In this document: positions 1-64,000 of the stretch, piece after piece | Layout of the letters: every line of letters begins with the position of its first letter | How positions within the stretch are numbered: position 1 is the stretch's first letter | NCBI RefSeq assembly: GCF_000633635.1 | Contig: NZ_AYPQ01000001.1 | Span: 716,820 to 780,819 of the forward strand | Direction: 5' to 3' | Length of the DNA: 64,000 nt | Source: Enterococcus crotali | GTDB lineage: Bacteria > Bacillota > Bacilli > Lactobacillales > Enterococcaceae | Notes under the pieces: model-generated | What the model was told of the DNA's origin: nothing | Database searches by the model: none | Seen by the model: only the letters and a program-made list of their open reading frames with translations | Translations under genes and position numbers: made by a program

Positions 1-771
1 CATCAATGTTAAAATTTCGTTTAATCGTTCAGGTTCCAAGGCATGGAGTGCTGTCAAATGCCCAACAGAAACTCTGCCCTGATAGTTTTCTGCAATCGTC
101 TTTTTACACAAATACTCAATCGAAATATCCGTTGCTTCATCACTGAAATCTTGATGAAGATCAATGTCTTTATCATATTTTTTAGCAATTTCAAAAACTA
201 AATCGATGTGTTTATCTGCTGGTGCATCATTATAAGGAATGCCTCCAACAACATCTGCGCCCATTTCCATTGCTTCATACATCATTTTTTCCGTACCTGG
301 CGCCTTAAAAATTCCTTCTTGTGGAAACGCAACGATTTGCATATCGATCAAATCCCGATATTCTTCTTTTAATTTCATAATCGTTTTAAAGCCAGAAAAG
401 CCTTGTGCAGGATCAAATTCTGCGTGTGTTCTAACTGCTGTCACACCGTGAGAAATAATCATTTCCAGTGCTTTTTTTGCCCGTGCGTAAATGTCTTCTT
501 CCGTAAATGTGGGTTTCAGTTCAGCAGTAACACTAATCGCTTCTTGTAAAGTTCCAGACTTATTTGGTTTTCTATCTGCAATCAGTGCTTTATCTAAGTG
601 AATATGACTTTCTACTAGGCCCGGGATCAATACTCGACCTTGCGCTTCGATCACAGTAACTGCATTGTCAGTCAACTTTTCTGAAATCGCGATGATTTTT
701 CCGTCTTTAATTCCTACATCTTGTAGTTCTTCTCCATCACTTAATCGTGCTTGTTTAATTAAAATATCCAT
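1..771 (-). CDS. Amidohydrolase, cytosine deaminase-like (3' part outside window)
   Basis: An open frame of 257 codons runs from the ATG at 771 to the window edge without a stop, so the C-terminal part is missing. The N-terminal beta-sandwich is followed by the metal-binding HIHLD motif (His56, His58). A second ligand region, LHQDFSDE, lies near residue 206, and VGH is at about 237. This pattern fits the metal-dependent amidohydrolase superfamily, closest to the cytosine deaminase / N-isopropylammelide hydrolase branch. Such enzymes hydrolyse exocyclic amino groups or cyclic amides in the cytoplasm. The gene lies 20 bases downstream of a permease gene on the same strand, so the pair probably imports and degrades one nitrogenous compound. 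The substrate cannot be read from the sequence. Confidence 0.8.
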   Translation of the reverse strand, partial: MDILIKQARLSDGEELQDVGIKDGKIIAISEKLTDNAVTVIEAQGRVLIPGLVESHIHLDKALIADRKPNKSGTLQEAISVTAELKPTFTEEDIYARAKKALEMIISHGVTAVRTHAEFDPAQGFSGFKTIMKLKEEYRDLIDMQIVAFPQEGIFKAPGTEKMMYEAMEMGADVVGGIPYNDAPADKHIDLVFEIAKKYDKDIDLHQDFSDEATDISIEYLCKKTIAENYQGRVSVGHLTALHALEPERLNEILTLM

Positions 772-791
772 TCTTGAACACCCTTTCTATT

Positions 792-2150
792 TTAAATAAA
801 GAATCCAATGGCAATCAATACAACTGAAGCTAAACTGATCCATTTCACATTGCCTTTTACCACATCTAAAATTGGAATTTGGAAGCCGGATGATAAGGCT
901 TGCATCGTGATATTCACAAAACTCATTTGGCTACCTAAACCTACGCCCACTGCAACCAATCCAAGCTCAATAGAAGAAAAACCAAGAGATACCGCAACTG
1001 GCAGAACCAGTGTCAACACAGAACCCACGTAAGCACCTGCTGGAACACCAATTAAAATACCAGTTAAAATCGCAACTGGAACCATGATCAATGTAGGCGC
1101 AGCACTTGCAATACCTGCAATAACAGCAAATGTACCTGTTTGAGCGATGATATTAATAAATGCTAAGAAAATTCCAACCTGAAATAATCGTGTTAAAATA
1201 TACGTTGACCCATCCACCATTGCTTCCACCGACTGATTCAATGAGAAATCTGAACAAATAAATATTAAAGCCAATGTCAAAACCATATAAACTAAAGGTG
1301 TCAATAATGGAAAACCAACTAGATCATTCACGACAGGTCCGAAAATTACAGCAAATAATAAAAAGATTGCAGGCAATGTCAACTTAAATAATGCCTTATT
1401 ACTCATTGAAGCATACTCATCATCATCGTTTTCTTTAAATCCGATATTCCGACGTTTCGTTCCCCAAAAAGCTAAAATAATAGCTAAAGCACAAAAAAGT
1501 AACCAAATTGGGCGCATATCGGAAACGTATTTGGCCACACTGAAATCACCCAACTTAGAGACGATACTAGATTCTAGTGAAGCAGGTGAAGTTGTAAATG
1601 AAACGGCTGCTGCCAATGACATTGCTGCAATCAGCTCAGGAACTGCGCCAACGGCTACAAAAGCTAAAGGTGCGATTACCATTGCGCTACCACCGCCGAT
1701 CCCTGACATATAAGTCGCTGCGGCTAATAAAATCACGATAAAAGCTGAGACGTATTCCACTTTACCTTTGGTTCCACGTTTAGCAAGAGTCAACGCCGCA
1801 GAATAACCGCCTGATTTAAATACAGCCATTGCAACAGCTGAGTTGATGATCGGGACAGTGATTCCAAGCATCGTTGGTATCGTTTCTAATAACTGTTTAT
1901 TCGCTTGTTCTAATCCGATCCCACCAATAATCATTGCTAAAACGCCACCAACAAACCCTGCAATGATCATATCCACTTTCATAAATAATAAAACTAAAAC
2001 TAAGATCAATGGAATGATTACGATTACCGCTTTTATTCCTGTAGGTGCTGTAATGGCATCAATCTCTTGTGCGAAGGCAGGTACAAATGAAAACAGAAAT
2101 AATAGTGCAAGTAGCAGTCCGCTTAAAAATCTTTTAGGTATTTTCATCAT
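792..2150 (-). CDS. Multi-pass permease of the ion-transporter type, substrate unknown
   Basis: The product has 452 residues and about 11-12 hydrophobic segments, with a polar loop near residue 235 (rich in Asp/Glu, sequence ENDDDEYAS). A Gly/Ala-rich segment with GIGGGSAM near residue 155 and a second pseudo-symmetric half suggest an ion-transporter or C4-dicarboxylate carrier fold. The first 28 residues look like a cleavable signal peptide ending in PAFA-QE, which is unusual for a secondary transporter. The gene sits directly upstream of the amidohydrolase and is probably co-transcribed with it. It is therefore the likely uptake system for that enzyme's substrate. Fold assignment is by general pattern only. 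Confidence 0.6.
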   Translation of the reverse strand: MMKIPKRFLSGLLLALLFLFSFVPAFAQEIDAITAPTGIKAVIVIIPLILVLVLLFMKVDMIIAGFVGGVLAMIIGGIGLEQANKQLLETIPTMLGITVPIINSAVAMAVFKSGGYSAALTLAKRGTKGKVEYVSAFIVILLAAATYMSGIGGGSAMVIAPLAFVAVGAVPELIAAMSLAAAVSFTTSPASLESSIVSKLGDFSVAKYVSDMRPIWLLFCALAIILAFWGTKRRNIGFKENDDDEYASMSNKALFKLTLPAIFLLFAVIFGPVVNDLVGFPLLTPLVYMVLTLALIFICSDFSLNQSVEAMVDGSTYILTRLFQVGIFLAFINIIAQTGTFAVIAGIASAAPTLIMVPVAILTGILIGVPAGAYVGSVLTLVLPVAVSLGFSSIELGLVAVGVGLGSQMSFVNITMQALSSGFQIPILDVVKGNVKWISLASVVLIAIGFFI

Positions 2151-2495
2151 TATTCCTCCGACTGTGGTTAATTAAAACCTCTTTTTTATAAGTGAACATT
2201 TTTTCAAATCAATTACATTTTTTACCTAGAAATTTCTAAATAGATACTACATTAAGATTTAGTGATAACGCTTAAATAAGTTACTTATTCTAACTTAGGA
2301 CATACAATAAATAACCCTTTACATCATCAAAATAGTTTTTTTCTTTCGCATCAACTTGAATGCGAGTCCCTCCTTCCTTCTTCTTATAATACGTTTATTT
2401 TCTCGAAAAAGGAACAAGAATGCACCTATAATTTATCTGAATCTAAATTATAGGTAACGTTTGCATTTTCCATACCTACAGTATTTATAAAAAAT
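2151..2495. other. Intergenic region with permease promoter, no gene seen
   Basis: AT-rich spacer between the permease start and the metA terminator. It should hold the promoter of the permease-amidohydrolase pair. I see no ORF with a ribosome binding site and no recognisable riboswitch. Confidence 0.4.
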
Positions 2496-2583
2496 AAGTG
2501 GGGCATAACTCTTAGAGTCATATCCCACTTACACGTTCCAGATAAACAGCGAGAGCAGAAGCAATCTCTTCTGTCCCATCTCT
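2496..2583 (-). repeat. Two-hairpin terminator repeat, copy A (downstream of metA)
   Basis: On the minus strand, after the metA stop, a small hairpin with arms CAGAAG/CTTCTG (about 2554-2573) is followed by a long imperfect hairpin with arms AAGTGGG/CCCACTT (2496-2530). The same arrangement, including a shared stretch of about 45 bases around the small hairpin, recurs behind rpsA at 53963-54056. It probably terminates transcription. Confidence 0.6.
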
Positions 2584-2591
2584 TTTCATAG

Positions 2592-3523
2592 TTAAAATTC
2601 TGTTCTTTTCAGTAGTTCTGTTAAATCATAAGGTGTATTTTGATAAACTGCGTAGTTTAACCAGTTAGAAAATAACAAGGACGCAGCCATATGCCATCTT
2701 AATGTCGGTCGTTCATTCCTATTATTATTTGGAAAATAGTTTTTTGGTAAATTAGGTTGGATCCCCTTTAACTGATCACGTTCAAATTCCTGTTGTAATG
2801 TTTCACGATCATATTCCAAATGTCCTGTTGCGTAAAATGCTCGATTATTTTTATTTCCAACTAAAAATATCCCAGCTTCTTTTGATTCAATCAAATTTCT
2901 AAAGCTTCAACCTTCTCTACGTCGCGTCTTTCAATACCTGTGTAGCGAGAATGAGGAGCAAAAAATACATCGTCAAATCCTTTCAAGATACTCCAAGTTG
3001 GCGCCAATACATCATGCATGTAAATCCCTGTTAGTTTTTGGTTTAAGAGGTACTTATCGATTTTATGATGGTAATAGAGACCAGCTTGCGCCCCCCAACA
3101 AATATGAAATGTTGAAAACACATGTGTTTTACTCCACTCAAATATTTCTTCCAACTCTTGCCAATAATCAACTTCTTCAAACGGCATCTGTTCAACTGGT
3201 GCACCTGTAATAATCAAGCCATCGTAAAATTTGTCTTTAACTTCTTTGAATTGACAATAAAAACGGTTCAAATGTTCACTTGATGTATTTTTCGCCTCGT
3301 GACTACTCATATGTAAAAATTCAACATTGATTTGCAAGGGCGTATTACTTAGCAATCTCAAAAGTTGAACTTCAGTTTCATCTTTTTTAGGCATTAAATT
3401 TAAGATCAAAATTTCCAAAGGGCGAATGTCTTGGTGCATGGCACGATCTTCGTCCATCACAAAAATTTTCTCTTTTTCTAGTACTTTAATTGCTGGTAGC
3501 TCTTTTGGAACACGAATCGGCAT
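2592..3523 (-). CDS. metA: Homoserine O-acetyltransferase MetA, interrupted by a one-base frameshift
   Basis: MetA activates homoserine for methionine synthesis in the cytoplasm. Residues 1-210 run from the ATG at 3523. The frame then breaks at 2893-2895, and the rest (LIESKEAG to the end) continues in another frame to 2592. One extra T in the minus-strand TTT run would restore a protein of about 310 residues, the normal family length. Cys142 (ICWGAQ) is the acyl-accepting nucleophile, and GHLEYD in the second part carries the His and Glu of the active site. Glu111 (GAPVEQMP) is the residue that favours acetyl-CoA over succinyl-CoA in this family, so acetyltransferase is inferred. The break resembles the other single-base losses in this window and is probably a sequence error. 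Confidence 0.88.
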
Positions 3524-3638
3524 GTGTAAATCCTCCCTTTCCTTTTGTCTAAATTCATTTTACGATAAAAAGATATAGAAAGAAAGATTCTTTGGTCGAA
3601 AAACGAGCCTAATTCTTTATTTATGGTTGTTATTATAA

Positions 3639-3675
3639 AAAACATGAGATAGGACATATGCCCACCTCATGTTTT
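3639..3675 (-). terminator. Intrinsic terminator behind the adhesin gene
   Basis: Arms AAAACATGAG and CTCATGTTTT with a 15-bp imperfect stem, followed on the minus strand by a T-run. It lies 36 bases beyond the adhesin stop codon and before the metA promoter region. Confidence 0.8.
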
Positions 3676-3710
3676 AGTCCTTATAGAAAGTTCATGTGTT
3701 ATTTTTCCCT

Positions 3711-6700
3711 TTATTCTTCTTCTTTTTTTGTTGTACGTTTAAAGGTGAAGAATCCTAGAACACCTAGAAGTAACGCGCCTACCAATCCCCAATTACTAAC
3801 AATTTCACCATTGTTTGGAAGATTTTTTTGTGTAGAACTTAAGTTTTTCAACCCGGAGTTACCATTATTCCCTAAGTTACCACCGTTACTGGTGCCATTT
3901 CCATTTCCGCTACCGTTACCACCATTTTCACCTGGATCGGCAGGAAGTTTGAAGTTCGCCGGTTCACTTTGATTCCCATCGATGTCTTTGGCAATTGCTG
4001 AAACGAGTTCTTTTGGTTCAGCAAAACCAATTGGTATTTCGATGACAAATCCACCAGTGTCGCTTGCTGTTGCTGCACCTAGAACTTCTCCAACTGTATT
4101 TTGAAGCTCCACTTTATTTCCTGGTGTAGCAATCCCTTTGACTGTATAACCAGTCATTGAGTTTCCGCTCACGCTATTAATAATTGGTGTTGCAACATAG
4201 ACTGTTGGATCGGCCGGTGTCATAAATGGTGTTGCTGAACTAACTTCTCCAACGTTATTTTCAGCAGTCGCTGTCAACGCTTCATTTTCAGTAGCTACTC
4301 CTTTTGGTAAAGCTATGGCAAATTCACCATCTAGTGCAAACGGTGCTGCAACTAAAAATGTTCCATTCAGATCAGCTACACCTGATCCGATGACTCTTCC
4401 AGCAACGTTGCGAATTTTAACTTTGTTACCTGCTGTCGCTTTACCAGTTACGATATAGCCAGATTTTGATGTCCCTGTGACACTACTGATTGTTGGTGCT
4501 TTAATGTTTGAAGATGGATCAGCAGGGATTGTAAATAATGTTGGTAAACTAGTGTTAAGAGCATCATCGATTGCAACCGCATTTAATTCTTGTAATGGGG
4601 TTACATCTTGAGCGCCTAATTCAATTGAGAACTTACCTGTATCATCAACCTCTCCGGCTCCTACTTCATCACCAGAAAGACTTCTAAGTGATATAGAGTC
4701 CCCAGCAGTTGCTGTTCCCTTGACCGTGTATCCAGATTGAGAATCACCTACTACACTAGTTATGATTGGTGCTGCTACTATTGGATCAGCTGGTGTTGTA
4801 AACGATGTTGCTGGACTTTGATTCCCTGCACTGTCAGAATCTATCGCTCTCAATTGCTCAAGTTGACTGGCTGAACCTGTCGGAAGCACTACTGAGTAAT
4901 TTCCACTACCATCTACCTCGGCTGAACCAATCACCGTTCCATTTAATTTTTTGATTGAAACTGTGTCACCGGCAACCGCAGTACCAACTACTGTATAACC
5001 AGTACCCGATGTTCCTGTTACGCTAGTAACAACTGGAGCTTGAATAGAAACTGGGTCAGCTGGTGTTGTAAAGATTGTTCCAGGACTAGTGTTACCAGCT
5101 CCATCTTTAGCTGTTGCTGTCAATTGTTCATTTGGTGATGCTGAACCGGCTGGAATTACAACAGTGTAATTGCCACTGCCATCTGATAGACCTGTTCCAA
5201 TCACTGTTCCACCTGTATTTTTAACTTCTACAGTATTACCTGCTGTTGCCGTACCTGTCACTGTATAACCTGTAGTTGAATTACCTGTTACACTATCAAC
5301 TGTTGGGGCTTGAACCACTACTGGATCTGCTGGTGTTGTGAATGGTGTTGCCGAACTTTGATTATTATCTCCATCTACAGCTACTGCAGAAAGTTGTTGA
5401 AGTGGTTGTGCTAAACCTACTGGAATTGTGATTGTGTAATCGCCACTACCGTCTGCCACAGCACTTCCAATAATTGTTCCTCCTGTATTTTTCACATCTA
5501 CTCTATTACCAGCTGTGGCCGTACCTGTCACTGTATAACCTGTTGCTCCTGTACCTGTTACGCTATCAACTGTTGGTGCACTAACAACCACTGGATCTTG
5601 TGGCGTAGTGAAAGGAGTTGCTGGACTTTGGTTTCCATCAGCGTCTTTCGCAACTGCAGATAATTGTTGATTTGGCGTTGCTGAACCGGCTGGAAGCACT
5701 ACTGTGTAATTGCCACTAGGATCTGCGATTGCTGTTCCTATAACTGTTCCACCTGTATTTCTAACTTCAACAGTATTACCTACAGCGGCCGTACCTGTCA
5801 CTGTATAACCTGTTGCCCCTGTTCCTGTTACACTGTCAACTGTTGGCGCAGTAACAACTACCGGATCAGCTGGCGTTGTAAATGATGTTCCTGGACTGGT
5901 GTTACCATCTGCATCTTTTGCTGTTGCCGTTAATTGTTCACTTGGGGCTGCTGAACCAGCTGGAATCGTAACTGTGTAATTACCGCTTCCATCTGCTACT
6001 CCTGTTCCAATCACCGTGCCACCTGTATTTTTGATTTCCACAGTACTTCCTTCAGGTGCTGTTCCTGTTACTGTATAACCCGTAGTTGAATTACCTGTTA
6101 CACTATCAACTGTTGGGGCTTGAACGACTATTGGATCGGCTGGCGTTGTAAATGTTGTTGCTGGACTTTGGTTATTATCTCCATCTACAGCTACTGCAGA
6201 AAGTTGTTGAAGTGGTTGTGCTAATCCTATTGGAATTGTAATTGTGTAATTGCCACTACCGTCTGCCACAGCACTTCCAATGATTGTTCCGCCTGTGTTT
6301 TTAACATCAACTCTGTTACCAGCTGTTGCCGTTCCTGTTACTGTATAACCTGTCATTGATGTACCTGTTACGCTATTAACTGTTGGCGCTTGAACCACTA
6401 CCGGGTCAGCTGGTGTTGTAAATGTTGTTCCAGGACTTGTATTGCCATCTGCATCTTTAGCTGTTGCTGTTAATTGTTCATTTGGTGATGCTGAGCCAGC
6501 TGGGATCGTAACAGTATAATTTCCACTACCATCTGCTACGCCTGTCCCAATCACTGTGCCACCTGTGTTTTTAATTTCCAAATTACTTCCTGCAGGTGCC
6601 GTTCCTGTCACTGTATAACCGGTTGTTGAATTCCCCGTCACACTATCAACTGTTGGCGCTTGAACCACTACTGGGTCGGCTGGTGTTGTGAATGGTGTTG

Positions 6701-9700
6701 CTGGGCTTTGATTGCCATCAGTATCTTTAGCTATTGCGGATAATTGTTGGCTAGGATTTGCTGCTCCAATTGGAATTATCACTGAATAGTTGCCACTTGG
6801 ATCTACTAATGTGGTTCCAATAATTGTGCCACCTGTGTTTTTGATTTCTACAGTATTTCCTGCTGTCGCAGTACCCGTTACAGTGTAGCCAGTCGCTGAT
6901 GTACCAGTGACATTATTTACCGTTGGGGCACCGACGACTATAGGATCAGCAGGCGTAGTGAATGATGTTCCAGGGCTTGTATTACCACCTGTATCTTTAG
7001 CAGTTGCTGTTAACTGTTGGTTTGGTATTGCTAGGCCAACTGGAATCGTAATAATGTAGTTGCCGCTTGGATCTACAATCGCTGTTCCGATTACGGTTCC
7101 ACCTGTGTTTTTGATTTCTACAGTATTGCCAACTGTAGCTGTCCCCGTTACAGTATAACCTGTTGCTCCTGTACCTGTTACACTATCAACTGTTGGCGCA
7201 GTAACAACGACTGGATCGGCTGGCGTTGTAAATGATGTTCCAGGACTTGTATTACCATCGGCATCTTTAGCAGTTGCTGTTAATTGTTCACTTGGTGCTG
7301 CTGAACCGGCTGGAACCGTAACTGTGTAATTGCCGCTTCCATCTGCTACGCCTGTTCCAATCACCGTGCCACCTGTATTTTTGATTTCTACAGTACTTCC
7401 TGCTGGTGCCGTACCTGTCACTGTATAACCTGTTGTTGAATTACCCGTCACACTATCAACTGTGGGAGCAGTGACAACGACTGGATCGGCTGGTGTTGTG
7501 AATGGTGTTGCTGAACTTTGATTGCCATCGGCATCTTTAGCAGTTGCTGTTAATTGTTGGCTAGGTGTTGCTAAACCAACCGGAATCGTAACTGTAAAAT
7601 TACCACTTGGATCGGCAATCGCTGTTCCAATTACGGTTCCACCTGTATTTTTAACTTCAACAGTATTTCCTGCTGTCGCCGTACCGTTTACGGTATAGCC
7701 AGTCGCTGATGTACCAGTGACATTATTTACCGTTGGGGCACCGACAACTACAGGATCAGCAGGCGTAGTGAATGATGTAGCTGGACTTTGGTTCCCATCT
7801 GCATCTTTAGCAGTTGCTGTTAATTGTTGGTTTGGTGTTGCTAAACCAACCGGAATCGTAACTGTAAAATTACCACTTGGATCGGCAATCGCTGTTCCGA
7901 TTACGGTTCCGCCTGTATTTTTAACTTGCACTGTGTTTCCTGCTGTTGCTGTCCCTGTCACCGTATAACCTGTTGCGCCTGTTCCTGTTACATTATCAAC
8001 AGTTGGTGCTTGAACTATCACTGGATCTGCTGGTGTTGTGAATGATGTTGCTGGGCTTTGATTTCCATCTGCATCTTTTGCCACTGCAGAGAGTTGTTCG
8101 TTTGGTGTTGCAGATCCAGTTGGAATTGTAACTGTATAGTTGCCACTTGGATCAACAACAGCCGTTCCAATCACTGTTCCACCTGTGTTTTTAATATCAA
8201 TCGTATTTCCTGCTGTCGCTGTCCCTGTTACTGTATAACCAGTACTCGAGGTTCCTGATACATTGTCAACTGTTGGTGCGCCGACGATTACCGGATCGGC
8301 TGGTGTTGTAAATGGAGTAGGTGTACTTTCGTTTACTCCTATTTTTGCTACCGCAGTCAAGGACTCGCTTGCAGTTGTCAATCCTTGAGGAATCACAATA
8401 GCAAAATTACCGCTACCATCAGCAATGCCACTTCCAATTGTAGTGCCACCGGCATTCCGAACATCTACTGTATTACCAGCTGTGGCCGTTCCTGTTACTG
8501 TATGTCCAGTTGCTGAAGTACCTGTTGTATTTGTTACGACTGGTGGTGCTACAACAATTGGATCGGCTGGTGTTGTAAACGGAGTAGATGTACTTTCATC
8601 GGATCCAGATTTTGCAATAGCATTTAAAGTCTCGCTAGCTGTTGCTTGACCTTGTGGAATTGTAATATTGAAGTTTCCAGTCCCATCTACTGTGCCCGTT
8701 CCGATTGTAGTGCCACTTAGATTACGAATATCTATCGTATTTCCTGCTGTCGCTGTACCAGTCACAGTATAACCTGTTGCTGAAGTACCTGTTGTATTCG
8801 TTACGATTGGTGGTGCTACAATTACTGTATCGGACGGTGTAGTAAAGGTGGTCGGTGTACTTTCATTACCATCAGATTTAGCAATTGCGTTTAAAGTTTC
8901 ATTCGCTATTGCTTGACCTTGCGGAATTGTGATACTAAAATTACCGCTACCATCAACTGTGCCTGTTCCAATCACTGTTCCACCTGTGTTTTTAATATCT
9001 ATCGTATTTCCAGCCGTTGCTGTACCAGTGACAGTATAACCTGTTGCTGAAGTACCTGTTGTGTTCGTTACGACTGGCGGTGCTACAGTTACTGCATCGG
9101 CTGGTGTAGTAAAGAAAGTTGGTGTACTTTCATTACCACCGTTGGATGCTGTAGCGGTCAATACCTCACTAGCAGTTGCGGAGCCTTGTGGAATGCTGAT
9201 TTCAAAATTCCCACCAGTTGCTGGTCCCGACGCAATTGTTGTTCCACTTGCGTTTTTTATCGTAATTGTATCACCTGCTGTTGCTGTACCGAATACGGTA
9301 TAGCCTGTTGTTGAAGTACCAGTCGTATTCGTTACGACTGGTGGTGCTACAATCGCTGCATTACCGGCGTAATAGATATCAGATACTCCGTTAGCTGTAT
9401 TGATCAAGCTAATATCAATAACATCTGATTTTATAACAGTTCCAACGAATCTGGCGTCTAAGTTTTGCGTTAGACTTGTTGGACTTACAACGGTTGTTGG
9501 AATATTGATCGTTGTCGAACCCAATACTGAAGCATCAGCTAATTGATTGACCCCAGCGCCTCCAATTCCTACTAGTGGTAAAGCAAGATTAATAGCTGTG
9601 TCTACAGTCCCTTTAACTGGGAGTAACGCGGCGTTGATAGCTGCTGCAACTACATTACTTGTAATTCCGCTACCAGATGCTTGTAAAGCGTCAACTGCTG

Positions 9701-10396
9701 CTTTTAAATCTTGTAAAAGAGATGATACATTCTGTGCTAAAACTAAACCTAATCCATCATCGATATTGGCTTGAATATATTTGCCATCAGGAGAAAGAAC
9801 AGCGTTAGAACTAAACTGTGCACTACCAAAATTCTCAAGATTATTTAAAGCGTCAATTTTTTGATTAACTGTAGTTAAATTCAAGGTAACTCCCGTTAAA
9901 CTCCCCAAAGACCCACCAACAATATCAGTCAACAAATTCGATAAATTATTAACGGCAGTCAACGTTCCAGTTAAAAACGTTAAGTCACCAACTGTTAAAG
10001 TCACATTTGTATTAATTTGTGCTGCTCCGTTTGGAGAAACGCGTCCGTTTAATTCAGTCGGAATTGATAATACAGCTTGCTTTGTTCCGCTCGTGATAAC
10101 AGTTCCCCCAACTAACTCACTTCCAGTTATAGAAAAGTTCACATTTTTTGATGTTCCATCAGCGGACCAACGAGTTCCTGCGGATGTACCGCTATCATTT
10201 GAAGTAGTGATATTTGAGAGGATTTCTGCATCTAAAATTGCAGCTGAAGCAGTAATCCTCCGGGTAAATAAAACGATAATGGAATCGTTAACGGGGCAAT
10301 AACTAAACTACTTGTCAACACTAATGATAATGCACGATACTTACTCTGTTTTTTTGAATAGGCAGTACTTTTCTTTTTTTGCTTATCATCTTTCAT
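3711..10396 (-). CDS. Giant cell-wall-anchored adhesin with about 20 Ig-like repeats (frameshift in signal peptide)
   Basis: The start is the ATG at 10396, preceded by AGGAGG at a 6-base spacing. A long signal peptide begins MKDDKQKKK and contains a hydrophobic core. The frame then breaks at about 10256-10262; one added G (GGAGG to GGAGGG) would join it to ITASAAILDAEILSN and the rest, giving about 2228 residues. After the signal comes a non-repetitive adhesive domain of about 280 residues, then about 20 repeats of close to 90 residues. A Gly/Asn-rich linker follows. The C-terminus has LPNNGE, a hydrophobic span and KRTTKKEEE, which is a sortase-sorting layout with Asn where Thr is usual. The protein is probably displayed on the cell wall and used in attachment. 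The ligand is unknown. Confidence 0.88.
3931..9350 (-). repeat. Tandem array of about 20 Ig-like repeat units, about 270 bp each
   Basis: Each unit reads roughly AP-x-VxxVTG-x5-GYTVTGTA...GNTVxVKNTGGTVIG...GSGNYTV...LTATAKDADGN...FTTPADP. I count 20 units. The first four (VAPPVVTNTTG type) form one subfamily, the middle twelve a second, nearly identical one, and the last four are divergent. One C-proximal unit is longer because of an inserted segment near FALDGEFAIALP. Confidence 0.9.
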
Positions 10397-10619
10397 GATT
10401 ATCCTCCTCTTGCGTTTAAACTGATACCACATAACGAACAACTAGAAGCTTACTAAAACCGACAGACACTCTCCTTTCATAAAACATGAGCAATATAAAC
10501 AATTATTTAAGCTTCTACCTTTGGATTTTATAACCTTTATAATATTTTTGGAAATGATATGAACCGAAAATATTAATTTTATTTTAATCAATAAAAAATA
10601 TTCTGCGAATAAATACCAA
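10397..10619 (-). promoter_or_regulatory. 5' region of the adhesin gene
   Basis: AT-rich region between the yczE-like terminator and the adhesin start. It must hold the adhesin promoter, but I could not fix the -35 and -10 boxes. No ORF of its own is supported. Confidence 0.4.
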
Positions 10620-10663
10620 AAAAGAGCGTAAAACGCTTATAAACAAACATTTTACGCTCTTTT
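10620..10663 (-). terminator. Intrinsic terminator behind the YczE-like gene
   Basis: Perfect 14-bp arms AAAAGAGCGTAAAA and TTTTACGCTCTTTT, followed on the minus strand by further T residues. It lies about 200 bases beyond the upstream gene's stop. The 195 bases between them hold no visible gene. Confidence 0.8.
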
Positions 10664-10858
10664 ATAAAAAATATTTTTTTAATCAAAATAATATATAGGT
10701 ACCAAAATAATTATCTGTATAATATTAAATTCCATCCTAAGAAAAATAAAAACGCTATCATTTTCCTTATGTAAATTATTTTAGTATAAAATAGATTCCA
10801 GAATCAAAGAATATTGCTCGCTTTGTTCCTGAAATCTATTTAATAACCAACTACTCAT

Positions 10859-11497
10859 TTACTTTGCGATACTCTTTTCAATTAACGGCTGACAAACTTT
10901 CTTATTCCAAAAATCAATGAATGGACCTGTGAAAAAGGCGTTAATTACTGTCCCAATACCAACGGGACCACCAAAAATAAAGGCTATTATTACAAAAATG
11001 ATATCTTGGACTACTCTCACTAAACGATACTGAGCACCAGTATGTTTGACTATGATGGGCGCAATTGCATCATAAGGAGCATTCCCAACCTTAGCTGACA
11101 TATAAAATGATGCGCCAAAAGTGAATATCAATACGCCAAAAATAAGGAGTAGGCTTTGTGAAAATAAATTGAGTTTAATCGTGAAAAAACTTGTATAAAC
11201 CCACGTATAAAAATCAATGAAAAAACCTGCAAGAACCATGTTGATCACAGTTCCAATCCCAATATATTGCCTTCCAAAAATAAAAACCAAGACTAAGATA
11301 GCCAGATTGATGAGCAATTGATACACACCAAGTGAAAGGTTTAGCACAGAACCAATCCCAATATTTGCTGCAGTGTATGGATCTAAACCTACCTGACCTA
11401 TTCGTAAAGTTGCAGCGCCAAAAGCTAAAATTGCAACGCCGATTAATGCATATAACGAACGAATAGCAAGCTCTCTTATTTTTGTATTTCCTTTCAT
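10859..11497 (-). CDS. YczE/YitT-type integral membrane protein
   Basis: The 212-residue product has about five hydrophobic segments. It carries two related halves, each with a GIGTVIN-like turn (residues near 80 and 180) and a Gly-x-x-PYDA/PYTA motif (DPYTAANIGIG and APYDAIAP). This pattern matches the YczE/YyaS membrane family (DUF161-related) seen across Firmicutes, whose transported substrate or role is not established. The gene stands alone, with a terminator downstream. The frame is intact. Confidence 0.7.
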   Translation of the reverse strand: MKGNTKIRELAIRSLYALIGVAILAFGAATLRIGQVGLDPYTAANIGIGSVLNLSLGVYQLLINLAILVLVFIFGRQYIGIGTVINMVLAGFFIDFYTWVYTSFFTIKLNLFSQSLLLIFGVLIFTFGASFYMSAKVGNAPYDAIAPIIVKHTGAQYRLVRVVQDIIFVIIAFIFGGPVGIGTVINAFFTGPFIDFWNKKVCQPLIEKSIAK

Positions 11498-11579
11498 CCT
11501 CTAACCTCTCATTCGTATTACTCACTAAAGCATCTCAAAAAAATGCTAAAAAAGCAAAGCTTTTCTCTTCTCTCAACAA

Positions 11580-11627
11580 AAAAACTGCGGGAAAACAAAA
11601 CTAAAAAACAGTTTTCCCCCACAGTTT
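11580..11627 (-). terminator. Long terminator hairpin behind nox
   Basis: Arms AAACTGCGGGAAAAC and GTTTTCCCCCACAGTTT with a T-run on the minus strand. It follows the shorter palindrome at 11631-11673, so nox transcripts meet two hairpins in series. Confidence 0.7.
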
Positions 11628-11630
11628 AAC

Positions 11631-11673
11631 ACTTAGTAATGAGATCACAATGATTGTGATCTCATTACTAAGT
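11631..11673 (-). terminator. Perfect 21-bp palindrome directly behind nox
   Basis: Two perfect 21-base arms (ACTTAGTAATGAGATCACAAT and its complement) surround a single central base. It starts 8 bases past the nox stop codon. It has no strong T-run of its own on the minus strand, so it may protect the 3' end or serve as a binding site. Confidence 0.6.
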
Positions 11674-11681
11674 CAATTTTT

Positions 11682-13031
11682 TTATTTTCCAGCGATATCT
11701 TTTAGCGCAGCTTGAGCTAATAAATTCAAGTAATTCCACGGACGATCAAAGTGCGGCTGGAAGAAGAAGTCAGATAATGCAAGATCTTCCACAGTCATTT
11801 CATTTTGAACAGCCAAAGATAAAGTATTAGCAGATTGTGTAATATCATACTTGGACATTAATTGTCCACCAACGATACGGTTTGTTCCTTTTTCATAAAC
11901 TAATTCCATCATCACATTTTCAGTTGTCGGCATAAATTCTGGACGATAGTTATCCTCAAATTGTGTTGCTTCAACTTCTAAGTTGTTCATTTTTGCACTT
12001 TCTAAGGTAACGCCTGTTGAACCGATTTTCCAGCCAAATAAATATAAACCAGAAGTTCCTTGAGTTCCGCGATAAGCTAGTTTTTCTTCTGCCAAATTGT
12101 ACCCTACTAACATACCTTGTCGAACTGCATTTGTTGCTAGCGGAATATAGTTAGTTGTATTACTTGGATTATAGTGTACAACTGCACTATCACCTGCAGC
12201 AAGAATGTCTGGGTTGCTTGATCTCATAAATTTATCTACAACGATCGCACCATTTGGCAACATATCTACCTTATCTTTAAGTAATGTTGTATTCGGACTG
12301 AATCCAACACACATAATTACCATATCCGCTTCAAATTCTTGACTAGGAGTAATTACTTTATTCACATGTCCGCTCGCATCAGCTTGGAACTCTTGAACAT
12401 TTTCACCCAGCGCTAAAGTTACACCACGATCAACAAGTTCTTTTTCTAAAACATCTGTAAAGGGCTTATCTAAATATTTGTTTAAAATACGATCCAAGCC
12501 ATCAATCAACGTAACTTCTTTCCCTGACTCTACAAATGCTTCGACCAATTCGATACCGATATAGCCTCCGCCAACAACGACAACTTTTTTCGCATCTTTT
12601 GCACGTTCAATGATCACGTTAGCTTGGTTAAAGTTTTTACATAATAAAATATTTTCAGCTTCGATTCCTTTGATAGGAGGAATGATTGGCCAAGAACCTG
12701 TTGTCATTACTAACTTATCATACTCTTTTGTTTCAACTTTTCCTGTGTTTAAATCTTTTGCAGTGATTGTTTTATGATCAACATCGATAGTTTCGACTTC
12801 ATGTTCCATTTTAACTGTAGCACCTAGAGACGCTAGTTCTTCAGGACTTGAATAGAATAAACTGTCAGCCTCCTTTACTACTCCTCCAACATATAGAGCA
12901 ATTCCGCATGATAAAAATGATACATTATCATTTCGTTCATAAACGGTTACCTCCGCGTTTGGGTGATTTGTTAAAATACTTTTGACTGCAGCTGTTCCTG
13001 CATGCGTACATCCTACGACTACGACTTTCAT
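11682..13031 (-). CDS. nox: NADH oxidase (water-forming type), FAD-dependent
   Basis: The enzyme oxidises NADH with O2 in the cytoplasm, regenerating NAD+ and removing oxygen. The chosen start is the ATG at 13031 (MKVVVVGCTHAG), with an AGAAGG site upstream; a TTG seven codons earlier is possible. Evidence includes an N-terminal FAD-binding fold, redox Cys42 in SFLSCGIALY, the NAD-binding VVVGGGYIGIELVE near residue 160, and AAGDSAVV near 285. The C-terminal dimerisation domain ends FFFQPHFDRPWNYLNLLAQAA. The 449-residue length and wording closely match enterococcal Nox. CoA-disulfide reductase is the main alternative within the family. It is a single-gene unit with terminators downstream. 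Confidence 0.93.
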   Translation of the reverse strand: MKVVVVGCTHAGTAAVKSILTNHPNAEVTVYERNDNVSFLSCGIALYVGGVVKEADSLFYSSPEELASLGATVKMEHEVETIDVDHKTITAKDLNTGKVETKEYDKLVMTTGSWPIIPPIKGIEAENILLCKNFNQANVIIERAKDAKKVVVVGGGYIGIELVEAFVESGKEVTLIDGLDRILNKYLDKPFTDVLEKELVDRGVTLALGENVQEFQADASGHVNKVITPSQEFEADMVIMCVGFSPNTTLLKDKVDMLPNGAIVVDKFMRSSNPDILAAGDSAVVHYNPSNTTNYIPLATNAVRQGMLVGYNLAEEKLAYRGTQGTSGLYLFGWKIGSTGVTLESAKMNNLEVEATQFEDNYRPEFMPTTENVMMELVYEKGTNRIVGGQLMSKYDITQSANTLSLAVQNEMTVEDLALSDFFFQPHFDRPWNYLNLLAQAALKDIAGK

Positions 13032-13244
13032 TTTGTAAATCCCTTCTTTCAAGTTAAATTTTTCACCAATGAATGTATAATAAAATCTATTGGTATACTA
13101 AAAATATAACAAAGTAAGAAACCATATTCGAGTTCTTTGCTTGTGAATTGCAAACTTATTTTTTCACAAACTTTTCTTTTTTTAACTCGTTTTTCATTTA
13201 AAAACAAGTAATCTTAGTCGAAAACACTATTTTCACAGTAAAAA

Positions 13245-13272
13245 AAGCTGAGAAACATTGGTTTCTCAGCTT
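13245..13272 (-). terminator. Terminator behind ridA
   Basis: Perfect 12-bp arms AAGCTGAGAAAC and GTTTCTCAGCTT with a 4-base loop. A T-run follows on the minus strand. Confidence 0.85.
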
Positions 13273-13286
13273 GTGAAATTAAAGCT

Positions 13287-13679
13287 CTACTCATTTATTG
13301 CAGCAATAATTTCGATTTCAATTAAAACATCTTTAGGCAAGCGGGCTACTTCTACAGCCGAACGAGCGGGTAATTGATTCGTGAACGCCGTTGCATAAAC
13401 CTCGTTAAAAGAGGCAAAATCATTCATATCTTTTAAAAAGCAAGTCGTTTTGACAACATGATCAAAGTCACTACCTGCTTCTTTTAGAATCGCTGCAATA
13501 TTATCTAAGACTTGTTTTGCTTGTTCTTCTATTGTAGTGCCAACAACTTCTCCAGTTTCAGGGCTTAAAGGAACTTGTCCTGAGGCAAATAATAAGCCAT
13601 TCACAATATTGCCTTGTACATAAGGTCCGATAGCTTTAGGAGCATTATCTGTATGAATAGATTTCATCTTCTCACTCAT
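13287..13679 (-). CDS. ridA: RidA family imine/enamine deaminase
   Basis: RidA hydrolyses reactive enamine and imine intermediates made by PLP enzymes such as threonine dehydratase. The product shows the family's core, including GPYVQGN, LFASGQVPL, and the Arg-containing PARSAVEVARLPKDVLIEIE near the C-terminus, in which the substrate-binding Arg and the terminal Glu are present. Three in-frame ATGs (13688, 13679 and 13667) could start it. I chose 13679, giving about 130 residues, but none has a strong ribosome site. The gene overlaps or abuts the perR stop at 13681, so translation is probably coupled to perR. Confidence 0.88.
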   Translation of the reverse strand: MSEKMKSIHTDNAPKAIGPYVQGNIVNGLLFASGQVPLSPETGEVVGTTIEEQAKQVLDNIAAILKEAGSDFDHVVKTTCFLKDMNDFASFNEVYATAFTNQLPARSAVEVARLPKDVLIEIEIIAAINE

Positions 13680-13680
13680 T

Positions 13681-14118
13681 TCATTCATTTTCTTTTTTTT
13701 GACAATCTGGACATAGACCATATAATTCTAAGCGATGTTCATTAATTTCAAAACCTGTCAATTTACTTGCAGCCATCTCTACATCTTCCAGTCCCGGATA
13801 ATGGAAATCAACGATTTTACCACAATTTTGACAAATAGCATGATAATGCTTTTTAGAGCTGAAGTCAAAACGGCTTGATGCATCACCATAATTCATTTCC
13901 TGAACAAAACCGATGTCCGTGAATAAACGTAAATTATTATATACAGTTGCTACACTCATATTAGGAAAATGATCTTCTAACGAGCGATAAATTTCATCAG
14001 CGGTTGGATGACTATGATTCTCAATTAGATATTCTAAAATCGCATATCTTTGAGGAGTAATACGAATATTGGCTTCTTTTAATTCTTCAAGTGCATTCTT
14101 TACCAATATATTGTCCAT
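13681..14118 (-). CDS. perR: Peroxide-sensing Fur family repressor PerR
   Basis: PerR represses oxidative stress genes and is inactivated when H2O2 oxidises its Fe-bound histidines. At 145 residues it has the same length as Bacillus subtilis PerR. The metal ligands align by position: His37, Asp85, His91, His93 and Asp104. The structural zinc cysteines are Cys96, Cys99, Cys136 and Cys139. The DNA-binding helix is in MSVATVYNNLRLF. Asp85 (not Asn) is consistent with a peroxide-responsive iron protein. ridA is translationally coupled downstream. I did not find a convincing Per box in the 320 bases upstream. Confidence 0.95.
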   Translation of the reverse strand: MDNILVKNALEELKEANIRITPQRYAILEYLIENHSHPTADEIYRSLEDHFPNMSVATVYNNLRLFTDIGFVQEMNYGDASSRFDFSSKKHYHAICQNCGKIVDFHYPGLEDVEMAASKLTGFEINEHRLELYGLCPDCQKKENE

Positions 14119-14331
14119 TTGGTTCCCCTCCCAGTCTTCTTTCTTAAATGATACTATTTCTAAACTATCTTGACAAGAATAATTGCATAAATAGTATAGG
14201 AAATCTCCTGTTTATCGCTAATTTACGCACCTTATTAAATTATTACATACTTTTTGTGTGATTAGACAAATTAAAATTGAAAAAGAAAACTTAGCTTTCT
14301 CCAGATGAATATCATCAAACGGAAAAAGCTG
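14119..14331 (-). promoter_or_regulatory. perR upstream region
   Basis: AT-rich spacer that must hold the perR promoter. The rest is non-coding up to the cysK terminator. No clear Per box or further ORF is seen. Confidence 0.35.
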
Positions 14332-14361
14332 ACAAAAAAGCCAAGCAATTACGCTTAGCTT
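14332..14361 (-). terminator. Terminator behind cysK
   Basis: Arms AAGCCAAGC and GCTTAGCTT (one G-T pair), followed on the minus strand by TTTTTTGTC. It lies about 80 bases beyond the cysK stop. Confidence 0.75.
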
Positions 14362-14442
14362 TCAATAGTTAAGATTTATTGTAACACTGCATTTGTTTAA
14401 CCTTTATAAAGCAGTCCGAGAGTTGTTCTTTTTTTAACATAA

Positions 14443-15372
14443 TTACTCAGAAAAATTGTACAAAGCTGTTGATAAATATCGTTCTCCATTATCAGGTATC
14501 ACGGTCAGTACTTTTTTACCCGCACCTAATTCTTTTGCGACTTCAATTGCAGCAGAAACTGCAGCACCAGCTGATATTCCTACTAACAAGCCTTCTTCAA
14601 CTGCTAATTGACGAGCTGTTTCCATGGCTACTTCACTAGGAACCGCAATGACTCTTCCATAAATTTTGGTATCTAAAACATTTGGAATAAAACCTGCTCC
14701 GATCCCTTGGATTTTGTGCGGACCTGACTCTCCACCTTCTAGAACAGGGGATTCAGTCGGTTCTACTGCGACAATTGAAATTCTAGGATACACTCGTTTT
14801 AATTCTTTGCCAACACCCGTTATGGTACCGCCAGTGCCCACGCCAGCAACAAAGGCATCTAGGCCAGCTGGACCGAAAACGTCTTGAATTTCTTTTCCAG
14901 TTGTTTTTTCATGAGTTTCAGGATTAGCTGGGTTATCAAATTGCATGGGCATGAAATAGCCATCTTTATCAGCCAGTTCTGTCGCTTTGGCAATAGCCCC
15001 TTTCATTCCTTTTGCGCCTGGGGTTAGCAATAATTCAGCACCATACGCCTGCATCAATTTGCGGCGCTCAATACTCATCGTATCAGGCATAACAATCACA
15101 ACTTTATATCCTTTAGCAGCACCAACCATTGCTAGTCCGATCCCTGTATTCCCGCTAGTCGGTTCTACAATGGTATCTCCAGCCTTAAGCAAGCCGCTTT
15201 TTTCTGCTTTTTCAATCATACTTAACGCAATTCGGTCTTTTACACTGCCACCTGGGTTGAAAAATTCAAGCTTTACAAAAACATCTGCTGCTCCATCAGG
15301 GACAATACGTCCTAATTTTACAATTGGTGTCTTGCCAATCAATTCGGTAACTGAATTAAAAATTTGAGTCAT
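14443..15372 (-). CDS. cysK: Cysteine synthase A (O-acetylserine thiol-lyase)
   Basis: CysK makes cysteine from O-acetylserine and sulfide using pyridoxal phosphate. The 309-residue protein shows the PLP lysine Lys45 in GGSVKDR, the substrate loop TSGNTGIG (about 72-79) and the phosphate-binding [10 protein letters not shown] near residue 176. The C-terminal domain ends in [13 protein letters not shown]. The start has a good GGAGG site nine bases upstream. It is a single gene with its own terminator. No T-box or S-box is visible in the short upstream region. Confidence 0.95.
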
Positions 15373-15584
15373 TGATCATTCCTCCATCTTAATATTCGTG
15401 CAAGCAAAAACGTTCTTTTGTTTATAATAGCCTATATCCGTTCATCTGGCTATTATTTTGCAATCATAGACTGCTTACTTTCTAAAAAACAATGCTTCTT
15501 TATGATATAATTACATTGTAAAGGAGTTGGAGATAACTGTTAAATAAGAATGTTTATTTTTATTCATTATCCATCATTATTAAT

Positions 15585-15905
15585 ATGATTGCGATTATAT
15601 TAACTATGACACATAATATGGTTGAAATTGGTTTAGGACTTCTTATCGTCATGCTCCTCTATTATTTTTCGTCCTATTTTTCTGCAAACATATTAATATT
15701 TATAGCAATTGTCATGATTTTACCCTTTTCAGTTTTTTTATTTTTTATGGGTCTAATGGCTTATATTTTTAATGGCATCCCCGATGGGAACACTGATGCT
15801 TTTACATCGATCCTAGCTATATTTTTTTTATCTTATTCCGTTATCAATCCTGTGTTATGCTTGTGTATTATTATAAGAAAGTCAAAACGCAAGCTTTCTC
15901 AATGA
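15585..15905 (+). CDS. Small membrane protein of unknown function
   Basis: The 106-residue product is mostly hydrophobic, with three to four predicted membrane segments and a basic tail RKSKRKLSQ. I do not recognise a family. The start is uncertain: the only good ribosome site (AAAGGAG at about 15520-15526) is about 60 bases upstream of the ATG at 15585. The frame stays open upstream to a CTG at 15537, so either a non-ATG start or a missing base upstream is possible. It lies between the divergent cysK and ispH on the plus strand. Confidence 0.5.
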   Translation: MIAIILTMTHNMVEIGLGLLIVMLLYYFSSYFSANILIFIAIVMILPFSVFLFFMGLMAYIFNGIPDGNTDAFTSILAIFFLSYSVINPVLCLCIIIRKSKRKLSQ

Positions 15906-16018
15906 TACGAAGGTAATATCACTATGAAGAGCAGCGTTTAATCTCTTTTAACACAAATTTAATAAAAGTATTATATAGTAAGCAAAGCTTTAAAATTCAG
16001 TAAATAGGAGTTTGTTCA

Positions 16019-17017
16019 ATGATGAAAATTGTAAATATTAGTCCTCGCGGCTATTGTTATGGTGTTGTTGATGCGATGGTTATTGCCAGAAACGCTTCAC
16101 TAGATGAAAATTTACCGCGTCCTATCTATATTTTAGGGATGATCGTACATAATAAACATGTGACAGATGCTTTTGAAAGTATTGGAATCCATACCTTGGA
16201 CGGAGCAAATAGAGAAGATATTTTATCCCAAGTTGATCAAGGAACAGTTATTTTTACAGCTCATGGAACTTCACCAAAAGTAAAAGAGTTAGCTGTTCAA
16301 AAAGGGTTGACTGTTATTGATGCAACTTGTCCTGACGTTATGATCACTCATGAATTGATCGCAGAAAAAGTGGCTAAAGGATATGAGATTATTTATATTG
16401 GCAAGAAAAATCATCCAGAACCTGAAGGAGCAATAGGTGTGTCTCCTGATCATGTGCATTTAGTTTCAAACGAGTCAGACATTTCAGCGTTAGCTTTAAC
16501 TGCAGAGGCTATTTTTGTGACCAATCAAACAACCATGAGTCAATGGGATGTTAGCGACTTGATGGATTTGATTAAAGCTAAATATCCGCATGTACATATC
16601 CATAAAGATATTTGTAAAGCCACACAAGTTCGTCAAGAAGCTGTTGTAGAACAAGCACAAGGTTGCGACTTGACAATTGTTGTGGGAGATCCGAAAAGTA
16701 ATAATAGCAATCGTTTAGCTCAAGTTTCTATCGAACAAGCAGGAGTTCCAGCTCATCGAATCTCGGATATTTCTCAAATCGATCCCCAATGGTTATTGAA
16801 TGTGAAACAAGTAGCTGTTACCGCTGGAGCGTCCACCCCTACTCAAATCGTTCGTGAAGTCATTGAGTATTTAAAGCTCTTTGATCCTAACGATCCTGCC
16901 ACGCATAAGAAAAAATCAATCACAACTGCTGATGCAATTTTACCGAGACCAAGAATTAAAGACCTGACAAAGAATCGACAACGGCGCTTAGAAGAATTGC
17001 GTTTAGGAAAAAGATAA
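16019..17017 (+). CDS. ispH: 4-hydroxy-3-methylbut-2-enyl diphosphate reductase (IspH/LytB)
   Basis: IspH is the last enzyme of the MEP isoprenoid pathway. It reduces HMBPP to IPP and DMAPP with a [4Fe-4S] cluster. The three cluster cysteines are present: Cys13 (YCYG), Cys104 (DATCPDV) and Cys199 (DICKAT). NHPEPEG carries the catalytic Glu region, and TNQTTMS, NNSNRL and TAGASTP are conserved phosphate-binding segments. An AGGAG site lies upstream of ATGATG at 16019. The 332 residues include a basic C-terminal extension of about 25 residues. Enterococci are known for the mevalonate route, and no other MEP gene is in this window. Confidence 0.9.
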
Positions 17018-17064
17018 AAAACTGCCAACAACAGTCATTAAATGACGATTGTTGGCAGTTTTTT
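17017..17064. terminator. Bidirectional terminator between ispH and the autolysin
   Basis: Long stem with arms AAAACTGCCAACAA and TTGTTGGCAGTTTT, flanked by an A-run and a T-run. It serves the convergent ispH and GH73 genes and touches the stop codon of the latter. Confidence 0.9.
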
Positions 17065-17917
17065 ATGCGATTTGCAATACTTGTCCGACAGTAATCAATT
17101 CGGCAGATATACCATTTGAAGACATAAGCTGATCAACAGATAGACCAAATTTTTCAGCAATTCCCCAAAGAGTGTCACCAGAAGCCACAGTATAAGATTG
17201 AGCAGTCAGCGTTGCACTACTTTGTCCAACAGCAGATTGAGATGCTGTTTGTTCGCTAGTCACTGAGGCTTCAGTAGTCCCCCAGTCATATGCTGTTAAA
17301 CCATAAGTTGCAATTAACCAATTTAGCTTGCCTGCATAACCAGGATCTGTTGCATAGCGTCCAGCTAGAGCTGCTGTGGCATCCATATAACTAGATGTGT
17401 TGCTTTTCCATACGCCAGAATAATGGTAGTCTCCACTTGATGCTAAAGTTGTTTTAAGAACATTGGCATGATCTTGAAATGACTCAGCATAAGACGGATA
17501 ACTTCTAAAAGGTTCTGTCATCGTTACCCATTGCCCATTCAAGTACTCTGAGGTAGGCATGTAAACGGTTTGCCCATTATAGCTACCCTTTACACCGAAT
17601 AAGTTATAGTTTGGTGCTGCTGATAAGCCAGATGTACCATAGCTACTTTCTAAAAGTGCTTGGGCAATCATTACAGATGCGTATAGATCATTAGCAGACG
17701 CTACAGATGCAGCCGAATAGCCAATAGAATCAATAAATGCTTGTTGTGAAACTTCTCCTTGAACTTCAACTTCGTTTGCATGAACACTTAAAGGGAGTAT
17801 ATTCCCTGCTATCGGAAGTAAAACCAATGAAGTTCCTATCACAGATGCTAATCGTTTATTACTAGTTTTAGGCTCTTGGTTATGATGCCTGCTACTTCTT
17901 GTCTTAATCTCGTCCAT
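17063..17917 (-). CDS. Secreted GH73 N-acetylglucosaminidase with one LysM domain
   Basis: The 284-residue protein is predicted to be exported and to cut peptidoglycan glycan strands. A basic N-terminus and hydrophobic stretch (about 24-45) end in VHA-NE, a signal peptidase site. The GH73 domain runs from about 56 to 212, with catalytic Glu90 in ALLESSYGTSG and the family's NYNLFGVKG, FRSYPSYAESFQDHA and YATDPGYAGKL segments. A Ser/Thr-rich linker leads to one LysM domain (about 241-284) for cell wall binding. It is smaller than AtlA-type autolysins, which carry several LysM units. It is a monocistronic gene convergent with ispH. Confidence 0.9.
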   Translation of the reverse strand: MDEIKTRSSRHHNQEPKTSNKRLASVIGTSLVLLPIAGNILPLSVHANEVEVQGEVSQQAFIDSIGYSAASVASANDLYASVMIAQALLESSYGTSGLSAAPNYNLFGVKGSYNGQTVYMPTSEYLNGQWVTMTEPFRSYPSYAESFQDHANVLKTTLASSGDYHYSGVWKSNTSSYMDATAALAGRYATDPGYAGKLNWLIATYGLTAYDWGTTEASVTSEQTASQSAVGQSSATLTAQSYTVASGDTLWGIAEKFGLSVDQLMSSNGISAELITVGQVLQIA

Positions 17918-18224
17918 TCATTTGTTCCTCCTCAATAGAACATCGTAACACCATTTTACTCGGAGAAATTTTTATAAACAATTATTTGCTCTTGAAACTT
18001 GAAGTTTTAAAGTCAGTGTAATCAGGTTGACATTTTTGTTTTATTGTTCAACGTATATTTGTCTTATTCAGTTTACATGATTGTATATTATTCGAACGTC
18101 TTTTTTAGGTAAATACCCTTATTATCAAATTATTAAATATTTTTTAATAAACAAAAAAAGATTGCAACATTTTTCTTTTTCGTTACAATCATTACTAAAA
18201 AGTTACAAAGAGCATTTGGATGAA

Positions 18225-18438
18225 GTGAATAAAATCAAAAAAATGTCGTTATGGTTATCATTAATTGGTCTATTAGTTGGCTTTGCACTATGTCCAATTG
18301 AGTATTAGCAGAAACAGTTACAAGTTTGATAGTACTCTTAGTGAAGCTACTGAGTCGACCTCTACTGAACAAACAGATTCTATTTTGGTAAAACTAAGAA
18401 AAAACTTTATTCATAAAAAATATAGCTTATATAAATAA
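18225..18438 (+). CDS. Putative small secreted protein, frame broken twice
   Basis: From a GTG at 18225 (or the ATG at 18243) the frame encodes a typical signal peptide with KIKK, a hydrophobic core LWLSLIGLLVGFAL and CPIE. Near 18302 a stop interrupts it. Adding one base there gives VLAETVTS, a signal peptidase site. Adding another in the TTT at 18325-18327 opens an acidic, Ser/Thr-rich tail ending HKKYSLYK at 18438, for about 70 residues in all. Both repairs are one-base additions like those needed elsewhere in this window. No family is recognised. It may also be a decayed remnant of a larger surface protein. Confidence 0.4.
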
Positions 18439-18443
18439 TAAAA

Positions 18444-18486
18444 AAAGGTCTATAGCATAACTTTAAATGTTATGCTATAGACCTTT
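18444..18486. terminator. Bidirectional terminator behind tkt
   Basis: Perfect 18-bp arms AAAGGTCTATAGCATAAC and its complement with a 7-base loop. It is flanked by A-runs and T-runs, and lies between tkt (minus) and the small plus-strand ORF. Confidence 0.9.
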
Positions 18487-18515
18487 AAAACGAGACAGAC
18501 ATTAAAATGTCGATT

Positions 18516-20509
18516 CTATAATTGGTTGTATGTTGTTACTACGTTTTCCACTGTAAAGCCAAACTCTTTCAAGACTAAATCACCCGGAGCTGAAGCACCA
18601 AAATGATTAATTGTCACAGTTGTGCCAGCTGTACCCACATAACGCTCCCATCCAAATGGTGAGGCAGCTTCGATCGCTACACGTTTGGTTACGTCTTTAG
18701 GTAATACAGATTCTTTATATTCTGCTGTTTGCTTTTCAAATAAGTCAAAACTTGGCATTGAAACAACTGAAACATCTTGACCTTGCTCTGCTAAAGCTTT
18801 TTGTGCTTCGATCGCTAAGTTGACTTCTGAGCCAGTTGCAATCAAGATTCCTTCAGGCTTTTCACCTTTTTGTTTAGAAATTACATAAGCACCTTTTTGA
18901 ACAAGTTCACTTGCATGCTCCTTAGTCCCATCGATGACAGGTAAATTTTGACGACTTAAAACTAATACAGTTGGAGCATCTTTTGTTGTCATAGCGATCT
19001 TCCAGGCAGCGACTGTTTCATTTCCATCTGCTGGACGGATTACTTGAACACCCGGCATACAGCGAATACTTGCTAATTGCTCAACAGGTTCGTGAGTTGG
19101 TCCATCTTCTCCTACTGCTACAGAATCATGTGTCAATACATAAGTCACAGGCGTATGTTGAAGAGCTGCTAAGCGTAATGCAGGACGTAAATAATCAGTA
19201 AATACAAAGAATGTTCCACCATAAACACGGCTTCCTCCATGTAACTGAATGCCGTTCATGGCAGCGGCCATTGCAAATTCACGAACGCCAAACCAAATAT
19301 TACGACCTTCATATTGACCAGGCTCAAAATCTTTTTCTACTGCAACCATTGTATTGTTTGATGCAGATAAATCAGCAGAACCACCCCAGAAGCTAGGTAC
19401 AGTTTTAGAAATCGCTTGAATCGTTTCTTTACTTGTTACTCGGCTAGCTGCACTTGAGCCTACTTCGTATGATGGTAGTTCCTTATCCCAATTTTCAGGC
19501 AGTTCATCAGCAAAAGCTTGTTTAAATTGTTTTGCTAACTCTGGATGTTCTTTTGTATAGTTTGCAAACATGGTATTCCATTTTTCTTCAGCTTTCTCGC
19601 CTTCATCGATCATTGTTTCTTTGAAACGAGCAGCAACCTCTGACGGCACCGTGAAATCAGGATATTCCCAACCATAAACAGCTTTAGCAACAGTAATTCC
19701 TTCTGCTCCAATCGGTGCTCCATGAACTGCAGATGTTCCTTCTTTTGGCGCTCCGTAGCCTATAACAGTTTTAACTTCGATCAACGTTGGTTTATCTGTT
19801 TCAGCTTTAGCTGTTTCGATTGCCTTAGATATTTCTTCTAAGTCATTTCCATCTTTTACTAAAATATGTTGCCAGCCATAAGCTTCATAACGTGCGCCAA
19901 CATTTTCAGTGAACGCTTTAGATGTAGGACCGTCTAATGAGATATCATTTGAATCGTATAACACAATCAGCTTGCCTAATTTCATGTGTCCAGCCATAGA
20001 ACTAGCTTCTTGTGAGACACCTTCCATCAAGTCACCATCACCACATAATGCATACGTATAATGATCAACCACTGGGAAACTATCGCGATTATAAGTTGCC
20101 GCCGTGTGTGCTTCAGCCATTGCCATCCCAACAGCCATTGCAATACCTTGGCCTAAAGGTCCTGTCGTTGCTTCGACACCATCTGTATGTTGGACTTCAG
20201 GATGTCCAGGTGTTTTACTATTCCATTGACGGAAGTTTTTTAAATCATCCATTGAGACACCATAGCCAGCTAAGTGAAGTAAGCTATACAACATTGCAGA
20301 TCCATGACCTGCTGAAAGAATAAATCGGTCTCTATCTGCCAATTTCTTGACGTTTTAGGGTTTACTTTCAAATGTTTTGTCCAAAGTGCGTATGCCATCG
20401 GTGCAGCACCCATTGGTAATCCAGGATGTCCTGAATTTGCCTTTTGTACTGCTTCGATACTTAATGTACGAATTGTGTTGACGCCTAACTGATCAGTGTT
20501 ATCGAACAA
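18516..20509 (-). CDS. tkt: Transketolase, interrupted by a one-base frameshift
   Basis: Transketolase transfers two-carbon units in the pentose phosphate pathway using thiamine diphosphate. The frame from the start through TSRNW is shifted relative to [19 protein letters not shown] onwards. One extra C on the plus strand at 20339-20340 restores about 665 residues. The ThDP-binding [13 protein letters not shown], the GGSADL and the EDGPTHEP segments are intact. The chosen start is the TTG at 20509, nine bases from AGGAG. The ATG at 20518 abuts that site and is unlikely. It lies downstream of ynzC, as in Bacillus. The frameshift is probably a base-calling error, since loss of Tkt would be costly. 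Confidence 0.9.
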
Positions 20510-20607
20510 AAAAATCATCTCCTATTTAGGTTTTTTTTACCTTTATTAACTATATTTTAGCCTATTTCCTTTATGAAAGCAATTACTTTTAGTAAAAAAA
20601 ACTAAAA

Positions 20608-20850
20608 TTATTTTCTATTATGTAATCCTTTAGCTTTTTGAATTTCTTTCAGTTTCTCTGGTGTAACGTCATTCCCTTTAGGGTCGACAACTTTCATTCC
20701 TTCGATATGATGACGCATACCACCACGGAAAGCTGCTAAATATTCTTGACGAAGCACTTTTTGTTCTTCTTTTTCACTCTCAGACAATGCGCTTTCCTTT
20801 GCCTTTTTCGCAAGTGCATTGATTCGTTCCAATTTCTCTGATGATAACAT
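20608..20850 (-). CDS. ynzC: YnzC-family protein (UPF0291/DUF896)
   Basis: This is a small cytoplasmic protein of 80 residues, highly charged, with a helical hairpin at residues 1-45. The conserved FRGGMRHHIEGMKVVDPKGNDVTPEKL segment (only part quoted here in effect) defines the UPF0291 family. In Bacillus subtilis ynzC belongs to the SOS-linked lexA-yneA-yneB-ynzC-tkt neighbourhood. Here it lies divergent from lexA and upstream of tkt. AAGGAGG sits eight bases before the ATG. Molecular function is unknown. Confidence 0.85.
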   Translation of the reverse strand: MLSSEKLERINALAKKAKESALSESEKEEQKVLRQEYLAAFRGGMRHHIEGMKVVDPKGNDVTPEKLKEIQKAKGLHNRK

Positions 20851-21144
20851 GATCCTACCTCCTTATTTTAACAGCTGAACAGGCTTATCCGACCTTGACA
20901 AAAAATAGGAAAATATGAGAGTAGTGGTTTTTACCACAATCAAATTTTATCTTTTTTCCTAAAGGTTAAGCCAGTAAAGCTAAATGAGTTTACTTTCCAT
21001 GTCTATCTTATAAGATGAGGCGGGAAAATACAACTATATTCATGATAATAATGAGGAACGACAGTCTTTATTAACAGATTGTACGCTTAAACACAGTTGT
21101 TTTTTATCAAAAAATTAGATTGCCTAAGTATTTTCAAAAAAACA
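20851..21144. promoter_or_regulatory. Divergent ynzC/lexA intergenic region
   Basis: About 300 AT-rich bases between the divergent genes. Only the lexA-proximal SOS box is clear. No second consensus LexA box and no ORF are seen towards ynzC. Confidence 0.4.
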
Positions 21145-21179
21145 CGAACGCTTGTTTGATTCCTATATAAAACTATGGT
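21145..21179 (+). promoter_or_regulatory. lexA promoter with LexA (SOS) operator
   Basis: CGAACGCTTGTTTG at 21145-21158 fits the Gram-positive LexA box CGAACRNRYGTTYG. It overlaps a possible -35 (TTGTTT, 21152-21157), with TATGGT at 21174-21179 as the -10. This predicts autoregulation of lexA. Confidence 0.8.
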
Positions 21180-21214
21180 ACACTAAAAATATAAATCGAA
21201 AGAAGGTGCGGGTT

Positions 21215-21835
21215 GTGGTGAAACGTACAGACACAAGACAAATCGAAGTATTAAAGTATATATATGAGCAAGTTGAGCTTAAGGGCTATCCACCGACCGT
21301 ACGAGAGATTGGAAAAGCGGTAGATCTTTCTTCAACCTCTACTGTTCACGGACATTTAGCTCGTTTAGAAAAAAAGGGCTTGATTTTACGCGACCCTACA
21401 AAACCAAGAGCGATCGAGTTGACAGCGGATGGTTTAGAAAGAATCGGTGTCAAACCATCAGTTATTCCAATGCTTGGTGTTGTTACTGCCGGTGAGCCTA
21501 TTCTAGCTGTCGAAGAAGCCTCTGATTTCTTCCCTCTTCCGCCAGATTTAGTAGCAGAAGAAAATGCTTTATTTATGCTGACTATTAGAGGAGAAAGTAT
21601 GATCAATGCTGGAATATTAGATGGCGATCAAGTTATTGTACGCAAACAAAGTGCTGCTTCTAATGGGGACATCGTTATTGCGATGACTGATGAGGATGAA
21701 GCAACTTGCAAACGATTCTTTAAAGAAACAGACCATATTCGTTTGCAACCAGAAAATGATGCATTAGACCCGATTATTTTGAATAATGTGAGTATTTTAG
21801 GTAAAGTTGTTGGATTATATCGCAATCATATTTAG
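21215..21835 (+). CDS. lexA: LexA repressor, SOS regulator
   Basis: LexA represses DNA-damage genes and cuts itself when RecA filaments form. The chosen start is the GTG at 21215 with AAGG eight bases upstream, giving 206 residues. The winged helix-turn-helix includes [19 protein letters not shown]. The self-cleavage site is Ala92-Gly93 (VTAGEP). The catalytic pair is Ser128 (RGESMI) and Lys166 (ATCKRF). The gene is monocistronic, with an SOS box in its own promoter and a terminator four bases past the stop. Confidence 0.96.
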
Positions 21836-21838
21836 ATG

Positions 21839-21880
21839 AACTAAAAAAGCAGACTCGATTTTGGTATGCTTTTTTAGTTT
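21839..21880 (+). terminator. Terminator behind lexA
   Basis: Arms AACTAAAAAAGCA and TGCTTTTTTAGTT with a T-rich 3' arm, right after the stop codon. Confidence 0.85.
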
Positions 21881-22006
21881 ATTTTCGTTTGATTGCTACT
21901 AACTTAGTTATTGGCCATCAAGAATTCAATCCTTTGCTTTCTTGAAAAAAATTTGGGCATGACAAATGATTTCATCATTAATTATTAATACGTTTATCTC
22001 TTATAA

Positions 22007-22063
22007 AAACTTATGGAGTCATTGAATCCAGCAATCGACTGAATTTAATGACTCCATAAGTTT
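22007..22063 (-). terminator. Terminator behind dfrA
   Basis: Perfect 17-bp arms AAACTTATGGAGTCATT and complement around a 23-base loop that itself can pair weakly. It ends 3 bases from the dfrA stop codon. Confidence 0.75.
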
Positions 22064-22066
22064 AAT

Positions 22067-22567
22067 TTATTCTGTTGCTACTTTACGTTGGTATGTCTCG
22101 AATTGATAAGAATAGGTATTTTCTTCATCCTGTATCCCTTCACTCAAATTGATCAACGCCCAATCGTCCCAAGAAACAGCGGGAAACTTTGTGTCTCCAT
22201 CAAATGAGTGGTGAATAACAGTTCGATATAAGACATCGCAATAAGGTAAAAAGTCCTTATATATAGCTGAACCACCCGCAATAAAGGTAATTCCAGAAAA
22301 AGATTTTGCGTAATCAAGCACCTCAGCTATACTGTGCACTACATTGACTCCTTCAGCACGATACGCTTCATCTCTAGTCATAACGATTGTTTGCCGGTTA
22401 GGAAGCGGACGACTCCCCATTCCCTCAAAGGTTTTTCTCCCCATAACAATCGTGTTGTCTTCAGTCATTTGTTTAAAAAATTTCAAATCATTTGGCAGAT
22501 GCCAAGGAAGTCGATTGTCTTTGCCGATTGTCCCTTGTTCATCTTGAGCCCATATAGCTGCTAACAT
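22067..22567 (-). CDS. dfrA: Dihydrofolate reductase
   Basis: The enzyme reduces dihydrofolate to tetrahydrofolate with NADPH and is the target of trimethoprim. The 166-residue protein begins MLAAIWAQDEQGTIGKDNRLPWHLPNDL, of which LPWHLPNDL carries the substrate-binding acid. VMGRKTFEGMG and FIAGGSAIYKDFL are the NADPH-binding segments. It is 18 bases downstream of thyA, the enzyme that makes its substrate. Size and layout fit the normal chromosomal enzyme, not an acquired resistance variant, but resistance cannot be judged by eye. Confidence 0.95.
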   Translation of the reverse strand: MLAAIWAQDEQGTIGKDNRLPWHLPNDLKFFKQMTEDNTIVMGRKTFEGMGSRPLPNRQTIVMTRDEAYRAEGVNVVHSIAEVLDYAKSFSGITFIAGGSAIYKDFLPYCDVLYRTVIHHSFDGDTKFPAVSWDDWALINLSEGIQDEENTYSYQFETYQRKVATE

Positions 22568-22585
22568 TGAAGAACTCCTTTCAAA

Positions 22586-23533
22586 TTAAACGGCGATTGG
22601 CGCCTTGATTGCTGGATGTGGCTCATATCCTTCAATAGCAATATCTTCCATTTCAAAATCAAAAACTGACTTCTTATCTTGATTTAATTTTAGCGTAGGA
22701 AACGAGCGAATTTCTCTAGAAAGTTGTTCGTTCATTTGATCAATATGATTCGTATACAAATGAGCATCGCCTAAAGTATGCACGAAGTCTCCCACCTCTA
22801 AACCTGTTTCATGAGCAATTAAATGAGTCAATAAAGCATAACTTGCGATGTTAAACGGTACACCAAGAAAAACATCACCACTGCGTTGGTACAACTGACA
22901 GCTTAATTTTCCATCATTTACATAAAATTGAAACATTGTATGACAAGGTGGTAAAGCCATTGTTGGAATATCTTCTGGATTCCAAGCCGATACAATCAGA
23001 CGTCTTGAGTCAGGTGTTTTCTTGATCATTTCAATAACGTTTTTCAGTTGATCAATAAACTGTCCATTTTTTGTTTCCCAATGACGCCACTGTGCACCAT
23101 AAATATTGCCCAGTTCGCCATACTTAGCAGCGAAAGCCTCATCTGTTAAGATTTTTTCGCAAAAGTCTGTATGCTCTTTTTGATATTTTTCTTTAAATGT
23201 CTCATCTGTCAACACTCGGTGGCCAAAATCAGTCATATCTGGTCCATGATAATCCTCACTTTTGATATAACGCTCAAAAGCCCACTCATCCCAAATATGG
23301 TTATTATGCTCCAAGAGATAACGAATATTAGTATCACCATTTAAAAACCACAAAAGCTCGCTTTTGATTAAGCCAAACGGTACTCTTTTAGTTGTTAGTA
23401 ATGGGAACCCTTTTGATAAATCAAAACGCATTTGATGACCAAAAATGCTTCGCGTCCCTGTTCCAGTACGGTCTTCTTTCAAATGACCTTCCTCTAAAAT
23501 TTTGCGGCCTAATGCTAAGTATGCCTCTTCCAT
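22586..23533 (-). CDS. thyA: Thymidylate synthase
   Basis: ThyA methylates dUMP to dTMP and produces dihydrofolate. The 315-residue protein carries the N-terminal [17 protein letters not shown] segment and an insertion typical of the longer Gram-positive form ([18 protein letters not shown]). The catalytic Cys is in [30 protein letters not shown] is the dUMP-binding stretch. It is followed by dfrA and preceded by an ABC-F gene 12 bases away, so the three are probably one operon. Confidence 0.96.
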
Positions 23534-23545
23534 CGTTTCTGCCTC

Positions 23546-25432
23546 CTAATTATCTGCAAATTCACTTAAATATTCCCAGCGTTCCATCTTTTCTTCAAGT
23601 ACTTCTTCTAGTGAGGACAATTCTGCTTGCAATTCCTGCAGCTTCGTAAAATCATCCCCTTGATGGTTCATTTCTTCTGTCAATTGTGCGGTTCTCTCTT
23701 CTAGTGAAGCAATATCCGTCTCGATTGTTGCCCATTCTTTTTGTTCCATGTAGGTCAATTTCTTTTTTTCTTTTTTTTCAGCTTCTTTAGTTGGTTTTGT
23801 CTCGATTTTTATTGCCTTTTTTGACTCTTCTTTATTTGTTGCCAAATATTCACTCATTGAACCAAAGTAAGCTGTGATTTGACCTTCTCCTTGGAAAACT
23901 AATAATTTATCCATCGTTTTATCCAGAAAATAACGATCATGTGAGACTGCTATTACTGCACCTTTAAATGTTTGGATGTAATCTTCTAAAATTGTTAACG
24001 TATCGATATCCAGATCATTTGTCGGTTCGTCCAATAATAACACATTTGGCTGACCAATTAATAGTTTTAACAAATACAATCGTCGTTTTTCTCCACCGGA
24101 AAGTTTGCCGATAATTGTACCATGCATAAATCGTGGGAATAAAAAGCGCTCTAATAATTCAGCAACACCAATATTGGTGCCGTCGCTCCGTTGTACTTGT
24201 TCTGCCGCTTCTTGTAAATACGATATCATACGCTGGTTTGGATCCATCGCTTCATTTTGCTGTGTATAATACGCTAAATGTACTGTTTCACCAATTGAGT
24301 AAATACCGCTGTCTAAAGGTAAACGTCCGGCAAGAATATTTAATAGGGTCGATTTTCCGGCACCATTTTTTCCAGTGATCCCTACTCGATCCCTAGCTTG
24401 AATAAGTAAATCAAATTCCTTTAGTAGTGTTTTATGTTCAATCTGGTAACTTCCATCTTTGATTTCTAACACTTTTTTACCCAATCTTTGTGTAGCCATA
24501 TCTATTTCTAATTGGCCTTTTTGATTGACTTGATGAAGGTTCTCTTTTAGATCATGGAAGCGATCTTGTCGCGCTTGTTGTTTAGTTCCCCGCGCTTTTA
24601 CGCCAGCACGCATCCACTCTAATTCTTGCTTGTATAATTGTTTTCTTTTTTCTTCTTGTTCAATTCCAACACGTTCACGCTCAGCCTTAGCGATGATATA
24701 GGCTTCATAATTTCCTTTATACTCATATAAGTTTCCAAAAGATAGCTCAAAAATGCGATTCGTTACCCGATCTAAAAAATAACGATCATGTGTCACCATC
24801 AAAATAGCACCGCGATACCCATTTAAAAAACTTTCCAACCAATTGATTGCTTCATAATCTAAATGGTTGGTGGGTTCATCCAGTAAAAGTAGATCTGGTG
24901 ATTCGATCAAGACTTGCGCTAAGCTGACACGTTTCTTTTGTCCGCCAGACAATTCTCCCATTTTTTTATGGAGCGTTTCGATACCAAGCTTTTGTAAAAT
25001 GATTTTAGCATCTGTATCAGCAGTCCATGCATCTTCTTTGTTCATCCGTTCTTCAGCCTGTGTATATTGTTTTTGAACAGCTTCATTGAGGCCATCATTT
25101 GCCAAAGCAAGTAAAGCTAATTCATAATTTTTTACAGCTTGAATGATTGGAGTCTCCCCTTGGAAAACAGCTTCAACAACTGTTAAAGTAGGATCAAAGA
25201 CTTGATCTTGTGATAAGTAACCAATTTGATAATCATTTGGCTGTTGAATCGCACTAATGTCGCCATCACCACTATCTTTACCAGCCAAAATATTTAACAA
25301 ACTAGTTTTTCCAGTTCCATTTGTACCGATCAAACCAATTCGATCTTTATTGTGAATATGGAAAGAAATGTGGTCAAATAATGTCTTCTCTCCATATGTT
25401 TTGGTTAGTTCATTTACTTTTAACTCATTCAT
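23546..25432 (-). CDS. ABC-F family ATPase, Uup-like
   Basis: ABC-F proteins are soluble twin-ATPase factors that act on the ribosome, not transporters. The 628-residue protein has two Walker A motifs (GTNGTGKTS and GKNGAGKST) and two signature motifs (LSGGQKKR and LSGGEKRR). It has two Walker B motifs (LLLLDEPTNHLD and LLLDEPTNDLD) and no membrane segment. The linker is rich in basic residues (about 255-320), and the C-terminal tail from about 550 forms a coiled coil like that of Uup. Housekeeping translation rescue or assembly is the likely role. An antibiotic-protection role is possible but not indicated. Confidence 0.85.
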   Translation of the reverse strand: MNELKVNELTKTYGEKTLFDHISFHIHNKDRIGLIGTNGTGKTSLLNILAGKDSGDGDISAIQQPNDYQIGYLSQDQVFDPTLTVVEAVFQGETPIIQAVKNYELALLALANDGLNEAVQKQYTQAEERMNKEDAWTADTDAKIILQKLGIETLHKKMGELSGGQKKRVSLAQVLIESPDLLLLDEPTNHLDYEAINWLESFLNGYRGAILMVTHDRYFLDRVTNRIFELSFGNLYEYKGNYEAYIIAKAERERVGIEQEEKRKQLYKQELEWMRAGVKARGTKQQARQDRFHDLKENLHQVNQKGQLEIDMATQRLGKKVLEIKDGSYQIEHKTLLKEFDLLIQARDRVGITGKNGAGKSTLLNILAGRLPLDSGIYSIGETVHLAYYTQQNEAMDPNQRMISYLQEAAEQVQRSDGTNIGVAELLERFLFPRFMHGTIIGKLSGGEKRRLYLLKLLIGQPNVLLLDEPTNDLDIDTLTILEDYIQTFKGAVIAVSHDRYFLDKTMDKLLVFQGEGQITAYFGSMSEYLATNKEESKKAIKIETKPTKEAEKKEKKKLTYMEQKEWATIETDIASLEERTAQLTEEMNHQGDDFTKLQELQAELSSLEEVLEEKMERWEYLSEFADN

Positions 25433-25475
25433 ATGCTCACGCCCTTTTCATCCTGCCTATTGTATCAAAAAATAG

Positions 25476-25514
25476 TAAAAAAAGAAGCTAGTTTTCTTCC
25501 TCTGCTTCTTTTTT
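25476..25514 (-). terminator. Terminator overlapping the 3' end of the antiporter gene
   Basis: Arms AAAAAAAGAAGC and GCTTCTTTTTTT. The 5' arm on the minus strand includes the last codons of the antiporter gene. Confidence 0.7.
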
Positions 25515-27551
25515 TAATTCTCTTGTCAATTTTCTGAGTGGAACAGTGCTAGAAACATCATTAATCGAATAGGATTCTAACAAATTAACATTTTTGCGGT
25601 ATTCATTTGCTTCAAATGGAGAGATTTTTCCACTTGTTTCATACGCATCGATTACTTTTCGTTCTTCCTGATAGCCTATTACAAGTTCTTTCACATAGTT
25701 GGATTGAGAACGAACGATAAATGAGTCAATAAATGTTCCATCTTCTAATCTTTGAGCCAATTGCAAACGTCCTTCGATAAAGAAACGAATAATTTCATCG
25801 TCGTAAACACCTTTTAAATTATCCAAACTTTTTAAAATAACTTCAGTGTTTTGTAAGAAAACCTGACGGACGTTTTCTAATTCTTCCTTTTTGAACTCTC
25901 TTCTATTTTCCTCATCTTTTCCGGCGAACAGCAATTTAGGATGGACAAAGAAGGCAATAATTTGGCGCACAAAAAGTAACCAGAAACCAATGATGGATAA
26001 TAATTGTCGTGCGATAGAACGTTCCATTCTAGAAATTAGGCGTTCATATAAGCGATAGCCCTCAATCCCAATTTCTTTTTGACGAAAGCTTTCTTCCAAT
26101 CCATCACGTTCAATCGAAACGATCAACGCTCTTAATTCTTGTACTTCTTGCCTTTGATCAGATGGTAATTGCTCCGTATACAGTTCCTTGATGCGATCCT
26201 GATAATTTTCTATAACAACGTTCATTTCAACATGAGGATCATCTTGATTTATCTGTTTAAGTCTTTCTATAACGTCTTGTAGTAAAATAATCCCTTGAAT
26301 ATTTGTGCTTTCCACTTCATCAGATTCAGTTAAAAACGGCAGAACTAAAATCCCACCCACTAAAGTCACTAAAATTACACACGCGGTAATAAATAAAAGC
26401 AAGGATCGCTCTGGAAAATCTTGACCATTTACGGTTAATGGCAAAATAAAAATCGTTGCCAAACTAACAGTTCCTTTGACTCCGCCAAATGTTAAAATCA
26501 GCATCTCGTTCATCGACTGCCAAATATTTTTAAAACCATTCTTCACACTATAAATCAGTACGATAGAAAGAAAGCGTGCTGCAAACAGCGTAATGCTTAA
26601 AATTAAAATGACCACCATCAAAAAACTATTGGAATATGTTTCGCTATTCCAAATTGGTGAAAAAACTTGTGATAACTCAATGCCTAAAAATAGAAAGACC
26701 AAGGCATTCAACGTAAACGTAATGGTGCCCCACGTACTTTCAGAGACACTTGAAAGTTCGGCTTCAAACAATGAAACCTTTTTAAAACTAGCAGCTTGCA
26801 TAACTCCTGCGACAACTGCTGCAATAATTCCAGAAACATGAAAAAGTTCAGCAACCATATAAGCTAAAAACGGTAGCAGCAGTTCTAATAGCAAATACCC
26901 TGTCACATCTCTTGCTGAAGCTTTTTCTAAGATCATCACAACCTGGCGTTTGATCATCACTAAGACAGCACCCACAATAGCACCGCCGATACTCGATACA
27001 ACCAAAGTAATTCCAGCATCTGTTGCTGAAAAACTTCCTGTTAACAAAGCAGCCAAAGCGAATTGAAAAGCCGTAACGCCTGACGCATCATTAATTAGCC
27101 CTTCACCTTCTAAGATATGCATAGCTTTTGGTGGTATCTGAATCTTTCCAGATAAAGAACCTACAGCCACTGCATCTGTAGGTCCAAGTGCTGCCCCCAA
27201 AGCGAAACAGGCTGCGATCGGTAAAGCAGGAATAATCATATGTAAAGCCCAACCTACACTGACTAATGTAATTAAAACGCCGATAAACGCTAAAAATAAA
27301 ATTACACTAAAATTTTTCATAGTGGCAGCAATATCATTTCGTTCCCCTTCTCTAAAGAGCAAAGGTGCAATAATCATCACCAAAAATATTTCTGGTTCAA
27401 ATGTGATTTCACGACCCATATCTGTCAGTCCGATTAAAATACCTACAATAATTTGCATGATCGGTAAAGGAATTATTGGAAAGATTCGATTGAAGACATT
27501 GGAAAATGTTATAGCCAATACAAATACAATAATTAAATAAACAAACTCCAT
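25488..27551 (-). CDS. CPA1-family Na+/H+ antiporter (NhaP type)
   Basis: The 687-residue membrane protein exchanges monovalent cations for protons. About 12 hydrophobic segments occupy residues 1-410. They include LGAALGPTDAVAVGSL, with the acid of the transport site, and GEGLINDASGVTAF, with the ND motif typical of CPA1. A soluble tail of about 270 residues follows, rich in charged helices. It contains a short hydrophobic patch near residue 530. The tail resembles that of bacterial NhaP/NhaK homologues and may be regulatory. A small gene ends 19 bases upstream and is probably co-transcribed. Confidence 0.88.
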   Translation of the reverse strand: MEFVYLIIVFVLAITFSNVFNRIFPIIPLPIMQIIVGILIGLTDMGREITFEPEIFLVMIIAPLLFREGERNDIAATMKNFSVILFLAFIGVLITLVSVGWALHMIIPALPIAACFALGAALGPTDAVAVGSLSGKIQIPPKAMHILEGEGLINDASGVTAFQFALAALLTGSFSATDAGITLVVSSIGGAIVGAVLVMIKRQVVMILEKASARDVTGYLLLELLLPFLAYMVAELFHVSGIIAAVVAGVMQAASFKKVSLFEAELSSVSESTWGTITFTLNALVFLFLGIELSQVFSPIWNSETYSNSFLMVVILILSITLFAARFLSIVLIYSVKNGFKNIWQSMNEMLILTFGGVKGTVSLATIFILPLTVNGQDFPERSLLLFITACVILVTLVGGILVLPFLTESDEVESTNIQGIILLQDVIERLKQINQDDPHVEMNVVIENYQDRIKELYTEQLPSDQRQEVQELRALIVSIERDGLEESFRQKEIGIEGYRLYERLISRMERSIARQLLSIIGFWLLFVRQIIAFFVHPKLLFAGKDEENRREFKKEELENVRQVFLQNTEVILKSLDNLKGVYDDEIIRFFIEGRLQLAQRLEDGTFIDSFIVRSQSNYVKELVIGYQEERKVIDAYETSGKISPFEANEYRKNVNLLESYSINDVSSTVPLRKLTRELKKEAEEEN

Positions 27552-27570
27552 CTCGTATCCCCCTTATTCA

Positions 27571-27849
27571 TTAATGATTGAGTTGTTTCCCTAAATACCG
27601 TAATAATTTTTCTTTTTTACAGGTAATTTTTTTCTCTATTAAACCAAGTTCTTTTTCTTTATCGCACAATTCTAACTGCGCCCGACGAGCTTCCAAACGC
27701 AGTAGTTCTGATTTGATTAATTCGATTTTTTTATAATTCAAAAAGTTTCTCTTTTTGATATGATGTTCCCATTCTGCTTTTTTCTCTGGGGGTAATTCTT
27801 TGTATTTTTCACGTAATTCAGCTATTCGTTGTTCTATTTCTTTATTCAC
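27571..27849 (-). CDS. Small coiled-coil protein, unknown function
   Basis: The chosen start is the GTG at 27849, seven bases after a GGAAG site. An upstream frame extension exists but has no ribosome site. The 92 residues are very rich in Lys, Glu and Leu and should form a long antiparallel coiled coil (EIEQRIAELREKYKEL and EKELGLIEKKI). Two Cys (near residues 64 and 80) flank the second helix. There is no signal or membrane segment. It precedes the antiporter gene by 19 bases, which suggests co-expression. No family is recognised. Confidence 0.6.
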   Translation of the reverse strand: MNKEIEQRIAELREKYKELPPEKKAEWEHHIKKRNFLNYKKIELIKSELLRLEARRAQLELCDKEKELGLIEKKITCKKEKLLRYLGKQLNH

Positions 27850-28011
27850 AACAATACTTCCTTTCAGAATTTCTCTGCACATTATAGCAAACAGTTTAAG
27901 AAATACCTACTAAAATTGACTATTCTTTTAAAAAAACTGTATAACACTTAAAATTGGATACTAGAAAAAAATAGTCACCATTTTCTTCTGTAAGAATTAT
28001 TTATCTATCAC

Positions 28012-28494
28012 TCATTGATCCTCTTCAACTAGGATACTGATTTCAGTTTCTTCATTCAATCGTCCAGAAAGAAAAGCCAACAAATCCTCTAGCGGGATAG
28101 AGAATTTCATCATAGGACCACGTCGACCATTTTTGAAATAATTTAAGCGAATTTCTTTTTTCTTTAATAACAAAGCTATTTTTTCAACATCCTTATACAT
28201 CACACCATTTTTGTCAAATGGGCCTAGAATGAGCCGATCATCTGAAAGACCTTTTGAGTCTAATAAGAAACTCAAAATAAGCAAAATCGATAACCCACTA
28301 CGCACCATTTGGTCGATGGTTTGATCAGAAGTAAAGATGGTTATTAAAATCAGCAGACTCATCACGCCGACTAATCCGTAAATCGCCCTTCTTTTAATAC
28401 TCTTGATCAGAATGCTTTTTCTGACTAAAATCAAATAAGTATACAAAATCACAACAAAAGCTGCGAGTAGCACTGTAAAAAAATCTATTATCAC
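28012..28494 (-). CDS. Three-TM membrane protein with cytoplasmic tail, unknown function
   Basis: The start is a GTG at 28494, seven bases after AAAGGAG. The 160-residue product has a membrane segment at 5-25, a basic loop (KSIKRR) and two further segments at about 38-56 and 66-80. A soluble C-terminal domain of about 75 residues follows. That domain has FDKNGVMYKDVEKIALLLKKKEIRLNYFKNGRRGP, quoted in part as a charged alternating pattern suggestive of a small beta-sheet domain. I do not recognise the family with confidence. It lies in a run of small unknown genes. Confidence 0.6.
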   Translation of the reverse strand: MIIDFFTVLLAAFVVILYTYLILVRKSILIKSIKRRAIYGLVGVMSLLILITIFTSDQTIDQMVRSGLSILLILSFLLDSKGLSDDRLILGPFDKNGVMYKDVEKIALLLKKKEIRLNYFKNGRRGPMMKFSIPLEDLLAFLSGRLNEETEISILVEEDQ

Positions 28495-28570
28495 AATAGG
28501 CTCCTTTTATAACTGGAATTTTCTGTTTTGGGACTTATTTACATGAACGTTAACAGACCTCACAAATATG

Positions 28571-28762
28571 CTAGTCCTTTTTATTTAGCTCTGTTAATTG
28601 TTGATTGATCTTTTTTATTTTGTCTTTACAAGCTAAAATATCACGAATCATCTGATCACGCTTAACGCCAAGTGGTAGACGATTCACTACTTGATAATAT
28701 GCTGCGAGTAGTTGAACTTGTTTCATTTTTTCTTTTTGTAAACGTTCTTCTGCTAGACTCAC
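28571..28762 (-). CDS. Small helical protein, unknown function
   Basis: The start is a GTG at 28762 preceded by AAGGAGGG about 9 bases upstream. The 63-residue product is charged and predicted to be all-helical (LAEERLQKEKMKQVQLL and KKINQQLTELNKKD). A Pro-containing turn (NRLPLGV) divides it into a helical hairpin. There is no signal or membrane segment. It lies 76 bases upstream of the membrane protein gene ending at 28012 and is probably co-transcribed with it. Confidence 0.55.
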   Translation of the reverse strand: MSLAEERLQKEKMKQVQLLAAYYQVVNRLPLGVKRDQMIRDILACKDKIKKINQQLTELNKKD

Positions 28763-28913
28763 CCACTCGCCCTCCTTTTTTCTTTAAGTATACCTTACTT
28801 TTAAAGGAAAATGACTATCGAATTGTTATTTTTTATCCAAATTAGATAAAAAAGTATGATTTATTTGTTATTGTAACACACTATCTCTTTTAAGTTGAAG
28901 TATACGAGAATCT

Positions 28914-29534
28914 TTAATTTTTCAACAGTTCTGTATCGTAAATCGTATAATCGCATCTGTAAATAAATAAGTATTTTCCGTCGATCAACAGTCCCGTACT
29001 TTTCGGTACATCAGTTTGATACATTGAGACTTTTTCACCAGCATAGGTAGCTAAAGGCGTCCCATTTTGACTACGGATCAAGATAACTTTTTTCTTTCCA
29101 GTAAATGAGTTTTTTAAGTCGTTGACCATACTATTGACAAACGGAAGGCCACGATCAAAATTTTCAATGTCCGTAGACTTAGCATAATCTTCAAAGATGT
29201 TATCCAACCCAGTTTCACTAATGATCATTGAAGAACCCACATGATGCATCTCATGTTTTCCAATAGTTAGTTGAATAACATCTCCTTGTTTTTCGTTTTC
29301 ACCTTCATGAATATCAAAGGTTTCATCTCGTTCGATTTTTACAGATTTCCCAACGATTTTATCGACAAGCTGACTTTGCTCATCGTATGTTTGAATCGAC
29401 ATTTCCAGGCCTTTGAAATTCTCTTCAAATCCTTTAAAAAACATTTTAATATTTTGACAACCACTTAATACAACCAGAACACTACACATTATAAAAACGA
29501 TGATTGCAGTTCTTTTGACATTATTTTTTTTCAT
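28914..29534 (-). CDS. Putative lipoprotein, unknown function
   Basis: The chosen start is the ATG at 29534, after AAGGGGGAG. The 206-residue product has KKNNVKR, a hydrophobic core and the lipobox LSGC, with the lipid-carrying Cys near residue 26. The mature part begins QNIKMFFKGFEENFKGLEM and contains a conserved-looking strand set (SIQTYDEQSQLVDKIVGKS, in part). This resembles small lipoproteins annotated DUF5052 in other Firmicutes, but that assignment is tentative. It should be tethered to the outer face of the membrane. It is monocistronic or the first gene of the small-gene cluster. Confidence 0.7.
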   Translation of the reverse strand: MKKNNVKRTAIIVFIMCSVLVVLSGCQNIKMFFKGFEENFKGLEMSIQTYDEQSQLVDKIVGKSVKIERDETFDIHEGENEKQGDVIQLTIGKHEMHHVGSSMIISETGLDNIFEDYAKSTDIENFDRGLPFVNSMVNDLKNSFTGKKKVILIRSQNGTPLATYAGEKVSMYQTDVPKSTGLLIDGKYLFIYRCDYTIYDTELLKN

Positions 29535-29603
29535 TGTTCTCTCCCCCTTTTTATAGCATATCAGATACTGATGTTCAAAGATATCCATCTAAAGGATGAA
29601 ATA

Positions 29604-29645
29604 AAAGATGAAACAAAAACTGAAAAACAGCTTTGCTTCATCTTT
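29604..29645 (-). terminator. Terminator behind the DegV gene
   Basis: Arms AAAGATGAA and TTCATCTTT with additional inner pairs, eight bases from the DegV stop. A-rich DNA follows on the plus strand, giving T residues on the minus strand. Confidence 0.65.
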
Positions 29646-29652
29646 ATGTTTA

Positions 29653-30501
29653 TCATTGTGCCGAGATACAAAGAGCAATGGCTTTTTCACCTAAATGTGT
29701 GCCAATAACAGGATTAAAATGACCAATTTCAATAATTGCTTCTGGGTATTTAACTTGGAGCTTCGCTTTTTCTTCTTCGGCGACCGCTAAATTATTCGCA
29801 TGAATCACATATAATTTAACTGGAAGACCAATTTCTTTATCTCGTTTACCTATGATTTCTTCTGCACGAGCAAAAGCTTTTTTTGTTGAGCGAATTTTTT
29901 CAAATAAAACGATCTTCCCATCTTCAAAGGTCAAAATTGGTTTGATCTTCAATAAGCCGGCAATTAGAGCTGCGCCATTCGTTAATCGGCCACCGCGGAC
30001 TAAATTGTTTAAATCTTCAACAATCAAATAAGCATAGGTATTATCTCTAATGATATCTAATTTGGCAAAGATATCTTCTAAACTAGCATGTTCATTCACT
30101 AGATCCAAAGCTGCCTCAACCATGTGCCCCATGGGAACACTTGTGATTTTAGAATCATAAGGATAAAGGGTGACGCCATTGATGGAATCTGTCAATGAGA
30201 ATAATGTATTTACAAAACCAGAAATGCCAGACGAGAGATGGATACTGATAATCGTATCATACCCTTTAGTTGCGATTTCTTGATATAGTTCGATGACCTC
30301 ACCTAATGCCGGTTGAGAAGTTGTCGGAAACTCATTACTATTATTCAACAAGCTGTAATATTCGTCAGCTTCAATATCGATTCCTTCGTTATATATCCTA
30401 CCATCTAAAATAACTGGGATAGGAATTACAAACAGATTAGGCGAGTTCTTGATTCGTTCAGGTAAATATGCCGTACTATCTGTTACAATAGCAATTTTCA
30501 T
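29653..30501 (-). CDS. DegV family fatty-acid-binding protein (FakB-like)
   Basis: DegV/FakB proteins hold a fatty acid for phosphorylation by FakA. The start is the ATG at 30501, seven bases after GAGG. The 282-residue protein shows IAIVTDSTAYLP at the N-terminus, TSQPALGE near residue 62, and IHLSSGISG near 88. The C-terminal half contains LVRGGRLTNGAALIAGLLKIKPIL, in part the diagnostic GGR segment, and GHFNPVIGTHLGEKA. No fakA is in the window. The fatty acid preference cannot be read from the sequence. Confidence 0.9.
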   Translation of the reverse strand: MKIAIVTDSTAYLPERIKNSPNLFVIPIPVILDGRIYNEGIDIEADEYYSLLNNSNEFPTTSQPALGEVIELYQEIATKGYDTIISIHLSSGISGFVNTLFSLTDSINGVTLYPYDSKITSVPMGHMVEAALDLVNEHASLEDIFAKLDIIRDNTYAYLIVEDLNNLVRGGRLTNGAALIAGLLKIKPILTFEDGKIVLFEKIRSTKKAFARAEEIIGKRDKEIGLPVKLYVIHANNLAVAEEEKAKLQVKYPEAIIEIGHFNPVIGTHLGEKAIALCISAQ

Positions 30502-30576
30502 TTTGTAACCTCGTTTCACTAAATTTACACGATACTATAAATATAGCATAAGTCTGTACAGATTTAAATAAAATAC

Positions 30577-31724
30577 TTATTGATCAAGGAAATTTTGAAC
30601 CGCTGATTGATTCATGTCTAAATCGATTTGAAGGATACTACCCGCATATGAAGACTCCTCATTACTCCAAGAACCTTCTACTGGAACTGTCAAACGCTCA
30701 ATTCCACTTCCACCTTTCAACATCAACGAAGGTCCATTCCTTAGCATAAAGGTCGTTGGAACATCCGTAGACATATAGCCAACTAAACGGCCTAATGATT
30801 CTGGCGTACGAAGCAATGCTAACGGGTTCTTTAACTGCCCCATAACAGCCGTCATTACTTGTTGTTGACGACGAACACGACCAAAATCGCCTTCTTCATC
30901 CATTCTAAAACGGGAATATTGTAATAGAGTATGGCCATCCATTTTCTGGCTACCTTTTGCAATATCGACGCCATCTAGATTCAAATCTTTTTCAGCATCG
31001 ATCTTCACACCACCTGGAAACATAGCATCAACAATTTTTTCAAATGATTGAAAATCGACTTTAGCATAATATCTACATTGAATATTAAAATTTTCAGCCA
31101 ATGTTTGGCGAACTAAATCTGCTCCACCCAATGCGTAGGCTGAGTTGATCTTATTTGCATCGTAACCTGGAATATCAACAAATGTATCCCGCATAAATGA
31201 GATTAGTTTAGGTTTCTTTGAAGGACCGTCTAATTGCAGAACCATAATCGTATCAGCACGACCAGCATCTTCTCCTCTTGTATCGCTACCTAAAATCAAA
31301 ATATTATTAGCCCCGTTGGCACTCTTCACACCGTTAAAGGTTTCAAGTGCTTCTTTCGGTAAGGAGCTATCATTCTCCGCATAAAATTTTCCTTTAAAAA
31401 AGAATCCCACTGCTAACACTAATAATAAAACAATAACTAAAATAATTCTTTTAGGCCAACTAAATCGTCTTTTTTTTCTAGGCTTTTTAGGCTTCTTTTC
31501 TTTTTTTGAAAATTGTTTGTTTTTTCATCAGCATTTGTTTGGTTAAAGCTTGGATTGTTCTCTCGTATTGGTTCTGACTCCGATTGCCATTCTCGTTCTA
31601 AATGATTGCTATTACTAGATTCTTTTGTAGCATGATTTTTTTCTTTTCTAGGATTAAAACCATTTTTTTCTTCTATTGGTTTTGCTTTATCATGTACATG
31701 TTTATAACGATCCACTCGGCTCAT
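30577..31724 (-). CDS. LytR-CpsA-Psr (LCP) family cell-wall glycopolymer ligase, frame broken once
   Basis: LCP enzymes attach teichoic acids or polysaccharides to peptidoglycan. The start is the ATG at 31724, after GAGGTGG. A charged cytoplasmic region of about 70 residues leads into a basic stretch. There the frame breaks within A-runs at about 31501-31525. One more A (minus strand) joins it to KKPKKPRKKRRFSWPKRII, a membrane span (LVIVLLLVLAVGFFFKG), and the LCP domain. The domain shows LILGSDTRGEDAGRADTIMV, SFMRDTFVDIPG and YSRFRMDEEGDFGRVRRQQQ in turn, with the Asp and Arg residues that bind the lipid pyrophosphate. It follows the aro operon but has a terminator between. Confidence 0.88.
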
Positions 31725-31813
31725 TATTTCCACCTCACTTAAATTAACAACAGCTATAAGCATACCTTATTTCACTAAAAAATCCTATTATATAGTTAAA
31801 ATTTAACAAAAAA

Positions 31814-31834
31814 TAAAAAGACCTTTTCAGATCT
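31814..31834 (-). terminator. Terminator at the end of the aro operon
   Basis: A short stem (AAAGATC/GGTCTTT type) begins right at the pheA stop codon and is followed by TTTTTATTTTTT on the minus strand. It probably separates the aro operon from the LCP gene. Confidence 0.65.
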
Positions 31835-32683
31835 TTATACTCCGTTGATTGGATGGACCGCATAATTTCCGAATATTTTAACTGTCCCACCCATTAAACA
31901 TATTTCTTCTAGTGCATTTTCTATTAACTGTTGTGGCTTTTGACCATTGATATCAATCAAAAAGAAGTATTCTCCTAAAGTTGTTTTCAATGGACGAGAT
32001 TCAATCTTGCTTAAATCAATTTCTCGCCAACTGAACACAGACAGTGCTTTATGCAAAGCTCCTGGCATATTATTTGGCATCGTTAAGGCCAAAGTCAGCT
32101 TTTGATCACTTGCTTGGATCGGCAGCTCAACTTTTTCAGCACCAATCACCCAAAACCGTGTCTGATTGATTGCAACATCTTGAATATCTTTTCCTACGAT
32201 TTCAAGATCATACGTCTTTGCAGATAGTTTTGGTGCAATTGCGGCAATTTTTTGATCTGGATGATTCGCAACAAAACTTGCTGCATAAGCAGTCGATGGT
32301 GTCGCTTCAAGGTCCGCCATTGGAAAGTGTTGACGAATAAATTCTTGAGATTGCGCTAACGCTTGTGGATGCGATAGAATTTTTGTTGTTGCGAGCCAAG
32401 TTTCTTTGTTGTTTTGTGCTACCATTAATTGCTGGTAGATTGGCAAAACAATTTCTGCTCCCACTGGAATTGATGTTTGGTGGAAAAGATAATCGACGGT
32501 TGTATTGACAGAACCTTCGATTGTATTTTCAATTGGAACAACGCCTAGATCAACCTCACCAAACTCAACCCCTTTGATGCAGGCTGGAATTGAATGATAA
32601 GAGAACAATTCTTCATTTGGGAAAGCTGTTTTTGCGGCATTATGCGTAAAAGAAGCTTCTGGTCCTAAAAAACCGACTTTCAT
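31835..32683 (-). CDS. pheA: Prephenate dehydratase with ACT domain
   Basis: PheA converts prephenate to phenylpyruvate, the committed step to phenylalanine. The 282-residue monofunctional enzyme has the catalytic domain at about 1-180, with VPIENTIEGSVNTTVDYLF and the conserved NQTRFWVIG. The ACT domain at about 190-275 has the phenylalanine-binding GALHKALSVF and ESRPLK motifs. Feedback inhibition by Phe is therefore expected. There is no chorismate mutase domain. It is the last gene of the operon, nine bases after aroK. Confidence 0.95.
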   Translation of the reverse strand: MKVGFLGPEASFTHNAAKTAFPNEELFSYHSIPACIKGVEFGEVDLGVVPIENTIEGSVNTTVDYLFHQTSIPVGAEIVLPIYQQLMVAQNNKETWLATTKILSHPQALAQSQEFIRQHFPMADLEATPSTAYAASFVANHPDQKIAAIAPKLSAKTYDLEIVGKDIQDVAINQTRFWVIGAEKVELPIQASDQKLTLALTMPNNMPGALHKALSVFSWREIDLSKIESRPLKTTLGEYFFLIDINGQKPQQLIENALEEICLMGGTVKIFGNYAVHPINGV

Positions 32684-32691
32684 TAGCTCAC

Positions 32692-33195
32692 CTACTTTAT
32701 ATTCTCTAAAATTTCATATGCGATTTCTTCAGGTGTTCGGTCATCTGTATCTACTATTAAACTGGCACTTTCCTCATAAAAAGGAATCCGCGGTTCAAAA
32801 ACATGCCTGATTTCCTCCGGAGATTTTGAAACGACTAGTGGTCTGACTGTAGTGTGATCATGTTTTAGTCTTGGTATAAAAACTTCTGGCTTAGTTTGTA
32901 AATACACAACAGGTGCCATTTGTTTTAAAAGTGACCTATTTTCTGCCCGCATGACGATACCGCCACCAGTTGAGACAACTTGGTTATGATTTAGATAGCG
33001 TTTTAAGACGTCTGTTTCTCTTTCTCTGAAAGCTTCTTCTCCATGTAAATCAAAATATTCTTGGATCGTCATACCAATTTCTTCAACGATTTTATCATCA
33101 AAGTCGATGTGCTCCATACCAGTTTTTTCTGAAAGCAATTTTCCGACTGTCGTTTTCCCTGCTCCCATAAAACCAATTAAAATAATCCCCTTCAT
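32692..33195 (-). CDS. aroK: Shikimate kinase
   Basis: AroK phosphorylates shikimate with ATP, the fifth step of the pathway. The 167-residue P-loop protein has GFMGAGKTTVGKLL (Walker A), the shikimate-binding DFDDKI and ERETDVL regions, and the Gly-rich STGGGIV. The lid Arg is in the DHTTVRPL region. Its length is normal for the family. It lies between aroA and pheA with gaps of 14 and 8 bases. Confidence 0.95.
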   Translation of the reverse strand: MKGIILIGFMGAGKTTVGKLLSEKTGMEHIDFDDKIVEEIGMTIQEYFDLHGEEAFRERETDVLKRYLNHNQVVSTGGGIVMRAENRSLLKQMAPVVYLQTKPEVFIPRLKHDHTTVRPLVVSKSPEEIRHVFEPRIPFYEESASLIVDTDDRTPEEIAYEILENIK

Positions 33196-33209
33196 CTTTG
33201 TTCCTCCAT

Positions 33210-34535
<1,326 letters not shown>

Positions 34536-34618
34536 CTATAAAACATTTGGACATCCGTACTGAAATATGCTTTGCTTCGTTGCTAATTGACATTTTTCTA
34601 AAACCGAACCCGCCAACC

Positions 34619-35716
34619 TTACTTTTCATAACACAAATAATCGGTTTCTTTTTCAAGTATTTCTTTTGCTTTCTCTAAGTCTTCCTGACGTTTAAACGTC
34701 AACTGTAAAATACCGTAAATATCTTCTCGAGTTTCAAGAATTTTCAAATTAATCAGTGAAAGTTTTGCCTTACCAAGTAATCCTGTAATTTCGGCAATCA
34801 CACCAGGAACATCAGGTACATCTACGAACAAGTCATGAAACGCTGGTATTGCACCTTCTTTGTGAACGGGCATTTGATTTCTCGTTTCCTTTGCATCATA
34901 AAAAAATTGAAAAATCGCTTCTTTATTTTCACTTTGAATCCACTCTGAAACTTGATTCATTTCTGTTTGCCACGCATTCATTAATTCTATTAACGCTTCT
35001 TTATTACTTAACAATATATCAGTCCACATTTGCGGATCAGATGAAGCAATACGCGTAATATCACGAAATCCTCCAGCTGCTAATTGACGTGAACGTGGGT
35101 GCTCTTCGTTGAAAACCTTACTTTGATTAACTAAACCTGCTGCAATAATATGAGGCAAATGACTGAGCATTCCTGTAATTTGATCATGTTCTTCAGCTGT
35201 AAGAACTACAAATTTTGCTCTAGTACCTTGTAATAATCGTTGCAGCTCATTTACTTGTCGCTTTTTTTCCGGCTTTGATGAAGTCAAAATATAGTAGGCA
35301 TTCTCAAATAAATTTTCATCTGCTGCAGTCACACCTGACTTATGCGAGCCGGCCATGGGATGTCCGCCAATAAAGGTTTCTAGACCAGCCATTTGAGCAG
35401 CTGTTATGATTTCAAGTTTCGTACTGCCCACATCAGAAATAATGACTTCTTTTTTTAATGGCAATGTACCCAATAACATCAACTGCTCAAGCATACTCTT
35501 AACGGGTGTGCATAGAAAAATCACGTCTGCTTGAACAGCTGCAGCCTCTATGGATAAACCTCTTTCATCGATAATTTGCCGTTTTAGTGCAAAATCTTCA
35601 GATGCTTCTAAATGATCGATCCCAATAATTGTGACAGATGGATGTTGTTTTTTTATACATAATGCTAATGAACTGCCGATCAAGCCTAGACCGATAATCA
35701 AAACTTTCTTATTCAT
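34619..35716 (-). CDS. tyrA: Prephenate dehydrogenase with C-terminal ACT domain
   Basis: TyrA oxidises prephenate to 4-hydroxyphenylpyruvate with NAD+, the committed step to tyrosine. The 365-residue protein has an N-terminal Rossmann motif (IIGLGLIGSSLAL), then IGGHPMAGSHKSG and LSHLPHIIAAGLVNQ, with conserved His residues. An ACT domain covers about 293-365 (VDVPDVPGVIAEITGLLG), so tyrosine feedback is likely. It lies 29 bases downstream of aroC in the aro operon. Confidence 0.95.
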   Translation of the reverse strand: MNKKVLIIGLGLIGSSLALCIKKQHPSVTIIGIDHLEASEDFALKRQIIDERGLSIEAAAVQADVIFLCTPVKSMLEQLMLLGTLPLKKEVIISDVGSTKLEIITAAQMAGLETFIGGHPMAGSHKSGVTAADENLFENAYYILTSSKPEKKRQVNELQRLLQGTRAKFVVLTAEEHDQITGMLSHLPHIIAAGLVNQSKVFNEEHPRSRQLAAGGFRDITRIASSDPQMWTDILLSNKEALIELMNAWQTEMNQVSEWIQSENKEAIFQFFYDAKETRNQMPVHKEGAIPAFHDLFVDVPDVPGVIAEITGLLGKAKLSLINLKILETREDIYGILQLTFKRQEDLEKAKEILEKETDYLCYEK

Positions 35717-35745
35717 TCCGCTTCACTCTCCATTTTTAGTTTGCA

Positions 35746-36912
35746 TTAAAACGTTTGAGTATAGCGACGGTAAGACTCTACTTCTTCTTTCATTTGTTCA
35801 AAAGCATCACTGCCGAATTTTTCCAGCATCGCTTGGGCAACTTCTGTTGCTACAACCGCTTCACAAACCACACTTGCAGCTGGAACCGCTGTACTATCAG
35901 ACCGTTCCACACTAGCTTTATAGGGTTCTTTTGTATCGATATTTACACTTTGCAATGGTTTATACAACGTCGGGATAGGTTTCATCACACCCCTAACAAT
36001 AATTGGCATGCCATTTGTCATACCACCTTCAAAACCGCCTAGATTATTTGATGTTCTGGTATAGCCCGTTTTTTTATCCCAAACAATCTCATCCATAACT
36101 TGACTACCTGGTTTAAAGCCCATTTCAAAACCAATCCCAAATTCAACACCTTTAAAAGCATTGATACTTGTTACTGCCTGAGCGATTTTTGCATCGAGTT
36201 TGCGATCCCATTGGACATAGCTACCTAGACCAATCGGGACACCACCGACAACAACTTCAACCACGCCACCAATCGTATCGCCATTTTTCTTGGTCTTATC
36301 AATTAAATCGCGAATGTCTTGTTCTACTGAGGGATCAAGTACACGAACATCTGAATTTTCTGAGCGCTCTTGAATCTCCTTAACGGTTAAATTATCAGGA
36401 ATTTCTGCTTTGATCCCACCTAATATTGCAACATGTCCTGCTACTTCTATTTCTAATTCCTTCAATAGCTTTTTAGCAACTGCACCAATAGCAACACGCA
36501 TCGTCGTTTCTCTCGCTGAAGAACGTTCTAATACATTTCTCAAATCATCGTGCTGATATTTGATTCCGCCAACAAGATCTGCATGTCCTGGACGTGGTTT
36601 ATTGACTCGGCGGATCTTCTTCTCTTTCTCTGTGACCTCTTCAATCGACATTACAGACGTCCAGTTTTTCCAGTCCTTATTTTCAACAACAAGTGTGACT
36701 GGCGACCCTAATGTTTTTCCGTGACGAATACCAGAAGTAATTCTTACTTGGTCTTTTTCGATCAACATTCTACCGCCACGCCCATAACCACCTTGTCTTC
36801 TTGCTAACTCCAAGTTAATGTCTTCTGGTGATAAAGGCAATCCTGCTGGTAATCCTTCTATAATTGCTGTTAATTCTGGTCCATGTGATTCTCCCGCTGT
36901 AATAAAACGCAT
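35746..36912 (-). CDS. aroC: Chorismate synthase
   Basis: AroC makes chorismate from EPSP using reduced FMN, which is not consumed. The 388-residue protein begins [20 protein letters not shown], carrying the family signature. It also has [39 protein letters not shown] and [15 protein letters not shown]. These contain the conserved His and Arg residues of the active site. The length is normal for the large-type bacterial enzyme. It lies 11 bases downstream of aroB. Confidence 0.96.
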
Positions 36913-36923
36913 ATAAACTCCTC

Positions 36924-37985
36924 CTAGTCTAAATAACTCTTCATTTCTTCAATTGGAACACGAACGATTTTTGCATTGCCAATTGATTCTAACAAAATAA
37001 TATTGATTTTTCCGCCGCGTGCTTTTTTATCATGAGTCAATGCCGTATATAACTGCTCTTGATCCCACTGCTCTGATCTGATCGGTAAATTAAATTTTTG
37101 AATCATTGTGTTTAATTGGTTCGTTGTACCAATTGGCGTCAACATTTTACTTTCCGCAACTCTAGTGATTTGGCTCATCCCGATTGCAACCCCTTCACCA
37201 TGAGTTAAATTACCATAGCCAGCAGTATTCTCTAATGCATGACCGATTGTATGACCAAAGTTAAGCAGTAAACGAACACCATTATCCAGTTCATCTTCTT
37301 CTACAACTTTCCGTTTTATCTTACAACAAGCGGCGATGATCTCCGTTGCATGGATGAGTAAATCATGTTCATCCACCAACCCATCAAGCGTTTGCCATAA
37401 GTCTTTGTCTGCAATTGCAGCAGATTTGATGATTTCAGCGATTCCTTCTCTAACACGTCTTATTTCTAACGTGTTCAATGTATCAGGATCGATTAAAACG
37501 CCGTCCGGCTGAGCAAATGTGCCAACTAGATTTTTGGCTTTAGTCGTGTTAACAGCCGTTTTACCGCCAATACTACTATCAACTTGGGCCAATAAGGTCG
37601 TTGGAACTTGTAAAAAATGTAGTCCTCGCATATAAGTTGAAGCAACGAAACCGGCTAAATCACCAACCACTCCACCGCCTAAAGCAATGATTCCATCACT
37701 TCTTGTCAAACCATTATCTGCCAAAAAATCATAGATTTCAGCTGCTACAGCCAAACTTTTACTCTGTTCACCTGCATCGATTACAAAAGCTGAAACCTCA
37801 AAACCTGCTTCTTCCAAACTTTTAGAAACCTGATTGCCATATAGCGGATGAACGTTTGTATCTGTTATGATCACAATTTTTTGTGGTGACCATAACTCTT
37901 TTACCCAAGTACCAATATTTTTCAATAAGCCTGCTTGAATGCTCAAATCATAAGAATGGTTTGGTAAATTTACCGTGAGTTTCAT
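36924..37985 (-). CDS. aroB: 3-dehydroquinate synthase
   Basis: AroB cyclises DAHP to 3-dehydroquinate, with NAD+ and a divalent metal as cofactors. The 353-residue protein shows [47 protein letters not shown], and the metal-binding Glu/His set in [19 protein letters not shown] and [10 protein letters not shown]. All key residues appear present. A degenerate relative lies at 47602-48648 in this window. It follows aroF by about 70 bases. Confidence 0.96.
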
Positions 37986-38056
37986 TTATTCCAACTCCTA
38001 TTTTTTATTAAAGAGAAAACACTAACCTTCTGTTAACATTTATTTTAAAGAGCCCA

Positions 38057-39079
38057 TTACCCTAAAGCGTTGATTTCTTTCATTGCTTTTTCCATAATGT
38101 GAACTTCTTCCATCATACGCATGTAAGTTTTTTCGTTTAACGATTGGGGACCATCAGACCAAGCGTTGACTGGATCTGGATGAATTTCAACAATCAAACC
38201 ATCCGCACCAGAAGCAACACCAGCTCGTGCCATTGGAGGAACAAGATCCCAAATCCCTACGCCATGACTAGGATCAACAATAATTGGAAAATGACTTAAT
38301 TTTTTAATCAATGGAACGGCACTTAGATCAAGTGTATTTCGCGTTGCTGTTTCATATGTGCGAATACCGCGTTCAATAAAAATTACATTGAAGTTACCTT
38401 GTGCAGCGATATATTCGGCTGCATTCAACCACTCATCAATTGTACCAGAAATACCACGCTTTAAGCCAATTGGCTTACCTGTTTTTCCCACTGCTTGTAA
38501 TAATTTAAAGTTTTGCATATTTCTAGCGCCAATTTGTAAAATATCACTGTATTGCGCAATCATATCGATATGGGCCTCATCCATAACCTCTGTAATGACT
38601 TTCATATCAAATTCGTCTGCTGCTTGGCGAATGTATTTTAACCCTTCTTCTTCTAAACCTTGAAAAGCATATGGAGATGTTCTTGGTTTAAAGGCTCCAC
38701 CTCGTAAAACGGTTGCCCCACCTGCTTTAGCAATTCTAGCGCATTCGCGAATTTGATCTAGGCTTTCGATTGAGCATGGTCCTGCCATCATTGTCATACT
38801 ACCATCGCCTATTTTAACGCCATCAACATCGACAACAGTGTTTTCCGGATGAAATTCCCGACTTGTTAATTTGTATGTCAATGAAATTCTAACGGCATTT
38901 TCAACACCATCGTAACTATTGAATGCTACATCCTGCATTTTTCTAGTATCACCAACTAAACCAATGATTGTTTGCTCTTTCCCTTCACTTAAGTGAACTT
39001 CCAGTCCTTCTTTTTTTACTCGTTCGATCACCGATTTAATTTGTGCCTTTGTTGCTTCTGATTTCATAATTACGATCAT
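38057..39079 (-). CDS. aroF: DAHP synthase (type I-beta) with N-terminal regulatory domain
   Basis: The enzyme starts the shikimate pathway by joining PEP and erythrose-4-phosphate. The start is the ATG at 39079, nine bases after AAGGAG. The 340-residue product has a ferredoxin-like N-terminal domain of about 70 residues (IVIMKSEATKAQIKSVIERV). In related enzymes this domain mediates Tyr or Phe inhibition. The barrel shows AGPCSIES, LRGGAFKPRTSPYAFQG, QIGARNMQNF, GKPIGLKRG and DPSHGVG, with the metal-binding Cys, His, Glu and Asp. It is the second gene of the operon. Confidence 0.95.
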   Translation of the reverse strand: MIVIMKSEATKAQIKSVIERVKKEGLEVHLSEGKEQTIIGLVGDTRKMQDVAFNSYDGVENAVRISLTYKLTSREFHPENTVVDVDGVKIGDGSMTMMAGPCSIESLDQIRECARIAKAGGATVLRGGAFKPRTSPYAFQGLEEEGLKYIRQAADEFDMKVITEVMDEAHIDMIAQYSDILQIGARNMQNFKLLQAVGKTGKPIGLKRGISGTIDEWLNAAEYIAAQGNFNVIFIERGIRTYETATRNTLDLSAVPLIKKLSHFPIIVDPSHGVGIWDLVPPMARAGVASGADGLIVEIHPDPVNAWSDGPQSLNEKTYMRMMEEVHIMEKAMKEINALG

Positions 39080-39108
39080 TGTTGTTCTCTCCTTCAATCC
39101 ATTTTAAT

Positions 39109-39978
39109 TTAGTTGTTTTCAATAATTGGTTTTACGATATCTATCGGCATTTCTTGTCCGGTCCATTTTTCAAATGCAGCCGCTCCTTGATAAAGCAGCA
39201 TACCTAAACCATTATTCGTTTTAGCACCACGTAGGCGGGCTTGTTTAAGAAATTCTGTTTCTCTTGGTGTGTAGATAACGTCACAAACAGCTAAGTCTGG
39301 TCTGATGATAGAAAAGTCTTGAATTGGTGTTTGCTCTTCTAGCGGTTTCATGCCCACTCCTGTAGCGTTTAGCAAGAGTGCACTTTCTGCTACATCTGTC
39401 GCTAAGCTATTTTCATCCGATAAATCATGCAACGTTATGACGCAGTTAGTATTATCTGAAATATAGGCTAATTTCTCTTTGATTTTGTCATAGAAATCAT
39501 CTTTTCGATTATACACTGTTATTTCTTTGACACCATCTAAGGCCGCTTGAACAATGATTGCTGTAGCCGCACCACCTGCTCCAATGATCGTCATTTTTTT
39601 ACCAACGATATCCACAGAAAGATCTTGTAAGCTTCGCATAAACCCAGTACCATCGGTGTTATGTCCAGTTAACTTACCATGATCATTAGTAATAGTGTTG
39701 ACTGCCCCAATCAAACGAGCTGCCTCACTTAACTCATCCATATACTCCACAGCTAAGATTTTATTTGGCATGGAAAGGTTTGCACCCATCATATCCAAAT
39801 TTCTGATTGAATCGATTGCTTGTTTTAACCCCTCTGTTCCCACTTCAAAAGCAAGATATACTGCGTCAATCCCCAACGCTTGAAAAGCTGTATTATGAAT
39901 CATTGGTGAAACACTGTGACGAATCGGTGTAGCGAATAATGCAGCCAGTCTCGTATAGCCTGTAATCTGATTTTCCAT
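39109..39978 (-). CDS. aroE: Shikimate dehydrogenase
   Basis: AroE reduces 3-dehydroshikimate to shikimate with NADPH. The 289-residue protein has PIRHSVSPMIHN (substrate binding), NLSMPNK (catalytic Lys), GAVNTI, GHNTDGTGF (catalytic Asp) and the Rossmann GAGGAATAI. QGAAAFEKWTG near the C-terminus is also conserved. It is the first gene of the operon, 33 bases after the attenuator terminator. GAGGAGG sits seven bases before the ATG. No aroD is present in the operon, so dehydroquinate dehydratase must be encoded elsewhere. Confidence 0.95.
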   Translation of the reverse strand: MENQITGYTRLAALFATPIRHSVSPMIHNTAFQALGIDAVYLAFEVGTEGLKQAIDSIRNLDMMGANLSMPNKILAVEYMDELSEAARLIGAVNTITNDHGKLTGHNTDGTGFMRSLQDLSVDIVGKKMTIIGAGGAATAIIVQAALDGVKEITVYNRKDDFYDKIKEKLAYISDNTNCVITLHDLSDENSLATDVAESALLLNATGVGMKPLEEQTPIQDFSIIRPDLAVCDVIYTPRETEFLKQARLRGAKTNNGLGMLLYQGAAAFEKWTGQEMPIDIVKPIIENN

Positions 39979-40010
39979 TTTAGTTCCTCCTCAAAAGTGT
40001 TTTTATTCAA

Positions 40011-40060
40011 ACAAAAAGGTGTTCACGTAGATTTTCAGAAAGAAATCTACAGTGAACACC
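40011..40060 (-). terminator. Attenuator terminator in the aro operon leader
   Basis: On the minus strand, GGTGTTCAC-GTAGATTT (from 40060) pairs with AAATCTACGTGAACACC (ending at 40018), and TTTTTGTTT follows. This is a strong intrinsic terminator 33 bases before the aroE start. It can act as terminator only when its 5' arm is not captured by the upstream antiterminator segment. Confidence 0.9.
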
Positions 40061-40083
40061 TCACAAAAAATAGGTAATATAAA

Positions 40084-40115
40084 AGCCACTATAGATTTTC
40101 TCATCTACGCGGCTG
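40084..40115 (-). promoter_or_regulatory. Anti-antiterminator / antiterminator hairpin of the aro leader
   Basis: On the minus strand, AGCCGCGTAGAT (from 40114) pairs with ATCTATAGTGGCT (ending at 40084). The second arm, AAATCTATAGTG, is also complementary to CACTGTAGATTT in the 5' arm of the terminator, with only one G-U pair. The two foldings exclude each other, as in classical attenuators. Confidence 0.75.
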
Positions 40116-40191
40116 AAAGTCATCTCAAAATCCCCTAGCCATCATAGATACAAACTTGCTAGTCTGCATCCATAATGTTATGAATACAAAC

Positions 40192-40254
40192 TCATCTAAA
40201 ATAGCTAAAGTAATAATTATTCAGTTGTATATGGTTATGCTTCATGATTGTCAT
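40192..40254 (-). CDS. Aromatic-rich leader peptide of the aro operon
   Basis: A 20-codon ORF begins at an ATG at 40254, nine bases after GGAG, within the first 50 bases of the predicted transcript. It ends with TGA at 40192. The C-terminal nine residues are NNYYFSYFR, so five of seven codons just before the end are Tyr or Phe. It precedes the antiterminator/terminator hairpins and the operon for Tyr and Phe synthesis. This is the organisation of transcription-attenuation leader peptides such as pheL or trpL. It is too short for standard gene finders. I know of no named homologue. Confidence 0.75.
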   Translation of the reverse strand: MTIMKHNHIQLNNYYFSYFR

Positions 40255-40294
40255 ATGAATCACTCCGTAACTGATTTATTTAAGAATTGTTCTC

Positions 40295-40323
40295 AGTATA
40301 TACCTACTAAAACTCAGTGTCAA
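40295..40323 (-). promoter_or_regulatory. aro operon promoter
   Basis: On the minus strand TTGACA (40323-40318), a 17-base spacer and TATACT (40300-40295) form a near-consensus sigma-A promoter. The expected start near 40288 gives a leader of about 310 bases before aroE. Confidence 0.88.
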
Positions 40324-40378
40324 CATTTTTTTCTCAGCAAATTTAAAATAATGATCTATTTTCATGTCAATACGCTTG

Positions 40379-41359
40379 CTACTCCCTAATTTTTAAAATG
40401 ATTTTCCCTTTATTTTTGTTTGCAGCCATCCGTTGATGAGCCTCTTCTACATCTTCAAGTTTAAATGTAGAATCGATAATTGGTTTTAGTTTGTTTGTAG
40501 CAAATAGTTTGTTTGTCTTTACTGAAAATTCTCTTGTCAGCTCAGCCTTGTATGCATCACTTCGTGGAGTGAGCAACGTTCCTTCAACTGTGACTCTTTT
40601 TTGCAATAATGTCATCAGATCAACTTTTGGAACAACCGAACCGCCTAGAATACCTATAAGAATGAAACGACCATCGACAGCAATACTTGCTAAATTTTGC
40701 TCCCAATAGGAAGCTCCGATAAAATCTAAAATCACATTGACGCCTTGATCGTTTGTTTCATGAAGAATCCTTTTGCTAAAGTCCTCTTCATGATAGTTAA
40801 TCAGAACATCCGCACCCAATTTCTGACATAGCTCAAGTTTATCTGGCGAACTTGCAGTGACGAATATTTTAGCATCAGTTAATTGTTTAACCAACTGAAT
40901 CGCAGCTGTTCCTACTCCACTAGCGCCAGCATGAATCAATACTGACTCTGTCTCCTTTAATTTCCCTAGCCAAAATAAGGTTTGATACGCAGTAAGAAAG
41001 ACCTCAGGAATTGCAGCGCCTTCTTCAAATGTTAACGATTCAGATAACGGCATGGCATTTCCAACTTGCATCACAGCATATTCCGCATAACCACCGCCAT
41101 TTACAAGTCCCATGACGCGTGTACCACAAGGAAACTGTAGCGAATCACTCTCTATAACTGTTCCAGAAACTTCAACACCTAAAATCGGGTTTCCTTTAGG
41201 TAAACCCCCTGTTTCTTTAGCAACTAAATCAGTTCGATTGACCGCAGCAGCAGAAACTTTGATCAGTAACTCGCCCTTTTTTCTAATTGGTACCCCTACC
41301 TCTTTTTTCACCTCTAAACTCGCGTGATTTGCATTAAATGACAATTCAACTGCTTTCAT
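40379..41359 (-). CDS. Zinc-independent quinone oxidoreductase / MDR family NAD(P)H dehydrogenase
   Basis: The 326-residue protein is a medium-chain reductase. It has NRTDLVAKETGGLPKGNPILGVEVSG (in part the substrate region), the nucleotide-binding AGASGVGTAAIQL near residue 145, and GILGGSVVPKVDL in the PIG3-like pattern. It lacks the Cys/His set of the catalytic and structural zinc ions, so quinone or enone reduction with NADPH is more likely than alcohol oxidation. Its gene ends just upstream of the aro promoter and has no obvious terminator. Physiological substrate unknown. Confidence 0.8.
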   Translation of the reverse strand: MKAVELSFNANHASLEVKKEVGVPIRKKGELLIKVSAAAVNRTDLVAKETGGLPKGNPILGVEVSGTVIESDSLQFPCGTRVMGLVNGGGYAEYAVMQVGNAMPLSESLTFEEGAAIPEVFLTAYQTLFWLGKLKETESVLIHAGASGVGTAAIQLVKQLTDAKIFVTASSPDKLELCQKLGADVLINYHEEDFSKRILHETNDQGVNVILDFIGASYWEQNLASIAVDGRFILIGILGGSVVPKVDLMTLLQKRVTVEGTLLTPRSDAYKAELTREFSVKTNKLFATNKLKPIIDSTFKLEDVEEAHQRMAANKNKGKIILKIRE

Positions 41360-41385
41360 TCAGAACACCTCCAATGATCGTGAGC

Positions 41386-41424
41386 AAAAAAACCGCAGAC
41401 TCTTTTAATAAAGAAATCTACGGC
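41386..41424 (-). terminator. Terminator behind the gene at 41440
   Basis: Stem CCGTAGA/TCTGCGG with a 17-base loop and TTTTTTT on the minus strand. It lies 16 bases beyond the stop codon. Confidence 0.7.
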
Positions 41425-41439
41425 TATATCAATTACTTA

Positions 41440-41892
41440 TTAAAGTTCTTCACCATATACGTCATCAACTGTTTGTGTTGGATCAATCACGATGTATAAG
41501 CTTTTTGTTTTTTCGCTGACTTTAGTAGATTGGTAGACATTATCTAAACCTTCGTCAGTTTTGTCTTTGTATGGGAAGTAAACCAAATCTGGTGTGCCAG
41601 TTTTGTATAAAATTTCCATACGTTCAATATCTTCATATTTTAAAGCGCGAGCAAACATTCCTAATTCTAGTCCGCCAAGGTTGATATCATGCGTTTGAAC
41701 ATGATCACCTTCTTGGAAAATTTCGATTTTAAAGCCTTCACATGGATGGATTTCCATAAATTCGCTTCCGTGGATACGACCAAAACTTGTAGTGATTTGT
41801 TTGATCCATAGATCACCAATAAAACGGCGGCCAATTGTCCAAGTTTCACCATTTCTAAAATAAAATTTCAATCCTGTCATTTCTCTACTCAT
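41440..41892 (-). CDS. Conserved-looking protein of unknown function, 150 residues
   Basis: The start is an ATG at 41892, nine bases after AGGAG. The acidic product has no signal peptide or membrane span. It appears to be a beta-rich soluble domain (LKFYFRNGETWTIGRRFIG and FKIEIFQEGDHVQTHDI) followed by a polar C-terminal tail with TKVSEKTKSLYIVIDP. I recognise no catalytic motif or family. It is flanked by its own terminator and by the thioesterase gene 82 bases upstream. The codon use looks like its neighbours, so it is probably a native enterococcal gene. Confidence 0.6.
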   Translation of the reverse strand: MSREMTGLKFYFRNGETWTIGRRFIGDLWIKQITTSFGRIHGSEFMEIHPCEGFKIEIFQEGDHVQTHDINLGGLELGMFARALKYEDIERMEILYKTGTPDLVYFPYKDKTDEGLDNVYQSTKVSEKTKSLYIVIDPTQTVDDVYGEEL

Positions 41893-41974
41893 AATATAAG
41901 TCTCCTCATTCTAAAATAATTACTACAAATTAAGTTTAGCATAACTTTCTTCTCAGGTCACACCATTCGCTTCA

Positions 41975-42346
41975 TTACTTATTGTTAGCTAATTTACTTA
42001 AAAAAACATCGGTTAAGATAACAGCCCTTTGATGGGTTCCTACAGCTATGATTTGATCATTATCGTAAGCCTCAAAAGAGAAATTGATTTTCGTTTTTTC
42101 TTGTGAATCGACTTTGACTTTAACATTGATTGTTGCTCCAACTTTAGATGGTCGTAAATGTTTAGCATCAATCACTGTACCCACACTTGTTTCTTCTGCA
42201 GCTAAGTGTTTGTGCAGATATTCTTTTGCTGTATTTTCCACCATTGCAATCATTGCAGGTGTAGCTAAGACATCCAAATCACCGGAACCGATCTCTTTGG
42301 CAGTATCTTTTATATCAACAACAAACTCTTTCGAAAATTCTTCCAC
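41975..42346 (-). CDS. Hot-dog thioesterase, FlK-like
   Basis: The 123-residue protein has a single hot-dog fold pattern. It contains SGDLDVLATPAMIAMVENTA (in part the central helix), ETSVGTVIDAKHLRPSKVG with the typical substrate-lid region, and VGTHQRAV near the C-terminus. The Thr, Glu and His expected for FlK-type acyl-CoA thioesterases appear in these segments. The chosen start is the GTG at 42346, eight bases after AAGGAG. The GTG at 42355 abuts that site. It overlaps the cca stop and is probably co-translated with it. The acyl substrate is unknown. Confidence 0.75.
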   Translation of the reverse strand: MEEFSKEFVVDIKDTAKEIGSGDLDVLATPAMIAMVENTAKEYLHKHLAAEETSVGTVIDAKHLRPSKVGATINVKVKVDSQEKTKINFSFEAYDNDQIIAVGTHQRAVILTDVFLSKLANNK

Positions 42347-42351
42347 GGCTC

Positions 42352-43563
42352 TCACTCCTTATTGATTATATTTTTAGCGTATGCAATCAGTAATTCTTTG
42401 TCATTTGTGATTTGACCATTTACGACAGAAGTTTCTAGAGTTTCAATCATATCGCCTAACCATTTCCCAGGTTTTTTATCAAAATAGTCTAACAAATCAT
42501 TCCCAGTAATAGCAAGTTGCTTTCTATCATGGATCGGCAAACGTAAGTAACGGTCTTTGACTTCTTCAATTTTACTCTTTTGGTCATAATAATACAATAG
42601 ATTTTCTACTGATAGTACAGCATCCATACCTAAATTAAACAAATCCATCACTTGCCAATCACCTAAAAGACGTTTATTTAACCCAAAAATCAGCATTTGT
42701 ACCTCTTGAATCAGTTGATTTGATTGTTTCCACGATTTTAAAAAGCTACGAATGTCATTTTCTTTTAGTCCCATTGTATGAATCAATAAAGTCCAAGCTT
42801 GATTTTCATCTTTGATCTGCCTATTGGGCAATTCAGAAAAGTTAAATAATGCTTCGCCAAATTTTTTTAATCCTGGGCAGTATTGATAGCACTCCGTTTC
42901 GATAAACGGCAGCAAGGCAGCTCGTCTATTTTTCCCCAATAAAAGTTTAATAAACTCTACTGCAATTCGTTCGACAGAAATTTTTTCTAACAATGGATGA
43001 AATTCTTCAATAGCAAATAGTGTATTGGTTTCGATCGTAAAATCTAGCTGGCTAGCAAATCGCAATCCACGCATCATACGAAGGGCATCTTCATGAAAAC
43101 GTTCTTTAGGATTTCCCACTGCACGAATGATTTTTTGCTCCAAATCGAGCATGCCATCAAACAAATCGATGATTTCACCATCAACATCCATCGCTAAGGC
43201 ATTGATCGTAAAATCTCGACGTTTAAGATCTTCTTTTAAAGAACGGACAAAGGTCACCTGATCTGGACGCCTAAAATCCTGATAAGTAGATTCCGTTCTA
43301 AACGTTGTAATCTCGTATTGCTCTTCACCAACTAAAACAAGAACCGTCCCATGATCGATCCCTACATCGATCGTACGGTGGAAAATTTGTTTGATTTCTT
43401 CTGGATATGCGCTAGTCGCAATATCTACATCATGAATCGGTTGGTCTAATAAGGCATCACGCACACTTCCGCCAACAAAATAGGCTTCAAATCCATGTGC
43501 CTGAATTTCCTTTAGCACACTAGTCGCTCGTGTAAATTCATCTGGTATGACAGCTAGTTTCAT
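42352..43563 (-). CDS. cca: CCA-adding tRNA nucleotidyltransferase
   Basis: The enzyme adds or repairs the CCA end of tRNAs without a template. The 403-residue class II protein has the head-domain [11 protein letters not shown] and DVDIATSA motifs (catalytic Asp pair), [11 protein letters not shown], and [15 protein letters not shown]. The helical tail is as expected in length. Its start overlaps the dapB stop (ATGA), giving a tight mazG-dapB-cca unit like the ypjD-dapB-cca cluster of Bacillus. The frame is intact. Confidence 0.95.
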
Positions 43564-44348
43564 AATAGATTTTCCAACCCATAAACTAATTTATCTAGGT
43601 GAACAACTTTTTCACAACCCAAAGCCACACCAGTCATAAACGAACTTCGATCATATGAATCATGTCTGATTGTCAAGCCTTCTCCAACTCCGCCAAATTG
43701 CACTTGCTGGTGGGCGATCATTCCCGGTAAGCGAACACTGTGGATTTTCATGCCTTCAAAATCAGCACCGCGTGCTCCTTCAATCAATTCCTTTTCTTCT
43801 GGGTGACCTTGTATTTTTTTCTTTCGAACTTCACTCATCATCTCAGCCGTTTTGATCGCAGTCCCGCTTGGTGCATCCAATTTATTGTCATGATGTAACT
43901 CGATAATTTCGACATCTGGGAAATATTCTGCCGCTTTTTGTGCAAATTGCATCATTAAAACTGCACCTACAGCAAAATTAGGTGCGATCAGCCCGCCGAC
44001 TTTCAACGTCTCTGAACGAGTAGTTAACTCAGCTAATTGCGCTTCTGTTAGCCCGGTTGTTCCTACAACCGGAGAAATGTTATGTTCTATAGCAAAACGT
44101 GTGTTTTCATAGGCAACTTTTGGAATAGTAAAATCGATCCAAACGTCTGGTTGAGCCGAAAGAACGTCTTCTTTCGTTTTAAAAATTGGTACATCGATTG
44201 CCGGATACTCTATTAACTCATTAAGGTTGTTATTTTCTTCAAAGGGATCTAGTACCCCAACCAATTCAAATCCTTCATGATTTAAAACCATCTTTGTTGC
44301 AGTTGTCCCCATTTTCCCTTTAAAACCTGCGACTAAAATTTTAATCAT
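43560..44348 (-). CDS. dapB: 4-hydroxy-tetrahydrodipicolinate reductase
   Basis: DapB acts in the lysine and diaminopimelate pathway and uses NAD(P)H. The chosen start is the ATG at 44348, which overlaps the mazG stop. A seven-codon-longer start lacks a suitable site. The 262-residue protein has [16 protein letters not shown] at the N-terminus, [23 protein letters not shown] (catalytic His and Lys region) and [15 protein letters not shown]. All conserved segments are present. Confidence 0.95.
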
Positions 44349-44688
44349 TTGTTTGCCCATCCTTTCGTTCAAAACGATATTTATCTCGTTGATTGAATTT
44401 ATCCATATTTTTTTGAAATGCCTCTGTTAGATCTATATCTAATGAATTAGCCATGATCATCGTGACAAACAAGACATCACCTAACTCTTCTGAAACTGTC
44501 TTAGGTTTTTCATCTGTTTTCTTAGGTTTTTCACCATAATAGTGATTGATCTCTCGCGCTAACTCACCTACTTCTTCTGTCAAGCGTGCCATTTGGCTTA
44601 ATGGAGAAAAATAACCCGTTTTAAATTGCTGGATATAGGTATCCACTTCTTCTTGCATAGAATGCAGAGATTGATTTTCGTCTTTCAT
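44341..44688 (-). CDS. MazG-type nucleotide pyrophosphohydrolase (YpjD-like)
   Basis: The 115-residue protein has one MazG fold with the metal-binding [10 protein letters not shown] and EELGDVLFV motifs (ExxE and ExxD). Such enzymes hydrolyse non-canonical nucleoside triphosphates to monophosphates. It lies upstream of dapB with overlap, the same order as ypjD-dapB in Bacillus. The exact substrate is not known. Confidence 0.88.
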
Positions 44689-44849
44689 TTTACCCCAACC
44701 TTTCTACTACACATCTTATCAAAAACTGCGCCATCTGAAAAGGTTCTGCTTGTTGTTTTATATTGAGAATGATAAAGTGAGTACTGGATAAGGACTTTCG
44801 GGTATGAAGTTAATCAACATCTGTTCAATATGTGTTAGGAGTGATCATT

Positions 44850-45743
44850 ATGATTGAAGAAAAAAAGTTTTATGTTAAAGACGTTTTGTTGATTTTAGCA
44901 GGCACATGTCTTTATGCTTTCGGTTTAGTAACATTTAATATTGCAAATGATTTAGCAGAAGGCGGAGTAACTGGGATCACCTTGATTTTACGTGCACTTT
45001 TTTATATCGATCCAGCTTATTCGACCTTGATCATCAACATTCCATTGATTTTGATTGGCGGGAAAATTTTAGGCAAGCACTCATTTTATTATACGATTTT
45101 AGGAACGGTAGCCTTATCAGTCTTTTTATGGTTATGGCAACGATTCCCAATAGAAGTCAATTTAGATCATGATTTATTAATTGCCTCCTTACTTGCTGGA
45201 CTCGCAGCAGGTATCGGTAGTGGTTTAGTTTATCGTGTAGGTGGAACAACTGGTGGGACTGACGTGGTTGCACGTATCTTGGAGAAAAATTATGGTATCA
45301 GCATGGGACGTTCCTTATTGATTTTTGATATTTTAGTTCTAATTCTTTCTTTGAGCTATATTGACGTAAAACGGATGATGTATACGCTGATCGTTTCGTT
45401 TGTTTTCAGTAAAGTTGTTGATTCGGTCTTAGATGGTGCTTATGCAGCTAAAGGGATCTTAGTGATTTCAGATCATTCTGAAGATATCGGTGAAGTGATC
45501 ATGGCGCTGTTAGAACGTGGTGTAACTTATTTAGATGGTCAAGGCGGCTATTCTCAAGTAGATAAAAAAGTCCTTTATGTCGTTGTCAGTCCAAGTGAAA
45601 TCATAGAAATCAAACGCATTGTCCATGAGTTAGATGAAAAAGCATTCATTTCAGTCATCAACGTTCACGAAGCCATCGGTGAAGGATTTACCTACGCCAG
45701 ACCAGTAAGAATGCTCTTTAAAAGAAAAAAACAATTGAATTAG
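44850..45743 (+). CDS. YitT family membrane protein with DUF2179 domain
   Basis: The start is the ATG at 44850, nine bases after AGGAG. The 297-residue protein has about five hydrophobic segments up to residue 200 (ILAGTCLYAFGLVTFNIAN and GGTTGGTDVVARIL). A cytoplasmic DUF2179 domain follows (VISDHSEDIGEVIMALLERG to INVHEAIGEGF). The family is widespread in Firmicutes, but its transport role is not proven. It is a single plus-strand gene between minus-strand operons. Confidence 0.88.
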   Translation: MIEEKKFYVKDVLLILAGTCLYAFGLVTFNIANDLAEGGVTGITLILRALFYIDPAYSTLIINIPLILIGGKILGKHSFYYTILGTVALSVFLWLWQRFPIEVNLDHDLLIASLLAGLAAGIGSGLVYRVGGTTGGTDVVARILEKNYGISMGRSLLIFDILVLILSLSYIDVKRMMYTLIVSFVFSKVVDSVLDGAYAAKGILVISDHSEDIGEVIMALLERGVTYLDGQGGYSQVDKKVLYVVVSPSEIIEIKRIVHELDEKAFISVINVHEAIGEGFTYARPVRMLFKRKKQLN

Positions 45744-45752
45744 CACAACTAA

Positions 45753-45796
45753 AAAAAGGTGAGATAGACGTTTGTTACGCTACCACACCTTTTTTA
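45753..45796. terminator. Bidirectional terminator between yitT-like gene and ypiB
   Basis: Arms AAAAAAGGTG and CACCTTTTTT with a 24-base spacer. The 3' arm touches the end of ypiB. Confidence 0.75.
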
Positions 45797-46330
45797 TTTC
45801 TTCAACCGATTCAATTCATCGGTTAACTCTAAAAAAGCTTCATAATTATTATCTTCTAAGGCTAAATCGATTTGACTATACAATAAATCTAGCTTTGCCT
45901 GTTTCTCTTCATGAGCAAAGAATTCATTAATACTTTCAATTACATCTTCACTCACTTGCTCATTCCAACGAGCATACGGATTGTCCTCTAAAATCGATAA
46001 ATACTGACTATTTTGCCAAGAGCCATCAAACACACATTCTACATAAAGCGCTTCTTTCCAATTCATTCTGATTTCGTGAAAGATTTGATCAGTATCCGTG
46101 AATTCTTTTCCTGATAAAAATAAACGAATAGGATCATCCTCCATTTCCTTTGATGTGACCTTTAACCCACGACTCGCTTTATCTGCTTGCTCAATAAAAT
46201 GAACATTATTTAAAATAGCTTCATGATTGATCAAATAATTTAAAATCCATAACACTTCTCTTTGGCTAAATGAAATATTATTAACTAGCCAAATTAAAAA
46301 ATCTTTTTTTTCTGCGACATTGACAAACAT
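45794..46330 (-). CDS. ypiB: YpiB family protein (UPF0302) with C-terminal IDEAL domain
   Basis: The 178-residue cytoplasmic protein has an N-terminal helical UPF0302 domain ([29 protein letters not shown], in part) and a C-terminal IDEAL motif ([21 protein letters not shown]). It follows ypiA by eight bases, as in Bacillus. The family lacks a proven biochemical function. Both genes are probably one transcript with the AroB-like gene upstream. Confidence 0.85.
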
Positions 46331-46338
46331 CTTATCAC

Positions 46339-47598
46339 CTATCTTTCTTCAATATCATCTAATAGGGATTGAGCTTCATTATCCCCTGGCTCGTGTTGAA
46401 GATAGTGTTGCAACAGCTCCTTGGCTTTTTCTAATTGGCCTTCTTCACGTAGAAAAACAGCATACTCTTTTAAAAATTCAGGTTCATGTGAAAGCTCTTG
46501 GTAGGCTTGTTCATAATGGACTTTTGCTAAATCAAACTCTTCCAGTTCGTTATAGGCGTGAGCTAAATTCCATTCTCCGTATGGATGACCTTGCTCTTCC
46601 ATCTGTTGTACAACATCGATAACTTCATCGAACCTGTTTTCATTCAAATACAAATTACTTAATGTAAGTCGGGTTTCATCAGTCTTTTCGCCAAGCTCTA
46701 GTGCTTGTTTTAGCAAAGCTTCTGCTTGTTCTATATCGTGCAATCGGTAAGCATTTTCAGAGGCTAATTGATATAGATCCACCTGAAATGGATTTTCTTT
46801 GATCCCTTGAGCTAGAACTGTCCGAGCTTCTTCTAACTGTTCTTCTTCTTGTAACGCTTCGCCTAAAGATAAGTAGACAGATTGATAATGCGGGTTTAAT
46901 GCTCTTAATTGTTGCAACAGTGCAATTGCTTTTTGATTTTCATGTAGTTGAAGATAAGTAAAAGCCAATTGGAATAAACGATCATCAGTCTGACCTTCCT
47001 CTAAAGCCTTTTCTAAAAATGGGATAGCCTCTTCAAAATCACCTGACATGCTGTAACAACTTCCTAAACGTTCGTTGATCGAGATGCTGGAAATTTCTGT
47101 TACTTGCCCTTCAAGTAATTCTTGATACGCAGCAGAAGCTTCTTGGAACTGTCCGTTAGAGAAATACAATTCACCTAACGCAAATAAAATCAATGGCTCA
47201 TCTGGCATTAATCTTTGTGCTTCTTTTAATTTTGCTTCGCTTACTTCGGGTATACCGATCACTTGATATAGATCTGCCGTTACAAGTAAACTTTGGACAT
47301 AACTATCACTATCTTTCCCTACTTTTTCCAAATAGACAAACGCATCGTCAATCAAATTATTTTCAATTGCAATTTCTGCTAAGGGAATATTCAACCCATC
47401 TGCCTCAGGAAAAATCGTCAATAAGTGGTCAAAAACTAGTTTTGCTTCTTCTAAAAAGCCAAGTGACAATAATTCTTCACCTAAATCAGCAAGTGTGTCA
47501 TCATCGTCTTTTCTAATGGCTTCTGCCAGCATCAATTGTGCTTGAGCCAACTCTTCTTCATGTAATGCTTGTAACATTTTTTCACTATAAGTTGTCAT
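46339..47598 (-). CDS. ypiA: TPR-repeat protein YpiA
   Basis: The 419-residue acidic protein consists almost wholly of tetratricopeptide repeats of 34 residues (for example [20 protein letters not shown] and [20 protein letters not shown]). About ten can be counted. No signal peptide or catalytic motif is seen. TPR proteins act as scaffolds. The partner is unknown. It is located between the AroB-like gene (gap of 3) and ypiB, so the three are translationally close. Confidence 0.85.
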
Positions 47599-47601
47599 TT
47601 T

Positions 47602-48648
47602 TTATCCTCTAATCTCTTTTAAAATAGTTTTATATTTTTCTACGGTTGCTAATAAGTCTTCTGTTGTGGGTGACTGCATAGAGTCAAGCTTGCCTACTTC
47701 TTTCAATAGAGCAGCCATTTCACCCCGATCTACACACGTTAAAACACCTTCCACATAATCACTGACTAAAATTTGTTCTGGAAAATCAACCGGAAACCCT
47801 AAACGGATCAACCAGATTATAAAATTTTTATAATGAAATGAAAAATGGTTGATTTCTTGAGACCAAAGCAACTGTAATAAACAGCCTAAAAATCGTTTCA
47901 TATGGCCGGAAAGTAAATGCCCATTTGTTGTTTCTAAAAAGCCATGCTCAAAAAGTTCTCCGAATTGGTCGATTGTTTGTCCTTCTTTTTCATAGTAACG
48001 AATCATTTCATCCAACATACCGTTAAAGGATTGTTGGCTTAAACGAGTTATATCACTATAGTTTTTAAAAAGCATTCGTAAAAAATCATGGCTACAAACC
48101 AAACCACAACGAATAAAAACAAGAAAATCAACTAATTTCCCCTCGCCATAATCTGTTGTTAAGGTATGATCATAGATAATTCTTTCTGCTAGTACTGAGC
48201 GTTTTAAAACGGGATGATTCTTTAATTCTATTTGGGCCTCAGCAATCAAACTTTTACTTAATGATCGGATCGACAACGGTAAGAGCCAACAATCAGAAGC
48301 AAGTATAGAGGTTTCATGTAGGAAATTTGTTAGCTGAACAACCCCTTCATTGCCAACACCTAAAAAAAGAAATGATTGTTGCTGATCAAAATCTGCTAAA
48401 AAAGTTACTATATTTTCCAACTCATTCATATTGTTACAATGAGAGTCGTTCTTACAAATATACCAATCTAATTCTTGTTTGTCATCAAAAAGCTGGATCA
48501 GTTTCTCTGAGAATAAATCATAATAGCGTTGATTTGTAATCAAAAAAAGATGTCTATCCTCAAATGCTGCTGATTTAATCTGTGAGGCAAAGGTTTCCCC
48601 ATAGAAAATTGACGTCTGTAACTGATTTTTCTTATAAACTAGTTCCAT
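47602..48648 (-). CDS. Degenerate 3-dehydroquinate synthase-like protein
   Basis: The 348-residue product, starting at the ATG at 48648 after GAGGAG, has the length and broad layout of AroB but lacks its key motifs. The N-terminal Rossmann strands (HLFLITNQRYYDLFSEKLIQLF) align with AroB. The Gly-rich cofactor loop is FLGVGNEGVVQL instead of [12 protein letters not shown]. The metal-binding Glu and His motifs (FGHTIGHAL and HGEGVAIGM in AroB) appear as FEHGFLETTNGH and LSGHMKRFLG. The catalytic set seems lost, so it is probably a non-enzymatic paralogue. It heads the ypiA-ypiB run. I am moderately sure of the relationship. Confidence 0.5.
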   Translation of the reverse strand: MELVYKKNQLQTSIFYGETFASQIKSAAFEDRHLFLITNQRYYDLFSEKLIQLFDDKQELDWYICKNDSHCNNMNELENIVTFLADFDQQQSFLFLGVGNEGVVQLTNFLHETSILASDCWLLPLSIRSLSKSLIAEAQIELKNHPVLKRSVLAERIIYDHTLTTDYGEGKLVDFLVFIRCGLVCSHDFLRMLFKNYSDITRLSQQSFNGMLDEMIRYYEKEGQTIDQFGELFEHGFLETTNGHLLSGHMKRFLGCLLQLLWSQEINHFSFHYKNFIIWLIRLGFPVDFPEQILVSDYVEGVLTCVDRGEMAALLKEVGKLDSMQSPTTEDLLATVEKYKTILKEIRG

Positions 48649-49358
48649 CGATAACACTCCTCTTCTACATTTTACCATTAGTTGTCGTAAAACAGAAAGA
48701 GGGAGGATTTTTTATTTTTCGAAAACACAACGATTCTTGATTAAAGACGTTTGTTCTTTTAATTTTCTTAAAGAACGAGCATTATTGATTCACAATCATC
48801 TATCTATATTCTATTATTTTTATGTAAAAAATTCTTATTTTTGGTTTATACTAAACTTGTTTCGCAAAACAGATGACTTCTAAGAAAAATAGCGCAATTC
48901 TTACAGTTTTACTGTTTTTAAGAAACAGAGTGATTCAGTCGTAATTAGAATAATTAGCACGCTACAATGTTCATAGTTACATGATTTGTTTTGTCACATA
49001 GCTAATTATTCCTTAGCCATTGGTAAAAACTAATGGACAAAAATCCTTAGTTGATAGTGAAAAAAGAGAGCTCCTAAGCTCTCTTTTCTTCTATCAACTA
49101 CTTCCTGTAAAAAACAATGGTAAACTTGTTTCCTATTTGATAGACTATTAAGTCTCGGTAAATAGGTTCAGTTTTATTTTAAGTGACACGAAAAAATATC
49201 GCCTCTCATCTTTTAAATCATTTCAGACTTTGTTTTTATGCAGTCTAAGCAGTCTGTTCCTTAGCTAGTGAGAGATTCATCGATTAGATTGAGACTCTTC
49301 CTAGAAGTGCTAAAAGAGCCAAAACCAGCACTAACTAACCACATCAATAAATAAAGAA
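48649..49358. other. Long intergenic region between the AroB-like gene and hup
   Basis: About 700 AT-rich bases without a supported ORF. The only clear structure is the hairpin at 49051-49097. A small RNA is possible on either strand. Confidence 0.4.
49051..49097. terminator. Terminator-like hairpin in the hup upstream gap
   Basis: Inner perfect stem AAAAGAGAGCT/AGCTCTCTTTT plus outer stem TTGATAG/CTATCAA. T-runs flank the inner stem on both strands. No annotated gene ends here. Confidence 0.6.
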
Positions 49359-49384
49359 AGAACCCTTGAATAATCAAGGGTTCT
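49359..49384 (-). terminator. Terminator behind hup
   Basis: Perfect arms AGAACCCTTGA and TCAAGGGTTCT (with a 4-base loop), followed by TTCTTTATTTATT on the minus strand. Confidence 0.85.
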
Positions 49385-49394
49385 AAGAACTGTC

Positions 49395-49670
49395 TTATTT
49401 AACAGCATCTTTCAAGGCTTTACCTGGTTTGAACGCAGGTACTTTACTTGCAGCGATTTGAATTTCTTTACCAGTTTGTGGGTTACGTCCTTTACGAGCC
49501 GCACGTTCGCGTACTTCAAAGTTACCAAAACCGATTAATTGAACTTTTTCACCTTTAGCAAGAGATTCTTGGATTGTTGAAAATACAGCATCCACTGCTG
49601 CAGTTGCGTCTTTTTTAGTTAAACCAGTTGAAGATGCAACGTTTTCGATTAATTCTGCTTTATTTGCCAT
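49395..49670 (-). CDS. hup: DNA-binding protein HU
   Basis: The 91-residue nucleoid protein bends DNA. It shows the family's [21 protein letters not shown]-terminus, the [21 protein letters not shown] signature, and [15 protein letters not shown] at the end. It lies downstream of der, in the same order as Bacillus, and has its own terminator. A strong GGAGG site lies upstream of the ATG. High expression is expected. Confidence 0.97.
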
Positions 49671-49917
49671 GGATTATTTCACCTCCTCCACAAGGGATAG
49701 GATATCTAAAAGATATCTACTTTACGTTTATTTTTGAGTGGTCCAAAAATCACGCACAAATATTGAATTGGATCAATATTCTGTTATCACGATATCATAG
49801 GAAGCTTGTAATAGCAAGGTTTTTGATGCGTTTTAACCAGTTTTTTCTAAAAATATCATTTTTTTTTATAACTCAATGAATTTATTTGTACATTTGAAAC
49901 AAGTATGGTAAAATGCT

Positions 49918-51226
49918 CTACTTTCGTCTTCTTGGGATGATTTTGATTGGTGTCCCTTCAAAAGTGAATGCCTTGCGAATTTGATTTTCTAAGAATCGAG
50001 CATATGAAAAATGCATCAATTCTTCTTCATTCACAAAAATAACAAATGTCGGCGGTTTGATCGCTACTTGTGTTCCATAGAAAACTTTCAAACGTTTACC
50101 CTTATCTGTTGGGGTTGGATTGATTGCGATTGCATCCATCACTACATCATTCAATAAAGCGGATGGAATGCGTAAATTTTGATTCATACTAACTAATTCA
50201 ATCAATTCTGGTAATTTATTCAAGCGCTGTTTTGTTAATGCTGATACAAAAATGATCGGTGCATAATCAAGATAACGGAATTCTTCACGTATCTCTCTTC
50301 GAAGTCACGCATCGTATTTGTTTCTTTTTCAACTGTATCCCATTTATTGACAACAATAATAATACCGCGGCCTGCTTCATGAGCATAGCCGGCAACTTTC
50401 TTATCTTGTTCACGAATGCCCTCTTCAGCGTTTAGGACCATTAAAACAATGTCTGAACGCTCGATGGCACGCATTGCACGCATCACGCTGTATTTTTCTG
50501 TGGACTCATAGACTTTCCCACGTTTACGCATGCCAGCTGTATCGATCATCAAGAATTTTTGTCCATCTTCTGATTCAAAACGGGTATCGATTGCATCACG
50601 CGTTGTTCCTTCAATTTCTGAAACAATCACACGATCTTCACCAAGAATCGCATTGATCAATGACGATTTACCCACATTCGGACGTCCAATCAAACTAAAT
50701 TTGATCGTATCTTCATCTTCATCTTCGATTTCAGTTGAAAAATGTTTAACTGCTTCATCCAAAACATCACCGATCCCTAAACCATGACTTCCGGAAATAG
50801 GGAATGGATCACCTAAGCCTAAAGAATAAAATTCATAGATATCATTTCTCATTTCAGGGTTATCAACTTTATTTACAGCTAAAATTACTGGTTTATTACT
50901 GCGATATAAAATTTTTGCTACTAATTCATCTGCATCTGTCACACCTTCACGACCACTTGCGACAAAAACGATGACATCTGCTTCTTCAATAGCGATTTCA
51001 GCTTGATGCTTGATTTGCTCCATAAATGGCTCGTCACTTAGTTCGATACCACCTGTATCAATAATACTAAATTCACGTCCCAGCCACTCTCCTGTGGCAT
51101 AAATACGGTCTCTTGTTACACCTGGTGTATCTTCTACGATAGAAATTCTTTCACCAGCTATACGGTTAAAAATCGTCGATTTCCCAACATTTGGCGCCCG
51201 ACAATTGCAATTGTTGGATTTGCCAT
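49918..51226 (-). CDS. der: Ribosome-associated GTPase Der (EngA), broken by two one-base frameshifts
   Basis: Der is an essential double GTPase for 50S ribosome maturation. The ATG at 51226 lies eight bases after AGGAGG ([11 protein letters not shown]). The frame breaks at 51193-51194 (GG for GGG) before [11 protein letters not shown], and again near 50290 (ERYVKN for ERIREEF). With two added bases the protein is about 436 residues, the family norm. Both G domains are otherwise intact: PNVGKST, DTPG, NKVD, then [13 protein letters not shown] and NKWD. The C-terminal KH domain ends IKIIPRRRK. Two inactivating indels in an essential gene point to sequence error. Confidence 0.92.
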
Positions 51227-51331
51227 TCAAATTACCTCCTTGACAAGTTTTCAATCTTTACTAGTTTACCTAAAGCTTGTCTAAGATGCAAGAAAAACTA
51301 GTGAAATAAGTAAATTAAAGCATTAAGTACA

Positions 51332-51382
51332 AAAATATCCTGTAATTGTCACTTAACATGTTTGACAATTACAGGATATTTT
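51332..51382 (-). terminator. Terminator behind the aldehyde dehydrogenase gene
   Basis: Perfect 20-bp arms AAAATATCCTGTAATTGTCA and complement with an 11-base loop. A T-run follows the minus-strand 3' arm. Confidence 0.88.
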
Positions 51383-51405
51383 AATTTAAATCAGTTGGTT
51401 TTTAT

Positions 51406-52746
51406 TTATTCAACACCATACGCAATACGTTTTACATTCATCAAATGATGAGCCGTTACATTATCCGTTGTACTGCTTCCACCCATTGCGCCACAACCTA
51501 GTGTCATTGAAGGCGCCAATTTTGTTGTTGCACCAATTGCCCCTAAGGCACCCAATGTATTGACTAAAATACGTGATGCTTTCATTTGCAAGCCAAATGT
51601 TTCTGCATTAGCGTCTTTTGTCGTATGGATCACTGCAGTGTGACCAGTTCCTTCATTCGCAAGTAAAGCTTTACATGTTTCCACACCTGCTTCAAAAGTA
51701 TCAACGGTAAATAATCCTAAGATCGGTGTTAATTTTTCTCTTGAGTACGGATTATGATGTCCGATCTCTGACTGTTCTGAAATTAAAATTGACGTTTCTT
51801 CTGGTACAGAAATTCCAACTAATTTTGCAACATCTGAAGCACTTTTTCCAACAATATCTGGATTTAGTGTTCCTGTCTCTCTCAAAATAAATTGACTGAC
51901 TTTTGCTGATTCCTCTTCATTCATAAAATAGGCTTTCTTTGCTTTTAATTGTTCGATCACTGCTTCTTTCACAGCTTTATCTACAACAAGTGCTTGCTCT
52001 GAGGCACAGATAATTCCATTATCAAACGTTTTACTGCTGACTACGCAATCAATCGCATTTGTAACATCAGCTGTTGCATCGATCAATGCAGGAACATTTC
52101 CAGGCCCTACTCCAATTGCTGGGTTACCTGAGCTGTAAGCTGCTTGCACCATTGCTTTACCGCCTGTTGCGAGAATCAACGAAATATTTTCATGTTTCAT
52201 TAAGGCACTTGTTGCTTCTAATGTAGGTTCCTTTATTACCTGAACTAATCCGGCTGGCGCTCCAGCTTCAACTGCAGCTTGCTCAATTATATCTGCGGCC
52301 ATTAGAATCGATTTTAGTGCTTTTGGATGTGGAGAAAAAATAATAGCGTTTCTAGTTTTCAACGCAATCAATGATTTGAAAATAACTGTTGCAGTTGGAT
52401 TTGTTGACGGAATCAAGCCGGCTACTACACCTAATGGAATGCCGATTTCAATGATTTTCTCTTCTTTTCGACGGTTAATCACACCAACGGTAGGCAGATC
52501 TTTGATACTTTCATATACTTGCTCACTTGCGAAGGTATTTTTGATTACTTTATCAGAAACTTTTCCAAAACCTGTTTCCTGATTCGCTGAAACAGCTAAT
52601 TTTTCTGCATTATCAAGTGTTTTTTGATAGACGTTTTTTACGATTGCATCTACCTGTTCTTGTGTAAAGTTCTCATATTTAGCTTGTGCTTTCTTTGCTG
52701 TTTCGACTAATGTTTCAATTTCTTGTACTTTGATTTCTTCAGTCAT
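51406..52746 (-). CDS. CoA-acylating acetaldehyde dehydrogenase, stand-alone
   Basis: The 446-residue enzyme interconverts acetyl-CoA and acetaldehyde with NAD(H). The start is the ATG at 52746, eight bases after AAAGGAG. It shows [31 protein letters not shown] (in part, cofactor binding), the catalytic Cys in NGIICASEQ, and GLGCGAMGG-like glycines near the C-terminus ([16 protein letters not shown]). It resembles the N-terminal half of AdhE or EutE but lacks a fused alcohol dehydrogenase. There are no microcompartment genes next to it. A divergent response regulator gene lies upstream and may control it. Confidence 0.88.
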
Positions 52747-53034
52747 ATTAAACACTCCTTTTTTTATAATTCAACTTCCACTACTTTTGAATCGTTCATT
52801 TCTAAAATAATGTTGTGCTTTATTTGTTAACCGCTTACAAATTCATTTTAATCTATTTAACCCAATTTGTTAGGGAATATTTTAAGAAGATTATGGACAA
52901 AATTTACCTTTTTACGTATTTTTTTCACAAACAATTACACTTGAAAGCCGAGTTTATTCAGGGTATTATAGAGTAGTAAGGTGGATTTCACAAACTGAAG
53001 GACTATTATCTCATCAAAGAAAAGAGGGTTTACT

Positions 53035-53811
53035 ATGTGCCGATTATTGATTGTCAGTAACGATGCAAATGAACAGCAAACACTTCAACAATCTATCAAC
53101 GATTCCTTTATGAATATAAAAGTTTTACCTCCTGCAATGACGGAGCAAGAAGCACTAGCTATTTCTGAAAAGCTTCTTCCGGAAATTCTTTTAATTGCAA
53201 TCGATCACTTAGATATCGATGGTTTTATCGTGAAACGTAAAATCGTTCAACAATTGCCAAATATTAAAGTTATCATATTGACTGAACGAGATAATTTCCA
53301 AAGTATTCACCAAGCTTTACGATGTGGTGTGATTGATTATTTATTAACACCTATTGATTTCAATGAGCTTAAATTTGCTATCGATCGCTCTGTTAAGTCT
53401 CTTAATCAAGTTTCTTTGATGGATGTATTGAACAATAAACCTACCGTCTTGGCTAAAGAGCAGATCAACACGATTCTGGATTATATTCATGATCATTACA
53501 ATGAGGAAATAAATTTGACTACCTTAGCTGATATCATGCACCTAAACCGTCACTATGTTAGTCGCTTCTTTAAAGAGGCAGTCGGTATGAATTTTATTGA
53601 TTATTTAACAACATACCGAATCGAAAAGGCAAAACAATTATTAATGAAAACAGAAGAATCAATCACTGAAATTGCTGGGACCGTCGGCTATATCGATGCT
53701 ACGTACTTCAGTAAACTATTTAAGAAAAAAGTAGGTCAATCACCACACCAATTCCGTAAACATTATCGTGGCGAACATATACCAGCTGATTTACGAGTAA
53801 TCTATCATTGA
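53035..53811 (+). CDS. AraC-type response regulator with an atypical receiver domain
   Basis: The 258-residue protein has a receiver-like domain (about 1-118) and an AraC HTH pair (about 155-250, with LTTLADIMHLNRHYVSRFFKE and ITEIAGTVGYIDATYFSKLF). In the receiver, Asp57 (AIDHLD) is at the phosphorylation site and Thr83 is present. However, the N-terminal acidic pair is Asn9-Asp10, and the conserved Lys is Thr105 (LLTPID). Phosphorylation would be altered or absent. No histidine kinase is nearby. It is divergent from the aldehyde dehydrogenase gene 289 bases away, which suggests it as a target, although this is inference. Confidence 0.82.
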   Translation: MCRLLIVSNDANEQQTLQQSINDSFMNIKVLPPAMTEQEALAISEKLLPEILLIAIDHLDIDGFIVKRKIVQQLPNIKVIILTERDNFQSIHQALRCGVIDYLLTPIDFNELKFAIDRSVKSLNQVSLMDVLNNKPTVLAKEQINTILDYIHDHYNEEINLTTLADIMHLNRHYVSRFFKEAVGMNFIDYLTTYRIEKAKQLLMKTEESITEIAGTVGYIDATYFSKLFKKKVGQSPHQFRKHYRGEHIPADLRVIYH

Positions 53812-53897
53812 TCTCCTATTAAAATATGCGAGGGACAAAAATAGTTATCCTTGAGAATCAAATGGTTATTGCACCATTATGTTTAACTGAATTGTAA

Positions 53898-53942
53898 AAA
53901 AGACTAAGACAATGTGATTTCTTATCATTGTCCTAGTCTTTT
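53898..53942 (+). terminator. Terminator behind the response regulator gene
   Basis: Arms AAAGACTAAGACAATG and CATTGTCCTAGTCTTT (one bulge), with a T-run on the plus strand. Confidence 0.8.
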
Positions 53943-53962
53943 CGCATATTTACGATAAAAAA

Positions 53963-54056
53963 AGAGTCCGGGACAAAAACTAAAAATCAGTTTTGTTCCG
54001 GACTCTAAATCTGAATAAACGGTTGGATCAGAAGCAAACACTTCTGACCCAGCCTC
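53963..54056 (-). repeat. Two-hairpin terminator repeat, copy B (downstream of rpsA)
   Basis: A small hairpin with CAGAAG/CTTCTG arms (54029-54046) is followed on the minus strand by a long stem AGAGTCCGG/CCGGACTCT (53966-54007) and a T-run. The stretch ATAAAC...CAGAAGCAA-CTTCTG-CCCA-CTCTTT matches copy A at 2496-2583. Confidence 0.7.
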
Positions 54057-54076
54057 TTTACAAATTCAATTAAGAA

Positions 54077-55288
54077 TTATTCTGAATCAGAATCTTGTGC
54101 TTTTAAAGCATCACCTAAGATATCGCCCATTGTGAAACCAGTATTTTCTTCTGGCAACTCATATTCTTGAACATCTTTCGGTTCTTCTTGAGATTCAGGT
54201 TTTGCTTCTAAAGCTTTGATACTCAATGCGATGCGGTGTTCATCTGGATTAACTTCTAAAACTTTCACTTGTATTGCATCGCCTTCTTGTAACACTTCAT
54301 GAGGTGTTGCAATATGTTTGTGTGAAATTTGAGAAATATGAACTAATCCTTCAACTCCTGGGAATACTTCAACAAATGCACCAAAACTAGTTAAGCGTTT
54401 GACTGTTCCATCAAGAACAGATCCCACGGCTGCCTTGTTTTCGATATCCTCCCATGGTCCAGCTAAAGTTTCTTTGATTGATAGAGAAACTCGCTCTTCA
54501 TCTGGATTGATTGAAAGAATTTTGACTTTTACATCATCACCTACTATTAATACATCACTTGGTTTACCAACATGCTGATGCGCAATTTCAGAAACGTGAA
54601 CTAGTCCATCAATACCGCCTAAATCAATAAAGGCACCAAAGTCAGTTAAACGAGCGACTTTTCCTTCTACGATATCTCCATCATGAAGTGTTGCTAAGAT
54701 GTCTTTTTTCTTAGAGTTTTTCTCTGCTGCTACAACAGCTTTATGAGATAAAATCAAACGGTTTTCTGAAGGCTCAATCTCAATAATCTTAAATGTTAGT
54801 GTTTGTCCTTTGTATTCTGAAAAATCAGCAACAAAATGGTCTTCCACCATTGATGCTGGAACAAATCCTCGAACACCAACGTCAACAACTAAACCGCCTT
54901 TTACAACATTAGTAACGGGCGCTTCGATGATCTTGCCAGCTTGGAAATCTGCTTCGATTTCTTCCCAAACTTTTTTAGCATCCAAACGACGTTTAGAAAG
55001 TAAATAACTGCCATTTTCTTTATCTTTACCAATTGATGTGATAACAACCAAATCTAAGATGTCACCAACACTCACTAATTCGTTGATATCTTCTACTTGT
55101 GTAGTTGATAGTTCTTTTGCTGGTACAACACCTTCAATGCCTGCACCTTCGATACCAACAACAACTTGTTTGTCCTCAATTGCAAGTACTTCACCTTTAA
55201 CGATGTCGCCAACACTCACTTCTTGGACACTATTCATTGCATCTTCCATTGTTTCATTGCTGATTTCCACTTTTTTGTCTTCTGTCAT
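54077..55288 (-). CDS. rpsA: Ribosomal protein S1 homologue with four S1 domains
   Basis: The 403-residue protein binds mRNA and helps initiation. Four S1 RNA-binding domains begin near residues 22 (VGDIVKGEVLAIED), 107 (AGKIIEAPVTNVVKGGLVVDV), 193 (DGDIVEGKVARLTDFGAFIDLGG) and 278 (VGSVLDGTVKRLTSFGAFVEV). An acidic Ser/Glu-rich tail follows. It is shorter than the six-domain enterobacterial S1 but normal for Firmicutes (YpfD). It lies downstream of cmk with a 211-base gap, as in many Firmicutes. Confidence 0.95.
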   Translation of the reverse strand: MTEDKKVEISNETMEDAMNSVQEVSVGDIVKGEVLAIEDKQVVVGIEGAGIEGVVPAKELSTTQVEDINELVSVGDILDLVVITSIGKDKENGSYLLSKRRLDAKKVWEEIEADFQAGKIIEAPVTNVVKGGLVVDVGVRGFVPASMVEDHFVADFSEYKGQTLTFKIIEIEPSENRLILSHKAVVAAEKNSKKKDILATLHDGDIVEGKVARLTDFGAFIDLGGIDGLVHVSEIAHQHVGKPSDVLIVGDDVKVKILSINPDEERVSLSIKETLAGPWEDIENKAAVGSVLDGTVKRLTSFGAFVEVFPGVEGLVHISQISHKHIATPHEVLQEGDAIQVKVLEVNPDEHRIALSIKALEAKPESQEEPKDVQEYELPEENTGFTMGDILGDALKAQDSDSE

Positions 55289-55432
55289 GAAATTATCCTC
55301 CTATGCCACCAAAAAATTCGTAAAAAACTGACCTACTCCCTTAATAGTACGGGATTTTACTAAAAAAATAAAGCGATTTCTCTCATTTTCTTTTTTTTCT
55401 TTGAAATAAGAAGTTATTTTCTTGCTTTAAGA

Positions 55433-55472
55433 CAAAGAAAGTATAACTTTCACGTAGTCATACTTCCTTTGC
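55433..55472 (-). other. Hairpin between cmk and rpsA
   Basis: Arms CAAAGAAAGTAT and ATACTTCCTTTG with a 16-base loop. The T-run is poor, so it may be a weak terminator or an rpsA leader element. Confidence 0.4.
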
Positions 55473-55499
55473 AGCTATTTTATTACAATATATAAATCC

Positions 55500-56168
55500 T
55501 TAACTTTTCGCTACAATGACCTCTTCAATTGCCTTTACAACTTCTTCTATATTCATTCCAGTCGTATCGATTTTTACAGCATCTACCGCTTGTTTTAAAG
55601 GTGACACTTCTCTAGTTGAATCAAGATAATCCCGATGTTCGATTTCTTGTTTCAATGTATCAAAATCAGTCATGATTCCTTTTTCCTGATTTTCCTTAAA
55701 GCGTCTTTCAGCGCGTTCTTCCACACTAGCAACTAAAAATATTTTAACTTGTGCATCAGGTAACACGGCTGTTCCAATATCACGACCATCCATGACGACA
55801 CCGCCTTTTTGACCAATCATTTGCTGAAGTTCTACCATTTTTTTGCGAACAGCGCCATGTTTTGCGACGATTGACACAGCGTTCGTCACATTCGGTTGTC
55901 TGATTGCTTCTGTTACCTCGATTCCGTCAATAAAAACGAGTTGTTCTTTTTCTGTTTGCTTGAAAGAAATTGTGTGGTCAAGGCATAGTTCAACTAAGCC
56001 TTGTTCATTTTCAAAATCGATATTTTTTTGAATTGCCAAATAAGTTAATGCACGATACATCGCTCCTGTGTCACAATAAACATAATGCAATTTTTTTGCC
56101 AAAATCTTTGCTACTGTACTTTTGCCAGATGATGCTGGCCCATCGATAGCAATACTGATCTTTTTCAT
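55500..56168 (-). CDS. cmk: Cytidylate kinase
   Basis: Cmk phosphorylates CMP and dCMP. The 222-residue P-loop kinase has [16 protein letters not shown] (Walker A), [24 protein letters not shown], and the lid with [10 protein letters not shown]. The Arg and Asp residues of the substrate site ([13 protein letters not shown]) are present. It follows the LysM gene downstream of recQ, in the same order as Bacillus. Confidence 0.95.
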
Positions 56169-56198
56169 AATGAACTCCTTTGTTTGTCACATAGTAAA

Positions 56199-56285
56199 AG
56201 AGTCTGGTACAAAACATCACGTGTTTTGTTTCAGACCCTTAAAAGTAAAGACTGAGATCAAAATTGCTGCTATCTCACTCCTTAC
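56199..56285 (-). repeat. Two-hairpin terminator repeat, divergent copy C (downstream of the LysM gene)
   Basis: A long hairpin with AAGAGTCTG/CAGACCCTT arms (56199-56240) is adjacent to a small TGAGAT/ATCTCA hairpin (about 56252-56276). The layout matches copies A and B, but the small hairpin differs in sequence. Confidence 0.5.
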
Positions 56286-56293
56286 TTGATTTG

Positions 56294-56815
56294 TTATTTA
56301 ATACGTAAGGATTGTCCAGGTTGCAGCATGGCGTCTGCACCTAACCCATTCAATTGTAATAATTCTTCTGTTGAGATTCCATTTCTTGTCGCAACTTGAT
56401 TTGGTCCCTCTCCATTCAATACTTCTGTGTACACTTCTGCTGCTTCACTTGTCGGCGTTGTTTCTTGCGGTACGCTGCTTTGCCCGTCAACGGCAGATTC
56501 TGACGCTGCTGGTGCTTGCGTTGAAGCTTGTGTTGAACTGTCTTTTGTTGATGATTGTACCACAACAGAGGATGATGGCTTACTTGCTTCTTTGTTATCG
56601 TTAGGTTTGTCTCTCATCACATAAAGATACGTTCCCACTGGCAAAGTGATAATTAATAGTAATAAGATAACTAAAATAGTTAGAAAAACTGTATTGCCTT
56701 TTTTCTGTTGACGTTTTTCTGAACGGGAACCTCCAGCATTCTTATCCGTATCATAAATTGATTGCTCCCAAGGTTCACGAGCTCCTGATGGCTTTTTCTT
56801 ATCTTTTTTACTCAC
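56294..56815 (-). CDS. Single-pass membrane protein with C-terminal LysM domain
   Basis: The start is a GTG at 56815. The 173-residue protein has a basic cytoplasmic part (about 1-40), a membrane segment (FLTILVILLLLIITLPVGTYLYV, about 44-66), an extracellular Ser/Thr/Gln-rich linker of about 60 residues, and one LysM domain (about 127-173, NQVATRNGISTEELLQLNG). It should bind peptidoglycan on the outer face. Its position after recQ matches the ypbE gene of Bacillus. No catalytic domain is present. Confidence 0.82.
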   Translation of the reverse strand: MSKKDKKKPSGAREPWEQSIYDTDKNAGGSRSEKRQQKKGNTVFLTILVILLLLIITLPVGTYLYVMRDKPNDNKEASKPSSSVVVQSSTKDSSTQASTQAPAASESAVDGQSSVPQETTPTSEAAEVYTEVLNGEGPNQVATRNGISTEELLQLNGLGADAMLQPGQSLRIK

Positions 56816-56894
56816 GTATCGTTCCTCCTAAAATTCTCTCGTTTGCTATTATACCACAGCTTTTTATCAACTGCAGTCTAAAAAAAGATTATTT

Positions 56895-58337
56895 TCATTC
56901 TTTAAATAATCTTATCAAAATGTCCTCCCACTGTTCGGAGATTTCGTTTTCTTCTGGTGATTGTACTATTTGGTCTTTGTAATTGTCAAAGGATAAGCCG
57001 CATCGATCACAACAATTTTCTTGTTTTATTCCGTCGACTTTTTCTGAAAAATACTGCCGAATGAATGTACGACGGCACTTTGCTTCATTGATATAGTCTA
57101 ACATAACACTTAGTTGTTGTTGCCGTTCTTTCTCTTTTCTTAATAATTTCTGCTCTAGCTCTTCAAGTGTATATTCTTTTTCTAAATAACCTTGTAGCCA
57201 TTTTTGTTGGATTTCATTTAATTCAGGTAATAGATGTTCGACTTTTTCTAACTCATTTACATTCAGTCCATTTAATAGTTCTCGATCTAGACGGCTTTCC
57301 GATTGAAAGTAATAATGGATGGATTCGTCCCCTTTTTGATAGAGTAAAACCGCTAGACTTGCTTGTCCATCACGTCCGGCACGACCAATCTCTTGAACAT
57401 AATTTTCTAGACTATCCGGACAATCGTAGTGAAGTACAAATCGTACATCAGGTTTATCGATTCCCATTCCAAAAGCATTTGTCGCGCATAAAACATCTAA
57501 TTGATTCGAGACAAATTGTTGCTGTAGAAGACTACGTTCGTTTGCTGTTAGCCCGCCATGATAAAATGCCGATTTCAGGGTCGTCGTCTCTTTAATTAGT
57601 CGATTGATCTTTTCAGCTGTTTTTCTTGTTGCACAATAAATGATTCCTTTCTTTTTCAGTTGTGTTAGATAAGAAATCAAGGTGTCATCTTTTTCCGTTG
57701 TTTGTTCCACAATCAAGCCAATATTCGGTCGATCTACTGAAAATAGTACTTCAGAAATCTCCTTGCGCTGTGTAAATACTTGCTTAAGAATCTCTTTTTT
57801 TACAGCAGGCGTCGCAGTTGCTGTCAAGGCCAGAGTCAAGGGATAGCCACATTCTTCTTGTATGCCAACCAATTTTGTATATTCGGGTCGAAAGTCCACA
57901 CCCCATTGAGAGACACAATGAGCTTCATCGATTACAAACAATGCAATGTTTAAGCTGGCGATTTTAAGTCTGACCTCTTTTTGAGTCAGTGTTTCCGGAC
58001 TGATCAAAATAAATTTATACTTGCTTAAATGAGTCAATACATATTGCTTTTCTAAAAAAGACAGACTACTGTTTAATGCGATTACCCGTGTCTCACCTTT
58101 TTTTTGCAGTTGAATTACTTGATCTTCCATTAATGATAATAACGGAGAAACAATAAGAACCGTTCCTTCGATCAGTTGACCTACAAATTGATAACATAAA
58201 GATTTTCCCGTTCCAGTAGGTAAAACCGCTAGCGTATCTTGTTTTTTTAATAGCTGTTCGATTACAGCTTTTTGTCCTGGTTTAAATGTACGAAAACCAA
58301 AGTTTTTATATAGTTGTTCTTCTAAGTCAATGTTCAT
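56895..58337 (-). CDS. recQ: RecQ-family DNA helicase (RecS-like)
   Basis: The 480-residue helicase shows LPTGTGKSLCYQ (motif I), DEAHCVSQWG (DEAH box) and SVDRPNIG. Further motifs include FGMGIDKPDVRFVLHYDCPDS and QEIGRAGRDGQ (motif VI). A zinc-binding region has Cys residues CRRTFIRQYF and CCDRCG. The HRDC domain is absent, as in the short RecS of Bacillus. It overlaps ypbB by a few bases, so the two are translationally coupled. It likely works in repair of stalled forks. Confidence 0.93.
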   Translation of the reverse strand: MNIDLEEQLYKNFGFRTFKPGQKAVIEQLLKKQDTLAVLPTGTGKSLCYQFVGQLIEGTVLIVSPLLSLMEDQVIQLQKKGETRVIALNSSLSFLEKQYVLTHLSKYKFILISPETLTQKEVRLKIASLNIALFVIDEAHCVSQWGVDFRPEYTKLVGIQEECGYPLTLALTATATPAVKKEILKQVFTQRKEISEVLFSVDRPNIGLIVEQTTEKDDTLISYLTQLKKKGIIYCATRKTAEKINRLIKETTTLKSAFYHGGLTANERSLLQQQFVSNQLDVLCATNAFGMGIDKPDVRFVLHYDCPDSLENYVQEIGRAGRDGQASLAVLLYQKGDESIHYYFQSESRLDRELLNGLNVNELEKVEHLLPELNEIQQKWLQGYLEKEYTLEELEQKLLRKEKERQQQLSVMLDYINEAKCRRTFIRQYFSEKVDGIKQENCCDRCGLSFDNYKDQIVQSPEENEISEQWEDILIRLFKE

Positions 58338-59365
58338 TGGCTAGCTTCTCTTTCTTCTCTCAGTTTTTGGATTTGATATAAACGAAATTCAAAATAATCA
58401 AGTTCTGGATTGAGTTGCTTTAATGATCGATAGGACCAATCTTGATAAGGTTTCGAGAATTCTAGTAAAAAATCTGAAGTCTTTTTTGTTATAAAAGAAT
58501 CAAAAGGAACATCATCCGTCAACGCAAGCTCCATAAGATGATCTTTGATTGTACTTATTTTTACTTTTCTTTGTTCAGCCAGTTTGTCTACTGAGTGGAG
58601 CCGCTTTAAGTACACCTTTGTTTCATTCATACTTTTGTTTTCATTTTGTTTGATCAATGGTAGAATCAATGCTCTTAAAAAACTACCTTCTGGCATTTGC
58701 TCGATCGTATACAATAAATAATGTAGTTTTTCTTTTGAGAATAGAAAGCGGTCAAATGCATTCCTCTGAACATCCATTAATTGAAATGATGTTTTGCCGA
58801 TTTGTTGATAGCCTGAAAATTGTCTTGTAAAATAATTAGCTTCTTCTTTAGATAACTCAGCAAAAATTTGAGTCCATTCTCGCTTGGTTGTTTTGATCAA
58901 TTGGGCTTTCGGCATTGATTTTAAATACATTTTTACTTGTCTTTGGTACAATGGTGATTGCTCAAGAGGAATGTAGTTTTTATTCGTATACGATAAATGA
59001 GAGACGACTTGTACCGTGAATTGTAGTAGTCGCCAGATCATTTCGTCTGTTTTGCCAAAATGATAATTGTTGATTCGAGAAAAACGGTCTCGATATTGAC
59101 TTATAGCTTGTTGCCCCTTAGCCGTAATCTGAGCTTCACCGTCAGCCGTTTGCTGCAATAACTTTTGCTTAATCAGACCAGTTATTATCGAACGGAATTC
59201 TACTTCAGTTAATGTTGGAAATAGCTGAAAAAACTGTAGATTTTCATATAAAAAGCCATAAAGCAATACAGAACTCGTTCGTTTGCCTTTTAAAAGATGA
59301 TACAATGTTGAGGTTCGTGCCTTGTATCCGTGTTGAAATAAAGCTAAAATAAAGAAAGGTTCCAT
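58334..59365 (-). CDS. ypbB: YpbB-like helix-turn-helix protein
   Basis: The start is the ATG at 59365, five bases after GGTGGA. The 343-residue protein has an N-terminal winged-helix-like region (HGYKARTSTLYHLLKGKRTSSVLLYGF, in part) and a C-terminal region with KVYLKRLHSVDKLAEQRKVKISTIKDHLMEL, part of which is a second HTH. It is always upstream of recQ in related genomes, and here the stop overlaps the recQ start. Its molecular role is unknown. A divergent ferredoxin gene starts 39 bases away. Confidence 0.85.
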   Translation of the reverse strand: MEPFFILALFQHGYKARTSTLYHLLKGKRTSSVLLYGFLYENLQFFQLFPTLTEVEFRSIITGLIKQKLLQQTADGEAQITAKGQQAISQYRDRFSRINNYHFGKTDEMIWRLLQFTVQVVSHLSYTNKNYIPLEQSPLYQRQVKMYLKSMPKAQLIKTTKREWTQIFAELSKEEANYFTRQFSGYQQIGKTSFQLMDVQRNAFDRFLFSKEKLHYLLYTIEQMPEGSFLRALILPLIKQNENKSMNETKVYLKRLHSVDKLAEQRKVKISTIKDHLMELALTDDVPFDSFITKKTSDFLLEFSKPYQDWSYRSLKQLNPELDYFEFRLYQIQKLREEREASQ

Positions 59366-59404
59366 ATTTCCACCTCTTTCAATGATAGAATAGGATGTGT
59401 TCAT

Positions 59405-59617
59405 ATGTTATGTAAAATAATTCCTGAAAAATGTATTGCTTGCGGTCTATGCCAAGTATATGCACCGGAAATTTTCGATTATAATGATGACGGAATCGTC
59501 ATTTTAAAAAATGATAACGAAGCTTTTCAGGAGTTTGTTCCTGAAAGAGAAAGAAACAACGCGTTAATAGCGTACCGCAAATGTCCTGTTCGTGCAATAG
59601 AGATCACAGAAAAATAA
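59405..59617 (+). CDS. fer: [4Fe-4S] ferredoxin
   Basis: The 70-residue protein has CIACGLC at residues 10-16 and a fourth Cys in RKCPVRAI near residue 60. It is a single-cluster type with the acidic surface of electron carriers. It is divergent from ypbB, the same arrangement as fer-ypbB-recS in Bacillus. Its partner enzymes are not in this window. Confidence 0.92.
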   Translation: MLCKIIPEKCIACGLCQVYAPEIFDYNDDGIVILKNDNEAFQEFVPERERNNALIAYRKCPVRAIEITEK

Positions 59618-59650
59618 CGAGCAATCAGAGGAATTTTATAGCAAACAGCA

Positions 59651-59692
59651 AAAAGGAGAAAATACTTGTCGCAAGACTGATTTTTCTCCTTT
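59651..59692. terminator. Bidirectional terminator between fer and the hydrolase
   Basis: Arms AAAAGGAGAAAA and TTTTTCTCCTTT around an 18-base loop with CTTG/CAAG inner pairing. Confidence 0.8.
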
Positions 59693-59698
59693 AACTGT

Positions 59699-60424
59699 TT
59701 AATCGACTGTATTTAACCACTTGATGAGTTGATGAGCGACTTCCTCTTGTTGTTCATCATTGTTCATCAAAGCTGGCTTATCCCCTTTTTGTGCGCCGTA
59801 ACTGCCAAATCCAGCATGGTTTCCACCCTTGATTTCCTGAAACACCGTTTGCTTTGGTAAATATTGTCTTGCTTTCTCATAAGCCTGCCAGTTCAAAACA
59901 CCATCCTCAGATCCAGTTAACGACAAAACTTGACCTTTAAATTTTGACAGACTCCCTTTTTCATCAGGGTAGCTAGCTAAGAAAAAGACCCCGTTTAACG
60001 CCTCCTGCGACTCTTGTTCAGCTGCAAAACGACTAGCCATGACACCACCTAGGGAATGACCACCTATCACATAATTAGTTAGATGGTTGTCATGAACCAC
60101 TTGCTGTGCTCTATTTTGCCCTAAAACAGCTAGGTTTAAAGGCTCATCTACAAGATAAACTGAAAATCCAGCTTGGGCTACTTTTTCCGCCCAGATACTG
60201 TAACTTGTATTTTCAACCAAAGCTCCTTGATAGAAAATAAGTGCTGGTTTTTCTTTATCACCTTTAAAATATAGTAGACCATTTTCGTTTTCCGCTTTTT
60301 TTGAGGCCTCTATCGCGTTTGTTGTGGGTGTATATGTAATGGTTTTTATATAAAATAATCCCACTAAAATCACTGTTACAACTACACCTAAAAACCAAAG
60401 TAGTCGTTTTTGCCATTTTTTCAT
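59699..60424 (-). CDS. Membrane-anchored alpha/beta hydrolase
   Basis: The 241-residue protein has an N-terminal signal-anchor (LLWFLGVVVTVILVGLFYI) and an extracellular alpha/beta-hydrolase domain. The nucleophile Ser is in GGHSLGGVMA, an Asp is in LTGSEDGVLN, and the His is in GGNHAGFGSYG. This catalytic triad is in the order of the family (PF12695-type). The natural ester or amide substrate is unknown. A likely promoter (TTGTCA, 17 bases, TATAGA) lies just upstream. Confidence 0.82.
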   Translation of the reverse strand: MKKWQKRLLWFLGVVVTVILVGLFYIKTITYTPTTNAIEASKKAENENGLLYFKGDKEKPALIFYQGALVENTSYSIWAEKVAQAGFSVYLVDEPLNLAVLGQNRAQQVVHDNHLTNYVIGGHSLGGVMASRFAAEQESQEALNGVFFLASYPDEKGSLSKFKGQVLSLTGSEDGVLNWQAYEKARQYLPKQTVFQEIKGGNHAGFGSYGAQKGDKPALMNNDEQQEEVAHQLIKWLNTVD

Positions 60425-60508
60425 TTTATTTCTCCTCTCGTTCTTGACTAGTTTATTTTATCAGAAACCTTTCTATAATTAGAATTTTTTGTTTTGACAA
60501 TAAAAAAA

Positions 60509-60723
60509 GGCGAGTCAAAAGCGTTCAGCTCCGAGAAATAAGAGGGATTTCACAGAAATGACCTGAAAAACGGGATTTTTCATTCCGATGTTGAATGATT
60601 CCTACTTAGTGTTTTCAACTTTTGGTGAATTCCATTTTATTTCCGAATGGGCTGTTTTTTCTCGCCGTTTACTCAGGTTTAGAGCGCACATCAAAACTAA
60701 AGATTAGTTTTGATGTGCGCTCT
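60509..60723. other. Structured intergenic element between hydrolase and ribU genes
   Basis: A region of about 160 bases is bounded by the complementary hexamers GGCGAG (60509) and CTCGCC (60661) and holds several small inverted repeats. It is followed by a perfect 20-bp hairpin (60681-60723) with a T-run on the plus strand. No ORF is supported. A plus-strand small RNA or a degenerate mobile repeat would fit. Confidence 0.45.
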
Positions 60724-60743
60724 TTTCAATTTATCTGCATATT

Positions 60744-61351
60744 TTACTTCGTTATTGTTTTTTTATTGCCTAATTGATATTGTTTTCGAGAAAGCCAAGG
60801 TAAAAGCTTTGCATGCAAGACTAAGAAAACAGCACTTACAATGGCGCCTTTGATCAGATTAAATGGAACAATTCCAATCGTAACGTATTTTGCTAGTGAC
60901 ATACCTAAATATTGTCCTGATGATACGCCAAATATCTTTAAATAAAGGGGTGTGATCACAAAATAATTTGCTACGCCCATGAAAACTGTTAAGGTGAGTA
61001 TTCCTGTAGTAATACCTAAAATTTTATTTGAAAGCTTTTCGCTTCCTCGTTTGAAAAAGTAATACATCGGTAGTGTGAAGACAACCGTTGCAAAAAAACT
61101 AGCCGCATCTCCTACTAAATTTTGTGGTGATGCTCCAGTTGTAAAGAGATGCAACAGAGATCTTATAAAAGCTGTACTGATTCCGGCTAAAGGACCGAAT
61201 AAGAACATGCTGATCATAACTGGGATGTCACTAAAATCGATTTCAAAAAATTCAGCGACGGTATGATTGGAAACGCCACAAACTGTAATACCACACCGAT
61301 TGCTGCTAACATTGCTACACTTACCATTTTTTGTACCTTGTTGTTTCGCAT
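60744..61351 (-). CDS. ribU: Riboflavin ECF transporter S component RibU, broken by one frameshift
   Basis: RibU binds riboflavin in the membrane and is driven by the shared ECF module. The ATG at 61351 lies seven bases after AGGAGG. The first 42 residues include AAIGVVLQFVAFPIIPSLNFLK. The frame then breaks at 61242-61244. One added base gives IDFSDIPVMISMFLFGPLAGI and the rest, for about 202 residues with five or six membrane segments. The FMN riboswitch 440 bases upstream confirms the substrate. The break is another one-base loss in a short run. Confidence 0.92.
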
Positions 61352-61471
61352 ATGAAATCCTCCTGTTAAGGACCCATCTTCAAACGAACTTTTCTAAATT
61401 AACTTTTTCAGTGATTTCTCTTCATTGACTGTGAGGCGCTGCTTCATCAAGCGATATACGTTCTGTAATTA

Positions 61472-61690
61472 TTACAGCTAAAATATCTCGTTACGCAAGT
61501 GATTTACACTTAGTTACCATTTGATTGGTTAGGCATGATGTTTTATTCATCATTTACTCTGTCCTACCATTTTTGAAGCTTGAGCTCTTAAAATAGATGG
61601 CACTAAAATACTTTATTGTGATTTACTAGTACGGTAACTTCGCTCTCTTCGTTCGCCAAGTACTGTTCATCATCTACTCTGTCTTTTGGC
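61472..61690 (-). repeat. Two diverged tandem copies of a repeat in the ribU leader
   Basis: On the minus strand GACAGAGTAGATGATGAA (from 61683) and GACAGAGTAAATGATGAA (from 61563) start two copies about 120 bases apart. Both continue with GTTAC/GTAAC, TAAATCAC and a final TATTTTAG about 80 bases on. The copies are otherwise diverged. Confidence 0.65.
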
Positions 61691-61720
61691 CAGTCGTAGT
61701 GATTCACAGCAAGTCACAGC

Positions 61721-61752
61721 AAAAACTCTATTTTCCTACAGGGAAATAGAGT
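61721..61752 (-). terminator. Riboswitch terminator upstream of ribU
   Basis: On the minus strand, ACTCTATTTCCC and the following TAGGAAAATAGAGT form a stem, followed by TTTTTG. It lies between the FMN aptamer and ribU and is probably the terminator of the riboswitch. Confidence 0.8.
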
Positions 61753-61789
61753 AGAGTTATCTTATCTGAAAAATGCCAATTCAAATAAG

Positions 61790-61920
61790 CTCTATCTTCT
61801 TTATCCAGACTTTACTGTCGGTATTGGAATTTCACCAATTCAGCCACTTCAAATGAAGTAGGTCGTGGACTATAACCACCGGTCGGGAATTGCACCCTGC
61901 CCCTGAAGACGAACCTTTAT
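61790..61920 (-). promoter_or_regulatory. FMN riboswitch (RFN element)
   Basis: On the minus strand the aptamer core is clear: TTCAGGGGCAGGGTG, then GACCGGTGGT with AGTCCACGACC. GGTGAAATTCCAATACCGACAGT follows in two parts, then AAGTCTGGATAAAGAAGA. FMN binding should favour the downstream terminator and reduce ribU expression. Confidence 0.95.
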
Positions 61921-62019
61921 TAAATTTTTGTACACCTCAAGTATACAACCTTTTTAGAAAAAAGCAATGTTTATGTTCAACTTATCACACGTAAATTATC
62001 TGTAAATGTTAATTTCATA

Positions 62020-62062
62020 AAAAAAGCGTGAGTCAAAATGAAACCGCCATTTTCACCCACAC
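62020..62062 (-). terminator. Terminator behind rluB
   Basis: Arms GCGTGAGTCAAAATG and CATTTTCACCCACAC with several mismatches, then a T-run on the minus strand. It lies 8 bases past the rluB stop. Confidence 0.8.
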
Positions 62063-62069
62063 TAAACAT

Positions 62070-62786
62070 TTATTTTGATTGATTCATTAAAACACTGATC
62101 TCTTTTTTATTTAGATTACGATATTCACCGGGACGTAATCCTTTTAGGGTTAGGTCGCCGTATCTTTCTCTCTTCAACTTTTGAACTGGGTAACCCACAG
62201 CTTGTAGCATTTTTTTCACTTGATGGTTGCGTCCTTCATGAATCGTTAATTCTACAATACTAGTATTGGTTTTAAGATCTACAGAAATAATTTCAAAAGC
62301 AGCTGGAGCGGTTTTATAGCCTTCGATTTTCATGCCTTTCGTTAATGGAAGTAAGTCATGTTTTTTAGCCAAACCTTTGACTTTTGCTACGTAAACTTTA
62401 TCGATTTCATGACTCGGATGCGTCAACTTTTGAGAAAATTCACCATCGTTTGTTAATAGTAACAGTCCTGAAGTGTCATAATCCAATCTGCCGACAGGAT
62501 AAATTCGTTCTTTAATATGTGAAAAAAAGTCTGTAACGACTTTTCTGCCCTTGTCATCAGAGACAGCAGAAATAACTCCTTTAGGTTTATAGAATAAATA
62601 ATAACCATACTCTTCTTTATAGATTGGTACATCATCTACTTCAACCTTATCATTTTTACCAACTTGTGTGCCTAATTCGCGAATGATTTTTCCATTTACT
62701 TTCACACGTCCGTTGATAATATATTCTTCTGCTTTTCTGCGCGATGCAATCCCTGCATGAGCAATAACTTTTTGAAGTCTTTCCAT
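62070..62786 (-). CDS. rluB: rRNA pseudouridine synthase, RluB family
   Basis: The enzyme isomerises uridine in 23S rRNA. The 238-residue protein has an N-terminal S4 RNA-binding domain (LQKVIAHAGIASRRKAEEYI) and a catalytic domain with PVGRLDYDTSGLLLLTND, where the Asp is the nucleophile. EGRNHQVKKMLQAVGYPV is also conserved. It starts right after the scpB stop, as in Bacillus (scpA-scpB-rluB). The exact uridine target follows from family knowledge only. Confidence 0.93.
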   Translation of the reverse strand: MERLQKVIAHAGIASRRKAEEYIINGRVKVNGKIIRELGTQVGKNDKVEVDDVPIYKEEYGYYLFYKPKGVISAVSDDKGRKVVTDFFSHIKERIYPVGRLDYDTSGLLLLTNDGEFSQKLTHPSHEIDKVYVAKVKGLAKKHDLLPLTKGMKIEGYKTAPAAFEIISVDLKTNTSIVELTIHEGRNHQVKKMLQAVGYPVQKLKRERYGDLTLKGLRPGEYRNLNKKEISVLMNQSK

Positions 62787-63404
62787 CTATTTTTCTTCCT
62801 CCGCTTCATCTATGTCCGTTGTTGGTTCTTCTTCATTTAATTCTTTGTAGCGGTCGAAAAAGAGGTCTAAAGGTAACTCTTCTGCGATTTCTTCTTCCAT
62901 TTGATGGATATCTGGCAACTCTTCTAATGATTTTAACCCAAAATAATCCATAAAATACGCTGTAGTTCCATATAAGATAGCTCTACCAGGGCCGTCTACA
63001 CGTCCTTTTTCTTCAATCAATTGACGTGCAACTAATTTTTGCATAGAACCTGCTGACTGCACCCCTCTGATTTCATCTACTTCTACTCTTGAAATTGGCT
63101 GCTTATATGCAACGATCGACAAGGTCTCAAGAGCTGCTTGAGATAAAGAATTCGAAATGGGCGATTGAGCATACTTTTTCAATAATGGTGCAAATACTTT
63201 TTTCGTAGATAGGACAAAATGATTCCCGACTTCTAAAATATTTAATGCTGCTTGTTTATCTGACGCATAGCGTTCTTTTAAAGCGGTCAAGGCTTCATAT
63301 GTTTTGGCAGTGGATAATTCTAGTAAATAAGATAATTCTTCTAAACCGATTCCTTCTTCACCAACAACAAATAGAATCGCTTCGATTTGACTGACTGTGG
63401 TCAC
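62787..63404 (-). CDS. scpB: Chromosome segregation protein ScpB
   Basis: ScpB binds ScpA and SMC in the condensin complex. The 205-residue protein has two winged-helix domains. The first is around residues 1-80 and the second around 85-160 (ALETLSIVAYKQPISRVEVDEIRGVQS, in part). It ends with a disordered acidic tail (ELPLDLFFDRYKELNEEEP). The GTG start at 63404 overlaps the TGA of scpA (GTGA), so translation is coupled. rluB follows directly. Confidence 0.95.
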   Translation of the reverse strand: MTTVSQIEAILFVVGEEGIGLEELSYLLELSTAKTYEALTALKERYASDKQAALNILEVGNHFVLSTKKVFAPLLKKYAQSPISNSLSQAALETLSIVAYKQPISRVEVDEIRGVQSAGSMQKLVARQLIEEKGRVDGPGRAILYGTTAYFMDYFGLKSLEELPDIHQMEEEIAEELPLDLFFDRYKELNEEEPTTDIDEAEEEK

Positions 63405-64000
63405 GCTGTTTCCTCCGTACTTGATTCAATTTCTTCAGACGTATTATATAACAAAATAGTGCCATAATTATCTTCTTGTTCGACGTGAACAACCCCTTTT
63501 TCATCAATTCCAGCAAAGCCATAAAAGTAGTCACAACTTCTTGTTTAGAATATGAAGTGAAAAAGGATTCAAAATCAATTGGTGTATCACGGTCGATATG
63601 CCTCATTCTTTGAGTAATGACTGTAATTTTCTCTTCAATTGAGACATCATCACCTGTAACCGTTGTCTCAACCGGTTGCCGGCTTTTTTTCTTTTCTAAC
63701 ATTGCATGAAATGCCAAGAATAAATCAATCGTATTTAATTGATTCGGCGTAAGCAAAGGATTGTCGTCCTTATACTCATCAATATCCATTGGTTCTTTCG
63801 TATAATAAAGACTTCTTTCAGATTCTTTTTCATGTAAAAGACCTGCTGCATATTTAAATTTACGGTATTCTAACAATTGAGCAACTAATGCATCACGCGG
63901 GTCTTCGCCATCAAGAATCTCATCGTCTTCTGTCATTTCCAACTCTTGTTTTGGCAAAAGCATCTTGCTTTTAATTGCATTAAGGTTGCTGCCATGACAA
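63401..64000 (-). CDS. scpA: Chromosome segregation protein ScpA, partial, two frameshifts
   Basis: ScpA is the kleisin subunit that bridges SMC heads. The N-terminal part lies outside the window, and the C-terminal about 200 residues are here. The frame breaks at 63980-63981 (VMAATLN, then IKSKMLLPKQELE) and again at 63493-63496. Adding one base at each joins it through DLFLAFHAMLEKKKSRQPVETTV and LMKKGVVHVEQEDNYGTI to a stop at 63401, which overlaps scpB. The winged-helix end of the kleisin (SFFTSYSKQEVVTTFMALLELM) is intact. Two breaks in an essential-type gene again suggest base-calling errors. Confidence 0.88.

Follow-up and report, generated by a model that had tools for sequence, protein, structure and literature searches.

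A Tyr/Phe leader peptide and a predicted eight-segment RNA relay precede the aromatic amino acid operon of Enterococcus crotali

The aromatic amino acid operon of Enterococcus crotali is preceded by a leader that, with a probability that we put at about 80%, acts as a ribosome-mediated transcription attenuator, reading the charging of Tyr- and Phe-tRNA through a relay of eight RNA segments. The leader lies in the 64,000-nucleotide stretch of contig NZ_AYPQ01000001.1 that was analyzed (hereafter, "the window", whose coordinates are used throughout); all of its features, and the operon, are on the minus strand. A first-pass annotation had proposed a Tyr/Phe leader-peptide attenuator at this position. 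The open reading frame (ORF), its codons, and the alternative pairing have been upheld, but the simple two-stem model gave way to a relay of segments designated A, S1, S2, B, C, D, E, and F. Comparison of the leader with those of its relatives shows the ORF, the sensor codons, the helices, their geometry, and the link between codons and downstream genes.

Transcription of the aroE leader is predicted to start at approximately 40288. The near-consensus promoter claimed earlier was found again as a sigma-70-type element, TTGACA-17-TATACT (40323-40295), with 11 of 12 consensus matches; it was the top of nine promoter-like sites in a promoter scan in which shuffled sequences yield 7.6. Under a looser rule, a -35/-10 pair was present in 29 of 30 relatives' leaders, the region lying beyond the extract in the 30th (L038). 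The ORF (40254-40192) has 20 codons, starts with ATG, and encodes MTIMKHNHIQLNNYYFSYFR followed by a stop codon; as had been claimed, it has a ribosome site, the Shine-Dalgarno sequence GGAG (40263-40266), 8 nt 5' of the ATG and also found in relatives. The sensor codons TAT TAC TTT AGC TAT TTT (Y Y F S Y F) occupy 40198-40215, and the last Tyr codon has the same place as the last Trp codon in the Trp leaders described below. Conservation of the Tyr/Phe codons had been named as a check on the model, and indeed the ORF ends in [YF]YFSYFR in 30 of 30 aroE leaders (the best 30; the start of the ORF of L038 is beyond its extract). A QLN sequence at codons -5 to -3 before the sensor is common to Tyr/Phe leaders and many Trp leaders, with several Leu codons in use; in the window, a CAGUU near the ribosome site is able to pair with an AACUG in the QLN region.

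The first gene of the operon is aroE, encoding shikimate dehydrogenase (39109-39978; TIGR00507, 221.7 bits against a cut-off of 200.2). It is followed by the genes for DAHP synthase, aroB, aroC, tyrA, aroA, aroK, and pheA (31835-39097; NCBIfam names). The operon genes exceed curated cut-offs except for the shikimate kinase gene (aroK), whose best model scored below its own. Together they cover the common pathway and the Tyr and Phe branches, and no trp gene is among the operon genes from aroE to pheA (31835-39978). A quinone oxidoreductase gene of the PIG3 family (40379-41359) lies on the other side of the leader from aroE. Elsewhere, a second aroE-like gene (C1:827625-828488, minus strand; 53% identical) is found about 71 kb away in the same genome, and the window holds an FMN riboswitch (RF00050, 100.9 bits) at 61790-61914 on the minus strand.

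The leader is strongly structured: its folding energy of -84 kcal/mol was equaled by none of 200 shuffled sequences, for which the value is -54.2 kcal/mol (z -6.75). In agreement with the first-pass annotation, which saw no T-box motif, none was listed in a gathering-level Rfam scan of the window or in a relaxed scan of the leader; the matches to PK-repZ and to a miRNA in the latter were below cut-off and were taken as chance. The strong terminator that had been described before aroE was borne out by folding. A simple terminator scan omits it and gives one other site, where 1.4 were expected; a bulge is probably the reason that the scan passes over it.

The segments were delimited by eye and from duplex energies. 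Segment A (40192-40207) lies within the end of the ORF and has B as its partner; S1 (40178-40191) is immediately 3' of the stop codon and pairs with S2; S2 (40161-40175) pairs with S1 or with B; and B, which is also S3 (40136-40156), has A, S2, or C as a partner. Segments C (40114-40103) and D (40096-40084) are the 5' and 3' arms of a first terminator-like hairpin that is followed by the T-rich stretch TTTTATATT. Segment E (40061-40043) is the 5' arm of the second, strong terminator and has D as its alternative partner, and F (40034-40017), with TTTTT, is the 3' arm, the whole E/F element spanning 40012-40061. The duplex energies in the window (in kcal/mol) are -14.3 for A:B, -15.7 for S1:S2, -16.7 for S2:S3, -14.4 for B:C, -13.5 for C:D, and -23.9 for E:F, with A:D also at -11.8; the complementarity noted earlier between the 3' arm of the first hairpin and the 5' arm of the terminator corresponds to D:E, at -12.9. 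Three competitions are thereby apparent: A, S2, and C for B; B and D for C; and D and F for E. These pairings would constitute an eight-segment relay in place of the two stems. The hairpin reported at 40084-40115 is present (40114-40084), but it is not the lone switch that it had been taken for; it is itself terminator-like (C:D, then TTTTATATT) and lies downstream of further switch segments. Likewise, a CTAGC/GCTAG hairpin (40135-40162) suggested as the relay is lost in relatives such as L022 and L031, and its role falls instead to A:B, S1:S2, S2:B, and B:C. The distance of about 80 bases from the codons to the antiterminator would be bridged by a ribosome that covers A but not S1 when stalled on the last Tyr codon and covers S1 when at the stop codon.

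For translation, stalling, the sequence of folding events, and the sense of the response, the scheme that we infer is as follows. With no ribosome on the leader, S1:S2 would form as it is made, followed by A:B; C:D and E:F would then form, and transcription would stop. A shortage of Tyr or Phe would stall the ribosome on the last Tyr/Phe codons, where it would cover A and leave S1 free; S1:S2 could then form, B would be free to pair with C, and the released D would pair with E. Neither terminator would form, and the operon would be on. With ample Tyr and Phe, translation would proceed to the stop codon, where the ribosome would cover the 5' part of S1; S2 would be freed to pair with B, C:D and E:F would form, and the operon would be off. 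There would thus be a double lock on B, closed by A when no ribosome is present and by S2 when translation is complete, and only a ribosome stalled at the sensor codons would give the on state.

The geometry of the leaders comports with this scheme. If the footprint is assumed to end 12 nt beyond the first base of the A-site codon, then in 79 leaders a ribosome stalled on the last Trp or Tyr codon hides 88% of the A helix and 10% of S1, and one that has come to the stop codon hides 72% of S1. The cover of A under stall is only 52-67% in two families.

Folding with and without the ribosome, which had been proposed as a further check, yielded the two off states, but gave the on fold only with S1:S2 held in an RNA ending at E. 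For the window's leader without a ribosome, the pairing probabilities are 0.81 for A:B, 0.95 for C:D, and 0.91 for E:F; with the ribosome at the stop codon, they are 0.99 for S2:S3, 0.95 for C:D, and 0.91 for E:F. The stalled state at equilibrium lacks the on fold: once A is covered, S2:S3 stands at 0.99 versus 0.00 for S1:S2. Equilibrium folding was therefore rejected as a proof of the switch. In the full RNA, E:F remains at about 0.91 in every state, and holding S1:S2 in the stalled state gives 0.39 for B:C and 0.49 for C:D. When the RNA is cut at the end of E, A is covered, and S1:S2 is held, B:C rises to 0.77 and C:D is 0.00; the values of B:C in this shortened RNA are 0.01 without a ribosome and 0.19 with one at the stop codon. 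The shortened RNA contains D:E in each of the three states (0.59 without a ribosome, 0.95 stalled, 0.95 at the stop codon), so this pair cannot by itself distinguish among them. For the model to work, S1:S2 must be kinetically locked, and the decision must be made before F is transcribed. The on state would depend on the order of co-transcriptional folding, and this is the weakest step of the model.

Compensatory changes had also been named as a check. We compared native pairing energies with those of shuffled partners (500 shuffles) in 80 non-redundant leaders, from which L093 was omitted. The z-scores were -11.6 for A:B, -17.0 for S1:S2, -11.3 for S2:B, -8.0 for B:C, and -20.1 for C:D, with 0 of 500 shuffles matching in each case. 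Control pairs in these leaders scored +2.7 (A:S2), +2.2 (A:C), +1.4 (S1:C), +1.2 (S2:C), +0.4 (S1:D), and -1.4 (S1:B). Three further pairs also scored in the 80 leaders (A:D, -6.2; B:D, -4.2; S2:D, -3.0), signals that we read as indirect because D resembles B. When shuffling was confined to families (79 leaders; L093 and L172 omitted), the values were -5.5 for A:B, -10.8 for S1:S2, -8.5 for S2:B, -3.1 for B:C, and -11.0 for C:D, and the remaining pairs fell between -1.7 and +1.4, save A:D at -3.5. D:E scored -11.3 in the 54 leaders with a second terminator.

The Tyr/Phe leaders alone (n = 82) gave -7.9 for S1:S2, -2.9 for S2:B, -4.5 for B:C, and -5.4 for C:D, and D:E reached -8.4 in 55 of the 82; the second-terminator rule used for this set skipped the window's own copy, among others. 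The score of A:B in the 82 leaders was 0, the pairing being invariant there. Compensatory change is thus found for the five helices and for D:E, but A:B is constant inside the Tyr/Phe type, and its support comes from comparison across types. Leaders of another class of the phylum (36 distinct ones; see below) gave an A:B score of -7.8, and in the His type both sides of the pairing are exchanged, A and B being altered jointly (CAUCAUCACCAG with CUGGUGAUGAU). L337 was left out of this test, as it had no match to B. The pairing is weak in L307 and L324, in which the stop codon is past A, and in L309, L318, and L333.

Leaders of the Tyr/Phe type are common among relatives. All 22 aroE leaders of the window's genome and 21 congeners were read. 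An aroE match was found in 103 of the family's 105 genomes and the core pattern TWYTTTAGCTAYTTTAGRT in 100 of them, compared to one for the reversed control pattern. A scan of named genomes with the pattern TACTTTAGCTATTTTAGAT gave at least 116 stretches, 80 of them with titles. Among the matches listed, segment B lies downstream in 101 of 116; the 15 stretches without B look like chance and were discarded as leaders. The titled stretches with B, again among the matches listed, belong to Enterococcus, Vagococcus, Tetragenococcus, Lactobacillus, Aerococcus, Alkalibacterium, and uncultured Lactobacillales or Bacillales. As judged by N-termini, with examples checked, the Tyr/Phe leaders among these listed matches sit before aroE, DAHP synthase, aroC, aroB-like, aroK, and PF04392-like genes. 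In one genus of the Enterococcaceae, an aroB-like gene is under its own Tyr/Phe leader (L094, L095, L101-L103); one relative (L188) shows nothing beyond a PF01761 match in 206 aa. The window's genome has at least three relay leaders: that of aroE, the Trp leader L108 (C1:844580-844691), and the Tyr/Phe leader L301 (C9:22523-22726). L108 and L301 each precede a gene for a PF04392-type transporter protein, which suggests that this genome has separate Trp and Tyr/Phe uptake systems.

The Trp leaders coincide with a published RNA motif. In the relaxed Rfam scan, the window's leader scored 35.6 bits against RF04312, short of the gathering score (cut-off 59). This trpB motif, which has over 900 representatives, was put forward as a strong candidate for a riboswitch; its authors noted that the right shoulder of P1 contains an antiterminator, and they left room for a classic attenuator (PMC11109978, in the part accessible to us). 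Its model spans S2, B, C, and D of the relay. It differs from the window's leader in its Trp sensors, as opposed to Tyr/Phe, and in its publication as a riboswitch candidate, with no ORF named in the accessible part of that paper. The best 30 RF04312 loci of the family all have an ORF directly upstream that ends in a Trp motif, e.g. SWQNWRR before the stop codon. We assembled 112 loci of the order, comprising these 30, 22 more, and 60 further loci taken from 64 listed non-Enterococcaceae rows (matches listed to an E of about 1.5e-5); from the family, we read the top 30 matches plus 20 selected ones. Of the 112 loci, 109 have upstream a ribosome site together with an ORF that contains Trp among its last 12 residues, while random positions in the same loci (short loci skipped) satisfy the ORF rule in 165/3660 and 85/3660 cases. 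The three exceptions are L151, whose start codon is lost; L161, in which the ORF is present but its ribosome site is weak; and L165, which scored 48.3 bits and was rejected as a false match. L151 and L165 were omitted from the alignment. Loci without a leader reach 37-48 bits, and thus an RF04312 score alone proves nothing; low scores were accordingly dropped as evidence, as 17 loci at 37-46.5 bits comprise seven with a leader and 10 leaderless plain terminators (L091, L092, L096-L100, L105-L107).

Downstream of the 112 loci, a motif rule recognized a TrpX-like binding protein in 86 cases, TrpB in six, and neither in 20, most of which by eye resemble variant TrpX-like proteins. The Trp-leader protein of the window's genome exceeds the NCBI TrpX cut-off (472 vs. 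390 bits), which two Tyr/Phe-leader proteins, at 338 and 335 bits, do not reach. Two loci have other neighbors: L069, with the best RF04312 score among the matches listed (86.6 bits), has a group II intron reverse transcriptase downstream (NCBIfam), and the Trp-leader element L141 stands before a gene for a peptide-binding-like lipoprotein that by eye is not TrpX-like.

Other sensor codons were encountered outside the order. RF04312 matched in five of 398 genomes of a phylum sample: the window's own, one of its order, and L172, L173, and L174, the last two being without a leader. L172 opened a group in another class, probably Clostridia. In its order, 29 of 147 genomes match RF04312 in 44 rows, none over the cut-off, and a short ORF ends near the motif in all 44, although L332 has no recognized ribosome site. 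Counted by hand, the last codons are rich in His in nine rows, in Leu in seven, and in Phe/Tyr in 28. By sequence, with examples checked, the His leaders precede HisS (eight) or a HisZ-like protein (one); the seven Leu leaders precede one type of Na+ symporter; and the Phe/Tyr leaders precede a second type of Na+ symporter, a LIVCS carrier, or an ABC permease. In one row, that of the Phe/Tyr leader L339, the gene past the terminator is by eye that of a group II intron reverse transcriptase. Five leaders (L330, L335, L340, L344, L346) end in VVFNSQFR or a similar sequence before an ABC permease-like gene and have two Phe codons or so. In a sample of the class, 11 of 245 genomes match, accounting for six new His leaders, L172, L324, and three loci without a leader; the two genes checked after the six new His leaders are both HisZ-like, one of them over the cut-off.

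Protein trees show that the leader codons track transporter clades. In a tree of 64 PF04392-type proteins, a single branch (100/99) parts the 45 with Trp leaders from the 19 with Tyr/Phe leaders, while shuffled labels need about 16.5 changes. For 27 Na+ symporters, the tree accommodates the L, Y, and F labels with two changes, which is the minimum, against a shuffled mean of 11.4; L and Y are single clades, and F is the remainder rather than one clade. Across the W, Y/F, F, Y, L, and H types, then, the sensor codons appear to match the downstream genes.

These leaders could be read differently. In a nascent-peptide arrest of the TnaC kind, free Trp, Tyr, or Phe, sensed through the conserved C-terminal end of the peptide, would arrest the ribosome at the stop codon, S1 would be covered, and the operon would be off; we regard this as improbable. 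Such an arrest would account for the recurrence of the C-terminal motifs QLN..YFSYFR and WQ[NS]WRR, for the use of several codons for the Leu of QLN (CTG 62, TTG 10, CTA 3, and TTA 3 in 87 Tyr/Phe leaders), and for the fact that a second Trp codon occurs in only 61 of 98 distinct Trp leaders, 37 being without one; its direction would also suit the relay. However, the A:B pairing pins the C-terminal codons, and no obvious arrest motif is common to the Trp, His, Leu, and Phe leaders. Nor is there a third-position bias in the codons before the sensor (W, 292/225/243; Y, 3355/3818/3601), where this test thus gives no sign of peptide selection. Both this result and the 37 leaders lacking a second Trp codon weigh against the attenuator as well.

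The filing of RF04312 as a strong riboswitch candidate (PMC11109978, accessible part) raises another reading, in which an aromatic amino acid or one of its precursors would be bound directly by the RNA, and the short ORF would have no part in the control. The strong sequence conservation of B would be expected of such an element, but the three partners of B explain it. The presence of the ORF at 109 of 112 RF04312 loci, the change of sensor codon with the gene, and the co-variation of A, which is inside the ORF, with B, up to their joint alteration in the His type, render a metabolite riboswitch very unlikely.

A second Rfam family bears on whether the terminated leader is itself the functional product, as a trans-acting small RNA. 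RF02863 (sRNA_2410), filed as a small RNA gene, has a consensus structure that contains A:B, S1:S2, and C:D. The window's leader scored 57.6 bits against it (E 4.3e-9), short of the gathering score (cut-off 61), and matches over the cut-off occur in 95 of the 105 genomes of the family. All 10 of the RF02863 loci that were read precede a PF04392-like gene and have a Tyr/Phe leader. Nine are from a genus (g4) that we take to be E. faecium and its kin, with leaders ending in PTQLNNF[YF]FSYFR and a stop codon; the tenth, L294, is from the window's genus, likewise with the PF04392-like gene downstream. RF02863 therefore appears to be the Tyr/Phe version of the relay before a transporter gene. It is true that sRNA_2410 of E. 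faecium was detected by RNA-seq, at 195 nt, and as two transcripts on Northern blots (PMC5593968, in the part accessible to us). Two transcripts would fit two tandem terminators too, however, and the constant position before a transporter gene in the 10 loci makes a small RNA a most doubtful primary function, though the terminated leader could act in trans as well. Least credible is a pair of tandem leader peptides, in which a second ORF (40123-40061, minus strand; MTFSRVDEKIYSGFYITYFL and a stop codon) that has an SD-like AGGGG, a Tyr/Phe-rich end just 5' of the terminator, and an overlap with C:D would be translated so that its Tyr/Phe codons control the last terminator; it was dropped, as a like ORF occurs in only 12 of 30 leaders, two of them from another ATG, and the remaining leaders show frame shifts, missing start codons, or premature stops.

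The his and trp attenuators of E. coli and Salmonella have codons for the end product, a stalling ribosome, mutually exclusive stems, and an intrinsic terminator, and the his leader forms a chain of six segments. The attenuator proposed here shares the sensor-codon leader peptide, the mutually exclusive stems, and the intrinsic terminator. It differs in that the ribosome at the stop codon would work through the extra pair S1/S2, in that the decisive segment B is about 40 nt past the stop codon, and in that many members have two tandem terminators linked by D:E. In Firmicutes, leader-peptide attenuation has already been proposed for His, Leu, and Phe genes: for hisZ/hisS* in bacilli (PMC2965389), with His leaders in Erysipelotrichaceae and Peptostreptococcaceae (PMC9413887), with a Phe uORF before aroF of Acholeplasma (PMC8632094), and with a Leu-rich attenuator peptide of S. 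aureus (PMC5794164). Like the present leaders, these have a sensor-codon ORF before a terminator; as far as the accessible parts of the four papers go, their descriptions are set apart by the lack of a shared relay or a link to RF04312. The accessible part of a ribosome-profiling study of S. pneumoniae (PMC9426450) has nothing on these leaders, and the titles and opening lines of abstracts of the open papers listed do not treat them as attenuators, save for the remark in PMC11109978. Within the literature surveyed, the Tyr/Phe leader of the operon, the double-lock relay, and the linked second terminator seem to be new, as do the interpretation of RF04312 and RF02863 by means of this relay and the swapping of sensor codons from one gene to another.

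More broadly, we consider it likely that these leaders form one modular chassis with interchangeable Trp, Tyr/Phe, Phe, Tyr, Leu, and His codons and a double lock on B, spread through the Lactobacillales and part of what are probably Clostridia, that RF04312 and RF02863 are both this system, and that the codons can be used to assign substrates to unassigned transporters. If so, the chassis would be a leader-peptide counterpart of the T-box, and leader-peptide attenuation would be widespread in the Lactobacillales, where T-boxes are the expected device. The question posed by RF04312 may have its answer in charged tRNA-Trp, sensed via the ORF, rather than in a ligand, and the RF02863 small RNA would be re-filed as a leader. 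Substrates of PF04392 and Na+-symporter transporters might be predicted from the codons of their leaders, and the relay would illustrate a way for a ribosome at a stop codon to affect a switch segment about 40 nt away.
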